Shown here: positions 1 through 48,906 of the stretch, piece after piece
How positions within the stretch are numbered: the stretch's first letter is position 1
How the letters are laid out: the number at the start of each line of letters is the position of its first letter
The notes under the pieces: model-generated
Seen by the model: only the letters and a program-made list of their open reading frames with translations
Told to the model about the DNA's origin: nothing
Databases searched by the model: none
Program-made: the position numbers and the translations under genes
Source of the DNA: Clostridia bacterium
GTDB lineage: Bacteria > Bacillota > Clostridia > Oscillospirales > Acutalibacteraceae
Reading direction: 5' to 3'
Length of the DNA: 48,906 nt
Assembly (NCBI GenBank): GCA_017465825.1
Contig: JAFTVI010000031.1
Span: forward strand, 1-48,906

Positions 1-155
1 AACAATGGTCATACAATAGAAATACAATGCAAAAAGGAGTTTCTTGGCAATTCACAACGGCTGATGCCAGAATCAAATTAAAACATCTTTACCCTATTAT
101 AGAAATGTAAAGTTTTAAATGAAACAAAGTACTACAATTACCAAGCAAATTCTCT

Positions 156-172
156 GCTAAATTATTGTTTAT
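156..172. repeat. short repeat GCTAAATTATTGTTTAT
   Basis: The same 17-base word recurs at about 9890-9906 and 21147-21163, and degenerate forms follow the foldback elements ending at 16926 and 25461. It appears to be the outer module of the intergenic repeats in this genome. The rest of 1-189 is AT-rich and I see no gene in it. Confidence 0.5.
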
Positions 173-189
173 TTTCCTCTCAAACAAAA

Positions 190-216
190 AAGCAGATACA
201 TTTCTGTACCTGCTTA
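190..216 (-). terminator. intrinsic terminator of the 214-534 gene
   Basis: Read on the minus strand, AAGCAGGTACA pairs with TGTATCTGCTT around a GAAA loop and is followed by a T run. The stop codon of the small gene lies in the first arm. Confidence 0.8.
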
Positions 217-534
217 AATATAATATTCATTTATTTCAAGAATTTCAAATTTGTATACCTTGAATTTACCTTTTTTGAATGCCTCGACGAAGGCGCCCGT
301 GGCGGTCAGTTTTTTTGTGGTAAGATAAACGTCCATTGTAACCTCAGAGTAGTGAAGCTCGGGCAGTTCCTCAAAAGCCGCAATTTCCATATACCGCTTG
401 TTTTCGTTCTTGTTGGTAAAAAGATAAAAGTTGAGCACGGGCAGAGTTTTGCCGCCTACCTCAATTTTTTCAAATTGACCTCTCGAGGCGTTTTTCTTTT
501 TCTTCTTTTTCTTGAATTTATCAAAAAATCCCAT
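214..534 (-). CDS. small basic hypothetical protein (106 aa)
   Basis: I do not recognise this protein. It starts MGFFDKF and continues with an almost uninterrupted lysine run (residues 6-14), followed by a mixed alpha/beta-looking segment without membrane helices. The lysine tract could be an RNA or membrane-surface anchor, but that is a guess. The start is supported by AAGGTGAT seven bases upstream of the ATG, a TTGACT-N17-TAAAAT promoter just before it, and a terminator overlapping the stop codon, so it is a self-contained transcription unit. It diverges from the glycosyltransferase at 655. Confidence 0.7.
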   Translation of the reverse strand: MGFFDKFKKKKKKKNASRGQFEKIEVGGKTLPVLNFYLFTNKNENKRYMEIAAFEELPELHYSEVTMDVYLTTKKLTATGAFVEAFKKGKFKVYKFEILEINEYYI

Positions 535-553
535 TCATATATCACCTTAAATT

Positions 554-582
554 ATTTTACAGTCAAAACCGGATTAAGTCAA
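554..582 (-). promoter_or_regulatory. sigma-A promoter for the 214-534 gene
   Basis: On the minus strand TTGACT (577-582) and TAAAAT (554-559) are separated by exactly 17 bases. The SD lies about ten bases downstream. Confidence 0.7.
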
Positions 583-620
583 TATAAAAATTTATCAAAA
601 GTATTTATTTTAGCAAAAAG

Positions 621-632
621 ATATGGTATAAT
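621..632 (+). promoter_or_regulatory. extended -10 promoter for the glycosyltransferase
   Basis: TATGGTATAAT provides a TGN-extended TATAAT (627-632). The -35 position (TTTATT) is weak. The implied transcript starts about 15 bases before the start codon, with GGAAGTG in between. Confidence 0.5.
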
Positions 633-654
633 ATTTTGAAAAGGAAGTGAAAAG

Positions 655-1593
655 ATGAAAAAACTGTCTGTTATCGTTCCCTGCTATAACGAAGCTGAGG
701 TTTTACCGGCATTTTATGATGAGATAACAAAGGTGCTTGATTCGCTGTACGGTTATTCGGTTGAACTGCTTTTTGTCAACGACGGCAGCCGCGATGAAAC
801 ACAGAATATAATTGAGAGCTTTGCAACGCGTGATGAAAGAGTAAAATATATTTCATTCTCAAGGAATTTCGGCAAGGAAGCCGCTATGCTGGCAGGTCTT
901 GAAAACTGCACGGGTGACTATGCAGGCTTTATAGATGCGGATTTACAGCATTCTCCCGACCTTATCCCCGAAATGCTCAAAGCCGTTGATGAGGACGGCT
1001 ATGATATCGCCGCCTGCAGGCGCGTTGACAGAGAGGGCGAGGCAAAATTAAAGAGCTTCCTTTCCGACGGATTTTACAAAATCGTAAATAGCATAACGGA
1101 TACTCACATTGACGACGGCGCGCAGGATTACCGCATTATGAACCGTAATGTGATAGATTCCATTCTTTCAATAAAGGAGAATGTCCGTTTTACAAAGGGT
1201 ATATTCAGCTGGGTCGGTTTCAATACAAAATGGTTTCCGCACCACAACCGCGAAAGAGCCGCAGGCGAAACAAAGTGGTCGCTTGTAAAGCTTCTGAAAT
1301 ACGCAATTGACGGCATTATCGGCTACACCTCCACACCTTTAAGATTCCCTCTTTACACAGGAATTCTGTCTTTGATTGCAGGCTTTGTATACACCGTTGT
1401 CCTTATTATTACGGCAATAGTCAGCGGTGGCTCACTTGCATTAGGTGTTGCCGCTGTTATAGATGCAGTCGTTATCGTCGGCGGACTTATCCTGTTGAGT
1501 ATCGGTATAGCAGGCGAGTATCTGTCAAGAATATATACCGAGGTAAAGGGTAGACCCAAATACCTCGTAGCAAAAACAAACTGTAAAAAATAA
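655..1593 (+). CDS. family 2 glycosyltransferase, GtrB/DPM1 type
   Basis: A membrane-anchored polyprenyl-phosphate glycosyltransferase of 312 residues. The N-terminal GT-A domain opens with LSVIVPCYNEAEVL, carries the nucleotide-sugar motif FVNDGSRDET and the metal-binding DADLQHSP segment (near residue 105), and is followed by two hydrophobic C-terminal helices (about 235-257 and 265-290). This order and length fit enzymes that transfer a sugar from a nucleotide donor to undecaprenyl phosphate on the inner membrane face, for later use in wall or lipid glycosylation. No flippase or acceptor gene lies beside it, so the sugar cannot be named. GGAAGTG precedes the ATG. Confidence 0.9.
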   Translation: MKKLSVIVPCYNEAEVLPAFYDEITKVLDSLYGYSVELLFVNDGSRDETQNIIESFATRDERVKYISFSRNFGKEAAMLAGLENCTGDYAGFIDADLQHSPDLIPEMLKAVDEDGYDIAACRRVDREGEAKLKSFLSDGFYKIVNSITDTHIDDGAQDYRIMNRNVIDSILSIKENVRFTKGIFSWVGFNTKWFPHHNRERAAGETKWSLVKLLKYAIDGIIGYTSTPLRFPLYTGILSLIAGFVYTVVLIITAIVSGGSLALGVAAVIDAVVIVGGLILLSIGIAGEYLSRIYTEVKGRPKYLVAKTNCKK

Positions 1594-1619
1594 TAATTTA
1601 TATATCAGGAGTGTTTAAA

Positions 1620-1814
1620 ATGGAAATTACAAAAACAACAAAAATCGGTGATATTCTCGATGCAGACCGTTCACTTGCGCCCTATTTCCTTGAAATGGGT
1701 ATGCATTGCTTAGGCTGTCCCTCAGCAAGAAACGAAACTGTTGAGCAGGCTTGTATGGTTCACGGCGTAGATGCAGATGAGCTTGTTGCAAAGCTTAATG
1801 CAAACAAAGCATAA
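1620..1814 (+). CDS. DUF1858-domain protein (64 aa)
   Basis: A single DUF1858 domain: the start (TKIGDILDADRSLAPYFLEMGMHCLGC) and the paired cysteines in HCLGCPSA are the family signature. Such domains occur alone or fused to ScdA/RIC-type and hybrid-cluster-associated proteins and are thought to act in redox or metal-cluster chemistry; the exact role is unknown. A GTG at 1611 opens the same frame, but the AGGAG Shine-Dalgarno (1607-1611) overlaps it, so the ATG at 1620 is the start. Its TAA overlaps the trmK ATG by one base, implying translational coupling. Confidence 0.85.
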   Translation: MEITKTTKIGDILDADRSLAPYFLEMGMHCLGCPSARNETVEQACMVHGVDADELVAKLNANKA

Positions 1815-2494
1815 TGATAAAGCTCACCAACAGACTGAAAACGGCTGCCTCGTTCGTAAGGGCAGACCGTGTCACAGCAGATGTCGGCACCGATCACGGG
1901 TATCTGCCGGCATTTCTTGTTATGTCGGGGATTACAAAGGATGCTATAGCCGCAGATATTGCCGAAGGACCGCTTGATAACGCACGCAAAACTGTTGAAA
2001 AATATGCTTTGCAAAACAATATCCGTCTTATTTTATCCGACGGACTTGATAACATACCTCATAACGTTGATGAACTGATCATCTGCGGAATGGGCGGCAA
2101 TCTTATTGCGGATGTCCTTGCAAAAGCAGAATGGATAAAGAATGAGAATATGCATCTTGTGCTTCAGCCTATGACTCATTCGCAGGACGTAAGGCAGTAT
2201 CTTGCGAAAAACGGATTTTACATAGATGCGGAAAAGACCTGTTGTGACGATAACAAAAATTACATAGTTATCAGCGCATTTTACAGCGGTGAAAATGCTG
2301 AAAAAGACGGTTTTTATTATCTTTTCGGCGATAAAATAAGCCCCGATTCCTCAACGGACAAAGCCTATATAAAAAGGCAGTATTCATTCCTCAGGTCCCG
2401 ATACGAGGGACTTCTGCAGGGCAATAACGAAGCAGAGGCACAGAAATACAAAGCTCTGCTTGAAAAAGCGGAAAAGGCAGGTTTTGACTTATGA
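1814..2494 (+). CDS. trmK: tRNA (adenine-22-N1)-methyltransferase TrmK
   Basis: Transfers a methyl group from S-adenosylmethionine to N1 of A22 in tRNA (B. subtilis YqfN family). The Rossmann methyltransferase fold shows motif I VTADVGTDHGYLP (residues 20-32), the acidic motif II region AADIAEGPL, and motif IV ICGMGGNLIADVL (about 90-102). The 226-residue length is normal. It overlaps the upstream stop by one base and the downstream Nif3-like gene by four (ATGA), and this trmK-Nif3 pairing is a common Firmicute arrangement. No sign of damage. Confidence 0.93.
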   Translation: MIKLTNRLKTAASFVRADRVTADVGTDHGYLPAFLVMSGITKDAIAADIAEGPLDNARKTVEKYALQNNIRLILSDGLDNIPHNVDELIICGMGGNLIADVLAKAEWIKNENMHLVLQPMTHSQDVRQYLAKNGFYIDAEKTCCDDNKNYIVISAFYSGENAEKDGFYYLFGDKISPDSSTDKAYIKRQYSFLRSRYEGLLQGNNEAEAQKYKALLEKAEKAGFDL

Positions 2495-3243
2495 CAGCAA
2501 GGGAAGTTTACGACTTTCTCAATTCGCTTGCACCCTATGACACACAATGCGAGTGGGATAACAGCGGTCTTATGGCAGGCTCTCTTGAAACAGAAACAGA
2601 TGCCGTTATGCTTTGCCTTGACTGCACCAACGACGTTATCGAACAGGCGGTTGCAAACGGATGCAAGCTGATAATTTCCCATCATCCGCTGATTTTCAAG
2701 CCGCTTAAATGTGTTGAGGCGGATACTCCCGTTTATAACGCAATTAAAAATGACATAACGGTGCTGTCCTGCCATACAAATCTCGATATGGCAAAGGACG
2801 GCGTCAACGATATGCTTTGCAGAACGCTGGGTATCGGAAATGTTCAGCTCCTTTTTGCCGAGGGCGCCCCCATTATGCGTATGGGCGAAAGAGCAGAAAT
2901 GAGCGCAAAGGATTTTGCCGCATTTGTCAGCGGCAATCTGAACAACAGCGTAAAGCTTACCGACAGCGGTAAAACTGTAAAAAAGGTTGCTGTCTGCGGC
3001 GGTGCAGGCGGCGAATACATCCGTGAAGCGGTAAATGCAGGCTGTGATACTTTTGTTACGGGCGAGGCAAAGCATCACGAATATCTTGATGCGGAAAGAC
3101 TCGGAATCAATCTGCTTGTTGCAGGGCATTTTTCAACGGAGAAAACCGTTCTCGACGCTCTTTGCGACAAATTATTAAAAGCATTTCCAAAGCATAAGGT
3201 TTGTATCGCTTATGAGAAATGTCCCTATGAAACGGTGGTTTAA
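2491..3243 (+). CDS. Nif3-like dinuclear metal center protein (YqfO type)
   Basis: Member of the NIF3/DUF34 family, which forms hexameric rings with a di-metal site. Metal ligands are visible in ISHHPLIFKP (about 63-72), SCHTNLDMAKDGVND (about 93-107) and the C-terminal GHFSTE; the GEAKHHEYLDA segment is also characteristic. At 250 residues it is the short form, lacking the PII-like insert found in Bacillus YqfO. Its cellular role is still debated (GTP cyclohydrolase-like or metallochaperone activities have been proposed). It overlaps trmK by four bases and ends directly before rqcH, so all three are probably cotranscribed. Confidence 0.9.
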   Translation: MTAREVYDFLNSLAPYDTQCEWDNSGLMAGSLETETDAVMLCLDCTNDVIEQAVANGCKLIISHHPLIFKPLKCVEADTPVYNAIKNDITVLSCHTNLDMAKDGVNDMLCRTLGIGNVQLLFAEGAPIMRMGERAEMSAKDFAAFVSGNLNNSVKLTDSGKTVKKVAVCGGAGGEYIREAVNAGCDTFVTGEAKHHEYLDAERLGINLLVAGHFSTEKTVLDALCDKLLKAFPKHKVCIAYEKCPYETVV

Positions 3244-4977
3244 ATGGCATTAGACGGCATATTTCTTCATCTTCTCGGGCAGGAACTAAAGGATGTCCTG
3301 CTCGGCGCAAAGGTGGATAAAATACATCAGACACAGAAAACGGAGCTCGTTTTTACTCTGCGTACACGCTCGGGCGCATACAGATTGCTCGTTTCAGCAT
3401 CGGGCAACGCACCCAGACTGCATCTTACCACTCACTCTATCGAAAATCCTGCAAATCCCCCTATGCTGTGTATGCTTATGCGTAAGCATCTGGGCGGCGC
3501 AACGCTCATTGATATAAAGCAAGAGGGCTTTGACCGTATTTTAAAGCTGATTTTCAGCAGTGTGAATGAAATCGGCGACAGAGTTGAGCGTACACTCGTT
3601 GTGGAGATAATGGCACAGTACAGTAACATTATTCTGCTTGACGAAAATGAGGTTATTATCGACAGTGTAAAGCGCGTTGACAGCACAAAATCCTCCGTAA
3701 GACAGGTTCTGCCCTCCCTTGAATATGAACTTCCTCCGTCGCGTAACAAACTGGATATTCTGTCTGCAGATTCGGATGAAATTATTTCTCAGCTTACCAA
3801 AAAAGATGTTATCCTTTCAAATGCACTTCTCAATACCGTTGAGGGAATGTCCCCCGTGCTTTGCAGAGAGATAGCATACAGAGCCGCGGCAAGTGAAGCT
3901 CCCGCAAACGGACTGACGGCGGTACAGACCGAAAAATTGAGATTTGAGCTTGACGTGCTTAAAAATACTGTTGCAAACAGAACTGTATCTCCCACAGCCG
4001 TTGCCGATGCGGACGGAAAGCTCCTTGATTTTTCATTTATACCGGTAACACAGTACGGCGCGGTTGCAAAATATTCTTCCTACGACTCTCTTTCACAGGT
4101 GCTTGAGGAGTTTTATTACGAACGCGAGCGTCTTGCACGTACAAGAAGCAAGGCAGAGGACTTTTTCAGAACGGTAAACAACCTCATCGAACGCCTTGCA
4201 AAGAAAATCAGCAACCAGATGACGGAGCTTGAGGAGTGCAAGGACAGAGAGGAAAAACGCATTTTTGCAGAGCTTATAAATGCAAATCTTTACCGCCTTT
4301 CAAAGGGTTCCGCATTTTATGAGCTTGAAAATTATTACGATGAAAACAAGCCTGTCCGCATAGCGGTAAAGCCTGAACTTACCCCTGCAGAGAATGCTCA
4401 GCGGTACTACAAGGAGTACAGAAAGCTCCGCACTGCTGAGGAAAAGCTGACTGAGCTTATTGAACAGGGCAGACAGGATCTTGAATATCTGCGGACTGTT
4501 CTCGACGAGCTTAACAGAGCCGAAACGGAAAGAGAGATTTCCGAAATCCGTCAGGAGCTCGCGGACGGCGGCTTTGTCAGGCATAAATCACAGGGCAAGC
4601 AGAAAAAGAATCAGCCTGTGCCGCCTCTTGAATTCACTTCCCCCGACGGCTTTAAGGTTTTTGTTGGCAGAAACAACATACAGAACGATAAGCTGTCATT
4701 GAAAACAGCCGCAAAAACAGATTTGTGGTTCCATATACAGAAGGCACCCGGCTCTCACGTTATTTTATCCCTTGAGGGAAAAGAGCCTACCGATACGGCT
4801 CTTGAATTTGCCGCAAAAACAGCCGCATATTACAGCTCGGGCAGGCAGTCGGGAGCAGTAGAGGTGGACTATACACAGGTCAGAAATCTCAAAAAGCCTG
4901 CGGGCGCAAAACCCGGCTATGTGATATATCACGTCTATAATTCAATCTTAGCAAAACCCGAAAATCCTGAGAGGTGA
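3244..4977 (+). CDS. rqcH: RqcH, ribosome-associated quality control NFACT protein
   Basis: Bacterial Rqc2/NEMF homologue that binds obstructed 50S subunits and recruits tRNA-Ala to add C-terminal alanine tails to stalled chains. The 577 residues show the NFACT-N domain (MALDGIFLHLLGQELK onward) with the Asp97-Arg98 pair needed for tailing in B. subtilis RqcH, a long charged coiled coil (about 290-450), and the NFACT-R domain (DGFKVFVGRNNIQND, then DLWFHIQKAPGSHVIL). The start ATG directly follows the Nif3 stop. The last bases (GAGAGG) also serve as ribosome site for the glycosidase at 4983. Older annotation calls this family fibronectin-binding protein. Confidence 0.95.
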   Translation: MALDGIFLHLLGQELKDVLLGAKVDKIHQTQKTELVFTLRTRSGAYRLLVSASGNAPRLHLTTHSIENPANPPMLCMLMRKHLGGATLIDIKQEGFDRILKLIFSSVNEIGDRVERTLVVEIMAQYSNIILLDENEVIIDSVKRVDSTKSSVRQVLPSLEYELPPSRNKLDILSADSDEIISQLTKKDVILSNALLNTVEGMSPVLCREIAYRAAASEAPANGLTAVQTEKLRFELDVLKNTVANRTVSPTAVADADGKLLDFSFIPVTQYGAVAKYSSYDSLSQVLEEFYYERERLARTRSKAEDFFRTVNNLIERLAKKISNQMTELEECKDREEKRIFAELINANLYRLSKGSAFYELENYYDENKPVRIAVKPELTPAENAQRYYKEYRKLRTAEEKLTELIEQGRQDLEYLRTVLDELNRAETEREISEIRQELADGGFVRHKSQGKQKKNQPVPPLEFTSPDGFKVFVGRNNIQNDKLSLKTAAKTDLWFHIQKAPGSHVILSLEGKEPTDTALEFAAKTAAYYSSGRQSGAVEVDYTQVRNLKKPAGAKPGYVIYHVYNSILAKPENPER

Positions 4978-4982
4978 AAATT

Positions 4983-7532
4983 ATGTACATCCTTACATTT
5001 TTACGCGTAATTCTTTCGGTTATTATTGCCGCTGTGGGGCTTATTCCCACGGCGCTGGGCTTTGATGCAACCTTCGGCAGTCCTGCCGTTATCTTTGATG
5101 CATCCGAGCTTGAGGGCGAAGTCACAAGCGGTGCGTCAGGCTACCTTTACGGCATAGCGGAGGACGGCGTCCCCTCATACAATATGGTAGAGAGTCTTGA
5201 TATTTCATCCGTTTCCGCAAAAACACAGGGCGGCTTACAGCACCCCATAGGTGAGGTGGGCGACGTTGCACCTTCGCTTATTGAGGGCGGCAGCTGTGAT
5301 TATATCGTCGTGTATCTTCAGGATATGTATTCCACCTGGTACTACGACAATGCCGCCATTGACGAGGCAAAAGCCGCAGGCACGTACGACTGGAAAACCT
5401 ACCTTAAGGATACATATTTCCCTATGATTGAGCAGACAGTCAATGAAATGAAAGACGCTGATTATTCAGATAAGCTTGTTTACTGCATTTTCAACGAGTG
5501 CGATAACGGCGTGTGGTTCGGAGAATGGATAACCGACGGCGAAAACGGCTGGAACTCCTTTAACGAGCAGGGTATGGACAACTTCAACGAAGCGTGGAAA
5601 ATGACCTATGACTATGTCAGAAGTCTTGACCCGGACGCTCTTATCGGCGGACCCGGTAACTACGAATACAGCTCAACCAAAACTGATTATTTCTTAAAAT
5701 ATGCATCTGAGAATAATTGTGTTCCCGATGTTATCATTTATCACGAGCTGGGTGACCGTTCAATCTACGATTGGGAAGAAAACGTAAAAGACCTTGAATC
5801 CATTGAATCGAAGTACGGCATTTCAACCGATACTCCCGTTATCGTCACCGAGTACGGCAGAATGCAGGACAACGGCGATCCCAACACAATGCTAAAGTAT
5901 ATTGTCCGTTCGGAGTATTCGGGCGTTTACTCAAATCAGGCTTACTGGCTCCTTGCAAACAATTTAAGCAACACCTGTGCGGACTACAACACTCCAAACT
6001 CCGCCTGGTGGGTGTACAGATGGTATACAAATATGCAGGGTCAGCTTATGAGTGCTGAAATAAGCGATGTTCTTCATTCCGATTTAGAAAAGTCAATCAA
6101 GGAAAAGCGCGAGCCGCGTTATCAGCAGTATCTGGGTATGGGCACACTTTCCGATTCGGATGATAAGCTGGACATCATTGTTGCAGGTGCAGACTATAAG
6201 GGCAGAGTGGTTGTAAAGAATCTCGATGAAACCGAGCTTTACGGCAAAAACGTAAAAATCGAGATTACAGCAATCACGTATCAGGGACTTACAGGTCAGG
6301 TCACTCAGCCCGAAACAGTCGAAATCTATACAAAAAAATGTTCTTCAAAGCTCAGTATTCCTCTCGATATGGACGAAGACACGGCATATCATATTACGGT
6401 TACTCTCAGCGATGAAGAAATTGAGTATGAGAACGAGAACCTGTATGTCAGATTTGAGGCAGAGGACGGCGAACTGCTGAATAACGCCTATACATACGAC
6501 AGCGCTTATGCCACCACAGGCGAGGATATGGGAATGGTCGGCGGTATGGAAAACGAGGGACAGGGCGTAAAAATCCCTGTTAAAGTTCCTGCTGACGGCA
6601 CGTATGAGCTCCGCGTAATCTACGGCAACTCAAACGACGGACAGACAAGTGCAGACAGAGTGGATACCCTTGTAAATTTCTCCGTTGACGAGGGTGAAAA
6701 GAGTGTTGTTGCTCTTCCGAATACTATCAAAAGCGAGCTTACGGGCACGTACGATATGACCCTTGAGCTTACAAAGGGCACTCACTACCTGACGTTTACC
6801 CACAATAAGGGTACATATGTGCTTGACAGTATTCTCGTAAGACAGGCTCGGGATGATAATACCGTTTACACCGAAAAGGACGATGACAGAGAAAACTCAT
6901 ATCTTGTAATCGCAGAAACAGACGGATATTATCTTATAAAAACCGATGCAGATGCCGAAATTACTGTTGACGGCGCGGCGGCATCAACCGATGCACAGGG
7001 TGCTGCGGTGGTTTATTTAAGACGCGGACTCAATTATATTGACCTGCCTGCAAATGCAACACTCAAAGCCTTTACAACAACGGAAACAGGTGCTTCCGTA
7101 ACACTTCTTACAAAGGATGCATCTCTTGCCGATTCGGCACAGATTCAGTATAATGCATCAGCCGATAAGTATTACATAACGGGCATTTCAAGTGAGGGCG
7201 GCAGTGCGGATTACACCGTAACCGTGCCCGCAGACGGTACATACAAAATCACAATCTGCTATTCAAACAACAGAGAAAACGGCGTGCACAGCTACAACGT
7301 TGACCTTGTTGAGGATTATATCACAATTTCCGTAAACGGCGAAAAGCAGTTCAATCTCTATTGCCGCAACACCTACAGCGCAGATACGTACACAACCGTA
7401 ACGGCAAATATCGGGCTTAAGGCAGGAGAAAATGTTATAACCTTCTCCAACGACGGCGCAAACAGATTCAATAACACCGTTTCCTATGCTCCCGATATTG
7501 CAGAGGTTACAATCAATCCAACAATGAAATAA
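4983..7532 (+). CDS. secreted GH39-like glycoside hydrolase with CBM-like modules
   Basis: Modular, probably exported polysaccharide-degrading enzyme of 849 residues. An N-terminal hydrophobic segment (about 3-25) looks like an uncleaved or type I signal. The catalytic (beta/alpha)8-type domain runs to about residue 370, with a probable acid/base Glu172 in FNECDNGVWFGEW and nucleophile Glu290 in VIVTEYGRM, as expected for clan GH-A/GH39-like enzymes. A CBM6/35-like beta-sandwich starts at VRFEAEDGE (about 487-620) and a second similar module fills about 712-847. No dockerin or sortase signal is present. GTG at 4974 is in frame, but GAGAGG (4969-4974) is correctly spaced for the ATG at 4983. 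The substrate is uncertain (xylan or arabinogalactan are possible). Confidence 0.8.
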   Translation: MYILTFLRVILSVIIAAVGLIPTALGFDATFGSPAVIFDASELEGEVTSGASGYLYGIAEDGVPSYNMVESLDISSVSAKTQGGLQHPIGEVGDVAPSLIEGGSCDYIVVYLQDMYSTWYYDNAAIDEAKAAGTYDWKTYLKDTYFPMIEQTVNEMKDADYSDKLVYCIFNECDNGVWFGEWITDGENGWNSFNEQGMDNFNEAWKMTYDYVRSLDPDALIGGPGNYEYSSTKTDYFLKYASENNCVPDVIIYHELGDRSIYDWEENVKDLESIESKYGISTDTPVIVTEYGRMQDNGDPNTMLKYIVRSEYSGVYSNQAYWLLANNLSNTCADYNTPNSAWWVYRWYTNMQGQLMSAEISDVLHSDLEKSIKEKREPRYQQYLGMGTLSDSDDKLDIIVAGADYKGRVVVKNLDETELYGKNVKIEITAITYQGLTGQVTQPETVEIYTKKCSSKLSIPLDMDEDTAYHITVTLSDEEIEYENENLYVRFEAEDGELLNNAYTYDSAYATTGEDMGMVGGMENEGQGVKIPVKVPADGTYELRVIYGNSNDGQTSADRVDTLVNFSVDEGEKSVVALPNTIKSELTGTYDMTLELTKGTHYLTFTHNKGTYVLDSILVRQARDDNTVYTEKDDDRENSYLVIAETDGYYLIKTDADAEITVDGAAASTDAQGAAVVYLRRGLNYIDLPANATLKAFTTTETGASVTLLTKDASLADSAQIQYNASADKYYITGISSEGGSADYTVTVPADGTYKITICYSNNRENGVHSYNVDLVEDYITISVNGEKQFNLYCRNTYSADTYTTVTANIGLKAGENVITFSNDGANRFNNTVSYAPDIAEVTINPTMK

Positions 7533-7550
7533 AAATTATCCCCGAGTTTG

Positions 7551-7757
7551 GCGTGATACTCCAAGCGGAGTATCACGCAGCGATATAAATCCCTTGCGGG
7601 ATTTTCGATATTCCCTTCGGGAGCGATATAAGGCTATGCCTTGCGATATGCCCTGTGGGGCGCGAAGGGATTTATATCATATCGCATTGGCGCAAAGCGA
7701 CAATATATCGTACGAGCAAAGCGAGTATATCGCGTTTGCTTGCAAACATATCGCAAA
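7551..7757. repeat. symmetrical hairpin array with GCGATAT/ATATCGC spacers
   Basis: A perfect 12-bp hairpin (7551-7562 with 7567-7578) is followed by a chain of short GC-capped hairpins. Four of the separators are (G)CGATAT (about 7580, 7605, 7623, 7643) and four are the reverse complement ATATCG(C) (about 7679, 7705, 7727, 7748). A 14-bp perfect stem (7582-7595 with 7665-7678) encloses the first half. ORFs across it are artefacts of the repeats. It follows the glycosidase stop by about 20 bases. Confidence 0.75.
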
Positions 7758-7760
7758 GCA

Positions 7761-7807
7761 GAAAAAAGAGAGAACATTTCGGATTTCCCGATTTGTTCTC
7801 TCTTTCT
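7761..7807. terminator. bidirectional terminator after the glycosidase
   Basis: AAAGAGAGAACA pairs with TGTTCTCTCTTT around a 17-base loop and has A-rich and T-rich flanks. It probably ends the trmK-rqcH-glycosidase transcript. Confidence 0.7.
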
Positions 7808-7864
7808 GTTAGTAATAGGGGATAGGTTTAGCCCATAACGCGTTTGACTATTCAAATGCAATGC

Positions 7865-7930
7865 TTGCACTTTTGTCAAAGTGCAAATTCTCCGCTAAGG
7901 ACATCACCCATTTTCGGGGATGTTTTTATT
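7865..7930 (+). terminator. two hairpins, the second terminator-like
   Basis: TTGCACTT/AAAGTGCAA (7865-7886) is followed by ACATCACCC/GGGGATGT (7901-7923) and a TTTTTATTGTTT tract. No gene is visible between this and the upstream terminator, so a small RNA is possible but unsupported. Confidence 0.45.
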
Positions 7931-7935
7931 GTTTA

Positions 7936-8052
7936 AATGAGCAATGAGAAGTGAGCAATAGAGGAAGCCCTACGGGCTTGATTTATATAAAATGGGTTAA
8001 AGGGCAATGCCCTTTCCTACATTGCTCATTGCTAACTGCTACTTGCTCATTT
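7936..8052. repeat. GAGCAATGAG-type foldback repeat, copy 1
   Basis: The left part (gagcaatgagaagtgagcaa) is mirrored by the right part (attgctcattgct, acttgctcattt). Internal small hairpins (AAGCCCTACGGGCTT, AAGGGCAATGCCCTTT) lie between. Similar loci occur at 9752-9905 and 38590-38719. Confidence 0.65.
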
Positions 8053-8055
8053 TTA

Positions 8056-9255
8056 TCAGTTTTCCGATAAATTCTTATTCATTTTTATCAGCGCCGCCGC
8101 CGCAACGACCATAATCAGCGGAAAAACTGTGCCTGCGAGCACGCCTGCTTTAAGGTTGTTGTTGCATAATTCGGAAACACTTCCTAAAAGGTACGGGCCT
8201 GACGAACAGCCGCTGTCACCTGCAAGGGCAAGCATCGAAAACAGCGCGGTTGCGGGATTTTTCCACTTTTTTGCCGCAAGACTGTATGTGCCGGGCCACA
8301 TTATACCCACCGCAAAACCGCATATTGCACAACCTATAAGTGACAGCACGGGCACGGGTGCAAGGGAAGTTAGCAGGTAACCGAATACACACAGAACCGC
8401 ACAGAACAGTATATATTTTTCGAGCGGCAGTTTTTCGCTTAATTTTGAGTAAAGCACTCTTGCAATTCCCATTGTTATTGCGAAAAAGCAAGGTCCTGCA
8501 ATGTCGCCTGCGGTTTTTGATATGCCGAGGCTCTCTTCTGCAAATGCCGATGCCCATTGTGCTATTGACAGCTCCGATGCTCCCGCACACAGCATCATCA
8601 CAAGGAAAAGCCGGAAGGTTTTGTCCTTGAAAAGCACCTTTACCCCCTGACTTTTTGCCTCATTCTGCGTTGCAAAATCAATAGGCACAAGTGATAAATA
8701 CACAGCGTTGCAAAGGGGAATTATTGCCCATATAAAGCTCATATAACGCCAGTTTTCAGTGCTGAAAAAGTAGAAAAATGCAGTAGATACAAGCACTGCG
8801 CCCATCTGTCCCCAACAATAAAAAGAGTGGAGCAGGCTCATATTTGCCTCTTTGTTGTCCGTCGGGCAGGCTTCGATTATGGGGCTTGTAAGCACCTCAA
8901 TGAAACCGCCGCCTATTGCGTAAAAGGTGGTTGCAATAATTACGCCTGCATAGTGGTTTTCCATTATATAGGGGAGTGTGCCCAGCGCAACAAAACCGAC
9001 TGCCGATGAAACGTGTGCAAAAACTATTGCCTTTCTCACACCGAATTTTTTTACAAACGATGCGGAAATCAGGTCTGTGCAAAGCTGAACCAGAAAATTA
9101 TATGTGGAGAGAAATGCAAGCTGACTTAACGTGATTCCCCAATCCCTCTGGAACGTGATGTAAAGCAGAGGCGCAAAGTTGTTGATAACAGCCTGCGTTA
9201 TAAAGCTGATGTAGCCCGATATTATGGTATGTCTGTAGTTTGTTCTTATGCTCAT
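8056..9255 (-). CDS. major facilitator superfamily transporter
   Basis: A 399-residue integral membrane protein with about twelve hydrophobic helices and the MFS-like loop after helix 2 (SFVKKFGVRKAIVF). It resembles sugar/organic solute permeases of the FucP/YfkF kind, but the substrate cannot be read from sequence. The frame extends upstream to 9330, yet AGGAGC correctly precedes the ATG at 9255 and the first membrane helix follows it, so I use that start. It stands alone, and its upstream region backs onto the rnpB promoter. Confidence 0.85.
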   Translation of the reverse strand: MSIRTNYRHTIISGYISFITQAVINNFAPLLYITFQRDWGITLSQLAFLSTYNFLVQLCTDLISASFVKKFGVRKAIVFAHVSSAVGFVALGTLPYIMENHYAGVIIATTFYAIGGGFIEVLTSPIIEACPTDNKEANMSLLHSFYCWGQMGAVLVSTAFFYFFSTENWRYMSFIWAIIPLCNAVYLSLVPIDFATQNEAKSQGVKVLFKDKTFRLFLVMMLCAGASELSIAQWASAFAEESLGISKTAGDIAGPCFFAITMGIARVLYSKLSEKLPLEKYILFCAVLCVFGYLLTSLAPVPVLSLIGCAICGFAVGIMWPGTYSLAAKKWKNPATALFSMLALAGDSGCSSGPYLLGSVSELCNNNLKAGVLAGTVFPLIMVVAAAALIKMNKNLSEN

Positions 9256-9319
9256 TTTAAGCTCCTGTCTGCGGTTGATACTCAATATCATATCACAACG
9301 TAATACTTCTTTGCAATCG

Positions 9320-9348
9320 TTGACAATCAAAAATTTTTATGATAAAAT
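9320..9348 (+). promoter_or_regulatory. rnpB promoter
   Basis: Consensus TTGACA (9320-9325), a 17-base spacer, then TAAAAT (9343-9348). Predicted initiation near 9355 coincides with the first base of RNase P helix P1. Confidence 0.85.
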
Positions 9349-9354
9349 AAAGCA

Positions 9355-9685
9355 ACAAGTGAGTTGGGCAATTGCGCATTTTTAATGTGAGGAAAGTCCG
9401 GGCTTCGCAGAGCAGGATAACGGCTAACAGCCGCCGAGGGTGACCTTAGGGACAGTGCAACAGAAATATACCGCCCATTCATGGGTAAGGATGGAAAGGC
9501 GAGGTAAGAGCTCACCGGCGTGCAGGAGACTGCACGGCCGTGTAAACCCTATCCGAAGCAACACCGACAGGAGTGGTCTGCTCGGCCATAACTCCGACGG
9601 GTGGCGTGAGCACAGGGGCAACCCTGAGCCAAGACAGATGATTGCCTTAAATGACAAAACCCGGCTTACAGACTCACTTGTTTTT
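9355..9685 (+). ncRNA. rnpB: RNase P RNA, bacterial type A
   Basis: Catalytic RNA that removes 5' leaders from tRNA precursors. The hallmark GAGGAAAGTCCGGGCT appears at 9390-9405 and GACAGTGCAACAGAAA with ATACCGCC follows at about 9450-9474. The 3' core AGACAGATGATTGCC and the closing ACAAAACCCGGCTTACAGAC (9655-9674) are present. Helix P1 is ACAAGTGAGT (9355-9364) with ACTCACTTGT (9672-9681). The layout is the ancestral A type, usual in Clostridia, rather than the Bacillus B type. Protein ORFs over this interval are spurious. Confidence 0.97.
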
Positions 9686-9700
9686 TCAGGATGCCCTTTT

Positions 9701-9736
9701 GTCGCCCGTACCAAGGTATGAGGTGACTTTTTTATT
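9701..9736 (+). terminator. terminator downstream of rnpB
   Basis: GTCGCCCGTACC folds with GGTATGAGGTGAC over a two-base AA turn (effective loop slightly larger) and is followed by TTTTTTATTT. Confidence 0.7.
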
Positions 9737-9751
9737 TGAACAATAATTTAT

Positions 9752-9905
9752 CAGTTAGTAGTGAGAAGTGAGGAGTGAGAAGTGGAGGAAAAGGCTCCGC
9801 CTTTTGAACCATTTGAATCCAAGCCGCTTTGCGGCTTCCTTAACTCCTAACTCATCACTCCTAACTCCTAACTACAATAATTTAGCTCCGCTAAATTATT
9901 GTTTA
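9752..9905. repeat. GAGTGAGAAGTGAG-type foldback repeat, copy 2
   Basis: The left side reads AGTTAGTAGTGAGAAGTGAG and the right side is its imperfect complement ending CTAACTCCTAACT. The centre has AAAAGGCTCCGCCTTTT and AAGCCGCTTTGCGGCTT hairpins. A further perfect hairpin (ACAATAATTTAG/CTAAATTATTGT) closes the element. The central AAAAGGCTCCGCCTTTT block recurs inverted in copy 3 at 38658-38682. Confidence 0.7.
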
Positions 9906-9958
9906 TCGTACATTTTCAGTATTAAAATATCTGTAAAATAAATTTCCGGGGTGATTTT

Positions 9959-12900
9959 ATGTTAAGACCTGTTTTAGGCAGGGCATCATCGGGCAAAACA
10001 ACCTATATAAGGGGCATTATTGCCGAAAAAGTAAATTCGGGCGAGGATGTTATTCTTATAGTTCCTGAGCAGTTTTCATTTGAGAGCGAAAAGGCAATTA
10101 TCGAACTGCTCGGTGCAAAAAAGGCGGCTGAAATGAAAATTTTCAGCTTCACTTCGCTTGCAAAAAAAATCCTTGACGAATATTCGCCCGACAGAAAACC
10201 CTCCGTCACACCTGCCGCAAAGGCTGTAATAATGAGTATGGCGCTTGAGGCTGTTTCCGACAGACTCAGCATTTTTGCAAAATGTCTTAAAAACAAAAAT
10301 ACCGCCTCGGAGCTTCTTCATATGACGGACGAGCTGATTCAATGCAATGTCACGCCGGAAGAAATGGAAAATGCGGCGGCAGGCACGGGCAATAAAATTC
10401 TTGAACAGAAAGCAAAGGAGCTTTCACTCATTTCACAGATGTATGAAGCTCTGCTGACCGAGCGTTTTTCCGATGACAGATATATGCTCAACGCCGCGGC
10501 GGAAATTGCCTCGGAAAAACAGCTTTTCACGGGCAAAACGGTATTTTTTGATGAATTCACAGGCTTTACCGCACAGGAAAACAAGCTGATTTCTCTTATG
10601 CTCACTCAGGCTGATGATGTATACGTAACAGGCTGTGCAGAAAAACTCCGTGACGATTCAATGGGGACAAGCCCCTTTGCATACTCGGCGGATAACCTTG
10701 CAAAGCTGGTCGCACTTGCCAGAAGATGTGACGTTAAGGTTGCCGAGCCTGTTGTGATGCAGAATTCATCCGGTTACCGTGCAACCGCTCTTGCATATCT
10801 TGAAAAAGGCTTTTACGAGGCAACACCCGATATATACGGATTTGACGCTCCCGAGCTGACTGTTGCGGCGGCAAAAAGTCCTTACGAGGAGTGCGATTAC
10901 GTTGCCGTGAGCGCAAAAAAGCTTGTGCGTGAAACGGGTATAAGATACCGCGATATCGCCGTTGTGGGAAGAAACGCAGAGTATGAAAAATACCTTCCCT
11001 TTGCCTTTAAAAAATACGGAATTCCCGTGTTTGAGGACACAAGACGAAGTCTTGAAAACGAAATTATCGTTATATTCTCCCTGTGTGCGCTCACTCTTGC
11101 CACAGAAGGCTTTTCAAGCGAGTGTATGTTCCGTTACCTTAAAACGTACATAAGCGGAATAAGTGACGATGATATTTCAGCTCTTGAAAATTATGTTTAT
11201 ATGTGGCAGATTGACCGTTCAAAATGGCTCGACGATTGGACGGGTCATCCCGACGGATTCGGCAACGAGCTTGACGAAAAAGCACTTTCACAGCTTGATT
11301 ACATAAATTCGGTAAGGAAAAAAGCCGTTCTGCCCATACTGAAACTTAAAAAAGAGCTTGAAAACAACAGCGGCACAGGCTGTACGAAGGCACTTTACGA
11401 TTTTCTTATTTTTGTCAAGGCGGACAGACATCTGCTTGATTTTGCGCTGAAGCTCGATTCTGCCTCGGCTTATGAATGTGAACGCTCCTGGGATGAATTT
11501 ATGGCTGTGCTGTCACTTCTTGCAGACACTCTCGGTGACAGAAATATCACCCCCAAGCGCTTTGCAGAGCTTTTTAAAATTATGGTTTCTTCCTCGGATA
11601 TCGGTTCTCTGCCCGGCGGTCTTGATATGATAACCGTAGGTGATGCGGACAGAATCCGTGTAAGCGATAAAAAGGTTATGTTCATAGTCGGTGCAAATGA
11701 GGGTGTTTTTCCTGCATCTGCAACGGAATCCTTCGTGCTTACCGAGAATGAGCGCAGACTGCTTAAAAATCAGAATCTTGAGCTCAGCGACGACAGCTCG
11801 GAGCGAATGAAAAAAGAGCGGCTTAAGGTTTATACAACGGTCAGTACCCCCACCGACCGATTGTTCATTACGTATTCTCTGGGTAATTTCAAGCTTGAAG
11901 AAATCAATCCCTCGGAAATCGTTACAATCGCATTGAACATCGTACCCAATGCTAATAAGGTGGATATTTCACTTCTTGACCCTGTGGATTGCATAGAAAG
12001 TGAGCGTTCCGCTTTTGAAAGTGCCGCTTTGCATATTGCCGATAACAGCGAATACGCAAAGTCCGTTAAAAAATATATAAATTCCACCGATTACAGGTCG
12101 ATGCTCGCCTCTGCTCAGAGACTTGCAGACAAAGAACCCTTTGAAATTAAAGACAGTGAGAAGTCAACGGCTCTTTTCGGTAAAGAAATGTATATTTCAT
12201 CTACAAGAGTTGAAAAATTCCACGAATGTGCTTTTAAATATTTCTGCGAATACGGACTCAGAGCAAGAGCAATTTCACCTGCTCAGTTTGATTCCCGTCT
12301 TAACGGTAATCTTGTGCATTACGTGCTTGAAAAGCTGTTTGAAAGGTACGGCAGCAGCGGACTGAGAAATATGACGAAGGCGGAGCGGAAATCCGCTGTA
12401 AATGATATGACCGATGCCTATGTAACTGAGCGTATGGGCGGTGCGGATTTCCTCAGCGGCAGAATCCGTTACAGCGTTGAAAGATGTAAAATATCAATCT
12501 GCGAAATTCTTGACCGCTTTGCTTACGAGCTTGCGTCAAGCAGATTCGAAACAAAAGACGTTGAGCTTGAGATTGACCCTGACGGCGATATTGAGGCCTA
12601 TACCGTTGAGCTTGCAGACGGCGGAAGAGCCATTCTCGGCGGTAAAGTTGACCGTGTTGACACGATGCTCAGTGAGGACGGCGAAAAGACCTATCTGCGC
12701 GTTATCGACTACAAAACAGGCGGTAAGGATTTTAAGATCAGCGATATAATATCGGGCGTCAATATGCAGATGCTTCTTTATCTTGTGTGCATTTTTGAAA
12801 ACGGCAAGGACCGCTACGGCAATATAGTGCCTGCAGGCGTGCTTTATGTTCCTGCCAAAAAGAGCAAGAATTCTCTTGGCAGAAATGCCGATGATGATAT

Positions 12901-13279
12901 GATTGAGCACGAAAAAATCGCTCAGGGCAGAATGAACGGCATCGTGCTTGCGGAAGAAGAAGTTATCCGCGGAATGGAAGAAAACGGCGGCGGACTTATC
13001 ATTGATGCCAAAATAGAAAAAGGAAAAATCAAGGGTAAAACCTTCAGTATGGAAGGCTTTATGCTTATTAAAAACGCTATAGACAAAGCTATACGTGATA
13101 TGGGTGATGCTTTGCACAGCGGTAAAATTGCCGCAGAACCGCTTATACAGTCAAGGGACAGAAGCGCCTGCACGTTTTGTGAATTCGGCGCGGTGTGCTG
13201 TCACGAAAGCACGGACGGCGGCAAGGAAATATTCAGCGGCGATGCATGGGAGGAAATGGAGGCGATGATGAATGGCTGA
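9959..13279 (+). CDS. addB: AddB, helicase/nuclease subunit B
   Basis: Subunit of the AddAB enzyme that resects double-strand DNA ends and loads RecA. The 1106 residues begin with a Walker A-like GRASSGKTTYI (7-17), continue through an inactivated helicase core used for Chi recognition, and end in a RecB-type nuclease domain (NLVHYVLEKLF near 785, GGKVDRVD and VIDYKTG near 895-925). The iron-sulfur staple is intact: a cysteine in EKFHECAFKYFC (about 757) and the C-terminal CTFCEFGAVC with CxxC-x5-C spacing (about 1070-1079). GGGGTGA precedes the ATG. It overlaps addA by eight bases, as in a coupled operon. Confidence 0.95.
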   Translation: MLRPVLGRASSGKTTYIRGIIAEKVNSGEDVILIVPEQFSFESEKAIIELLGAKKAAEMKIFSFTSLAKKILDEYSPDRKPSVTPAAKAVIMSMALEAVSDRLSIFAKCLKNKNTASELLHMTDELIQCNVTPEEMENAAAGTGNKILEQKAKELSLISQMYEALLTERFSDDRYMLNAAAEIASEKQLFTGKTVFFDEFTGFTAQENKLISLMLTQADDVYVTGCAEKLRDDSMGTSPFAYSADNLAKLVALARRCDVKVAEPVVMQNSSGYRATALAYLEKGFYEATPDIYGFDAPELTVAAAKSPYEECDYVAVSAKKLVRETGIRYRDIAVVGRNAEYEKYLPFAFKKYGIPVFEDTRRSLENEIIVIFSLCALTLATEGFSSECMFRYLKTYISGISDDDISALENYVYMWQIDRSKWLDDWTGHPDGFGNELDEKALSQLDYINSVRKKAVLPILKLKKELENNSGTGCTKALYDFLIFVKADRHLLDFALKLDSASAYECERSWDEFMAVLSLLADTLGDRNITPKRFAELFKIMVSSSDIGSLPGGLDMITVGDADRIRVSDKKVMFIVGANEGVFPASATESFVLTENERRLLKNQNLELSDDSSERMKKERLKVYTTVSTPTDRLFITYSLGNFKLEEINPSEIVTIALNIVPNANKVDISLLDPVDCIESERSAFESAALHIADNSEYAKSVKKYINSTDYRSMLASAQRLADKEPFEIKDSEKSTALFGKEMYISSTRVEKFHECAFKYFCEYGLRARAISPAQFDSRLNGNLVHYVLEKLFERYGSSGLRNMTKAERKSAVNDMTDAYVTERMGGADFLSGRIRYSVERCKISICEILDRFAYELASSRFETKDVELEIDPDGDIEAYTVELADGGRAILGGKVDRVDTMLSEDGEKTYLRVIDYKTGGKDFKISDIISGVNMQMLLYLVCIFENGKDRYGNIVPAGVLYVPAKKSKNSLGRNADDDMIEHEKIAQGRMNGIVLAEEEVIRGMEENGGGLIIDAKIEKGKIKGKTFSMEGFMLIKNAIDKAIRDMGDALHSGKIAAEPLIQSRDRSACTFCEFGAVCCHESTDGGKEIFSGDAWEEMEAMMNG

Positions 13280-16200
13280 AAGACAGTGGACACCACAGCA
13301 GAAGGACGCCATTGAGGCAAGAGGCGGCACTCTGCTTTTAAGTGCGGCGGCAGGCTCGGGTAAAACAGCCGTTCTTGTTGAGCGCATCATCACTCTTTTA
13401 ACTCAGGAAAACAATCCCGTTGAGCCTTGCGAGCTGCTTGTTGCAACCTTTACAAATGCGGCGGCGGCAGAAATGCGTATGCGTATCTCTGCGGCGGTTG
13501 ATGAACTTATAAAAAATGACCCTGCAAGCAACCGCTACCGTCTTATCAAAATGAAGCTTCCCGAAGCACAGATAAGCACTATCGACTCCTTCTGTATTAA
13601 GCTTGTGCGTGAGAATTTCCATTCGGCAGATATTGAGCCTGATTTCACTCTGCTCAACAGTTGTGAGGAGCAGATAATCGTTTCCGAGGCTATGTCGCAA
13701 ACCCTTGACACACTTTGCACCGCAGACCCCGATGTCTACGATATGCTCAATTCAATGACCTCCTACGGCGGTGATGACAGCAAGCTGTCCGATAAAATAA
13801 TCAAGCTTTACAATTATTCTCTTGCTCACCCGTTCCCCGATGAATGGCTCAGTGCAATTGCGGATATGTACAAGCCCTGTGAGGATGTGAAAAATTCCGT
13901 CTGGGGCAGAATTATCACCGATGACATCACACGCTGTGCAGAATATTGTAAAAGTCTTTGCAGTTCCGCTGTTTCGGATTCTCTTGATGATGAAAAAATC
14001 AGAAACGTGTATTATGATCCTCTGTGTGCGGCGTATAATTTCTTCTGCAATTTGTGCGATGTTGTCAGCAACGGCAGTTGGGACGATATTTACCGCTTTA
14101 TCAATGAAAGCTCTCTGAGCTCAGGTCTGCCCAGAGTTCCCGGCGGTTACGGTGATAATCCTGCCAAGGTTTCGGCGCTGTATAAGTATAAAAAGGCGGT
14201 CAGCGGTTTTGATGGGATCAAGTCGGCAGTCTGTACGGATACCAAAGGCTTTAATGAGGATTGTGAACAGCAGCGCCCCGTTATAAATGCTCTTGTCGGT
14301 GCGGTGCGCATTTTTGCACACAACTGCAACGAGCTTAAAAAGGAGAAAAACGGCTACAACTTCTCCGATATTATGCACAAGGCGCTTGATTTGCTTGTCA
14401 AAACAGATGAAAACGGCAGAACCTTTGCAGATACTCTCAAGGACCGCTACAGAGAAATCCTTATCGACGAGTATCAGGACACCAACGAGGCACAGGATAT
14501 GCTTTTCAGACTTATTTCCAAGGACGAAAGCAATATGTTTATGGTCGGTGACGTAAAACAGAGCATTTACCGTTTCCGTCTTGCAATGCCCGAAATCTTT
14601 ATGAAAAAGAGCAACGAATTCCACGCCTATGACGGCAGTAATTACCCTGCAAAAATCATTCTCGGCAGAAACTTCCGAAGCCGCAAGGGCGTGCTTGATA
14701 ATATAAATCATCTTTTTTACCGTATTATGTCCGAGAGCGCAGGCGAAATGGATTATACTGCAGACGATGCTTTGTATTACGGCAAGGGTTATGATGAAGA
14801 TACCGCCCCTTGTGTTGAACTGCATTTTGCCGATTGCGAAAACACCGATGAAGAGGCGGTGTATGTTGCAAATCTTATAGACAATATGATTAAAAGCGGC
14901 ACTACTGTTTACTCTAAAGGAGTGCAAAGACCTGCAAGGGCAGGGGATTTCTGTATACTTATGAGAAGTCCGGGCAAAAAAGGCGCAAAATACGCCGAGG
15001 CTCTCAACTGTGTTGGTATAAAATCCACCTTGCAGCAGAAGTCAAGCCTTTTTGATTCTGTTGAAGTGAGCGTGTTTATGTCACTCCTGAAGGTTATCAG
15101 CAATCCTACGGATGACGTATCTATGCTTGCCGTTATGTTTTCGCCTGTGTACGGCTTTACACCCGACGAGGCGGCAGAAATGAAAATCAATGACCGCAGG
15201 CTTAATATGTACACCTGCCTTAAAAAGGTAAGTAAGCAGAATCCGAAGGCGCAGAAGCTGCTTTCCGATTTGCTCGAATACAGAAAAATGGCGGCTGTTA
15301 TGCCCTTTGACGTGTTTGTGCGTACACTTATGGATATCACAGGCTATCTTGCAGTCGTGGGCTCAATGGGCGACGGCGCATTAAGGCGCACAAATCTTAT
15401 GATGCTGTCATCCCTTGCAGTTGAGTATGTTTCATCGGGTCTTACGGGCATTGACGGCTTTGTGCGCTATGTCAACCGCCTTGCAGAGAGCGGAACGGAC
15501 AATCCTGCCGCATCGGACGTTTCCGATACAGCAAATGTTGTTCGCATTTACAGCATACATAAGTCAAAGGGACTTGAATTTCCCTTTGTGATTCTTGCCG
15601 ATTGTGCAAAAGCCGTAAATCTTACGGATGCACGCGATGAAATGATAATCAGCGATACCGCAGGCGTAGGTATGGTTATTATAAACAACGATAAGCTGCA
15701 GAAATATTCTTCATTAGGTCATACTGCGGCAAAAATCAATATGCGAAACGCAACCGTTTCCGAGGAGCTGAGAGTGCTCTATGTTGCTATGACCAGAGCG
15801 AAAGAACGGCTTATAGCAGTATCTTCCGACCCGAAAATAGAAGAAACAATTCAGAAGGTGTGCTATGAAGTGCCTGCTGAGGGTGCTGTGCCGCCCGAGG
15901 CTGTGCTGAAAGCATCAACCTATGAAAAGTGGTTTATTATGGGTTATCTTAATCATCCCGATATGCGTAAGTTTATCAATAATGCATCGTATGATGTGCA
16001 ATACTCTCAGGATGAAAGCCCGTTGAAAATCGTTTCACAGGGCGTAGAGTACAGCGAGGACGTAACGGCAGAGCAGACCGAGGAAACGGCAAACGAAGAG
16101 CTTGTTGCGCAGATTAAGGAAAAATGTGAGTTTGTCTATCCGTATATTCTTCCCGAGGATGCAAGACCCAAAAGAGTAGCATCGGATTTTGAAAATCATA

Positions 16201-16760
16201 TTTTCAAGCCCGAATATTTTGCAAAATCCAAGCCCTCATTCATTTTAGGCGATAAGCTCAATCCCGCCGAGGTCGGTACGGCAAATCACCTGTATCTGCA
16301 GAATCTCGATTTTGCTTCAACAGACGTTACGGCAGAGTGTGTGCGTATGGAAAACGCTCATATTCTCAATAAAAAGCAGGCGGAGTCAATAAGACTTGAC
16401 AAAATGGAAAAATTCATCAATTCAACTCTTTTCAGCCGTATAAAAAATGCGGATAAGGTGTACAGAGAGCTTGAATTTACCGCACAGGTTCGTCTTGGTG
16501 ACGTAAATCCCGATGCGGCTGATAACGTAAAGGACGAAAAAATTCTTGTGCTTGGTAAAGCCGACCTTGTATTCGTTGAAAACGGTGCGGCTGTGGTGGT
16601 GGATTATAAAACAGACCGGAGCAAAACCGAGGATGAATTTGTAACAGCCTATTCGGGACAGCTCGATATGTACCGTCGGGCAATGGAGCAGATTCTCGAA
16701 ATGCCCGTTAAAGAAGCGGTGATATATTCACTGGAGCTGGAAAAGGAGATTGCAATATAG
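13272..16760 (+). CDS. addA: AddA, helicase/nuclease subunit A
   Basis: UvrD-family 3'-5' helicase and nuclease partner of AddB, 1162 residues. Visible motifs are the Q-motif WTPQQKDAIEARG, Walker A SAAAGSGKTAVLVERI (about 23-38), motif II LIDEYQDTNEAQ (about 397-408), GDVKQSIYRFR, GRNFRSR, IYSIHKSKGLEFPFV and VAMTRAKERL. The C-terminal RecB-like nuclease carries the catalytic VVVDYKTDRSK near residue 1110. Length and motif order are normal for the family. Repeat copy A1 lies 20 bases after the stop, and the first clear terminator is beyond that repeat. Confidence 0.96.
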   Translation: MAERQWTPQQKDAIEARGGTLLLSAAAGSGKTAVLVERIITLLTQENNPVEPCELLVATFTNAAAAEMRMRISAAVDELIKNDPASNRYRLIKMKLPEAQISTIDSFCIKLVRENFHSADIEPDFTLLNSCEEQIIVSEAMSQTLDTLCTADPDVYDMLNSMTSYGGDDSKLSDKIIKLYNYSLAHPFPDEWLSAIADMYKPCEDVKNSVWGRIITDDITRCAEYCKSLCSSAVSDSLDDEKIRNVYYDPLCAAYNFFCNLCDVVSNGSWDDIYRFINESSLSSGLPRVPGGYGDNPAKVSALYKYKKAVSGFDGIKSAVCTDTKGFNEDCEQQRPVINALVGAVRIFAHNCNELKKEKNGYNFSDIMHKALDLLVKTDENGRTFADTLKDRYREILIDEYQDTNEAQDMLFRLISKDESNMFMVGDVKQSIYRFRLAMPEIFMKKSNEFHAYDGSNYPAKIILGRNFRSRKGVLDNINHLFYRIMSESAGEMDYTADDALYYGKGYDEDTAPCVELHFADCENTDEEAVYVANLIDNMIKSGTTVYSKGVQRPARAGDFCILMRSPGKKGAKYAEALNCVGIKSTLQQKSSLFDSVEVSVFMSLLKVISNPTDDVSMLAVMFSPVYGFTPDEAAEMKINDRRLNMYTCLKKVSKQNPKAQKLLSDLLEYRKMAAVMPFDVFVRTLMDITGYLAVVGSMGDGALRRTNLMMLSSLAVEYVSSGLTGIDGFVRYVNRLAESGTDNPAASDVSDTANVVRIYSIHKSKGLEFPFVILADCAKAVNLTDARDEMIISDTAGVGMVIINNDKLQKYSSLGHTAAKINMRNATVSEELRVLYVAMTRAKERLIAVSSDPKIEETIQKVCYEVPAEGAVPPEAVLKASTYEKWFIMGYLNHPDMRKFINNASYDVQYSQDESPLKIVSQGVEYSEDVTAEQTEETANEELVAQIKEKCEFVYPYILPEDARPKRVASDFENHIFKPEYFAKSKPSFILGDKLNPAEVGTANHLYLQNLDFASTDVTAECVRMENAHILNKKQAESIRLDKMEKFINSTLFSRIKNADKVYRELEFTAQVRLGDVNPDAADNVKDEKILVLGKADLVFVENGAAVVVDYKTDRSKTEDEFVTAYSGQLDMYRRAMEQILEMPVKEAVIYSLELEKEIAI

Positions 16761-16780
16761 CAGTGCATTTATTTGGTAAT

Positions 16781-16926
16781 CGTAGGGAGCGACGCCCTCG
16801 TCGCTCCGAATTATCCAAATCTGCGATTTGGATAATTATAACCAGTTAATCCCGATTTTAATATTATTATTGATAAAAATGGAACATTTTTATCAATCGG
16901 CGCGACGGGGGCGACGCGCCCTACGG
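16781..16926. repeat. GTAGGGAGCGACG foldback element, copy A1
   Basis: Four hairpins in tandem with inverted ends: GGAGCGACG/CGTCGCTCC, TTATCCAAATC/GATTTGGATAA, TTGATAAAAATG/CATTTTTATCAA and GGCGCG/CGCGCC, closing with CCCTACGG. The full sequence is an imperfect palindrome about 146 bases long. Other copies are at 18967, 20955 and 25298. Confidence 0.85.
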
Positions 16927-16969
16927 TGCGCTGAATTATTGTTCATTATAAAAATTTCTGAATAAGCGC

Positions 16970-17010
16970 AACGCAGCTACTGCCTTTCAGCGGTAACTGC
17001 GTTACTTTTT
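16970..17010 (+). terminator. terminator-like hairpin
   Basis: AACGCAGCTACTGCC pairs imperfectly with GGTAACTGCGTT, followed by ACTTTTTGTTAG. It could end read-through from addA. Confidence 0.55.
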
Positions 17011-17115
17011 GTTAGATTGGCGACAGAGGAGCTGCATTTTTGGCGCACTTCTCAATAAAAATTAAAAAAGTGCGCCAACCGAAGTCAACGCACCGAAAAA
17101 CGCAAACTCCGATTG

Positions 17116-17285
17116 TTGTCACACAAACCTTAACAAACAAAAATATGAATTCCTATACCTGTTCACCAAAGTGGAATTTGCATTTTTACCAAATTCATTA
17201 TTGGCAAACAGGTGCAACTATAAAACACCCTATAAAAATAGAGAGGCTTCCAAGATTTGTTTGTTAATTTAATTTTGTGTGACAG
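17116..17285. repeat. 170-bp nested inverted repeat
   Basis: Outer arms of about 26 bases (17116-17141 and 17256-17285: TTGTCACACAAA and TTAACAAACAAA against their complements) enclose a second stem (17158-17169 with 17201-17212) and an inner GAATTTG/CAAATTC stem (17174-17180 with 17190-17196). Just before it, TGGCGCACTT and AAGTGCGCCA (about 17041-17079) form another stem. MITE-like or structured RNA; no protein evidence. The rest of 16761-17472 holds the A1 repeat, a terminator-like hairpin and the mscL promoter. Confidence 0.65.
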
Positions 17286-17412
17286 GGCAATTGTATCATA
17301 TTTTTGGAGTTTTTTCAACTCTTTAGTATAAATTTCTTTTTCGCCCCTGCGCAAACATTACATTTTAAAATAATTATGAATTATGAATTTTGCATTATGA
17401 ATTAAATAAAAT

Positions 17413-17440
17413 TTGACATTGTAGTTTTTTGTGTTATAAT
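17413..17440 (+). promoter_or_regulatory. mscL promoter
   Basis: TTGACA (17413-17418) and TATAAT (17435-17440) with a 16-base spacer; the start codon follows about 32 bases later. Confidence 0.85.
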
Positions 17441-17472
17441 AAGGTAAAATGTAAATAAGGCAGGTATTTGTT

Positions 17473-17892
17473 ATGATTAAGAAGTTTTTGAAAGAATTCA
17501 AAGAGTTTGCTTTACAGGGCAATGTGCTTGACCTTGCAGTAGGCGTTATTATCGGTGCCGCTTTCAAGGATATTGTTACATCTCTTACCGACAACTTCAT
17601 CAACCCCATTCTTCAGTTTATCACAGCAGGCGCAAGATACACCTGGCAGGATATCGGCGGTTTTGCATCAAACTTTATTACAGCCGTTGTCAACTTTGTC
17701 ATTATGGCGCTTATTCTTTTCCTTCTTATCAAGGGTATCAACAAGCTTACATCTCTCGGCAAGAAGAAATCTGCAGAAGAGGAAGCCGCTCCCACTACAA
17801 AAATGTGCCCCTACTGCTGTACTGAAATCGCAATTGAGGCTACACGCTGCCCCCATTGTACATCCGTAATTGAAGAAACAACTGCAGAATAA
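17473..17892 (+). CDS. mscL: large-conductance mechanosensitive channel with zinc-ribbon tail
   Basis: Pentameric inner-membrane channel that opens under membrane tension to release solutes on osmotic downshock. The N-terminal amphipathic helix and first membrane helix (FKEFALQGNVLDLAVGVIIG, residues 9-28) are canonical, and the second helix is about 67-88. Instead of the usual simple C-terminal helical bundle, the tail holds two CxxC pairs (MCPYC and RCPHC, about 113-130), a zinc-ribbon-like knuckle. Such tails are, as I recall, found in other clostridial MscL proteins. Overall length (139) matches ordinary MscL. It has its own promoter and a weak terminator. Confidence 0.95.
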   Translation: MIKKFLKEFKEFALQGNVLDLAVGVIIGAAFKDIVTSLTDNFINPILQFITAGARYTWQDIGGFASNFITAVVNFVIMALILFLLIKGINKLTSLGKKKSAEEEAAPTTKMCPYCCTEIAIEATRCPHCTSVIEETTAE

Positions 17893-17903
17893 TAAATTAA
17901 ATC

Positions 17904-17931
17904 AAACCGTCGGGCAAGCTCGGCGGTTTTA
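17904..17931 (+). terminator. weak terminator after mscL
   Basis: AAACCGTCG pairs imperfectly with CGGCGGTTTT; the short T run suggests partial read-through into the radical SAM gene, which lacks an obvious promoter of its own. Confidence 0.5.
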
Positions 17932-17945
17932 TCGGCGGTAAATAT

Positions 17946-18818
17946 ATGATGTCTGTTTGTAATATGTGTCCGCGCAACTGCGGCATTGACAGGAGCAAAA
18001 ATAAGGGTATCTGCGGCGTGGGTGATACTTTAAAAATCGCCCGTGCAGGCGCACATTTCTGGGAGGAGCCCTGCATCAGCGGCTACGGCGGTTCTGGTGC
18101 GGTGTTTTTCAGCGGATGCAACCTTAAATGCGTTTTCTGTCAGAATTATGAAATAAGTACGGGCGGTTTCGGTAAGGAAATCACCGTAGAGCGGCTTTGT
18201 GAGATTTACGACGAGCTGATTTACAGCGGTGTGCATAATATCAATCTCGTAACCCCCACTCATTATGCCCACAAGATTCTGCAATCTCTCGAAAAACCGC
18301 TTGAAGTGCCTGTTGTCTATAATTCAAGCGGATACGACAGCGTCGCAACTCTTGAAAAATTTGAGGGAAAGGTGCAGATATATCTGCCCGATTTGAAGTA
18401 TCTCAATACGGATATTGCAAAGAAATATTCAAAAACGGCGGATTATCCCGAAAAGGCAAAGGATGCAATCCGTGAAATGTACCGTCAGGTGGGTGATGCG
18501 GTGCTTGATGATGAGGGAATTATGCAAAAGGGCGTTATTATCCGCCACCTTATGCTGCCCGATGAGTTGGAAAACACCCTTGACGTTATAGATTGGGTTG
18601 CTCAGGAATTTGATAATAAGGTGATTTTCAGCCTTATGAGCCAGTTTACGCCAAACGAAAACTGCACGATACCGAATCTTCGAAAAACCGTATCAGAAGA
18701 AGAATATAACAAAGCGGTGGACTATATGTATCTTGTGGGGCTTGAAAACGGCTACGTGCAGGATTTTTCTTCCGCAAAGAGTGAATACACCCCACCCTTT
18801 GACCTGAGCGGAGTGTAA
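17946..18818 (+). CDS. radical SAM protein of the PflA-like COG1313 group
   Basis: A 290-residue radical S-adenosylmethionine enzyme. The cluster-binding C58-x3-C62-x2-C65 (GCNLKCVFCQN) is intact, and four further N-terminal cysteines (residues 5, 8, 12 and 22, in CNMCPRNCGIDR and GICG) suggest a second metal site. Databases often call this group putative pyruvate formate-lyase activating enzyme, but it is distinct from true PflA and no glycyl-radical enzyme is adjacent, so the substrate is unknown. ATG codons occur at 17946 and 17949; either may be used. It follows mscL and may be read from the same promoter. Confidence 0.85.
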   Translation: MMSVCNMCPRNCGIDRSKNKGICGVGDTLKIARAGAHFWEEPCISGYGGSGAVFFSGCNLKCVFCQNYEISTGGFGKEITVERLCEIYDELIYSGVHNINLVTPTHYAHKILQSLEKPLEVPVVYNSSGYDSVATLEKFEGKVQIYLPDLKYLNTDIAKKYSKTADYPEKAKDAIREMYRQVGDAVLDDEGIMQKGVIIRHLMLPDELENTLDVIDWVAQEFDNKVIFSLMSQFTPNENCTIPNLRKTVSEEEYNKAVDYMYLVGLENGYVQDFSSAKSEYTPPFDLSGV

Positions 18819-18825
18819 AATGCAA

Positions 18826-18851
18826 GACTCCCGTCGTTTCCGACGGGAATC
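18826..18851 (+). terminator. hairpin after the radical SAM gene
   Basis: GACTCCCGTCG pairs with CGACGGGAATC around TTTC; strong stem with a modest T-containing tail. Confidence 0.65.
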
Positions 18852-18966
18852 TCACTTTATGAGCAGAAAAAGCGGAGGATAGCTTGTTTATGAGCCTATT
18901 ATAAATGCTCAATGTTAAGTTTTCTTTAATTTTTGCAAAATTTATCAGCAGAATTAAATTGTAAAT

Positions 18967-19131
18967 CGTAGGGAGCGACGCCCTCGTCGCTCCGATTGAT
19001 GAAAATGTACCATTTTCATCAATAAAAAGATTTATCTTAAGAAATGTTTATCTTGATGTTTTTGTACAATTGTAATTATCAAAATCGTAGATTTTGATAA
19101 TTCGGCGCGACGGGGGCGACGCGCCCTACGG
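18967..19131. repeat. GTAGGGAGCGACG foldback element, copy A2
   Basis: Same terminal modules as the copy at 16781, but the internal hairpins are in reversed order: the GATGAAAATG/CATTTTCATC stem is on the left and the TTATCAAAATC/GATTTTGATAA stem on the right. The element core is therefore in the opposite orientation. It sits between the radical SAM gene and the response regulator. The rest of 18852-19197 holds no gene. Confidence 0.85.
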
Positions 19132-19197
19132 AACACCGATATAATTAACACAAAGTTTATAATCTTTATCTACAATTCGTGATAGGAGTTGATATAT

Positions 19198-19869
19198 ATG
19201 TTTACCATACTTGTTGCAGAAGACGATGTGCGGATGAACGGCATTTATTGCGACACGTTAAAGGCTAACGATTTTGATGCTGTGCCCGCATTTGACGGTG
19301 AACAGGCACTGGAGCTTATGGCGGAAAATAAAATTGATCTGCTTCTGTCCGATATTATGATGCCCTGTCTTGACGGATACGAATTAACAAAGCAGGTGAG
19401 GGAGTTTTATCCCGAACTGCCTATACTTATGATTTCCGCAAAGGAGAGCTACGAGGATAAGCGCTACGGCTTTCTTGCCGGCACGGACGATTATATGGTA
19501 AAGCCTGTTGATCTCAATGAAATGATTCTGCGGATATACGCCCTTCTGCGCCGCGCAAAGAGCGTAAGCGAACGCAAACTGCAGATCGGCGGTACGGTGC
19601 TTGACCTTGACACTCACACCGTAAACTATGCCGAGGACTGCATTGAACTGCCAAAAAAGGAGTTTCTTATTCTGTACAAGCTTATGTCCTGCACGGACAG
19701 GACCTTTACGCGCCGTCAGCTTATGGATGAATTCTGGGAGTATGATTCCGAGTCTGAGGAAAGAACCGTTGACGTGCATATAAACAGAATAAGAGATAAG
19801 CTCAAAGACTGTCAGGATATTGAAATCCTTACCGTAAGAGGCCTTGGCTACAGGGGCAAAAGAATATGA
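19198..19869 (+). CDS. OmpR/PhoB-family response regulator
   Basis: DNA-binding output of the two-component system formed with the kinase at 19866. The receiver domain has the acidic pair in ILVAEDD, phosphoacceptor Asp52 in LLSDIMMP and conserved Lys102 in MVKPV. The C-terminal winged helix (about 130-223) includes RTVDVHINRIRDKL and ends VRGLGYRGKRI. The frame opens at a TTG (19189), but AGGAG at 19184-19188 is spaced for the ATG at 19198. ATGA overlaps the kinase gene. Target genes are unknown; no transporter is adjacent in the same direction. Confidence 0.93.
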   Translation: MFTILVAEDDVRMNGIYCDTLKANDFDAVPAFDGEQALELMAENKIDLLLSDIMMPCLDGYELTKQVREFYPELPILMISAKESYEDKRYGFLAGTDDYMVKPVDLNEMILRIYALLRRAKSVSERKLQIGGTVLDLDTHTVNYAEDCIELPKKEFLILYKLMSCTDRTFTRRQLMDEFWEYDSESEERTVDVHINRIRDKLKDCQDIEILTVRGLGYRGKRI

Positions 19870-20921
19870 AATACCGTGAATTCAAAAAGAAGTACAACAA
19901 GGTTTACAGGCGAATGATGCTGACTGTTGTATCGGGTGCACTTTTTATAATTTTTTTGTTGCTCAATCTTCTTGCATTTATTGTAGGCTCGGGAAAATTT
20001 GATTTTACCGATGCAAAAAGTATATGGGAGCTAGGTTTTATCCTTATTTCCATAATGCTCATATTTCTCAGTCAGCTTCTGGCAACGTATTGGGTCAAGC
20101 GCATTTCAAAACCCGTTGAGGATATAACAAAGGTAACTCAACAGGTTTCGCAGGGTAATTTTGATGTAAGGGTCAACACGGATAATTTCAAAGACGAAAT
20201 GCTTGAACTGGGAAATACTATCAATAAAATGATAGACCAGCTCAACAGTATTGAGATTCTCCGTTCGGATTTTGTTTCCAATGTGTCACACGAGTTCAAG
20301 GCTCCGCTGTCTGCCATTCAGGGGTACGTTACTCTTATGAGCAAGCCTGACCTGTCCAATGAAAAAAGAGCCGAATACTTCACGCTTCTGTCACAGTCTG
20401 TTGCACAGATGTCCGGTCTTGTGGATAACGTATTAAAGCTCTCAAAGCTTGAATCCGACAGCAGTACGCCGAAGAAAACGGTTTTCAGACTTGACGAACA
20501 GCTGAGAAGATCCGTTCTTATGTTTGAAAAACAATGGATGGAAAAAGACCTTGAGCCTGAGCTTGAGCTGCAGGAATGTACCTGTAACGGCAATGAGGAG
20601 CTTCTGGGGCAGATATGGACAAATCTTATAGGCAACGCCATAAAATTCAGCCACAGCGGCGGACGCTTCGGTGTGAAAATTGATGATACCGATGAAAAAT
20701 TCATAGCTGTAACCGTCTTTGATGAGGGTGAGGGTATGAGCGAAGAAGTGAAAGAGCATATTTTTGAAAAATTCTATCAGGGCGATACCTCGCACAAAGC
20801 AATGGGTAACGGTCTGGGGCTTGCTCTTGTTGCCGCAATATGCAATCTTACAGGCTGTACCGTTTCCGTTGAGAGCGAAGTCGGCAAAGGTAGCGAGTTT
20901 ACGGTAAAAATTCCGAGATGA
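19866..20921 (+). CDS. sensor histidine kinase
   Basis: Membrane kinase of 351 residues partnered with the overlapping response regulator. Two membrane helices (about 17-40 and 55-75) flank a very short outer loop, so it probably senses membrane or intramembrane signals rather than a large ligand. A HAMP linker follows, then the HisKA domain with phosphoacceptor His142 in VSHEFKAPLSAIQGY, and an HATPase_c domain with N box (IWTNLIGNAIKFS), DEGEGM and GNGLGLALV. All catalytic boxes are intact. The stop is followed by repeat copy A3. Confidence 0.93.
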   Translation: MKYREFKKKYNKVYRRMMLTVVSGALFIIFLLLNLLAFIVGSGKFDFTDAKSIWELGFILISIMLIFLSQLLATYWVKRISKPVEDITKVTQQVSQGNFDVRVNTDNFKDEMLELGNTINKMIDQLNSIEILRSDFVSNVSHEFKAPLSAIQGYVTLMSKPDLSNEKRAEYFTLLSQSVAQMSGLVDNVLKLSKLESDSSTPKKTVFRLDEQLRRSVLMFEKQWMEKDLEPELELQECTCNGNEELLGQIWTNLIGNAIKFSHSGGRFGVKIDDTDEKFIAVTVFDEGEGMSEEVKEHIFEKFYQGDTSHKAMGNGLGLALVAAICNLTGCTVSVESEVGKGSEFTVKIPR

Positions 20922-20954
20922 ACAACAATTCAGCAGAATGTTGATTTGATAAAT

Positions 20955-21121
20955 GTAGGGAGCGACGCCCTCATCGCTCCGAATCATCAAAATCTGCGAT
21001 TTTGATGATTTTATTGAACACTCATCATAAAAACTGACATTTTTGAATTTGCGATAAATCCTTGAATTGATGAAAATGGTACGTTTTCATCAATCGGAGC
21101 GACGAGGGCGTCGCTCCCTAC
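20955..21121. repeat. GTAGGGAGCGACG foldback element, copy A3
   Basis: Four hairpins: GGAGCGA/TCGCTCC end, ATCATCAAAATC/GATTTTGATGAT, TGATGAAAATG/CGTTTTCATCA, and GGAGCGACG/CGTCGCTCC end closing CCCTAC. Flanked on the left by GAACAACAATTCAGC and on the right by GCTAAATTATTGTTTAT, which are near complements and may be an outer module. The gap 20922-21235 holds this element and a shared terminator only. Confidence 0.85.
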
Positions 21122-21200
21122 AGGCAATACCATTCAATTTCTGCTCCGCTAAATTATTGTTTATCATTATCTTATTTTTCTGAATATTTTTCAGCAACCA

Positions 21201-21236
21201 AAAAAAGACGGAGTTATCAAACCCCGTCTTTTTTAT
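21201..21236. terminator. bidirectional terminator between kinase and corA
   Basis: AAAAAAGACGG pairs with CCGTCTTTTTT; T runs on both strands end the two convergent genes. Confidence 0.85.
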
Positions 21237-22180
21237 TACTTAAACTTTTTACTTTTCATAAATATGATCATTGCCACGAGAGAAATTGCCATTGCGCCGA
21301 GCACAACTATCGCAAATCCCCATTCGCTGTTGGCAAAGGGCATACCGTTAAGGTTTGTGTTCATTCCGTATGCGCTGAATATAAGCGTGGGAATGGACAG
21401 CACGATTGTAATAACCGAAAGCACCTTCATTACGATGTTGAGGTTGTTTGAAATAACAGAGGCGAATGCGTCCATCGTTCCGCTTAAAATGCCGGAGTAG
21501 ATGTTTGCCATTTCGATAGCCTGTTTGTTTTCAACGATAACGTCTTCAAGCAGGTCAACGTCTTCGGGATATTTCTTTATAATTTCAAGACGGAGCATTT
21601 TTTCGAGTATTGCTTCGTTTGAACGCAGAGCCGTTGTGAAGTAAACAAGGGATTTTTCAAGCTTTAAAAGCTCAATAAGCTCTTTGTTCTTCTGCGATTT
21701 GTGAAGCTCGTTTTCAACGTTTTCACTTTTCTTGTCAATGATTCTCAGGTATGCAAGGAAAAGTGACGATGTTTTGTAAAGAATCTGCAGGATGAAGCGT
21801 GATTTCATATAGGAATAGAAATCCTTCACCTTGCCTATTGCAAACTGGCGCAGAATCGGCGTATCCTCACTGCAGACGGTAATAACCGCATCGTCAACCA
21901 CAATGATTGCAAGGGGAATCGTGCTGTAAAGCTCCTTGTCTGTATCTTCCTCTCTTACGGGGATGTTAACAAGAATCATTGTGTAGTTGTCCTCAATCTC
22001 GATACGTGAACGCTCGTCGGCGTCAAGTGCGGCTTTAAGTGCGTCAATATCCAGATTGTATTTGTTTGAAATTCTGTTGAGCTCGGATTCGCCGGGCGCA
22101 ACAAGATTGACCCAACAACCGGGTTCGGGTCCTGTCAGCTCCTCAAGGTAGTTGTTCCTTGTGATGTAACAGTTTGTCAT
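21236..22180 (-). CDS. corA: CorA-family magnesium transporter
   Basis: Homopentameric Mg2+ (possibly Co2+/Ni2+) channel. The 314 residues comprise a large cytoplasmic N-terminal domain, a long helical stalk with charged residues (about 150-240), and two C-terminal membrane helices. The first helix ends in the diagnostic selectivity motif YGMN, followed by the loop TNLNGMPF. The frame extends upstream, but AAAGGACTT eight bases before the ATG at 22180 fixes the start. A 180-base leader with its own short ORF and a long stem precedes it (see 22243-22302 and 22189-22248), suggesting translational or attenuation control in response to Mg2+. Confidence 0.93.
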   Translation of the reverse strand: MTNCYITRNNYLEELTGPEPGCWVNLVAPGESELNRISNKYNLDIDALKAALDADERSRIEIEDNYTMILVNIPVREEDTDKELYSTIPLAIIVVDDAVITVCSEDTPILRQFAIGKVKDFYSYMKSRFILQILYKTSSLFLAYLRIIDKKSENVENELHKSQKNKELIELLKLEKSLVYFTTALRSNEAILEKMLRLEIIKKYPEDVDLLEDVIVENKQAIEMANIYSGILSGTMDAFASVISNNLNIVMKVLSVITIVLSIPTLIFSAYGMNTNLNGMPFANSEWGFAIVVLGAMAISLVAMIIFMKSKKFK

Positions 22181-22188
22181 ATTATCAA

Positions 22189-22248
22189 GTCCTTTCACAG
22201 CCGAACAAAACAAAGCCGTGAACGGACATTCAAAGCTTTGTTTTATTC
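22189..22248 (-). promoter_or_regulatory. corA leader stem with loop complementary to the ribosome site
   Basis: On the minus strand GAATAAAACAAAGC (22248-22235) pairs with GCTTTGTTTTGTTC (22216-22203) as 14 consecutive pairs with one G-U. The 5' arm contains the leader peptide stop codon. The loop segment GTCCGTTC (22227-22220) is complementary, with one mismatch, to GAAAGGAC (22196-22189), which is the corA Shine-Dalgarno. Pairing of stem and loop together would need a pseudoknot with a shortened stem; that geometry is inferred. Confidence 0.65.
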
Positions 22249-22302
22249 AGCGTATCTTTGTTCAGGCGGTATGTTGCTCCCTCGATAAGAATCGGGTTCC
22301 AT
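22243..22302 (-). CDS. 19-residue corA leader peptide
   Basis: An ATG at 22302 opens 19 codons, MEPDSYRGSNIPPEQRYAE, ending TAA. It is preceded by AAGGAAGTGA, nine of ten bases of the ideal ribosome site, six bases from the ATG, and lies about 60 bases downstream of a TTGACA promoter. The start MEPD matches what I recall of the enterobacterial mgtA leader peptide MgtL. Acidic residues mixed with proline are known from E. coli work to destabilise ribosomes at low Mg2+. The stop lies in the 5' arm of the corA leader stem. That it is translated and regulatory is inference. Confidence 0.65.
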   Translation of the reverse strand: MEPDSYRGSNIPPEQRYAE

Positions 22303-22366
22303 TATAAATCACTTCCTTGTTTATGGATTTTTCAAATATACCGTCAGATTATCTGAATGTTAATAT

Positions 22367-22394
22367 TTTATACCATTTTGCCCGTCCTTGTCAA
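22367..22394 (-). promoter_or_regulatory. corA promoter
   Basis: TTGACA (22389-22394) and TATAAA (22367-22372) on the minus strand with 16 bases between; predicted start near 22360, giving a leader of about 180 bases. Confidence 0.75.
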
Positions 22395-22465
22395 TGTTTT
22401 GTTTTAAAAGAACAATATTTTGTGAACCACTTATAATGAGGAAAATTCAGTAAATAATATTTTCG

Positions 22466-24079
22466 GTGATTGTTACGGAAAAGCGGGTTATTTTTTCATT
22501 TTTAACTGTTGTTGCACTGTGTTGCGGACTGATTTTCAAAATCGGTTCGCTGTCTGTATCTCAGTATTCTGAGGCGGGTGCAACCCAGAGTGCAAGGCGT
22601 GTTCAGGTGGCACAATCGAGAGGTATGATTTACGACAGAAATATGATTCCGCTTGTAAACAGGGAAATTTCTGCCGTGCTGATTGTCAATCCCACCGAAA
22701 ACGCTATGACCACTCTTTACCGATGCCTTACGCAGACTGAATACGCTGAGGCTGTTGAAAAAAGCAAAAAAGGAAGTCCTTTTCTTTTGTATACCCGGAA
22801 TTACAGCGGCGATTGCGACGATATCACAGAAATGACCGTTTACAGCAGGTATTCCGATTCCGATGTGTTATCCCACATTATCGGCTATCTCGACAGTGAG
22901 GGGAACGGCGCAAGCGGTTTGGAAAAATCATTCGACAGCCTTATGGATAAGAATTCGGGCACGCTGTCTGTCCGTTACCGCGCTGATGCAACGGGTAAAA
23001 TGCTTCGTGGTGAGGGATTTGAGGTCGCTTCGGATAATTATGCATCCTCTGCAGGTCTTGTGCTGACAGTTGATTATGAAATTCAGAGCGTTTGTGAGAA
23101 TATAATGGAATATAATAATATAGAAAGCGGCGCCGTTGTCGTTCTTGATGCCGCGACCGGTGAAATTCTCGCTCTTGCAAGCAGTCCCGAATTTGACAGG
23201 GAGGATATGTCCGCATCCCTTGCAGATGAGAATTCGCCTTTTCTTAACAGAGCGCTGAGTTCGTATGCGGTAGGTTCGGTTTTTAAGCCTGTTGTTGCGG
23301 CGGCGGCTCTTGAACAGGGCATTTCGGAGGATTTGATTTTTACCTGTGACGGCTATGTTACGGTTAACGGTATACGGTTCAACTGTCATAAGAAAGACGG
23401 ACACGGTACCGTCAGTATGACCGAGGCAATGGCTGTGTCCTGCAATTCATATTTTATTCAGCTCGGTCAGCTTGTGGGCGCGGAAAATATACTCCATACT
23501 GCATCACAGCTCGGTTTCGGCTCAAAAATCACTCTTGCAGATTCAATTGTGTCCGTTGCAGGTATTCTTCCCGATATTGCGGATATTGATTCTTCTGCCT
23601 CTCTTGCAAATCTTTCCTTCGGTCAGGGCACACTCCTTGCAACTCCTCTGCAGATTGGCGCAGTTTATTGCGCCTTTGTCAACGGCGGCTATTACAGAGA
23701 GCCTTATATATTAAAGGAAATAACTGATGAAAACGGAGAGATTCAAGCATATTATGAAAGCGAAACGAATAATAAGGTATTAACGGACAGCGTCTGTAAA
23801 AAAATCCGTTCAATGCTTGAAGAAACAGTTGCAAGCGGCAGCGGAAAGCTTGCCGCCCCTATGGAAAATGAAGCCGCAGGCAAAACCGCTACGGCGGAAA
23901 CGGGCTGGACGGAGAACGGAAGAGAAATCGTGCATACCTGGTTTGCAGGCTATTATCCTGCAGACGAACCGCAGTATGTCATAGTTGTGTTTAAAGAGGA
24001 CGGAGTTTCATCCTCTACCGAGTGCGCCCCGATTTTCAGAGATATTGTCGATAATATCAGCCACAAAACCGAAAAATAG
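22466..24079 (+). CDS. class B penicillin-binding protein (FtsI/SpoVD-like)
   Basis: Membrane-anchored DD-transpeptidase cross-linking peptidoglycan, 537 residues. One N-terminal helix (about 8-30) is followed by a non-catalytic dimerisation domain (RGMIYDRNMIPLVNR near 51; HIIGYLDSEGNGASGLEKSFD near 138) and the transpeptidase domain. The active Ser271-x-x-Lys274 (SVFK) and Ser325-Cys326-Asn327 are intact; the third box reads K473-T-A instead of the usual KTG. There are no PASTA repeats. The GTG start has no clear Shine-Dalgarno nearby. It diverges from corA and is not in a division cluster, so a sporulation or accessory role is possible. Confidence 0.88.
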   Translation: MIVTEKRVIFSFLTVVALCCGLIFKIGSLSVSQYSEAGATQSARRVQVAQSRGMIYDRNMIPLVNREISAVLIVNPTENAMTTLYRCLTQTEYAEAVEKSKKGSPFLLYTRNYSGDCDDITEMTVYSRYSDSDVLSHIIGYLDSEGNGASGLEKSFDSLMDKNSGTLSVRYRADATGKMLRGEGFEVASDNYASSAGLVLTVDYEIQSVCENIMEYNNIESGAVVVLDAATGEILALASSPEFDREDMSASLADENSPFLNRALSSYAVGSVFKPVVAAAALEQGISEDLIFTCDGYVTVNGIRFNCHKKDGHGTVSMTEAMAVSCNSYFIQLGQLVGAENILHTASQLGFGSKITLADSIVSVAGILPDIADIDSSASLANLSFGQGTLLATPLQIGAVYCAFVNGGYYREPYILKEITDENGEIQAYYESETNNKVLTDSVCKKIRSMLEETVASGSGKLAAPMENEAAGKTATAETGWTENGREIVHTWFAGYYPADEPQYVIVVFKEDGVSSSTECAPIFRDIVDNISHKTEK

Positions 24080-24151
24080 CAGATTCCTTGGTGAATATTA
24101 TATATTTTTAAAAATTTTGATAAAAAGTTAATAGAAATGTAATTTTATATC

Positions 24152-24180
24152 TTGACTTTTTCTCTCATTTGATGTAAATT
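24152..24180 (+). promoter_or_regulatory. promoter of the 24261 gene
   Basis: TTGACT (24152-24157), 17 bases, TAAATT (24175-24180); predicted leader about 75 bases. Confidence 0.55.
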
Positions 24181-24260
24181 TAATATAACCGGTGTAATGC
24201 ACACCAAAATAGTAATTGGGTTAGTAAAAGATGTAATCCATGAAAGGGGTAACTCAAGAT

Positions 24261-25235
24261 ATGAAAAAAAGCCACGAGTACGATTCACCCGTACTTTCCA
24301 GACTCGTTTCTGTTGTTACTGTTTTAGCACTTTGCGTATGCTCAGTTTGCTGCATCGTAACCGCATCCAAGGTTTCAACAATCGCTACAGGCGGCACTGT
24401 TGTTTCTGATGGCAACACAGATAACAGCACATCCAATCCCGGTACTTCAACAACACCCGGCACATCCAATCCCGGTACTTCAACAACACCCGGTACAGAT
24501 GATTCAAACACAGAAACACCCGGTGCAGATGATTCAAACACAGAAACACCCGGTACAGATGATCCAGGTTCTGATGCTCCCGCAACTTCCGGTCCTACCA
24601 ACGAGGAGATTCTTGCTAAGTACACAGAAGTTATGAATCAGCTCAAGGACGGCGTTGCTACATACGAGAAGAAAGAGTTCCAGACTCTTGCTGATGACTA
24701 TGACCTCGGTACAGTTGGTAACCTTGTTCTTCCCATCGCTCAGGGTCTTATGACTTCTGAGGATGAAGCTGATATTCAGCAGAGAGATGACAAGGCTCAG
24801 ATTCCGATTGTCAGAAACGACAAGGGCTGTCTTCTTACAGATGCAAGTGCTATCAAGTCAGCTTCTATGACTGAAAGCGGCGGCAAGACAACTATCGTTA
24901 TCGTTCTTAACGACGAAAAAGATGCTCGTCCCGCAGCTGACGGTGCAGCATCCTGCGACAGTATAGTTGGTTCAATGTTCAATCCTCTTGACCAGGAAGA
25001 AATCGACAACATCGTTGCTGAGTTCTCAGGCGTTGTTACAATGAAGAAGTTCGACCTTACTTGTAAGGATTGTACAGCTACACTTGTATTTGATACAGCA
25101 ACAGGTAAAGTTGAATCTCTTACACAGATTATGAACTACTTCATCGAAGTTGACGCAACAGCAGTTGTTGTTCCCGTTTCAGGTTACGCAACTCTTACCA
25201 ACAAGATGACAATCAACAACGTTACATACAAATAA
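24261..25235 (+). CDS. exported or anchored protein with Pro/Thr repeat linker
   Basis: I do not recognise this 324-residue protein. A hydrophobic helix rich in cysteine and valine (about 12-36) would anchor or export it. Residues about 52-110 are a low-complexity linker built of TSNPGTSTTPG and DDSNTETPG units, and a folded C-terminal domain of about 210 residues follows, with four cysteines including CKDC. The ATG at 24240 opens the frame, but AAAGGGG lies inside that extension and fits the ATG at 24261. Own promoter and strong terminator; codon choice (frequent CTT, GTT, AAG) suggests high expression. Confidence 0.75.
   Translation: MKKSHEYDSPVLSRLVSVVTVLALCVCSVCCIVTASKVSTIATGGTVVSDGNTDNSTSNPGTSTTPGTSNPGTSTTPGTDDSNTETPGADDSNTETPGTDDPGSDAPATSGPTNEEILAKYTEVMNQLKDGVATYEKKEFQTLADDYDLGTVGNLVLPIAQGLMTSEDEADIQQRDDKAQIPIVRNDKGCLLTDASAIKSASMTESGGKTTIVIVLNDEKDARPAADGAASCDSIVGSMFNPLDQEEIDNIVAEFSGVVTMKKFDLTCKDCTATLVFDTATGKVESLTQIMNYFIEVDATAVVVPVSGYATLTNKMTINNVTYK
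24435..24560 (+). repeat. in-frame tandem repeats in the linker
   Basis: Two 33-base units (24435-24467, 24468-24500) encode 11-residue Asn-Pro-Gly-Thr repeats; two 30-base units (24501-24530, 24531-24560) encode 10-residue Asp-Ser-Asn-Thr repeats. Units within each pair are nearly identical, a likely site for copy-number slippage. Confidence 0.85.
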
Positions 25236-25245
25236 TTAAAAATCA

Positions 25246-25272
25246 GCAGAGCTTAACGGCTCTGCTTTTTTT
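25246..25272 (+). terminator. terminator of the 24261 gene
   Basis: GCAGAGC-TTAACG-GCTCTGC followed by seven T residues. Confidence 0.9.
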
Positions 25273-25297
25273 GTTTTGATTGGTGATAAAGTTATTC

Positions 25298-25461
25298 CGT
25301 AGGGAGCGACGCCCCCGTCGCTCCGAATCATCAAAATCTGCGATTTTGATGATTGTAGTTGACGTTCAAAAAACAGATAATTATTAAGTTTGTGAACAAT
25401 TCTTTATTGATGGAAATGGTACATTTTCATCAATCGGAGCGACGGGGGCGTCGCTCCCTAC
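25298..25461. repeat. GTAGGGAGCGACG foldback element, copy A4
   Basis: Nearly the same as copy A3: palindromic ends GGAGCGACG/CGTCGCTCC, inner stems ATCATCAAAATC/GATTTTGATGAT and TGGAAATGG/CATTTTCATCA, closing CCCTAC. Followed by GCTGAATTGTTGTTC, the complement of the left flank of A3. Confidence 0.85.
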
Positions 25462-25500
25462 AGAGCGCTGAATTGTTGTTCTGCTTATTTTTTATAATAA

Positions 25501-25526
25501 AAAGCACCCAATGATTCGGGTGCTTT
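25501..25526 (-). terminator. terminator of the AbrB-like gene
   Basis: AAAGCACCC and GGGTGCTTT flank an eight-base loop; on the minus strand a T-rich tail follows. Confidence 0.85.
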
Positions 25527-25531
25527 ATCTT

Positions 25532-25795
25532 TTATTCTGCTTCTGCTGTTACGCTTTCTGCGAGCTTTGCTATGCAGGCTTTGCATATCTTATGGTCATT
25601 GTATTCAACCAGATCCTCAGAGCTGCTGCAGAGGAAACAGGAGGGTGTATACTTTTTAAGAATAATCTTGTCTTCGTCAACAAATACCTCAAGCGCGTCC
25701 TGTGCGTCTACAATGTTAAGATGCTTTCTAAGCTCCATAGGGATAACAAATCTGCCTACTGCGTCTACTGTTCTTACTATTCCTGTTGTTCTCAT
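25532..25795 (-). CDS. AbrB-family transition-state regulator with C-terminal Cys knuckle
   Basis: An 87-residue DNA-binding protein. The N-terminal half (RTTGIVRTVDAVGRFVIPME, then DALEVFVDEDKIILKKY) closely matches the swapped-hairpin domain of Bacillus AbrB/SpoVT, which represses stationary-phase and competence genes. The C-terminal half differs: two CxxC pairs (CFLC near 53-56 and CKAC near 71-74) suggest a small zinc-binding dimerisation module. Shine-Dalgarno AAGGAAG precedes the ATG. The promoter contains a 22-base inverted repeat that may be an autoregulatory site. It lies next to two tiny peptide genes. Confidence 0.92.
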   Translation of the reverse strand: MRTTGIVRTVDAVGRFVIPMELRKHLNIVDAQDALEVFVDEDKIILKKYTPSCFLCSSSEDLVEYNDHKICKACIAKLAESVTAEAE

Positions 25796-25825
25796 TTTTA
25801 CTGACTTCCTTCCTTTTTTTTCTTA

Positions 25826-25868
25826 AATATACCATTAAATTTTGCATTTGTCAATCAGTTTTGACAAA
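25826..25868 (-). promoter_or_regulatory. abrB-like promoter with palindromic operator
   Basis: Minus-strand TTGACA (25849-25854), 17-base spacer, TATATT (25826-25831). TTTGTCAA (25847-25854) and TTGACAAA (25861-25868) form an 8-bp perfect inverted repeat with a six-base centre that covers the -35 box. A related TTGACAAAATT occurs again near 26189-26199. Confidence 0.75.
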
Positions 25869-25892
25869 ATTTAACAAAAAAAATTTTCGAAT

Positions 25893-25929
25893 AAAAAAAG
25901 CCTGCCTAACCTAAGCGGTTTGCAAGCTT
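25893..25929 (-). terminator. terminator of small peptide gene 1
   Basis: On the minus strand AAGCTTGC and AACC pair with GGTT and GCAGGCTT, followed by TTTTTTT. Confidence 0.75.
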
Positions 25930-25938
25930 AAATTATTT

Positions 25939-26076
25939 TTAAACAAATTCATTCACATCTTCATCAGCATTGGCATTGTCATTATTGTTGTCAGCATTGT
26001 TGCCGCCGTTAAACCAACTCTGTATGAGGTCAATGACATACATAATAAAGTTTATAATCTGAGCAAAATTGTTCAA
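25939..26076 (-). CDS. small peptide 1 (45 aa), hydrophobic helix plus Asn/Asp tail
   Basis: Unrecognised. TTG start at 26076 with GGAGG eight bases upstream. The first 23 residues (MNNFAQIINFIMYVIDLIQS, then WFNGG) form an amphipathic to hydrophobic helix ending in a Gly pair; the remaining 20 are almost all Asn, Asp, Ala and Glu. A TTGAAT-N17-TATTAT promoter lies upstream and an intrinsic terminator downstream, so the gene is a complete unit. Its plan matches the peptides at 26270 and 29894. An internal ATG (residue 12) is an alternative but has no Shine-Dalgarno. Confidence 0.65.
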   Translation of the reverse strand: MNNFAQIINFIMYVIDLIQSWFNGGNNADNNNDNANADEDVNEFV

Positions 26077-26116
26077 TGTATAGACCTCCGTTTCCCTGAG
26101 ATTTTAATTCGTATAC

Positions 26117-26145
26117 ATAATAGCATAAATATCCTGTTTATTCAA
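26117..26145 (-). promoter_or_regulatory. promoter of small peptide gene 1
   Basis: TTGAAT (26140-26145) and TATTAT (26117-26122) on the minus strand, 17 bases apart. A second possible -35 (TTGACA at 26194-26199) lies further upstream. Confidence 0.7.
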
Positions 26146-26226
26146 GTAGTTTTTTTATAATTATTGTTTATTTAATATTTATGACACAATTTTGTCAACA
26201 TTCGGCATATAAATGTAGTCAAAAAT

Positions 26227-26253
26227 AAAGAAGCTGTACAAAACAGCTTCTTT
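26227..26253 (-). terminator. terminator of small peptide gene 2
   Basis: AAAGAAGCTGT pairs perfectly with ACAGCTTCTTT over a five-base loop, then ATTTTT on the minus strand. Confidence 0.9.
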
Positions 26254-26269
26254 ACAATCCGATTAATTA

Positions 26270-26425
26270 TTATTCGCCTGCTACTGCGCTTGTGTCTTCA
26301 GCTGCAGTTGTGTCACTTGAGCCGCCGCCGAGCAATGCTTCAAAAAGTCTTATGATGATGTCGATAATTCTTTCAAGAAGACTAAGTCCGTCAGCTGCGC
26401 CGTTTACGATACTGTTGTCAAACAT
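26270..26425 (-). CDS. small peptide 2 (51 aa), amphipathic helix with Gly and acidic tail
   Basis: Unrecognised. ATG at 26425 preceded by AAAGGAGTG. Residues about 14-32 (LSLLERIIDIIIRLFEALL) would form a strongly amphipathic helix; a GGG turn and a Ser/Thr/Ala/Glu-rich tail follow. Own TTGATT-N17-TATAAT promoter and a perfect-stem terminator. The design, helix then Gly pair then acidic disordered tail, is shared with peptide 1. Possible roles include membrane-active peptide, toxin, or small regulator of the adjacent membrane proteins; none is demonstrated. Confidence 0.75.
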   Translation of the reverse strand: MFDNSIVNGAADGLSLLERIIDIIIRLFEALLGGGSSDTTAAEDTSAVAGE

Positions 26426-26463
26426 CACTATGCACTCCTTTACAAAAATTAACTGTTTAGTAA

Positions 26464-26492
26464 ATTATAACATCAAATGTAATATAAATCAA
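26464..26492 (-). promoter_or_regulatory. promoter of small peptide gene 2
   Basis: TTGATT (26487-26492), 17-base spacer, consensus TATAAT (26464-26469), minus strand. Confidence 0.8.
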
Positions 26493-26524
26493 CTGTTTTG
26501 TTAAAAATTTAATTTTTATACAGC

Positions 26525-27214
26525 TCAGTCGGCTTTCTTGTCAAGGAAACCGGCTTTGTACATAATAAATGCACCGATTACGGAAGCAATAATTCCGGGG
26601 AAGAGAAGTGTTCCGGCAGCCAGTGTAGGCACAAAAATCAGTACGATTATCATAACGATTATGGGAACGAAAGATATTTTCCAGTGCTTTATAAAGTAGC
26701 CTAAACCGAGTGCGCCGAAAAGAGCAGGAAGAACCTGTGCGAATGCAGGCTTGAGCAATTCGTTCTCAGTAAATGAATCAAGAAACGGTGCAAATACGAG
26801 AATACCGATTGCAAGAACTACTGTCGTAACGATTGAAGACGTTGCTATGGCAATTGTTGAGATAACTTCGCCTTCTTCGGAATTCGGCTTGACGTCTGCG
26901 CTTTCCATTGCGCTGATTGCACAGGGGAGCTTCAGATTGGTGATATTACCTGTAACGAATGAAAGGTATGTTCCGCCTGCACCCAGCATAGGTGTGTAGA
27001 TTAAAACTTCAATAATTGCAAACGTCCAGTATGTAGGAATAAGAACGAGCAGACCTTCAAGAACTTTTGATATAGGAGGGAAAACGTTTAAATAAAGACA
27101 GATTGCCATCGGGAACATCAGAAGCACGCAAAGCGCTGTTATGGAAGAAATTCTGCCCCAGGAATGAACACGGTCAAAATATGATTTTTCTTTTTTTACG
27201 TTGTTTTTAGCCAT
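26525..27214 (-). CDS. integral membrane protein paired with DUF5058 (229 aa)
   Basis: A 229-residue protein with about six hydrophobic helices (the clearest near residues 21-40, 47-70, 122-143, 155-170, 178-215) and a basic N-terminus. I cannot name its family. The segment PMLGAGGTYLSFVTGNITNLKLPCA between helices is polar and glycine-rich as in substrate-binding re-entrant loops. Its start lies three bases after the stop of the DUF5058 protein, so the two are probably one transcript and one complex, plausibly a two-component transporter. ATG at 27214 is followed by a Lys-rich cytoplasmic start. Confidence 0.7.
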   Translation of the reverse strand: MAKNNVKKEKSYFDRVHSWGRISSITALCVLLMFPMAICLYLNVFPPISKVLEGLLVLIPTYWTFAIIEVLIYTPMLGAGGTYLSFVTGNITNLKLPCAISAMESADVKPNSEEGEVISTIAIATSSIVTTVVLAIGILVFAPFLDSFTENELLKPAFAQVLPALFGALGLGYFIKHWKISFVPIIVMIIVLIFVPTLAAGTLLFPGIIASVIGAFIMYKAGFLDKKAD

Positions 27215-27217
27215 AAT

Positions 27218-28060
27218 TTAACCCCTCCATTCCAGTACAGCTATTTCGGGCGGCAGTACATTGTATGCAATTATTGCCGCTACCATTGCAAGTATCATTC
27301 CTATCGGCATTACAAAAGGCTCCAGCCAGGTCAGCTTGCATTTCTTTGCAATCACATCGAGTATGATTGATGAAACGATTGCAACAACGAGTGTTATTAC
27401 GGAGAGCACGCCTGCGCCGTCACCGAATGTGTCTTCGTTGCCTGCACCGATTATTGCTCTTGCAACGAATGCACCGATAAGACCGATGAAAACGGCAGGT
27501 GAAACATAATCCATAAAACCGCCGATGCTTCTTTTGATTTTTTTCTTGTCTGTCGCTGTAGCTTCGGTGTTTTCTGCGGGTGCAGCTGCTTCATTATTTT
27601 TCTTGCCTGCGTTCAGCAGTTTTTTATGAAGCGGTTTTGCCATAAACGGTAACAGTACCAGAGATAAACATATACCCAGTGTCATTACCCAGGCAACACC
27701 AGCGTAAACTTCGGGGTCTGTTATGGGAACTGCCATTCCGCCTTCGTGTCCGAACGCCTTCATTGCTGCTTCGGCTGCGGTTGTTTCGTACATCAGGTTG
27801 CCTATAACGGACAGACGGACCCAGGGGATAACAAGACCGAGAGCGGGAGCAAGAGCAATAACAGTTGCAAGAATGGACAGTGCTGACGGAACAGTAAATA
27901 CCGCACTTGATGTAACTGAATTGCGGAGCTTTTTCTTGTCGATTCCCAAGGCTTTGCCCTGTTTCCAGGCTTTAACGAGGAAAAATACGGATTGAGCAAG
28001 AACGAAGAGAATGACTGCGCCTGCAATAATAAAAAGAACAGGATCGTTTTTGTCAAACAT
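27218..28060 (-). CDS. DUF5058-family membrane protein
   Basis: A 280-residue multi-pass membrane protein resembling the DUF5058 family in its first half (ending in IPWVRLSVIGNLMYE) and in the later FMDYVSPAVFIGLIGAF segment. A hydrophilic Lys/Ala/Glu stretch (about 160-190) separates two membrane halves. Function is not established for this family; by its pairing with a second membrane protein I infer a transporter. The frame runs upstream to 28150, but AAGGTAGTGAT precedes the ATG at 28060. A MITE-like element sits 28 bases upstream, possibly inside the promoter region. Confidence 0.7.
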   Translation of the reverse strand: MFDKNDPVLFIIAGAVILFVLAQSVFFLVKAWKQGKALGIDKKKLRNSVTSSAVFTVPSALSILATVIALAPALGLVIPWVRLSVIGNLMYETTAAEAAMKAFGHEGGMAVPITDPEVYAGVAWVMTLGICLSLVLLPFMAKPLHKKLLNAGKKNNEAAAPAENTEATATDKKKIKRSIGGFMDYVSPAVFIGLIGAFVARAIIGAGNEDTFGDGAGVLSVITLVVAIVSSIILDVIAKKCKLTWLEPFVMPIGMILAMVAAIIAYNVLPPEIAVLEWRG

Positions 28061-28088
28061 TATTGTATCACTACCTTTATTTTTATTT

Positions 28089-28249
28089 GGGCACCTCTGA
28101 AAACTAAAGGTGCAAAGATTGTGTAGAAATTTTTTTGTCAGATAGTTCAAAAAACGCAGGCAATACTTTGTGTATTAACGAGTATTTTTGGGCTATATGA
28201 CGGAAAAATGGCACACAAGATTTCGTGCATTTAGTTTTTAGAGGTGCCC
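28089..28249. mobile_element. 161-bp MITE-like foldback element
   Basis: Terminal inverted repeats of about 20 bases with one mismatch: GGGCACCTCTGAAAACTAAA at the left and its complement at 28230-28249. Sub-terminal inverted matches (ATTGTGT with ACACAAGAT; TGTCAGATAG with CTATATGAC) continue inward. It has no coding capacity. The ends look like IS termini, so it is probably a non-autonomous derivative. I see no obvious target duplication. Confidence 0.75.
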
Positions 28250-28289
28250 ACTCATTAAATTCTACAAAATTTTTTAACATATGTCAATA

Positions 28290-28760
28290 TCAAGTAACAA
28301 TCTTTTTGTTGAAACATAATATACCATTAGGTGTAATATCCACCACGCCGCATGAGTTCTCCCTCACACTCCCCGGATTCATTATGTAAAGTCCGTCTTC
28401 ATAGGCAGTATACGGTGTATGTGTGTGCCCGAAAAGCGCAAGTGTTGCCCCTGCTTCTCTAGCTCTGTCTTTAAGCACTTGATAGCCGAATTTTACCATT
28501 TCATTGTGTCCGTGGGTGCAGTAGACCTTTATTCCACCCAGATTCTCAATCGCAAGGGCAGGGTAGTCGCAGAATGAGCCGTCGCAGTTGCCCTTTACAG
28601 CAACTAATTTTTTGCGTGCAAGTGAAATTCCTACCTTATCAAGGTCGTGAACTCCGTCACCGAGAAATATGACCGCATCAACATCCTGAGTGTTTTCAAC
28701 AGCCATTTTCAGCGAAATATAATCGCCGTGAGAATCCGAAAGTACAAGTAATCGCATCAT
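28290..28760 (-). CDS. YfcE/MJ0936-type metallophosphoesterase
   Basis: Small calcineurin-like phosphodiesterase, 156 residues. The di-metal site motifs are present in order: LSDSHGD (near 6-12), IFLGDGVHD, VKGNCDG, a CTHGHNE block and FGHTHTP, then MNPGSVREN. Members hydrolyse phosphodiester substrates; the physiological one is often unknown. Two ATGs (28760 and 28757) follow AAAGGTGATT; the first is used here. It diverges from the 28804 gene with only 43 bases between them. Confidence 0.9.
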   Translation of the reverse strand: MMRLLVLSDSHGDYISLKMAVENTQDVDAVIFLGDGVHDLDKVGISLARKKLVAVKGNCDGSFCDYPALAIENLGGIKVYCTHGHNEMVKFGYQVLKDRAREAGATLALFGHTHTPYTAYEDGLYIMNPGSVRENSCGVVDITPNGILCFNKKIVT

Positions 28761-28803
28761 AATCACCTTTCTTTTTTCATAATATTTGCAGGGAGGGATA
28801 TAT

Positions 28804-29025
28804 ATGTCAGATAATTTTGAGGATATGCTCAGTAAAATCAAAAACAACACCGATGAGGAAAACAGAGAGCTTGCACAGCAGCTGCATTCAAATTTAAGTC
28901 AGGATCAGGCAAGCAAGCTTAACAGCCTGCTGTCAAACAGTGAATTGATGAATAAGCTGATGGCATCCGATGCCGTTAAAAATATTTTAAACAAGCTGGG
29001 CGGTGAACAGAATGGACATCAGTGA
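28804..29025 (+). CDS. hypothetical helical protein (73 aa)
   Basis: No family recognised. The protein is almost wholly helical and polar, with a repeated leucine/asparagine pattern (QLHSNLSQDQASKLNSLLSN). GGAGGG precedes the ATG at 28804; the frame itself opens at a TTG 18 bases earlier that overlaps the ribosome site. Its last 14 bases overlap the next gene, so the three genes 28804-29701 are coupled. The trio may be a lineage-specific set, possibly sporulation-related given the small acidic helical composition, but this is a guess. Confidence 0.7.
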   Translation: MSDNFEDMLSKIKNNTDEENRELAQQLHSNLSQDQASKLNSLLSNSELMNKLMASDAVKNILNKLGGEQNGHQ

Positions 29026-29341
29026 AATTCTGTCTTCGCTTACCGATGAGGATATCCGCCAGCTCAAAACCGCCGCAAATTCAATTTTAAATTCCGATTC
29101 GGGCAAGAAAGAAAACAAGGCTGACAGTTCAAATATATTCAGCGCAGATATGCTTGGAAATATCGGCAAAATCGGCAATGCAGTTTCACAGGATGATGAG
29201 AGAACTGCCCTTATAAAGGCGCTCAAGCCGCTTCTGAGTGAGCCGCGACAGCAAAAGGCGGATGAAGTAATAAAAATACTCAGACTTGTTCAGCTTATAC
29301 CTCTGCTCAGGGATTCGGGGTTGCTGAACGGACTGCTGTGA
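29012..29341 (+). CDS. hypothetical helical protein (109 aa)
   Basis: Second gene of the trio. The ATG at 29012 lies within the end of the previous gene, downstream of GGCGGTGA. Residues 1-35 are predicted helical (MDISEILSSLTDEDIRQLKT), a polar Ser/Lys/Asn linker follows, and the C-terminal 50 residues form amphipathic helices ending LIPLLRDSGLLNGLL. The helix-linker-helix plan is shared with the 73-residue neighbour (LSSL / NSLLSN). No catalytic motif is visible. Confidence 0.7.
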   Translation: MDISEILSSLTDEDIRQLKTAANSILNSDSGKKENKADSSNIFSADMLGNIGKIGNAVSQDDERTALIKALKPLLSEPRQQKADEVIKILRLVQLIPLLRDSGLLNGLL

Positions 29342-29350
29342 GGTGACGCG

Positions 29351-29701
29351 ATGCGGGAATACACTTATCAGGATATGCTCCGTATGCAGGAGGATGCCGC
29401 AAACCGTGTGCGCGAAATGAAAAAACGCGCGGCAATCGTCGTTGGTGAAGAAAATGATGAAAAACAGCGTTCGGCACCGCAGATGCCCGATGAAGTAAAG
29501 CATATATCATATCCCGTTGAATTACCCGAGGCAGTACAGGAAGAGGTACACGAAGAAAAGAAGGATAATCACGCAGGGATATTTGATATATTGAAAAATG
29601 ACAAGGACGCAATGCTGATTCTTGCTTTGCTCGCAGTTTTGTCGGACGGCGAACATCAGGACAGATTGATGTCCCTTGCGTTGATGTATCTGATTTTATA
29701 A
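29351..29701 (+). CDS. hypothetical protein with C-terminal hydrophobic helices (116 aa)
   Basis: Third gene of the trio, 9 bases after the second, with GAGGTGA before the ATG. N-terminal half is charged helix (MREYTYQDMLRMQEDAANRV), then a Pro/Glu-rich linker, then GIFDILKNDKDAMLILALLA and LMSLALMYLIL at the end. Similar short ILALLALL endings are common in clostridial small proteins of unknown function, sometimes spore-related. No terminator immediately follows. Confidence 0.7.
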   Translation: MREYTYQDMLRMQEDAANRVREMKKRAAIVVGEENDEKQRSAPQMPDEVKHISYPVELPEAVQEEVHEEKKDNHAGIFDILKNDKDAMLILALLAVLSDGEHQDRLMSLALMYLIL

Positions 29702-29893
29702 TATGAACTGTTTTTGAACAGATTTTGTATTCTGTATGGAATTATTGTTGTAAATTTGTATAATGTTGAGATATTAACAGAATATTCACATTTAATTAAT
29801 ATTGAAATAACATATGTTACGAAAATGTGTGATATCATATTATCAATGGTTAATACTCAGTTTGTGGACTAATAAATACGGAGGGAATTAAAA

Positions 29894-29962
29894 ATGTTTG
29901 AGTCATTTGTAAATGTTATAATGTTACTCGTTAACTTTGTACAGTCAATTTTCGGCGCTTAA
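29894..29962 (+). CDS. small peptide 3 (22 aa), hydrophobic helix
   Basis: ATG at 29894 with CGGAGGG eight bases before it. The peptide is almost entirely one hydrophobic helix (MFESFVNVIMLLVNFVQSI, then FGA). The same start style as peptide 2 (MFDN) and the same ending logic as peptide 1 (LIQSWFNGG against FVQSIFGA) suggest a family. A perfect terminator follows 24 bases downstream. Short length means chance cannot be excluded, but the ribosome site and terminator argue for a gene. Confidence 0.6.
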   Translation: MFESFVNVIMLLVNFVQSIFGA

Positions 29963-29985
29963 TTTTTAATTCAATGCAGAAAATC

Positions 29986-30009
29986 CCTCGCTTTACGGCG
30001 AGGTTTTTT
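29986..30009 (+). terminator. terminator of small peptide gene 3
   Basis: CCTCGC-TTTACG-GCGAGG followed by six T residues. Confidence 0.9.
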
Positions 30010-30023
30010 GCTGTTCTATTAAT

Positions 30024-30053
30024 AAAGACGGAGCTGTTGCCCCGCCTTTTTTT
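30024..30053. terminator. terminator at the end of the nucleoside ABC operon
   Basis: AAAGACGGAG and CCCCGCCTTT form an imperfect stem ten bases wide with T runs on both sides; positioned directly after the last permease stop. Confidence 0.6.
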
Positions 30054-30054
30054 G

Positions 30055-31044
30055 TTATCTTTCTTCTCTGAAATAGGAAAGTCCAAGGCTTGCGGGAGGC
30101 TGATGCTCACGCTTTTTACGCATACTTGTTATAACAAGAACGATAATCGTAACCACGTAGGGAAGCATTTTGAAAAGCTCCTGTGTTTCAGCGCCGAGAC
30201 CCTGTACATAATTGTTTGCATTACACAATGCACCGAATATGAATGAACCTACGATTGCGGTGGAGGGCTTCCAGAGTGCAAATATAACAAGAGCAATTGC
30301 CATCCAGCCTCTGTCGCCGAAGGCATTGTTTGACCAGACGCCGTTTGCATAGGACATAACATACTGAAGTCCGCCCAGACCTGCAATTGCACTGCCGAGA
30401 CAGGTTGCAACATATTTATACTTTATAACATTGATACCTGCCGCATCTGCAGTAGCGGGATTTTCACCTACTGCACGCAGATTAAGACCGACACGGGTGC
30501 GGTTGAGCACAAATGCCACAACAAGAGCTATGATTATAGCTAAGTATGTGAGGAAATCGTGTGAAAGGAATATTTCTCCGAATGCGCCAAGGTCATCGGC
30601 AAAAGGTAATTTTACCGAAAAGAAGCTGCTTGTTTTTGTAAGAGCTATTGAAGGCATTTCGCTGTCGGTAAGCTTTATGAGAGAGCCGCCGAAGAAGTTA
30701 CCGAGACCTATACCGAAGGTTGTGATCGCAAGACCTGTAACATTCTGATTTGCGCGCAGGGTAGCGGTAAGAAAGCTGTAAATAAGTCCCATAAGAGTTG
30801 AACCGAGCACGGCACAGAGTAAGGGAATAAGCACGGCAAGGACGCCGTTCATTGAATCAAGGCTGTTTCCGCAGGCATTTTCGTAAAGGAATGAGCCGAT
30901 AACACCGCTTATTGCGCCAACATACATAATTCCGGGAATACCAAGGTTCAGATGACCTGATTTTTCCGTCACTATTTCACCTGTGGAGCCGTAAAGAAGC
31001 GGAACACCTAAAAGTATTGCACGGCAAATAAACTGAACTATCAT
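30055..31044 (-). CDS. nucleoside-type ABC transporter permease 2
   Basis: Second inner-membrane subunit of the BMP-type importer, corresponding to the B. subtilis NupQ/YufQ position. The 329 residues contain about nine hydrophobic helices and the family signature EIVTEKSGHLNLGIPGIMYVGA (24-45) and the cytoplasmic coupling segment VGLNLRAVGENPATADAAGI (about 190-209). The ATG is preceded by AAGGAGGT and overlaps the end of permease 1 by four bases, so it is translationally coupled. Substrate class (nucleosides) is inferred from the family and from xpt in the same cluster. Confidence 0.9.
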   Translation of the reverse strand: MIVQFICRAILLGVPLLYGSTGEIVTEKSGHLNLGIPGIMYVGAISGVIGSFLYENACGNSLDSMNGVLAVLIPLLCAVLGSTLMGLIYSFLTATLRANQNVTGLAITTFGIGLGNFFGGSLIKLTDSEMPSIALTKTSSFFSVKLPFADDLGAFGEIFLSHDFLTYLAIIIALVVAFVLNRTRVGLNLRAVGENPATADAAGINVIKYKYVATCLGSAIAGLGGLQYVMSYANGVWSNNAFGDRGWMAIALVIFALWKPSTAIVGSFIFGALCNANNYVQGLGAETQELFKMLPYVVTIIVLVITSMRKKREHQPPASLGLSYFREER

Positions 31045-32156
31045 TCTTTTACCTCCTTCTTGCTGTGGCGGAATTTAACGGAGTATCTGATGAAAAACTC
31101 ACAGCCGACCACGCAAAGAATTACAACACCTACAACAATATCCGCAAAGGATGCGTTAAGCATACAGGTATCTGCAACTTTACTTGCGCCCAGACGAAGG
31201 AAACAGATAACGCCTGTCATCAGTACCATAATAAAGGGGTTGAACTGACCGAGCCAGGATACCATAATAGCGGTAAAGCCCTGTCCGCCGACAGTGTTGG
31301 TGTTTATTGAATGGTCAGTACCTGCAACGAGAAGCATACCTGCAACGCCGCAGAGTGCGCCTGAAATGACCATTGTACGGATTATAACCTTTTTTACGTT
31401 GATGCCGATATATCTGGCTGTATTCTGGCTTTCGCCAACAACCGATATTTCGTAACCGTGCTTGCTGTATTTAAGGTATATATACATAAATATACAGATG
31501 ACGGCAACGATAATTATGTTTATAAGATATCTGTTGTTGCCGATTACGGGGAGATTACCCTCGGCTACAGGCTGAATTATATTTGAACCGCCGCCCACGA
31601 TGTAAACATAGTATGCGATTATCTGTGTTGCAATGTAGTTCATCATAAGAGTGAACAGAGTTTCGTTTGTGTTGAAAAGTGCCTTGAAGATTGCGGGAAT
31701 AAGTCCCCATACAGCGCCTGCAAGAATACTTGTAATAATTACAACTGCAAGCAAAACAGGATAGGAAAGTGTCTGTCCCAGATTTATCATACACATCATT
31801 GCGGCAAGACCGCCCATAAGAGCCTGTCCCTCTGCGCCGCAGTTCCAGAACTTCATCTTGAACGCAGGTGTAAGAGCAAGAGCAAGACAAAGCAGAATTG
31901 CAATTTCCTGAAGATATTTCCAGAGCATTACGGTTGAACCTGATTCAATTCTGCCGAAAACACCGCGGAACATCATTTCAAATGTTTCAAAAAGGCTTTT
32001 TTCCGTAAGCATCGTAGAAAGACAGCCCATAAGGAAAATTGAAATAACAATTGTTGCAATACGGATAAGCCAGGCTTTCCAGGAAGGCATATCATCGCGC
32101 TTTACTATATGTACAAGCGGCTCGTGATGGTGCTTGACAGCTTTTGTATTATCCAT
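31041..32156 (-). CDS. nucleoside-type ABC transporter permease 1
   Basis: First permease (NupP/YufP position), 371 residues with about nine to ten hydrophobic helices, longer than permease 2 by an N-terminal cytoplasmic extension. Family features are the FWNCGAEGQALMGGLAA segment (near 105) and the coupling region YEISVVGESQNTARYIGI (about 235). Two ATGs are six bases apart; AAAGGAG is correctly spaced for the one at 32156, which overlaps the ATPase stop by eight bases. The extreme coupling of ATPase and both permeases fits fixed stoichiometry. Confidence 0.9.
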   Translation of the reverse strand: MDNTKAVKHHHEPLVHIVKRDDMPSWKAWLIRIATIVISIFLMGCLSTMLTEKSLFETFEMMFRGVFGRIESGSTVMLWKYLQEIAILLCLALALTPAFKMKFWNCGAEGQALMGGLAAMMCMINLGQTLSYPVLLAVVIITSILAGAVWGLIPAIFKALFNTNETLFTLMMNYIATQIIAYYVYIVGGGSNIIQPVAEGNLPVIGNNRYLINIIIVAVICIFMYIYLKYSKHGYEISVVGESQNTARYIGINVKKVIIRTMVISGALCGVAGMLLVAGTDHSINTNTVGGQGFTAIMVSWLGQFNPFIMVLMTGVICFLRLGASKVADTCMLNASFADIVVGVVILCVVGCEFFIRYSVKFRHSKKEVKE

Positions 32157-33696
32157 TGTCATTCTCCTTTCCGTCGAACTTGGATTTGGTCATAAGCAGA
32201 CCGATTTCTTCTTTTGATGTGGTTCTGGCATCAACAATGCCCGTTATTCTGCCTGAACCGATAACCATTATTCTGTCGCAGAGCTCAAGAAGCACGTCAA
32301 GGTCCTCACCGACGAATATAATGGAAACACCGTTCTCCTTCTGCTCGTTGAGAAGGTTGTATATCATATATGATGAGTTGATGTCAAGACCTCTTACGGG
32401 GTAAGCAACCATAAGCACTGTGGGTGATGCGGCAATCTCTCTGCCGACCAGCACCTTCTGAACGTTACCGCCGGAAAGACGGCGAACGGGAGTGTTTGCG
32501 CCGGGGGTTACAACCTCAAGGTCGTTGATAATTTTCATTGCAAGGTCCTTGGGAGCTTTTCTCTGCAGGAACATTGAATGTCCCTTAGTGTAGCTCCTGA
32601 GCATCATATTGTCAACAATATCCATATTGCCTACAAGACCCATACCCAGTCTGTCCTCGGGAACGAATGAAAGACGGACACCCATATCGCGGATCTGAAC
32701 GGGTGTTTTATCCCTCAGATTTTCTTTGTTGCCTGTTTTGGGATTAATGTAGAGTATTTCACCCGATGAAAGATGCTGTAAGCCTGCGATAGCTTCAAGC
32801 AATTCTCGCTGACCGCTGCCTGCAATACCTGCAATGCCGAGAATTTCGCCGCTTTTTGCGGAGAATGAGATATCGTCAAGCACGGTGGCACCCTGTCTGT
32901 CAACACAGGTAATGCCGTTTACAATAAGACGCTCCTGACTGTCTTTCGGCTCACTTCTTTCGATATTGAGGGCAATTTTCTTGCCCACCATCATTTCGGT
33001 AAGCTCACTTTCGTTTGTTTCCGCAGTGTTTACGGTGCCAACGTATTCACCCTTGCGCAGAACTGCAACTCTGTCGGAAAGTGAGAGCACCTCGTGGAGC
33101 TTATGAGTTATGATGATGATACATTTACCGTCATCACGCATATTACGCAGGATATTGAACAGCTTTTCTGTTTCCTGAGGAGTCAGAACGGCGGTAGGCT
33201 CGTCAAGAATGAGAATATCCGCGCCTCTGTAAAGAACCTTTATGATTTCAACAGTCTGCTTTTCGGATACAGACATAGAATATATCTTCTTTTCGGTGTC
33301 GATATCAAATCCGTACTGCTCGCTGATTTTTTTGATGTCCGCAGTTGACTTTTTCAGGTCATATTTGCCGTTTTCTATACCGAGAACGATATTTTCCGCA
33401 GCGCTGAAAACATCAACAAGCTTGAAATGCTGATGTATCATACCTATTCTGTAGTCAAACGCATCCTTGGGGGAAGTGATCGTAGCTTCCTCACCGTCAA
33501 CGAAAATCTGACCTTCATCGGGGAAATAAATGCCTGCAATCATATTCATAAGAGTAGTCTTGCCGCTTCCGTTTTCTCCGAGAATGGAAAGAATCTCACC
33601 ACGGTATGCGGTAAGATTTACATTTTTATTAGCAATAACCTTTGCGCCGAATCTTTTGGTTATATTTTTAAGTTCAATAGCCGGTTGTTTTGCCAC
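32149..33696 (-). CDS. nucleoside-type ABC transporter ATPase (tandem domains)
   Basis: A fused two-domain ATPase (NupO/RbsA type), 515 residues. Domain 1 has Walker A GENGSGKTT (about 36-44), a degenerate signature SMSVSEKQ and Walker B ILILDEPTAVL. Domain 2 has a P-loop-like GIAGSGQRELLEAI, the canonical signature LSGGNVQK and a divergent Walker B (LMVAYPVRGLD). This asymmetry is usual for sugar/nucleoside importers of this class. The frame opens at an ATG (33714), but GAGGTG is spaced for the GTG at 33696. A pair of strong hairpins separates it from the lipoprotein gene. Confidence 0.92.
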   Translation of the reverse strand: MAKQPAIELKNITKRFGAKVIANKNVNLTAYRGEILSILGENGSGKTTLMNMIAGIYFPDEGQIFVDGEEATITSPKDAFDYRIGMIHQHFKLVDVFSAAENIVLGIENGKYDLKKSTADIKKISEQYGFDIDTEKKIYSMSVSEKQTVEIIKVLYRGADILILDEPTAVLTPQETEKLFNILRNMRDDGKCIIIITHKLHEVLSLSDRVAVLRKGEYVGTVNTAETNESELTEMMVGKKIALNIERSEPKDSQERLIVNGITCVDRQGATVLDDISFSAKSGEILGIAGIAGSGQRELLEAIAGLQHLSSGEILYINPKTGNKENLRDKTPVQIRDMGVRLSFVPEDRLGMGLVGNMDIVDNMMLRSYTKGHSMFLQRKAPKDLAMKIINDLEVVTPGANTPVRRLSGGNVQKVLVGREIAASPTVLMVAYPVRGLDINSSYMIYNLLNEQKENGVSIIFVGEDLDVLLELCDRIMVIGSGRITGIVDARTTSKEEIGLLMTKSKFDGKENDNG

Positions 33697-33724
33697 ATCG
33701 ACACCTCGTTCCATTAATTCTCAA

Positions 33725-33798
33725 GAAATTGTTGCAGATAATCAAATGCAGCAATTTCTTCAAAATCAGTCTGAGATGAGTTGCCCCACCTCAGACTG
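33725..33798 (-). promoter_or_regulatory. two intercistronic hairpins
   Basis: GAAATTG.TGCA pairs with TGCA.CAATTTC (33725-33736 with 33747-33758), and CAGTCTGAG pairs with CTCAGACTG (33767-33775 with 33790-33798). Neither has a T tract on the minus strand, so they look like mRNA-protecting or processing structures that let the lipoprotein be made in excess of the ATPase. Confidence 0.7.
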
Positions 33799-33809
33799 CA
33801 AGTCTGAAA

Positions 33810-35051
33810 TTAGCCGTAATTTCTGTCAAGAAGTGTGATACCGTCGATTTCCATATCGAAATAAGGAGCTGAACGGAACTTTGACTCGTGGAATACGCCG
33901 TTTTCGATAACTTCTGTATCCTTCTCGTAGTTTGCATCTGTATCAACGTCAGCAAGGTAGGAAGTAACAGCGTTGCCGCCTACTGTGAATGTTGATGCAT
34001 CAAATACTTCGAGAGTGCCGTCAAGGAGCTTGCCCTTAACTTCTTCAAGCTTAGCAGCTGTGCCTTCTGCAGCAGCAGCTTCGTTAACTTCTGTAAGAAC
34101 AACTGAACCTGTTTCGATTGTACCTGTCCAGTCAGTAGCAATTGCTTCGCCCTTCTGTACACATTCGATCATATACTTGAAGTAAGGTGTCCAGTTGATA
34201 CGGGAAGAAACGATGAATGTATTGGGACAAGCAGCAACTGTTGAACCGTTGTATGAAACGTTGGGAACACCTGCTGTTTCGCAAGCTGTGGGAGCACCCA
34301 TTGAGTCAGCGTGCTGGCTGATAAGTACGCAACCGCCGTTGATAAGAGCCTGTGCAGCTTCCTTCTCGAGCTGTTCGTTGTACCATGAACCTGTGAACTT
34401 AACATCCATTGTTACTGAGGGGCAAACTGATTTTGCGCCAAGGTAGAATGATGTGTAGCCGGAAATAACTTCAGCAAATGTGAAAGCGCCTACATAGCCC
34501 ATCTTTGCCTTGTCAGCTGTGATTTTGCCGTCAGCGATCATTTCGTTGAGCTTGAGACCTGCAGCAACACCTGCAAGGTATCTGCCTTCGTAGATAGAAG
34601 CAAATGCGTTGTGGAAGTTAGCAAGACCTGCTGTGTGAGCCTGTGTACCTGTTGCGTGGCAGAACTGTACATCGGGATACTTCTTAGCAGCGTCAATAAG
34701 GAAAGATTCGTGACCGAAAGAGTCAGCAAAAATTACGTTACAGCCGTCAACCTCGATAAGCTCAACTGCTGCATCATAACAGTCGTTTGACTCGGGGATC
34801 TGAGTCTTCTGAGCGTATTCAACACCCATTTCAGTGCAAGCTGCCTTAGCAGCGTCAATGAAATTCTTGTCGTATGTTGAATTTTCGTCGTGAAGGAAGA
34901 TAAAGCCAACCTTAACGTCCTTGAGCTCAGTTGATGCTGAGTTGTTTGCGTCTGCGTCTGTGGATTCGTCTTCTGTGCCGGGTGTCTTGGTACAAGCTGC
35001 GAATGAGAGTACCATAACAAGAGCAAGAAGGATTGCGAGAAGTTTCTTCAT
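33810..35051 (-). CDS. BMP-family nucleoside-binding lipoprotein
   Basis: Substrate-binding protein of the importer, 413 residues. A lipoprotein signal peptide (MKKLLAILLALVMVLSFAAC) with lipobox LSFAAC puts Cys20 at the lipidated position. An acidic Ser/Thr/Asp linker follows, then the Bmp domain: KVGFIFLHDENSTYDKNF, VIFADSFGHE, FCHATGTQAHTAG, and YEGRYLAGVAAG, typical of PnrA/NupN purine-nucleoside receptors. AGGAGAAAT precedes the ATG at 35051; the frame upstream is not coding. Strong codon bias suggests high expression. Confidence 0.92.
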   Translation of the reverse strand: MKKLLAILLALVMVLSFAACTKTPGTEDESTDADANNSASTELKDVKVGFIFLHDENSTYDKNFIDAAKAACTEMGVEYAQKTQIPESNDCYDAAVELIEVDGCNVIFADSFGHESFLIDAAKKYPDVQFCHATGTQAHTAGLANFHNAFASIYEGRYLAGVAAGLKLNEMIADGKITADKAKMGYVGAFTFAEVISGYTSFYLGAKSVCPSVTMDVKFTGSWYNEQLEKEAAQALINGGCVLISQHADSMGAPTACETAGVPNVSYNGSTVAACPNTFIVSSRINWTPYFKYMIECVQKGEAIATDWTGTIETGSVVLTEVNEAAAAEGTAAKLEEVKGKLLDGTLEVFDASTFTVGGNAVTSYLADVDTDANYEKDTEVIENGVFHESKFRSAPYFDMEIDGITLLDRNYG

Positions 35052-35103
35052 TTTTGATTTCTCCTGTTTTTTAATATTTATATGTAATAAAACATATACA
35101 AAG

Positions 35104-35676
35104 TTAATCTCTGAAAACGACTGTGCCGTTTTCCATTGACTCGATTGCCGCAAGTGATTTTACATCAATACCCGCATCAATCAGGAGCTGTTCGCCGGAC
35201 TGGAATGCCTTTGTTATTGCAATACCTGCACCGCAGAGTGTTGCGCCTGCATCCTCGATAATCTTCTGCAGACCGAGCACAGCCTGTCCGTTAGCAAGAA
35301 AGTCATCAATAATAAGCACTCTGTCGTCGGGCTTCAGGTAAAGCTGTGAAACTGCAACCTCGTAAGAAGTGCCCTTTGTAAAAGAAAAGACCTCAGCCGT
35401 GAAAACATCCTTGCCGACATTTTTATGCTGTCCCTTCTTTGCGAAAACAACGGGAACATTGAAATATTCGGCGGTATAGCAGGCTATTGCTATGCCTGAT
35501 GCCTCAATGGTGAGAATCTTGGTTATATTTTTATCTTTGAAAAGCTCGTAAAAGTCTTTGCCCATATCCTTGAGCAGAGCAATATCGATCTGATGATTAA
35601 GAAAGCCGTCAACTTTAAGAATGTTTCCGGGCAGAACCTTACCCTCGGAGAGAATTTTTTTCTGCAGGCTGTTCAC
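35104..35676 (-). CDS. xpt: xanthine phosphoribosyltransferase
   Basis: Converts xanthine (and often guanine) plus PRPP into the nucleotide. The 190 residues match Xpt closely: start NSLQKKILSEGKVLPGNILKVD..., the substrate loop IEASGIA and the PRPP motif VLIIDDFLANGQA (about 125-137). GTG start with AGAGGTGAA upstream. First gene of the probable operon with the nucleoside importer, which supports a purine salvage function. The predicted leader is only about 25 bases, too short for the purine riboswitch seen upstream of xpt in Bacillus. Confidence 0.95.
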   Translation of the reverse strand: MNSLQKKILSEGKVLPGNILKVDGFLNHQIDIALLKDMGKDFYELFKDKNITKILTIEASGIAIACYTAEYFNVPVVFAKKGQHKNVGKDVFTAEVFSFTKGTSYEVAVSQLYLKPDDRVLIIDDFLANGQAVLGLQKIIEDAGATLCGAGIAITKAFQSGEQLLIDAGIDVKSLAAIESMENGTVVFRD

Positions 35677-35706
35677 AGAGCTTCACCTCTTTCAATTAAT
35701 ATACAT

Positions 35707-35735
35707 ATTATATATCTTTGTAGCGATGATTTCAA
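35707..35735 (-). promoter_or_regulatory. xpt operon promoter
   Basis: TTGAAA (35730-35735), 17-base spacer, TATAAT (35707-35712) on the minus strand; transcription would start near 35700. The remaining bases up to 35944 are AT-rich and contain nothing I recognise. Confidence 0.8.
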
Positions 35736-35944
35736 CATAAATTTAAGCTTTTTTACACATTTTTCAATTTTTCTGCATTTTGAACAAAACCGAATATCGG
35801 TTAATGATTTTTGTTTGTCAATACGGCTGTTTCGTAATTTGATGAAAAAAGGAAATTAAATTGTTATAAGCAACAAAATTTTTTTACACTTTTTGTGCTA
35901 ATAACCAAAAATTGTTTGGGAATTATTTAACATCTTATTAAAAC

Positions 35945-35973
35945 TTGACATTTCAGCCGATTTATATTATTCT
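35945..35973 (+). promoter_or_regulatory. promoter of the dockerin protein gene
   Basis: TTGACA (35945-35950), 17 bases, TATTCT (35968-35973). A small TCGGC/GCCGA hairpin (36007-36022) lies in the leader before AAAGGATC. Confidence 0.65.
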
Positions 35974-36044
35974 TTATATGTGCATAATGTGTGCTCAAAT
36001 ATAAAAATCGGCGCAAAGCCGAAACAGAAAGGATCGGTTTACAA

Positions 36045-38525
36045 ATGAAAAAAACCACCAAAATTTTAAGTGTTCTTCTTGCACTTGTTATGGTATTTTC
36101 GTGTGTTCCGATGACAGCATTCGCTGCTGAAAGAGATACATCCTCTCTTGATGCTTATCTTGACAGTGACAACCTTGCTGTTGTTGTTGAAACATTACTT
36201 ACAGACCTTGGTGACAGAAAAGAAGAACTTGTTCCCACAGTTCTCAACTTCGTATTTATGCTTGATCAGCTTAAGGACAAAGCTGCAGAAGAAGGCGTAG
36301 ATGTTGCAACTGCTGATACAGAAGCTCTTGCAGACGTTCTTATCGCATATGCAGACGAGTTCCTTGCAGAAACTGACCTCAACAACGAAATCAAAGATTT
36401 CAGCGGTCTTATCGGCAGTGTTCTCGGCGGTACAGACATCGACCTCAACTCAGTTGACGGTATCATCGGCACTCTTGCAGGCGCTCTTGATTACCTTAAG
36501 GGTAAGGGCACAAAATTCTGCGGTGATGCTGCTAAGTTCAGCACAGCTGCTCTCTATGACGGCTCAGGCAGAAATAAGAAGGTTATTACAAGCGCTAACG
36601 GTGCAAGCAGTATGGACATCGTAAACGCTCTTTTCGGCTTTATTTCTGACCCCAGCAATATTTCAGTTATCAAGACTGTTATCAAGGGTGAGCTCCAGCT
36701 CGGTACAGTTGGTAACCTTATCAGCAGTTTCTTTGATATCAACGAAATCAATGAAACAATGAAGAACCTCAAGGGTGAAATCAACAAGATGCTTTACGAA
36801 AACCTTGTTGCAGAGTGGAATGAGGTTGACAACGGCGACGGCACAACATCAAAGGTTATTGCTGTTGAATATGAAGCTTCACAGTACAAATCATACACAT
36901 CCGACGAGCTCCTTGCAGCTGCTCTCGTTAAGCTTATGACAGGCGAGGACGTAGACAAGGCAACAGCTGCCGCTACAGCTAAGATGACTCTTAACGAGCT
37001 TATCGGTGAGTACGGCGATTACCTTATCGCATCCTTTGCTATTGAGCCTCTTAACAACGACCTCAAGACAATGCTCAACGACCTTGTAAACGGCAACGAA
37101 GACCTTGCTATTCTCAAGGATATCCTCAATCTTAATTATGAGTTCACAGTTGAAGATTTCAACTTCACATCTCTTGCAGAAAGCGGCATTTTCGAAGGCC
37201 TTAACGACCTCATCTGCGGCATTATCGAAAAGCTCGTTCAGCCCGCAGTAGCTAAAGAGCTTGCACTCAAGAAGGGCGGCAACGAAAACATTACCGCTAA
37301 CCTTACATCTTTCTGTTCATATGTTCTCAAGACTCTCTCCACATATAACGGCGGCAAGCTTGAGTTCACAATCGACGGTACACCTTATTCCTATGACTTC
37401 AGCTCCTTCACCGCAGATAAGCTTGCAGGTATGGATCTTGAAGCTATGATTATTGAAGTTGCAAATCTTCTTATCCCCTCACTTCTCGGTGTACAGGTTC
37501 CCGCAGATGCTGATACTCTTGAGAATCTTCTCAGCTATGCAGCATATTATGCAATCGACTACTATATGGTACAGCCCGAAGAATGTGCATTCACAACTGA
37601 TTACAAATCTCTTGTTCTCAATGCTGACGGCACAATCAAAGACCTTGAGTACACAGCATGGATCAACACAATGGGCACAATGGCTATGGAAGTAGCTGAT
37701 TACTGGCTTGCAAGAGCAGGCGTTGGCTATGCAGCATCAAACGCAGACAACTGGGAAGGCATCCTTGAAGATATCGTTGACTGGGCACTCGGTTGGATCG
37801 CAGGTATCCCTGCTGTTTCCGATGAGCTTTCAATCGAAGTAGGCACAGCTGACGGTTACGGCCCCTGGTACAAGCTCAACGTTATTATCAACGAGCTCTT
37901 CGCACTCAACTTCATCAATGATTGCGGCGACGAAACATTCGTTGTTGATACTTACACACTCTTCATTGAAAAGCTCGTTCCCAGCCTTGTTGATTGCGAC
38001 TTTGCAGCATTTGCAAACGTTCTTGCAACAAATGAGGATCCCGAAAGCCTTTTCAATAAGTCAGTTATCACAGGCGTTCTTGACCTTGTAGACAATCTTC
38101 TCTTCTCACTCTTTGAGCACGATTGTACAGAAACAGCCTCCTTCACAAAGGCTGCTACTGCAACTCACGACGGTTACGAAGGCACATACTGTGTAGCTAA
38201 CGGTCACTATATCGCAGTTACAACAACTCCCGCAACAGGCGTTGAAGATCCTGATCCCACACCCGATCCTACACCCGATCCCGATGTTCCTCCTGTTGAT
38301 GATGAACCCGATTATGTTCCCGGTGACGTAACAGGCGACGGCGAAGTTACTGCAGGCGATGCCCGTGTTGTTCTCCGTCATTCCGCACAGCTTGAGCTTA
38401 TTGCAGATGAAGCTCTTCTTCTCGCAGCAGACGTTGACAAGAATGGTGAAATCACAGCAGCAGATGCTCGTCACGTTCTCCGCTATTCCGCACAGCTTAT
38501 TGATTCTTTTGATAATCTCACTTAA
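36045..38525 (+). CDS. large secreted protein with C-terminal type I dockerin
   Basis: Exported protein of 826 residues. A classical signal peptide (KKTTKILSVLLALVMVFSCV) ends at AFAAE near residue 28. About 650 residues of helical, Asn/Leu-rich sequence follow with no catalytic domain I recognise. Then come a Cys/His segment (HDCTETASF, TYCVANGHYI), a Pro/Asp linker and a dockerin (760-826) with two calcium loops, DVTGDGEVTAGDAR and DVDKNGEITAADAR, each followed by VLR-S-AQL. AAAGGATC supports the ATG at 36045. It may be a scaffold or surface component docking to a cohesin encoded elsewhere; no cohesin is in this window. Confidence 0.88.
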   Translation: MKKTTKILSVLLALVMVFSCVPMTAFAAERDTSSLDAYLDSDNLAVVVETLLTDLGDRKEELVPTVLNFVFMLDQLKDKAAEEGVDVATADTEALADVLIAYADEFLAETDLNNEIKDFSGLIGSVLGGTDIDLNSVDGIIGTLAGALDYLKGKGTKFCGDAAKFSTAALYDGSGRNKKVITSANGASSMDIVNALFGFISDPSNISVIKTVIKGELQLGTVGNLISSFFDINEINETMKNLKGEINKMLYENLVAEWNEVDNGDGTTSKVIAVEYEASQYKSYTSDELLAAALVKLMTGEDVDKATAAATAKMTLNELIGEYGDYLIASFAIEPLNNDLKTMLNDLVNGNEDLAILKDILNLNYEFTVEDFNFTSLAESGIFEGLNDLICGIIEKLVQPAVAKELALKKGGNENITANLTSFCSYVLKTLSTYNGGKLEFTIDGTPYSYDFSSFTADKLAGMDLEAMIIEVANLLIPSLLGVQVPADADTLENLLSYAAYYAIDYYMVQPEECAFTTDYKSLVLNADGTIKDLEYTAWINTMGTMAMEVADYWLARAGVGYAASNADNWEGILEDIVDWALGWIAGIPAVSDELSIEVGTADGYGPWYKLNVIINELFALNFINDCGDETFVVDTYTLFIEKLVPSLVDCDFAAFANVLATNEDPESLFNKSVITGVLDLVDNLLFSLFEHDCTETASFTKAATATHDGYEGTYCVANGHYIAVTTTPATGVEDPDPTPDPTPDPDVPPVDDEPDYVPGDVTGDGEVTAGDARVVLRHSAQLELIADEALLLAADVDKNGEITAADARHVLRYSAQLIDSFDNLT

Positions 38526-38550
38526 TCAGTAAACGCAGAATAATATTTTT

Positions 38551-38577
38551 GCCGCTTCGGTTCACGCCGAGGCGGCT
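38551..38577 (+). terminator. terminator of the dockerin protein gene
   Basis: GCCGCTTCGG pairs with CCGAGGCGGC (one mismatch), followed by TTTAAA. Confidence 0.7.
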
Positions 38578-38589
38578 TTAAACTATTGT

Positions 38590-38719
38590 TTAAGTAATAG
38601 GTAATAAGTAATAGTGAATAAGTGTTGAAGTGGCTTTGCCCCTTATCCCGATATAATGGTTCAAAAGGCGGAGCCTTTTCTTTAATTGCTCATTGCTCAC
38701 TACTCATTGCTCATTACAA
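38590..38719. repeat. GAGCAATGAG-type foldback repeat, copy 3
   Basis: Left part is TAATAGGTAATAAGTAATAG, right part repeats ATTGCTCATTGCTCAC. The central segment at 38658-38682 is the exact reverse complement of that at 9788-9812, so the same family is present in both orientations. Confidence 0.65.
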
Positions 38720-38720
38720 T

Positions 38721-38750
38721 AAAGACCACAGGTCTGTACCGGTGGTCTGT
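38721..38750 (-). terminator. terminator of the glutaminase-like gene
   Basis: AGACCACAGG and CCGGTGGTCT (one mismatch) around TCTGTA, followed on the minus strand by TTTATTG. Confidence 0.7.
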
Positions 38751-38753
38751 GTT

Positions 38754-40613
38754 TTATTCAAACAAAAGCTTTATGAACAGTCCGCCCTGAACAGAACGGT
38801 GTCTGAAACCGACCATTTCGGAGGTGTCAGCGTAATACCAGTCTGTCATAGGTACTCTTGTTCTCATTGTGTTGTATGCATTCCAGAGAATATCTGCAAA
38901 GAATTCAAAATCCTCTTTTGTATCGGCAAGACAGGCTACCCAAATAAGCCAGTCGGACTTTGTATATTTTTCACGGCTGTCAAGGGGTACGCCGTAGGGC
39001 AGAGCCTCTTTTTTGTATCTTTCAATTTCACCGCTGAAGAAATCGGCAGAGAAAAGATTTGTTTTCCACAGCTTATCCCATACTGCGTTGTATTTCAGGC
39101 TGAACGTGCCCTCTCTGTCATAAGCCAGACGGTAACTGCCGTCACTGTTTTCTGCATCGGTCAGGAAAGAGTCTGCATATTCCTTTGCTTTATTGAAAAG
39201 CTCCTCGGCTTCATCGTTTCTGCCGATGTTTTTCAGAATCTTTGCAAATCCCGTCATACCCATAATTGCTTTAAGCGAAAGGTTGCAGTTGTGTGAAAGA
39301 TGTCCTGCAAAGTCATCCGTGCAAAGCTGATTCTCAGGGTCTTTGCCGTACTTTATAAGATATTTGCTCCATTTTTCGAGGAGTTCAATATTTTCCTGAG
39401 CAAAGGAGTAGTCGTTATCCTTTTCGCATATCGCGGAAACGAGTATTATCATATTTCCGCATTCCTCAACGGGCATCTGATATTTCAACTGATTTTCACC
39501 GTAAACCTGACCGTTTACAAAGGGATAACAGCCTGCATCGTGGGGAGCAAAGTCAAAGGTCCAGTCTTTTGTGCCTGCATAACGGAATATGGGACGAAGC
39601 ATACCCTTGAGAAGTTCAGTATTATATAAAAGATACATAGGTGCGCTGGGATATGTGACGTCTACCGTGGCCGCACAGCCGTTTGAGAAGCATTCCTTTG
39701 AAATGTAAAGGTTGTTTCCGTCTTTGTCCACAACCAGCTTGTGTGCCGCCATAACCTGACGGTATGCAAGAAGGAGTAATTCCGCATATTTTTCTCCGCC
39801 TTTGAGTTCAGCCTCCTTGCGGAGAGTGTCAGAGAATGTGTTGCATCTGTCAAGGAGCTCATCATATTCATCAGCGGCCTCTTTTATTGCCTCTTCAATT
39901 GTTTTTCCGCCGTTTTTCCAGTATGCCTTTATGTTGTCACCGAAGTATACCATACTGTCAATGTCATCATAAGCAAAGAGGAAAAGCGCCTCATTGTTGA
40001 GCTGTGTCTGTGCATATACGGCATATAAATCGTCAATTACTTCGTTGCCCGTTTCTGCTTCACCGTTTACTGCAAGATAAAAATATCCCCAGTCTATACG
40101 GACGTCATCACCGTTGCGCCACAGAACCTTTTGTGAGCCGCTGCCCATTTTTATGCAGGAAATGCCGTCAATTTCAACATTCTTTGAATATGCACGTCCT
40201 TCACCTGCTTTGTTGAGCACAAGCTCCTCGCTGAAAGACATTTTCGCCGCAACGCTGTGAGCATTTCCGTCTGTCGGTTCGTATGTAAGCTTAAGATATG
40301 ACACGGGGCGTGATGCATAGTAAAGGTCAGTCACGAGCATAGGAGAAGTAAATTTTGCCGTAAGACGGATACCTGCACCCTCATATATTGCAGTTGTTGA
40401 AAATGCATCCGCATCAAGTGAAACCAAAGGCATCACTTCATCGTCACTGTCACCGAGAAAACGGTATGTTGCACCGTCTATGTTAACCGTTCCGAGTACG
40501 GTGTTGTCGCTCGCTGTCCAGTGAGTGGGGGTGTGCTTGTTGATATTGTCTGTCCAGACCGAAAAATACGGGTCAACCGTAATAAGCGGTACGGACGGCA
40601 TTCTCATTTTCAT
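38754..40613 (-). CDS. glutaminase A-like (DUF4965/DUF1793) protein
   Basis: A 619-residue protein of the fungal GtaA-like group common in gut bacteria: an N-terminal beta-rich domain (about 1-250; PSVPLITVDPYFSVW at the start) and a C-terminal (alpha/alpha)6-type domain. Conserved stretches are DVTYPSAPMYLLYN, FAPHDAGCYPFVNGQVYG, MPVEECGNMIILV and DDFAGHLSHNCNLSLKAI. No signal peptide is visible, so it is probably cytoplasmic. The glutaminase name comes from fungal relatives; many bacterial members may instead act on carbohydrates, and this one is untested. TTGAAT-N17-TACAAT promoter upstream. Confidence 0.8.
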   Translation of the reverse strand: MKMRMPSVPLITVDPYFSVWTDNINKHTPTHWTASDNTVLGTVNIDGATYRFLGDSDDEVMPLVSLDADAFSTTAIYEGAGIRLTAKFTSPMLVTDLYYASRPVSYLKLTYEPTDGNAHSVAAKMSFSEELVLNKAGEGRAYSKNVEIDGISCIKMGSGSQKVLWRNGDDVRIDWGYFYLAVNGEAETGNEVIDDLYAVYAQTQLNNEALFLFAYDDIDSMVYFGDNIKAYWKNGGKTIEEAIKEAADEYDELLDRCNTFSDTLRKEAELKGGEKYAELLLLAYRQVMAAHKLVVDKDGNNLYISKECFSNGCAATVDVTYPSAPMYLLYNTELLKGMLRPIFRYAGTKDWTFDFAPHDAGCYPFVNGQVYGENQLKYQMPVEECGNMIILVSAICEKDNDYSFAQENIELLEKWSKYLIKYGKDPENQLCTDDFAGHLSHNCNLSLKAIMGMTGFAKILKNIGRNDEAEELFNKAKEYADSFLTDAENSDGSYRLAYDREGTFSLKYNAVWDKLWKTNLFSADFFSGEIERYKKEALPYGVPLDSREKYTKSDWLIWVACLADTKEDFEFFADILWNAYNTMRTRVPMTDWYYADTSEMVGFRHRSVQGGLFIKLLFE

Positions 40614-40640
40614 AGAATCAGTCCTTATTTTTTTTATTTA

Positions 40641-40669
40641 ATTGTACGATATATTAAATAAAAATTCAA
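40641..40669 (-). promoter_or_regulatory. promoter of the glutaminase-like gene
   Basis: TTGAAT (40664-40669) and TACAAT (40641-40646), 17-base spacer, minus strand. Confidence 0.75.
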
Positions 40670-40706
40670 GAGCATATTAAAGTTGTCTGTTTATATTCAG
40701 TTAAAA

Positions 40707-40734
40707 TTGACGATATATTATTATGTGGTAAAAT
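40707..40734 (+). promoter_or_regulatory. promoter of the ABC exporter
   Basis: TTGACG (40707-40712), 16 bases, TAAAAT (40729-40734); the ATG follows about 22 bases later after GGGGAGAG. Confidence 0.7.
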
Positions 40735-40756
40735 AAATGAAAAGGGGAGAGAGTAT

Positions 40757-43132
40757 ATGCTTCAGATAAAAAACATATCAAAAAGCTACACTACGGGCGA
40801 TTTCACCCAGAAGGCTCTTGACGGCGTAAGCGTAAATTTCCGACGCAATGAATTTGTTGCCATTTTAGGTCCGAGCGGCTCGGGAAAAACAACATTCCTC
40901 AATGTTATCGGCGGTCTTGACAAATATGATGACGGTGACCTTGTTATCAACGGCAAGCATACAAAGGATTTTTCCGATTCCGACTGGGATTCCTACAGAA
41001 ACAACAGTATCGGCTTTATTTTCCAGAGCTACAATCTTATTACCCATCTGAGTATTATTGATAACGTTGAAATGGGTATGACGCTGTCGGGCGTTTCCGA
41101 TGCGGAGAAAAAGCAGAAGGCACTTGACGCTCTTGAAAGAGTTGGTCTTAAAGACCATATTCACAAAAAACCAAATCAGCTTTCCGGAGGTCAGATGCAG
41201 AGAGTTGCTATTGCCAGAGCATTGGCAAATGACCCCGATATTATCCTTGCCGACGAGCCTACGGGCGCACTCGATAAGACAACAAGCCGTCAGATTATGG
41301 ACCTTATAAAAGAGATTGCTGACGATAAGCTTGTTATTATGGTTACACATAACCCTCAGCTTGCCGAGCAATATGCAGACCGAATCGTCAATTTTGAGGA
41401 CGGTCAGGTTATAGGCGATTCCAATCCTTACAGCGAGGTTGAGCCTGATTCATCATACGAGCTTAAAAAGACAAGTATGAGCTTCCTGACAGCTCTCAAG
41501 CTTTCCGGCAGAAACATTTCCACCAAAAAGGGCAGAACATTCCTTACAGCGTTGGCATCGAGTATAGGTATTATCGGCATTGCGCTGATTCTCAGCCTTT
41601 CGGACGGATTCCAGATACAGATTGACAAATATCAGAGCAATGCTTTGAGCGAATTCCCTGTGTTTATAGCGCAGTCGGCAACCGTTATGGATGAGGAAAC
41701 TGCAAAACAGAATCAGGAACAAATGAAAAATATGATTTCCGGGGAAAGAGAATTTGCAGATACAGACTATGTTGTTCTTGAAGACGTAAGCACGGAAACC
41801 ACATTTCATACAAACCTGTTCACCGACGAATTTATGCAGTATCTTGAGGATATCGACCCTGAAATCTGCAGCAGTATCGGCTATACACGTTCCGTTTCTA
41901 TGAATGCTCTTAAAAAGGACGGTAACGGAAACGTAAGCTGGTATACGCTCGCTTCGGGTATCAGCGGATTTATTGACAGTATGTCAGGCGGAATGACGGG
42001 CATCAGCATCAGCAGTGTCGGTCTTTCATCCTATCCGGAGACCGTTGGTGAAAATTCTACCTCTTACCTTGATATGTATTATGATGTTATTGAAGGAAGA
42101 ATGCCCGAAAACACACACGAAGTCGTACTTATCGTTGAATCCGACAACAGCGTCAGCAGAGATATTATGGCAAACCTCGGCTTTGACGTTTCAGGTGATA
42201 AGGTTGATTTCAGCGATATTATCGGCACCGAATACAAGCTTGCAGGCAATGATGCATTCTACACAAAGTCAGAGTACGGTATTTACATCCAGAATACAGA
42301 TTATAATGCTGTTTATGAAAATGAAGATAACATTACCATAACAATCTGCGGTGTTTTAAGGCTTAAAGCAGAGCAGGCAATCGGACTTTTGGGTACAGGT
42401 ATTGCTTACAGCGATGATCTTGTTCAGGAGGTTATCGACCTTAACACTGATTCACAGATGATGAAGGATATTCTTGCATCCGATATTGACGTTACCCCTA
42501 CAAGTCCTATGTCACCTGTTGACGATGCAACAAGAAACGCTCTTGTGCTTCAGTACGGCGGCAGCAGTGAGCCTTATGCAATTTTCCTTTACCCCGAAAA
42601 CTTTGACGAGAAGGAAATGCTTCTTGAGTACCTTGACACATACAATGCAACCGCTGACGATGCGCATCAGATAATTTATACGGATATGTCCGAAACCATT
42701 ACTGAGCTTACAGGCAGTATAATGAATGCGGTTACAATCGTTCTCGTTGCATTTGCTTCAATCTCGCTGGTTGTTTCACTTATTATGATTGCAATCATCA
42801 CCTATATTTCCGTGCTTGAAAGAACAAAGGAAATCGGTGTTCTCAGAGCATTGGGCGCAAGAAAGAAGGATATTACACGCGTATTCAATGCGGAAACTCT
42901 CATTATCGGTGTTGTTTCCGGCGCATTGGCAATAGGAATTTCCTATCTTCTTACAATTCCTATCAATGCGGTTATTTACAAAATTACCGAGTTGCCGAAC
43001 GTTGCAGTGCTCAATCCGCTTTATGCATTGGGACTTGTCATCATCAGCGTTGTGCTTACAGTTATCGGCGGCGCAATCCCTGCAAGAATGGCGGCAAAGA
43101 AAGACCCCGTTGCGGCACTCCGTTCAGAATAA
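40757..43132 (+). CDS. MacB/FtsX-like ABC exporter, ATPase fused to permease
   Basis: Single-chain ABC half-transporter of 791 residues. The N-terminal LolD-like ATPase has Walker A LGPSGSGKTTFLN (36-48), signature QLSGGQMQR and Walker B IILADEPTGALD. A linker leads to the first membrane helix (about 260-285), a large extracellular domain (about 290-640), and three C-terminal helices with the FtsX pattern VLERTKEIGVLRALGARKKDITRVF. Such mechanotransmission transporters move peptides, antibiotics or lipoproteins, or act with a partner on the cell surface. No membrane-fusion partner or two-component regulator is adjacent, so substrate is unknown. Confidence 0.9.
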   Translation: MLQIKNISKSYTTGDFTQKALDGVSVNFRRNEFVAILGPSGSGKTTFLNVIGGLDKYDDGDLVINGKHTKDFSDSDWDSYRNNSIGFIFQSYNLITHLSIIDNVEMGMTLSGVSDAEKKQKALDALERVGLKDHIHKKPNQLSGGQMQRVAIARALANDPDIILADEPTGALDKTTSRQIMDLIKEIADDKLVIMVTHNPQLAEQYADRIVNFEDGQVIGDSNPYSEVEPDSSYELKKTSMSFLTALKLSGRNISTKKGRTFLTALASSIGIIGIALILSLSDGFQIQIDKYQSNALSEFPVFIAQSATVMDEETAKQNQEQMKNMISGEREFADTDYVVLEDVSTETTFHTNLFTDEFMQYLEDIDPEICSSIGYTRSVSMNALKKDGNGNVSWYTLASGISGFIDSMSGGMTGISISSVGLSSYPETVGENSTSYLDMYYDVIEGRMPENTHEVVLIVESDNSVSRDIMANLGFDVSGDKVDFSDIIGTEYKLAGNDAFYTKSEYGIYIQNTDYNAVYENEDNITITICGVLRLKAEQAIGLLGTGIAYSDDLVQEVIDLNTDSQMMKDILASDIDVTPTSPMSPVDDATRNALVLQYGGSSEPYAIFLYPENFDEKEMLLEYLDTYNATADDAHQIIYTDMSETITELTGSIMNAVTIVLVAFASISLVVSLIMIAIITYISVLERTKEIGVLRALGARKKDITRVFNAETLIIGVVSGALAIGISYLLTIPINAVIYKITELPNVAVLNPLYALGLVIISVVLTVIGGAIPARMAAKKDPVAALRSE

Positions 43133-43154
43133 ACATTTGGTTGGTGCCTCGTAC

Positions 43155-43189
43155 AAAAATATTCCACTGTATTGTGGAATATTTTTTTT
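43155..43189 (+). terminator. terminator of the ABC exporter
   Basis: AATATTCCAC pairs with GTGGAATATT over TGTATT, followed by a long T run. Confidence 0.9.
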
Positions 43190-43200
43190 GCGCTTAAATA

Positions 43201-43229
43201 TTGCATCAGTGCAGTTTTTGTTGTATAAT
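43201..43229 (+). promoter_or_regulatory. lon promoter
   Basis: TTGCAT (43201-43206), 17 bases, TATAAT (43224-43229). I see no CIRCE, CtsR or HAIR operator nearby. Confidence 0.7.
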
Positions 43230-43283
43230 AAAAATCTATAACTTTAAAATCTTATAATTTACATATATGGAGTTGATGAAGAT

Positions 43284-45692
43284 ATGGAAGAAAACGCAAA
43301 GTCTATGCCTGTGCTTGCACTGAGGGGACTTGTTCTTTTTCCCGATATGACGCTTCATTTTGACGTTGGCAGACCTGCTTCCGTAGAAGCACTCAAATAT
43401 GCGCTTGCAAATAATGAAGATATTTTTCTCGTTTCACAGCGGAACATTACAGATGAAGAACCCACGTTTACAGGTCTTTACACCGTTGGTGTTATTGCAA
43501 CGGTCAAGCAGGTGTTGCGTGTGAACGAGGCGGGCAAAACTCTCCGCGTTATCGTTGAAGGTAAAAGAAGAGCGAAACTGTGTGATATTATATCATCAAA
43601 GCCTTTTCTCAGAGGTATTGTAAAAGAGCGTGCTGAGATTGCCGTTAAATCCGCAGACCGTGATTACGAGGCGGCATTAGTTCGTAACATCCGTAACCTT
43701 TTTGCGCAGTATTGCGATATTTCAGGCAGAATCGCCCCCGAAATCATCGGCGAGGTTATGACTGAGATCGATTCGGGCGTTATCTGTGATAAAATTGCAG
43801 GCAACGTATTTCTGCCTGTTGAGGAAAAACAGCAGTTGCTTTCCGAGTTTTATCCCATTAAGCGTATGGAAAAGCTCAGCCTTGCTCTTGCTCAGGAAAC
43901 AGAGCTTCTTATGCTTGAGGAGGATATTCAGTCAAAAGTTCACGAGCAGATGGACGAAAGTCAGCGTGAATATTTTCTGAGAACTCAGCTCAAGGTTATT
44001 TATGACGAGCTCGGCGAGGGGGAGGACGCTCCCGAAGAGGCGGACAGATACGCTCAGCTTATTGAAAAGAGCAAAATGCCCGATGACTGCAAGGAAAAGC
44101 TGTTTTCGGAGTGTAAGCGCCTTTCGAAAATGTCCGTTGGCTCACCGGATGCAAACGTGGTAAGAACCTATCTTGATAAATGTCTTGCTCTCCCCTGGGG
44201 AGTTTATACACAGGATAATTTAAAGCTTGATTCTGCAAGAAAACAGCTTGACAAAGACCATTACGGTATGAAGGACGTCAAGGAGCGCATCATTGAAATG
44301 ATTGCCGCAAGAGCAATTTCTCCCGATATAAAGGGGCAGATCATCTGTCTTGCTGGCCCTCCCGGAGTAGGAAAAACCTCAATTGCAAAGTCAGTAGCAA
44401 AGGCTATGAACAAGAATTATGCAAGAATATCTCTCGGCGGCGTTCACGATGAGGCTGAGATAAGAGGACACAGAAGAACATACGTCGGTGCTATCCCCGG
44501 CAGAATTATAAATGCAGTTATTGATGCAAAAAGCTCAAACGCACTCATTCTTCTTGATGAAATTGATAAGCTGAACGGTGATTTTAAGGGCGACCCTGCG
44601 GCGGCATTGCTTGAAGTGCTTGACGGCGAGCAGAATGGAACATATGTTGACCACTTTATTGATATGCCCTTTGACCTGAGCAAGGTACTGTTTATTACAA
44701 CTGCTAACGATAAGTACGCCATTCCCGAGCCTCTCAGGGACAGAATGGATGTTATCGACCTGAGCAGTTACACTCACGAGGAAAAGTTTAATATAGCAAA
44801 AAAGCATCTTGTTCCCAAACAGCTGACGGCGCATAATCTTAAGAAAACTCAGCTTAAATTCAATGATAAGGCTCTGCGTCTTATGATTGACGGCTACACA
44901 AAAGAAGCAGGCGTCAGACAGCTTGAAAGGCTTATTGCAAAATGTATGCGTAAGTCTGCCGTTAAATTTGTGGACGGTGAAACGGATAAAATCAGCATTA
45001 CTGATAAAAATTTAAAGGATTTTTTAGGCCCCGTAAAGTTCCGCGATGATGAATACAGCCTTAACGATGAGATCGGACTTGTAAACGGTCTTGCCTGGAC
45101 GTCTGTAGGCGGTGAAATGCTTAAAATTGAGATTTCCGTGCTCGACGGCACAGGTAAGCTTGAGCTTACGGGCTCTCTCGGCGATGTTATGAAAGAATCC
45201 GCAAAGGCGGCTGTAAGTCTTGTGCGAAGCAGAGCCGAGCAGTTCGGTATTGATAAAGAATTTTACAAAACGAAGGATATACATATCCACGTTCCCGAGG
45301 GGGCTGTACCCAAAGACGGTCCTTCCGCAGGTATTACAATGACTACTGCGCTGTTTTCCGCGCTCAGCGGTATTCCCGTAAAGGGTAATGTGGCTATGAC
45401 CGGCGAGATCACACTCCGCGGCAGAGTTCTGCCTATCGGCGGTCTGCGTGAAAAGTCAATGGCGGCATACAGGCACGGTATGAAAACCGTTGTTATTCCC
45501 TGGGATAACGCGGCTGATTTAGCTGATATTGACGACGCAGTCAAAGACAAAATCACGTTTATCCCTGTAAAAACTATTGATGATGTGTTGTCCGTTGCAC
45601 TTGTAAAGAGTGAAAAAACGGGAAAATCAAATCCGATTCATCATAAGGATGCAAACAATCAGGTCAGTGTATATAACTGCAAAAATATGTAA
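43284..45692 (+). CDS. lon: Lon ATP-dependent protease
   Basis: Hexameric AAA+ protease degrading damaged and regulatory proteins. The 802 residues show the LON substrate-binding domain (PVLALRGLVLFPDMTLHFDV), a coiled segment, the ATPase module with Walker A GPPGVGKTS (near 357) and Walker B ALILLDEIDKL, and the proteolytic domain. The catalytic dyad is Ser681 in PKDGPSAGITM and Lys724 in LREKSMAA, 43 residues apart as in E. coli. GGAG lies 11 bases from the ATG. Upstream of engB, repeating the Bacillus lonA-ysxC order. Confidence 0.97.
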   Translation: MEENAKSMPVLALRGLVLFPDMTLHFDVGRPASVEALKYALANNEDIFLVSQRNITDEEPTFTGLYTVGVIATVKQVLRVNEAGKTLRVIVEGKRRAKLCDIISSKPFLRGIVKERAEIAVKSADRDYEAALVRNIRNLFAQYCDISGRIAPEIIGEVMTEIDSGVICDKIAGNVFLPVEEKQQLLSEFYPIKRMEKLSLALAQETELLMLEEDIQSKVHEQMDESQREYFLRTQLKVIYDELGEGEDAPEEADRYAQLIEKSKMPDDCKEKLFSECKRLSKMSVGSPDANVVRTYLDKCLALPWGVYTQDNLKLDSARKQLDKDHYGMKDVKERIIEMIAARAISPDIKGQIICLAGPPGVGKTSIAKSVAKAMNKNYARISLGGVHDEAEIRGHRRTYVGAIPGRIINAVIDAKSSNALILLDEIDKLNGDFKGDPAAALLEVLDGEQNGTYVDHFIDMPFDLSKVLFITTANDKYAIPEPLRDRMDVIDLSSYTHEEKFNIAKKHLVPKQLTAHNLKKTQLKFNDKALRLMIDGYTKEAGVRQLERLIAKCMRKSAVKFVDGETDKISITDKNLKDFLGPVKFRDDEYSLNDEIGLVNGLAWTSVGGEMLKIEISVLDGTGKLELTGSLGDVMKESAKAAVSLVRSRAEQFGIDKEFYKTKDIHIHVPEGAVPKDGPSAGITMTTALFSALSGIPVKGNVAMTGEITLRGRVLPIGGLREKSMAAYRHGMKTVVIPWDNAADLADIDDAVKDKITFIPVKTIDDVLSVALVKSEKTGKSNPIHHKDANNQVSVYNCKNM

Positions 45693-45714
45693 ACATTTGA
45701 AATGAGATGATGAC

Positions 45715-46296
45715 TTGAACTATAATCTTGTTCAGTTTGAGGCGGCGTACGGCACATCAAAGCAGCTGCCGATGTCGGATTTGCCCGAAATTGCTTTTGC
45801 AGGCAGGTCAAATGTGGGTAAATCATCGCTGATTAATAAATTTTTTGCAAGAAAAAACCTTGCAAGGGTAAGCTCAATGCCCGGAAAAACTACTACCGTA
45901 AACTTTTTCAGGGTAGGGGATGTGCGTTTTGCCGATTTGCCCGGATATGGCTATGCAAAACGTTCCGATGCTGAAAAACGCCGTTGGGCAGACCTTATGG
46001 AAGGTTATTTTCAGATGGGCAGAGATCTTAAGCTGGTCGTTCAGCTTATTGATATGCGTCATCCCCCCTCAGCGGATGATGTTACAATGATAAATTTCAT
46101 CAAAGATGCAAATCTTCCCTTTATTATCGTGTTTACAAAGTGCGATAAGCTCAATAAAGCTGAGCGGGCAAACCGCAGGGAAGCTTTTGAAACGGAGCTT
46201 GCATTTGCAGGTGACTGTGTTAAAATCGAATTTTCTTCACAGACAGGCGAGGGTTGTGAACAATTAAGAAAAACAGTTGATGAATTTTTAGTTTAA
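45715..46296 (+). CDS. engB: EngB/YsxC ribosome-biogenesis GTPase
   Basis: Essential GTPase for late 50S subunit assembly, 193 residues. All G motifs are present: G1 GRSNVGKSS (about 30-38), G2 GKTTTVNFF, G3 DLPGYGYA, G4 FTKCDKLN and a C-terminal SSQTGEG (G5). The start is a TTG with only a weak GAGATGATG upstream, 22 bases after the lon stop, so translation probably depends on coupling to lon. An ATG is not available in frame nearby. Length is typical for the family. Confidence 0.94.
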   Translation: MNYNLVQFEAAYGTSKQLPMSDLPEIAFAGRSNVGKSSLINKFFARKNLARVSSMPGKTTTVNFFRVGDVRFADLPGYGYAKRSDAEKRRWADLMEGYFQMGRDLKLVVQLIDMRHPPSADDVTMINFIKDANLPFIIVFTKCDKLNKAERANRREAFETELAFAGDCVKIEFSSQTGEGCEQLRKTVDEFLV

Positions 46297-46319
46297 TTGA
46301 TTTTAAGGAGAGAAAAGAT

Positions 46320-47618
46320 ATGTTTGTTTCGGACAGCTTGAATGTCAACGAGCTTGGACACCTGACAATAGGCGGCGCCGATACGGTTGAAATTGCAGAA
46401 AAATACGGAACTCCCGTTATCGTTTACAGCGAGGACGGCATACGCAGAAATTGCCGGGCATTCGTAAACTCCATTGATAAGTATTACAACGGCAACGGCA
46501 GAGTGCTTTATGCAGGCAAGGCGTTTTCCTGCCTTGAAATGTGCCGCATAATGAATGAGGAAAAAATGGGACTTGATGTTGTTTCGGGCGGTGAGCTTTA
46601 TACCGCTGTTAAAGCAGGATTTCCCACCGACAGAATTTATTTTCACGGCAACAACAAAACTTACAATGAGCTGAAAATGGCTCTTGAATACGGCGTTGGC
46701 AGAATTATTGTTGACAATCCGGACGAGCTTGCAACGCTCAGTGCACTTGCAAAAGAAATGGGCAAGACAGCAAATATTTATATGCGAATCAAACCCGGCA
46801 TTGATGCTCACACTCACAGCTTTATTATGACGGGACAGATTGATTCAAAATTCGGTTTTGCTCTCGAAACAGGTGAGGCTATGGAGTGCGTTAAGCTTTG
46901 TGCAGAAACGGAAAATGTCAATCTCGTGGGACTTCATTGTCATATCGGTTCGCAGATTTTTGATGTTGACCCCTTTGTGCACGCAGCTGAGGTTATGATG
47001 AAGCTTATTGCCGACGTGAAAGCGGAAACGGGTATTGTTATTTCAGAGCTTGATCTTGGCGGAGGTTTCGGCATTAAATATGTTGATTCGGACAAGCCCG
47101 TTGAATTTGATGCATATATGAAGCCTGTTTCCGAACAGGTTAAGGCATCTGCGGAAAAATACGGAATTGATGTGCCGTTCATTCTCATTGAACCGGGCAG
47201 AAGTATTGCAGGCGCCGAGGCTGTAACGCTTTATACGGTAGGAAATGTTAAGAAAATACCCGATATCCGCACATACGTTGCAATTGACGGCGGAATGTGC
47301 GACAATCCTCGCTATATTCTTTATCAGTCAGACTACACGGTAATGTGTGCAAGCCGTGCAAACGAAAACAAGGATGCTGTAGTTACCGTTGCGGGCAAAT
47401 GCTGTGAAAGTGGTGACCTCATTCAGGAGAATGCTCCCGTGCAGAAGGTTGAGAAGGGTGATATTCTTGCTGTGCTTACAACAGGTGCATACAATTACTC
47501 AATGTCTTCCAATTATAACAGAATCCCCAGACCCGAGGTGCTTATGGTCAAGGACGGACAGGTGCGCACCATAATTAAAAGAGAAACCTATGAGGATATA
47601 ATTAAGAACGATATGTAA
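46320..47618 (+). CDS. lysA: diaminopimelate decarboxylase
   Basis: Last step of lysine synthesis: PLP-dependent decarboxylation of meso-diaminopimelate. The 432 residues show the PLP lysine in LYAGKAFSC (near 61), HCHIGSQIFD, the phosphate-binding glycine loop LGGGFGIKY, EPGRSIAG and CESGD plus GAYNYSMSSNYN near the end. AAGGAG precedes the ATG. It follows engB by 23 bases and is probably cotranscribed. No lysine riboswitch or T-box is visible upstream. A hairpin terminator follows. Confidence 0.96.
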   Translation: MFVSDSLNVNELGHLTIGGADTVEIAEKYGTPVIVYSEDGIRRNCRAFVNSIDKYYNGNGRVLYAGKAFSCLEMCRIMNEEKMGLDVVSGGELYTAVKAGFPTDRIYFHGNNKTYNELKMALEYGVGRIIVDNPDELATLSALAKEMGKTANIYMRIKPGIDAHTHSFIMTGQIDSKFGFALETGEAMECVKLCAETENVNLVGLHCHIGSQIFDVDPFVHAAEVMMKLIADVKAETGIVISELDLGGGFGIKYVDSDKPVEFDAYMKPVSEQVKASAEKYGIDVPFILIEPGRSIAGAEAVTLYTVGNVKKIPDIRTYVAIDGGMCDNPRYILYQSDYTVMCASRANENKDAVVTVAGKCCESGDLIQENAPVQKVEKGDILAVLTTGAYNYSMSSNYNRIPRPEVLMVKDGQVRTIIKRETYEDIIKNDM

Positions 47619-47634
47619 ATATAAAGCGAGCTAC

Positions 47635-47675
47635 AAGGGAGACACTCCGTAAGGAAGTTGTCTCCCTTAGGCTTT
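47635..47675 (+). terminator. terminator-like hairpin after lysA
   Basis: AAGGGAGACA pairs with TGTCTCCCTT around 14 bases, then AGGCTTTTGT. T run is short, so efficiency is uncertain. Confidence 0.65.
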
Positions 47676-47734
47676 TGTAATCAGCCAAAATGATTGAATT
47701 GTAAGAAAAAATCATGTTACGGAGGATTACGAAA

Positions 47735-48112
47735 ATGACAAAATCATTATTTGAACAAAACGGCGTCACATATAGGAATGTTGGAGGCTACAACATTCCT
47801 AACCTCATTTTACTGCCCGAAGAAGCAAGTGTTACCCTCGGCAAATGGGGTATGATGCATAAAAATTATCTTTTGAAACACGAGAAAGTGCTATTTGCAA
47901 CCCTACTTACTAAGGGTGAACTCTATCAGCACTGTGCCGAAGTTGAAAATCAGGCAAAGTATATGTTTGATACTCTAATTGAGCAGATGAAAGAAAGTGA
48001 AGGTGTAACAGAGGAACTGAAAGAGCAAAACCAGTGGGAATGGGTGCAGAGACTCGGTAACATTCAGGTGCGAGCAAGAGAAATGGTATGTAATGAACTA
48101 ATATACAGATGA
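47735..48112 (+). CDS. TnpV-family transposon-encoded protein
   Basis: 125-residue protein of the TnpV family found on clostridial mobilisable transposons. Recognisable parts are the start KSLFEQNGVTYRNVGGYNIP, the GKWGMMHKNYLLKHEKVLFA segment and the end NQWEWVQRLGNIQVRAREMV then NELIY. Its function in transposition is unknown. GGAGG is nine bases before the ATG at 47735; upstream in-frame codons lack one. It is flanked by terminator hairpins, and no transposase, integrase or relaxase accompanies it, so it is probably a remnant. Base composition is more AT-rich than in lysA. Confidence 0.85.
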   Translation: MTKSLFEQNGVTYRNVGGYNIPNLILLPEEASVTLGKWGMMHKNYLLKHEKVLFATLLTKGELYQHCAEVENQAKYMFDTLIEQMKESEGVTEELKEQNQWEWVQRLGNIQVRAREMVCNELIYR

Positions 48113-48116
48113 AATG

Positions 48117-48146
48117 TAGAAGGCGTATCTTTGGGTACGCCTTCTA
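48117..48146 (+). terminator. terminator of the TnpV gene
   Basis: TAGAAGGCGTA pairs perfectly with TACGCCTTCTA over an eight-base loop; tail is only weakly T-rich. Confidence 0.75.
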
Positions 48147-48201
48147 TACTTATAGTTGATATTTCCAAGCAACTCTTGAGTACCATACAAAGGATAATTT
48201 A

Positions 48202-48230
48202 TTGTTTTTTACGTCCCTATGCGTTATTAT
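48202..48230 (+). promoter_or_regulatory. promoter of the XRE remnant
   Basis: TTGTTT (48202-48207), 17 bases, TATTAT (48225-48230). Confidence 0.5.
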
Positions 48231-48274
48231 ATAAACAGACCGGTCAACAAATCTAATCAGAGGTGATAAGAACA

Positions 48275-48409
48275 ATGACTATTTATTTAAGTGAGAACAT
48301 CAAAAGATTGAGGCTTGAAAAAGAGCTTACACAAGAAACTATTTCAGAGTTTTTAGGTGTTACTTCTCAAAGTGTCAGTAATTGGGAAACAGGAGTTTCA
48401 CATAGTTAA
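48275..48409 (+). pseudogene. truncated XRE-family regulator
   Basis: ATG at 48275 after AGAGGTGAT starts 44 residues: MTIYLSENIKRLRLEKELTQ and SQSVSNWETG are the helix-turn-helix of a Cro/CI-type repressor. Translation then hits TAA directly after the recognition helix, and none of the reading frames continues the domain, so helices 4 and 5 and any C-terminal domain are lost. Probably the end of a mobile element deleted between TnpV and the T-box gene. 48410-48619 holds only one hairpin and no gene. Confidence 0.7.
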
Positions 48410-48541
48410 GGAAACAGTGGGCTGAATCAATCCGTGTTAGTACATTGCTTACGAGTAAGAAAGGTAATTAATAAAACAAGTTGCGTGAACGAAGTTCAAA
48501 AAGGCTAATTTATTCAGTAGTAATTTTTGTATTCAAAGAGA

Positions 48542-48569
48542 TAGCAACAAGAGAGAAACCTCGTTGCTA
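48542..48569 (+). terminator. hairpin in the mobile-element remnant
   Basis: TAGCAAC pairs with GTTGCTA around AAGAGAGAAACCTC; no strong T run. May be a leftover of the element end. Confidence 0.4.
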
Positions 48570-48619
48570 CTGCTTAGTTGAGGTATTAAATTTTTATTAG
48601 AAAAATTTTTATTTACCTG

Positions 48620-48648
48620 TTGACAAGGTAGGTAAAAAGGAGTATAAT
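48620..48648 (+). promoter_or_regulatory. promoter of the T-box transcript
   Basis: TTGACA (48620-48625), 17 bases, TATAAT (48643-48648): a full consensus promoter. Confidence 0.9.
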
Positions 48649-48654
48649 ATAGTA

Positions 48655-48906
48655 CATAAATTTAATAAGCTAAACCGTTGAAGCGGAGATAACGGCAATG
48701 ATGCCTTTACAGAGAGCCTGTGGTGCTGAGAGTCAGGTAAGAAACAAATTGTCAAATGGACCGCTGAGGGCGCAGTCAAAAGAGAAACAAGTTTCTCCCA
48801 GTATTCTGCGACGCTGTAGGCAAGCGTACAAATGCCGGGGATATGTTGGTATCCTGCTAAGCGCACGGGTCATGCCGTGAATCAAGGTGGCACCGCGGAT
48901 AGTGTT
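48655..48906 (+). promoter_or_regulatory. T-box leader (truncated by window end)
   Basis: Uncharged-tRNA-sensing leader. The conserved T-box AAGGTGGCACCGCGG is at 48884-48898, just before the window end, so the terminator/antiterminator and the regulated gene lie outside. Stem I is closed by AGCGG with CCGCT and contains the CAGAGAGCCTG / GCTGAGAG segments typical of its distal part. The 3' side of the specifier loop reads AAATGGACC. UGG followed by A would specify tryptophan, predicting trpS or a trp gene or transporter downstream; the alignment is by eye, so this is moderate confidence. Confidence 0.9.

Follow-up and report, generated by a model that had tools for sequence, protein, structure and literature searches.

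How is corA, the gene for a CorA-family magnesium transporter, controlled in the Clostridia bacterium whose DNA is analysed here (the window, a stretch of 48,906 nucleotides), and does the short translated leader in front of it tell the cell how much Mg2+ it contains? The original prediction held that ribosomes fall off the acidic/proline-rich start of this leader at low Mg2+, and that altered occupancy of a stem then changes corA expression. As a whole, this interpretation is partly supported by the analysis below, which covers the window, its genus and the wider class.

The corA leader and its two exclusive hairpins

Direct reading upstream of corA showed a promoter-like site where the consensus promoter had been predicted, and confirmed the 19-codon leader ORF with a strong Shine-Dalgarno sequence (SD). 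The elements are as follows:

21236..22180, minus strand: corA, CorA-family magnesium transporter, ATG at 22180 (Pfam CorA PF01544, E 2.2e-55)
22365..22394, minus strand: promoter-like pair TTGACA/TAAAAT of the leader (11/12 consensus positions)
22310..22318, minus strand: leader SD AAGGAAGTG, 7 nt 5' of the ATG, read from the sequence
22243..22302, minus strand: leader ORF MEPDSYRGSNIPPEQRYAE, 19 codons plus TAA (ATG 22302, TAA 22243)
22234..22254, minus strand: A, 5' arm of the antisequestor, with the last leader codons and the stop
22196..22217, minus strand: A', 3' arm of the antisequestor
22214..22227, minus strand: B, anti-Shine-Dalgarno arm of the sequestor, mostly inside the A:A' loop
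22189..22202, minus strand: B', 3' arm of the sequestor, with the corA SD AAAGGA

In 1.7 kb, a motif scan reported five promoter-like sites where shuffles would give 4.1, so the promoter call rests on position and on the hexamers of relatives, which resemble those of the leader promoter in most members of the genus (not clearly in locus L085). On the opposite strand, a divergent ORF (22466-24079) resembles a penicillin-binding protein by eye; its start and the promoter-like site of corA are ~70 nt apart. Tandem repeats at 24427-24563 encode a Pro/Gly/Thr-rich stretch within the ORF 24240-25235.

The leader stop had been placed inside a 14-bp stem, and a loop had been described as complementary, at seven of eight positions, to the corA ribosome site. 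The stop does lie inside A, but the stem is longer than stated, A:A' having 21 pairs, 18 of them contiguous; the pairing to the ribosome site is likewise real and was understated, as B:B' comprises 13 pairs. Ten bases are common to both hairpins and the arms are interleaved in the order A-B-A'-B', so that A:A' and B:B' cannot both form fully. Evaluated separately, the two states have energies of -30.2 (A:A') and -18.0 kcal/mol (B:B'); since A:A' is the stronger, the default state without a ribosome should be 'on'. The fold of the leader region (22370-22150) reaches -53 kcal/mol against a shuffle mean of -36.7 (z -4.24, none of 200 shuffles as good), and the individual hairpins stand out as well (z -4.6 for the SD-burying B:B' and -6.3 for A:A', none of 150 shuffles each). 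Read from the sequence, the anatomy points to burial of the corA SD as the mode of control, and what had been proposed as altered stem occupancy is sharpened here to a competing hairpin that would bury this site.

We also considered an intrinsic terminator as the switch and rejected it: the sole terminator-like site in 21000-22700 (one found, 1.8 expected) is inside corA (22124-22110). A strong fold and two alternative hairpins could also belong to an RNA that is itself a Mg2+-responsive riboswitch, the ORF only setting the timing of the ribosome. The M-box (ykoK) riboswitch RF00380, an aptamer RNA, controls Mg2+ transporter genes in cis in Firmicutes. Neither the M-box nor any other known riboswitch was found in the window at gathering score in the Rfam scan, and no Rfam family falls in the leader at that score. 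The sole match in the window was a bacterial class A RNase P RNA (9356-9684).

Conservation in the genus and beyond

To collect corA together with its upstream DNA, we searched 98 related genomes and scanned named genomes once. Eight of ten same-genus genomes carry corA (no match in the other two), the leader is present in all eight, and all nine corA-bearing genomes, the window included, keep a 19-codon M-x-P-D ORF, as a check suggested with the original prediction had anticipated. Eight of them, the window and seven same-genus relatives, form the genus alignment; the ninth, G005, in which corA is split over contigs, has a 19-codon leader, MEPDSYPGTNVPPKRRNAE. The aligned ORFs are 19 codons long in eight of eight rows and show synonymous bias (pN/pS 0.39), and the leader SD, AAGGA.GTGA, is constant. 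So is M-x-P-D, whereas the expected Met-Glu-Pro-Asp is not: MEPD starts three rows, MVPD four and MDPD one, leaving residue 2 acidic in four rows and Val in four.

Both stems persist in the genus. The cells of B:B' are paired at 97.1% (35-49% when slid) and those of A:A' at 86.9% (34-50% when slid), the two outermost A:A' pairs being poorly kept (paired in one and two of the eight rows). Covariation, which had been named as a check on the stem, is thin, with one double change per helix. In each of the eight aligned leaders, both hairpins were better than shuffles (p printed as 0.00 or 0.01 of 150). When A was covered, the unpaired probability of the corA SD was 0.00-0.26 in the eight leaders; when A was free, it exceeded the A-shuffled mean in all eight, the weakest case being L085 (0.05 versus 0.01). 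Short ORFs are common and single-genome folds can mislead, yet a chance ORF with chance hairpins is contradicted in this genus by the conservation, by the pN/pS and by the hairpins in every aligned row.

For the situation outside the genus, 67 corA leaders were selected by eye and in knowledge of the motif: 46 from 80 named-genome loci, which were the best 80 of at least 578 relatives, and 21 from the window and its relatives, copies excluded. No leader could be picked in the remaining 34 of the 80 named-genome loci. Because the 67 were chosen in this way, the enrichment claims made below rest on other locus sets. Distant relatives (e.g., L007, L008, L013 and L053) show the same layout in other bases. 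Fourteen of the 67 leaders were unfit for the hairpin test, as the leader end overlaps corA or lies too near it; among the 53 testable ones, a sequestor was found at p <= 0.1 in 29, an antisequestor in 35 and both in 23. Over 55 loci, the effects on SD accessibility were weak (A free versus A-shuffled, p 0.042; A covered versus null, p 0.046), and the comparison of free with covered was not significant (p 0.11). In the class-wide and pattern-derived leaders introduced below, 15 of 39 were testable and hairpins were rare (corA, 3 and 2 of 9; mgtE, 2 and 3 of 6, the mgtE counts including L131, a spurious match). We rejected a universal RNA switch, as the class-wide leaders seldom show hairpins and the 55-locus accessibility is marginal: within the genus the RNA switch stands out clearly, and elsewhere it is patchy. 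We also set aside the idea that 5' arms gather around the stop of the leader, the excess over shuffles being modest (26/48 helices overlapping the footprint of a terminating ribosome versus 123/315).

Spacing bears on translational coupling, i.e., re-initiation from the leader stop onto corA with no sensing. The stop lies 62 nt from the corA start in the window, and several relatives have overlap or near-contact, an arrangement that coupling would explain. Against this, the hand-picked corA leaders range from overlap to 195 nt, and coupling gives no role to the peptide start or the SD-burying hairpin; we regard it as very unlikely. By eye, seven further corA loci (L037, L039 and L042-L046) have promoter-like hexamers within ~75 nt of the corA start and no pickable leader ORF, and these are possible natural leaderless versions.

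The peptide start across the class

The class sample comprised 245 genomes, of which 190 contain MgtE_N and 123 match CorA. The loci taken from it do not sample genes at random: the corA set holds 69 of 82 matches at E <= 1e-50, taken from the top of the list (the other 13 had been met before, were truncated at the end of a contig, lay in pieces or stood low in the list), and the mgtE set holds the best 70 among the matches listed. The final form of the motif was set after loci L123-L181 had been seen, and 80 later loci (40 corA, 40 mgtE) served as a hold-out. For residue-wise scoring, the control was free of the mgtE leaders of L120-L122 and of loci L262-L275, and peptides sharing their first ten residues were collapsed.

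Scored with no motif at all, short ORFs preceded by an SD (SD-ORFs) upstream of corA were enriched over the control in D4 (19/39 versus 14/748), D2 (14/39 versus 21/748) and P5 (17/39 versus 55/748); upstream of mgtE, D2 led (23/59 versus 21/748), followed by G4, A3 and P5. The motif M[DE]xxP occurred in 13 of 39 SD-ORFs upstream of corA (p 1.2e-16) and in 12 of 59 upstream of mgtE (p 6.2e-13), against 2 of 748 in the control. In the named and related corA set, from which the motif had been discovered, it reached 27/87 (p 1.8e-26). Among distinct SD-ORFs of the hold-out, it recurred in 6 of 20 for corA (p 3.8e-9) and 6 of 29 for mgtE (p 4.2e-8). Together with the pN/pS and the class-wide enrichment, this led us to reject a chance ORF, and chance as an account of both ORF and hairpins is scarcely credible.

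Counted by locus, a wide form of the motif preceded 18 of 69 corA and 16 of 70 mgtE genes, with none before 30 TrkH genes (p 0.0007 and 0.0018); in this count the mgtE leaders of L120-L122 were still part of the control set, L094 was excluded for having no start, and L131 (MAPEAWC...), whose match is spurious, was included. Most class-wide loci are without the wide motif (51/69 corA, 54/70 mgtE). The TrkH control is small, its 30 loci yielding only three SD-ORFs, none with either motif, and 19 loci of other P-type ATPases yielded seven SD-ORFs, again none with either. MgtA is too sparse for a claim: 11 loci over the curated cut-off gave five SD-ORFs, one with the wide motif (MEDGLPSN...) and none with M[DE]xxP. 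As a suggestive observation only, 3 of the 11 MgtA-type genes (L278, L279 and L280) have SD-preceded short ORFs that start MD or ME (MDSERG, MDMADQ and MEDGLP). Searches of Pfam and NCBIfam with nine related peptides of 20-30 residues (a set separate from the 19-residue window peptide) returned no match at E <= 1.

The codons at these positions bear on the riboswitch reading. Asp2 is written GAC 14 and GAT 16 times, Glu2 is GAA 20 and GAG 2 times, Pro5 is CCT in 36 of 52 cases (CCC 11, CCG 4, CCA 1) and Gly4 is GGG in 15 of 23 (GGT 4, GGA 4). Codon use at conserved sites is thus varied but skewed; the skew could have an alternative source in RNA constraint, as a riboswitch would have it. On the other side, conserved residues use several synonymous codons, including both for Asp and all four for Pro, and the RNA device is not general whereas the peptide start recurs: with so few testable class-wide leaders having hairpins, the start is the more widespread of the two. 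We therefore give a Mg2+-responsive riboswitch little credence. The class-wide enrichment of acidic residues and proline, as far as sequence can tell, fits a trigger of ribosome loss at low Mg2+.

Three DNA patterns, each an SD plus first codons, were searched irrespective of the downstream gene. In the window's own genome, the leader-start pattern has a single match, the corA leader. M-x-P-[DE] had seven matches in 200 family genomes against four for the reversed pattern; three are genus corA leaders (the window included), and one, L114, from a different genus within the family to which the window belongs, is a 24-codon ORF, MEPEGCC..., with AGGAGGTG, 42 nt before mgtE (45-1394, minus strand). 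At the other three (L113, L115 and L119), no short leader of a Mg2+ gene was discernible. M-[DE]-x-G-P had three matches in 341 class genomes (reversed control, three), and all of them (L120-L122) are short ORFs directly before mgtE. M-D-x-[DG]-P had 14 matches in 12 of 398 phylum genomes (reversed control, 16): one before corA (L272), three before mgtE (L263, an ORF of 85 codons running into the gene; L269, an overlapping ORF of 51 codons; and L274), three before a PRC-barrel gene (L265, L266 and L275), and seven (L262, L264, L267, L268, L270, L271 and L273) not before a Mg2+-transport gene. The PRC-barrel genes of L266 and L275 carry MgtE_N and CBS; that of L265 has the PRC part only, with an MgtE_N-like stretch after it by eye. 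Altogether, 11 of the 21 non-genus matches of the forward patterns, the ones whose downstream genes were read, precede Mg2+-transport genes (mgtE, corA, MgtE_N). The raw match counts do not exceed those of the reversed controls, a point in favour of chance.

By eye, L266 (1514-2820) and L275 (1515-2896) read as an M-D-x-[DG]-P leader, a PRC-barrel/MgtE_N/CBS gene and then an Nramp-like start, and they are perhaps Mg2+-type Nramp operons. Operons of mgtE and nramp associated with the M-box have been reported (PMC4072509). Two loci have an M-box, a leader ORF starting MDSGP and mgtE in this order (L121:1277-1444 and L122:1250-1415), the M-box ending ~70 nt and ~100 nt, respectively, before the leader start. 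The idea that M-box and leader are mutually exclusive was ruled out by these two loci, at each of which the mRNA would carry a pair of putative Mg2+ sensors, one after the other. Scanning found the M-box in 2 of 20 loci (none in the other 18) and in 5 of 40 further mgtE loci; the scan covered all but 13 of the 73 mgtE loci of L120-L152 and L222-L261. The scope of the original prediction, corA only, proved too narrow, as mgtE and MgtE_N/Nramp-type genes also have such starts in front of them, in two cases downstream of an M-box. In the class, similar peptide starts appear to serve corA, mgtE and MgtE_N/Nramp-type genes, with RNA switches that differ or are not evident.

A probable nascent-chain sensor and its precedents

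The closest parallels are enterobacterial. In Salmonella, MgtQ, the leader ORF of mgtB, needs Asp2 and Glu5, and stems bury or free the mgtB ribosome-binding site (PMC8092293). The window leader resembles MgtQ in being a short ORF with a strong SD and acidic residues near its start, and in having alternative stems, the inhibitory one holding the ribosome-binding site of the transporter gene (PMC8092293); in MgtQ, control acts at translation and translation of the ORF is inverse to that of the transporter (PMC8092293), both of which we propose here by analogy. MgtQ differs in phylum, in lying between genes rather than in a 5' leader, in its eight codons, in its transporter (MgtB) and in that its Pro is dispensable (PMC8092293); its stems 1:2 and 3:4 compete with 2:3 (PMC8092293), whereas the arms here run A-B-A'-B' and A contains the stop of the leader.

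In MgtL, the mgtA leader of E. coli and Salmonella, ribosomes are lost at EPDP under limiting Mg2+ and the transporter is turned on (PMC11282234). This EPDP lies near the start, as does M-E-P-D in the window, and the likeness is drawn from the start motif; MgtL differs in acting through Rho-dependent termination, on another gene and in another phylum (PMC11282234). In the same two organisms, corA has an upstream ORF, CorL, that likewise has two exclusive structures and leader translation inverse to corA, the latter also proposed here (PMC11552253); it differs in being Rho-dependent and in its reportedly fewer acidic and proline residues (PMC11552253). An RNA 'corA motif' is known from Gammaproteobacteria and metagenomic DNA (PMC6429828), and an 'mgtE motif' RNA has been described from Thioalkalivibrio. 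In Mycobacterium tuberculosis, an Mbox followed by a conserved uORF, rv1805A, precedes Mg2+-related genes, similar to the L121 and L122 arrangement; that peptide is reported as mycobacteria-specific and mostly carries a proline at position 7, and its role was unclear to the authors (PMC12810186).

By analogy with these systems, the leader would work like MgtQ and MgtL, and we consider it probable that it is a cis-acting, translated sensor of intracellular Mg2+ that operates through the ribosome and the nascent chain. With ample Mg2+, ribosomes would reach the leader stop and cover A, B:B' would form and corA would be off. Given the usual size of its footprint, a ribosome bound at the stop would cover A. 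At low Mg2+, the M-x-P-D start would destabilise the ribosome within about five codons; because A begins only at leader codon 17, such early loss would leave it free, A:A' would form, the corA SD would be single-stranded and CorA would be made. The drop-off, its Mg2+ dependence and the direction of control are what we infer from the analogy; the anatomy, the conservation and the gene context were read from the genomes themselves.

The same regulatory leader might instead slow ribosomes generally at its proline/acidic start (depending on EF-P, EttA-like ABC-F factors, the state of bL31 or proline charging), so that corA would follow translation stress rather than a Mg2+-dependent drop-off. The conserved positions of the leader are indeed Pro and acidic ones, in E. 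coli the pausing that MgtL undergoes at acidic residues is relieved by EttA (PMC11282234), and the present data fit Mg2+ and other elongation stress alike. What speaks against it is that the peptide start is tied to more than one family of Mg2+ transporters and twice to the M-box, and that it is absent before TrkH, small as those numbers are. We judge general translation stress unlikely, though it deserves some weight.

Returning to the nascent-chain sensor, we lean slightly towards a broader claim as well: that Clostridia possess a widespread, undescribed class of such Mg2+ sensors, in which a portable M-D/E-x-D/G-P start is combined with varied RNA devices in CorA, MgtE and Nramp-type operons, sometimes behind an M-box. 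Among the papers listed by searches of open-access literature, which leaves out most subscription papers, none described leaders of this kind from Firmicutes, and Mg2+ sensing by a fragile nascent chain has so far been worked out in enterobacteria (E. coli and Salmonella). The 67 hand-picked corA leaders are natural variants for asking which early peptides destabilise ribosomes. If the claim is true, these leaders would be the Gram-positive counterpart of MgtL and MgtQ, and ribosome destabilisation would be a general bacterial gauge of Mg2+, one that needs no RNA aptamer and may evolve by the addition of a few codons to any transporter.
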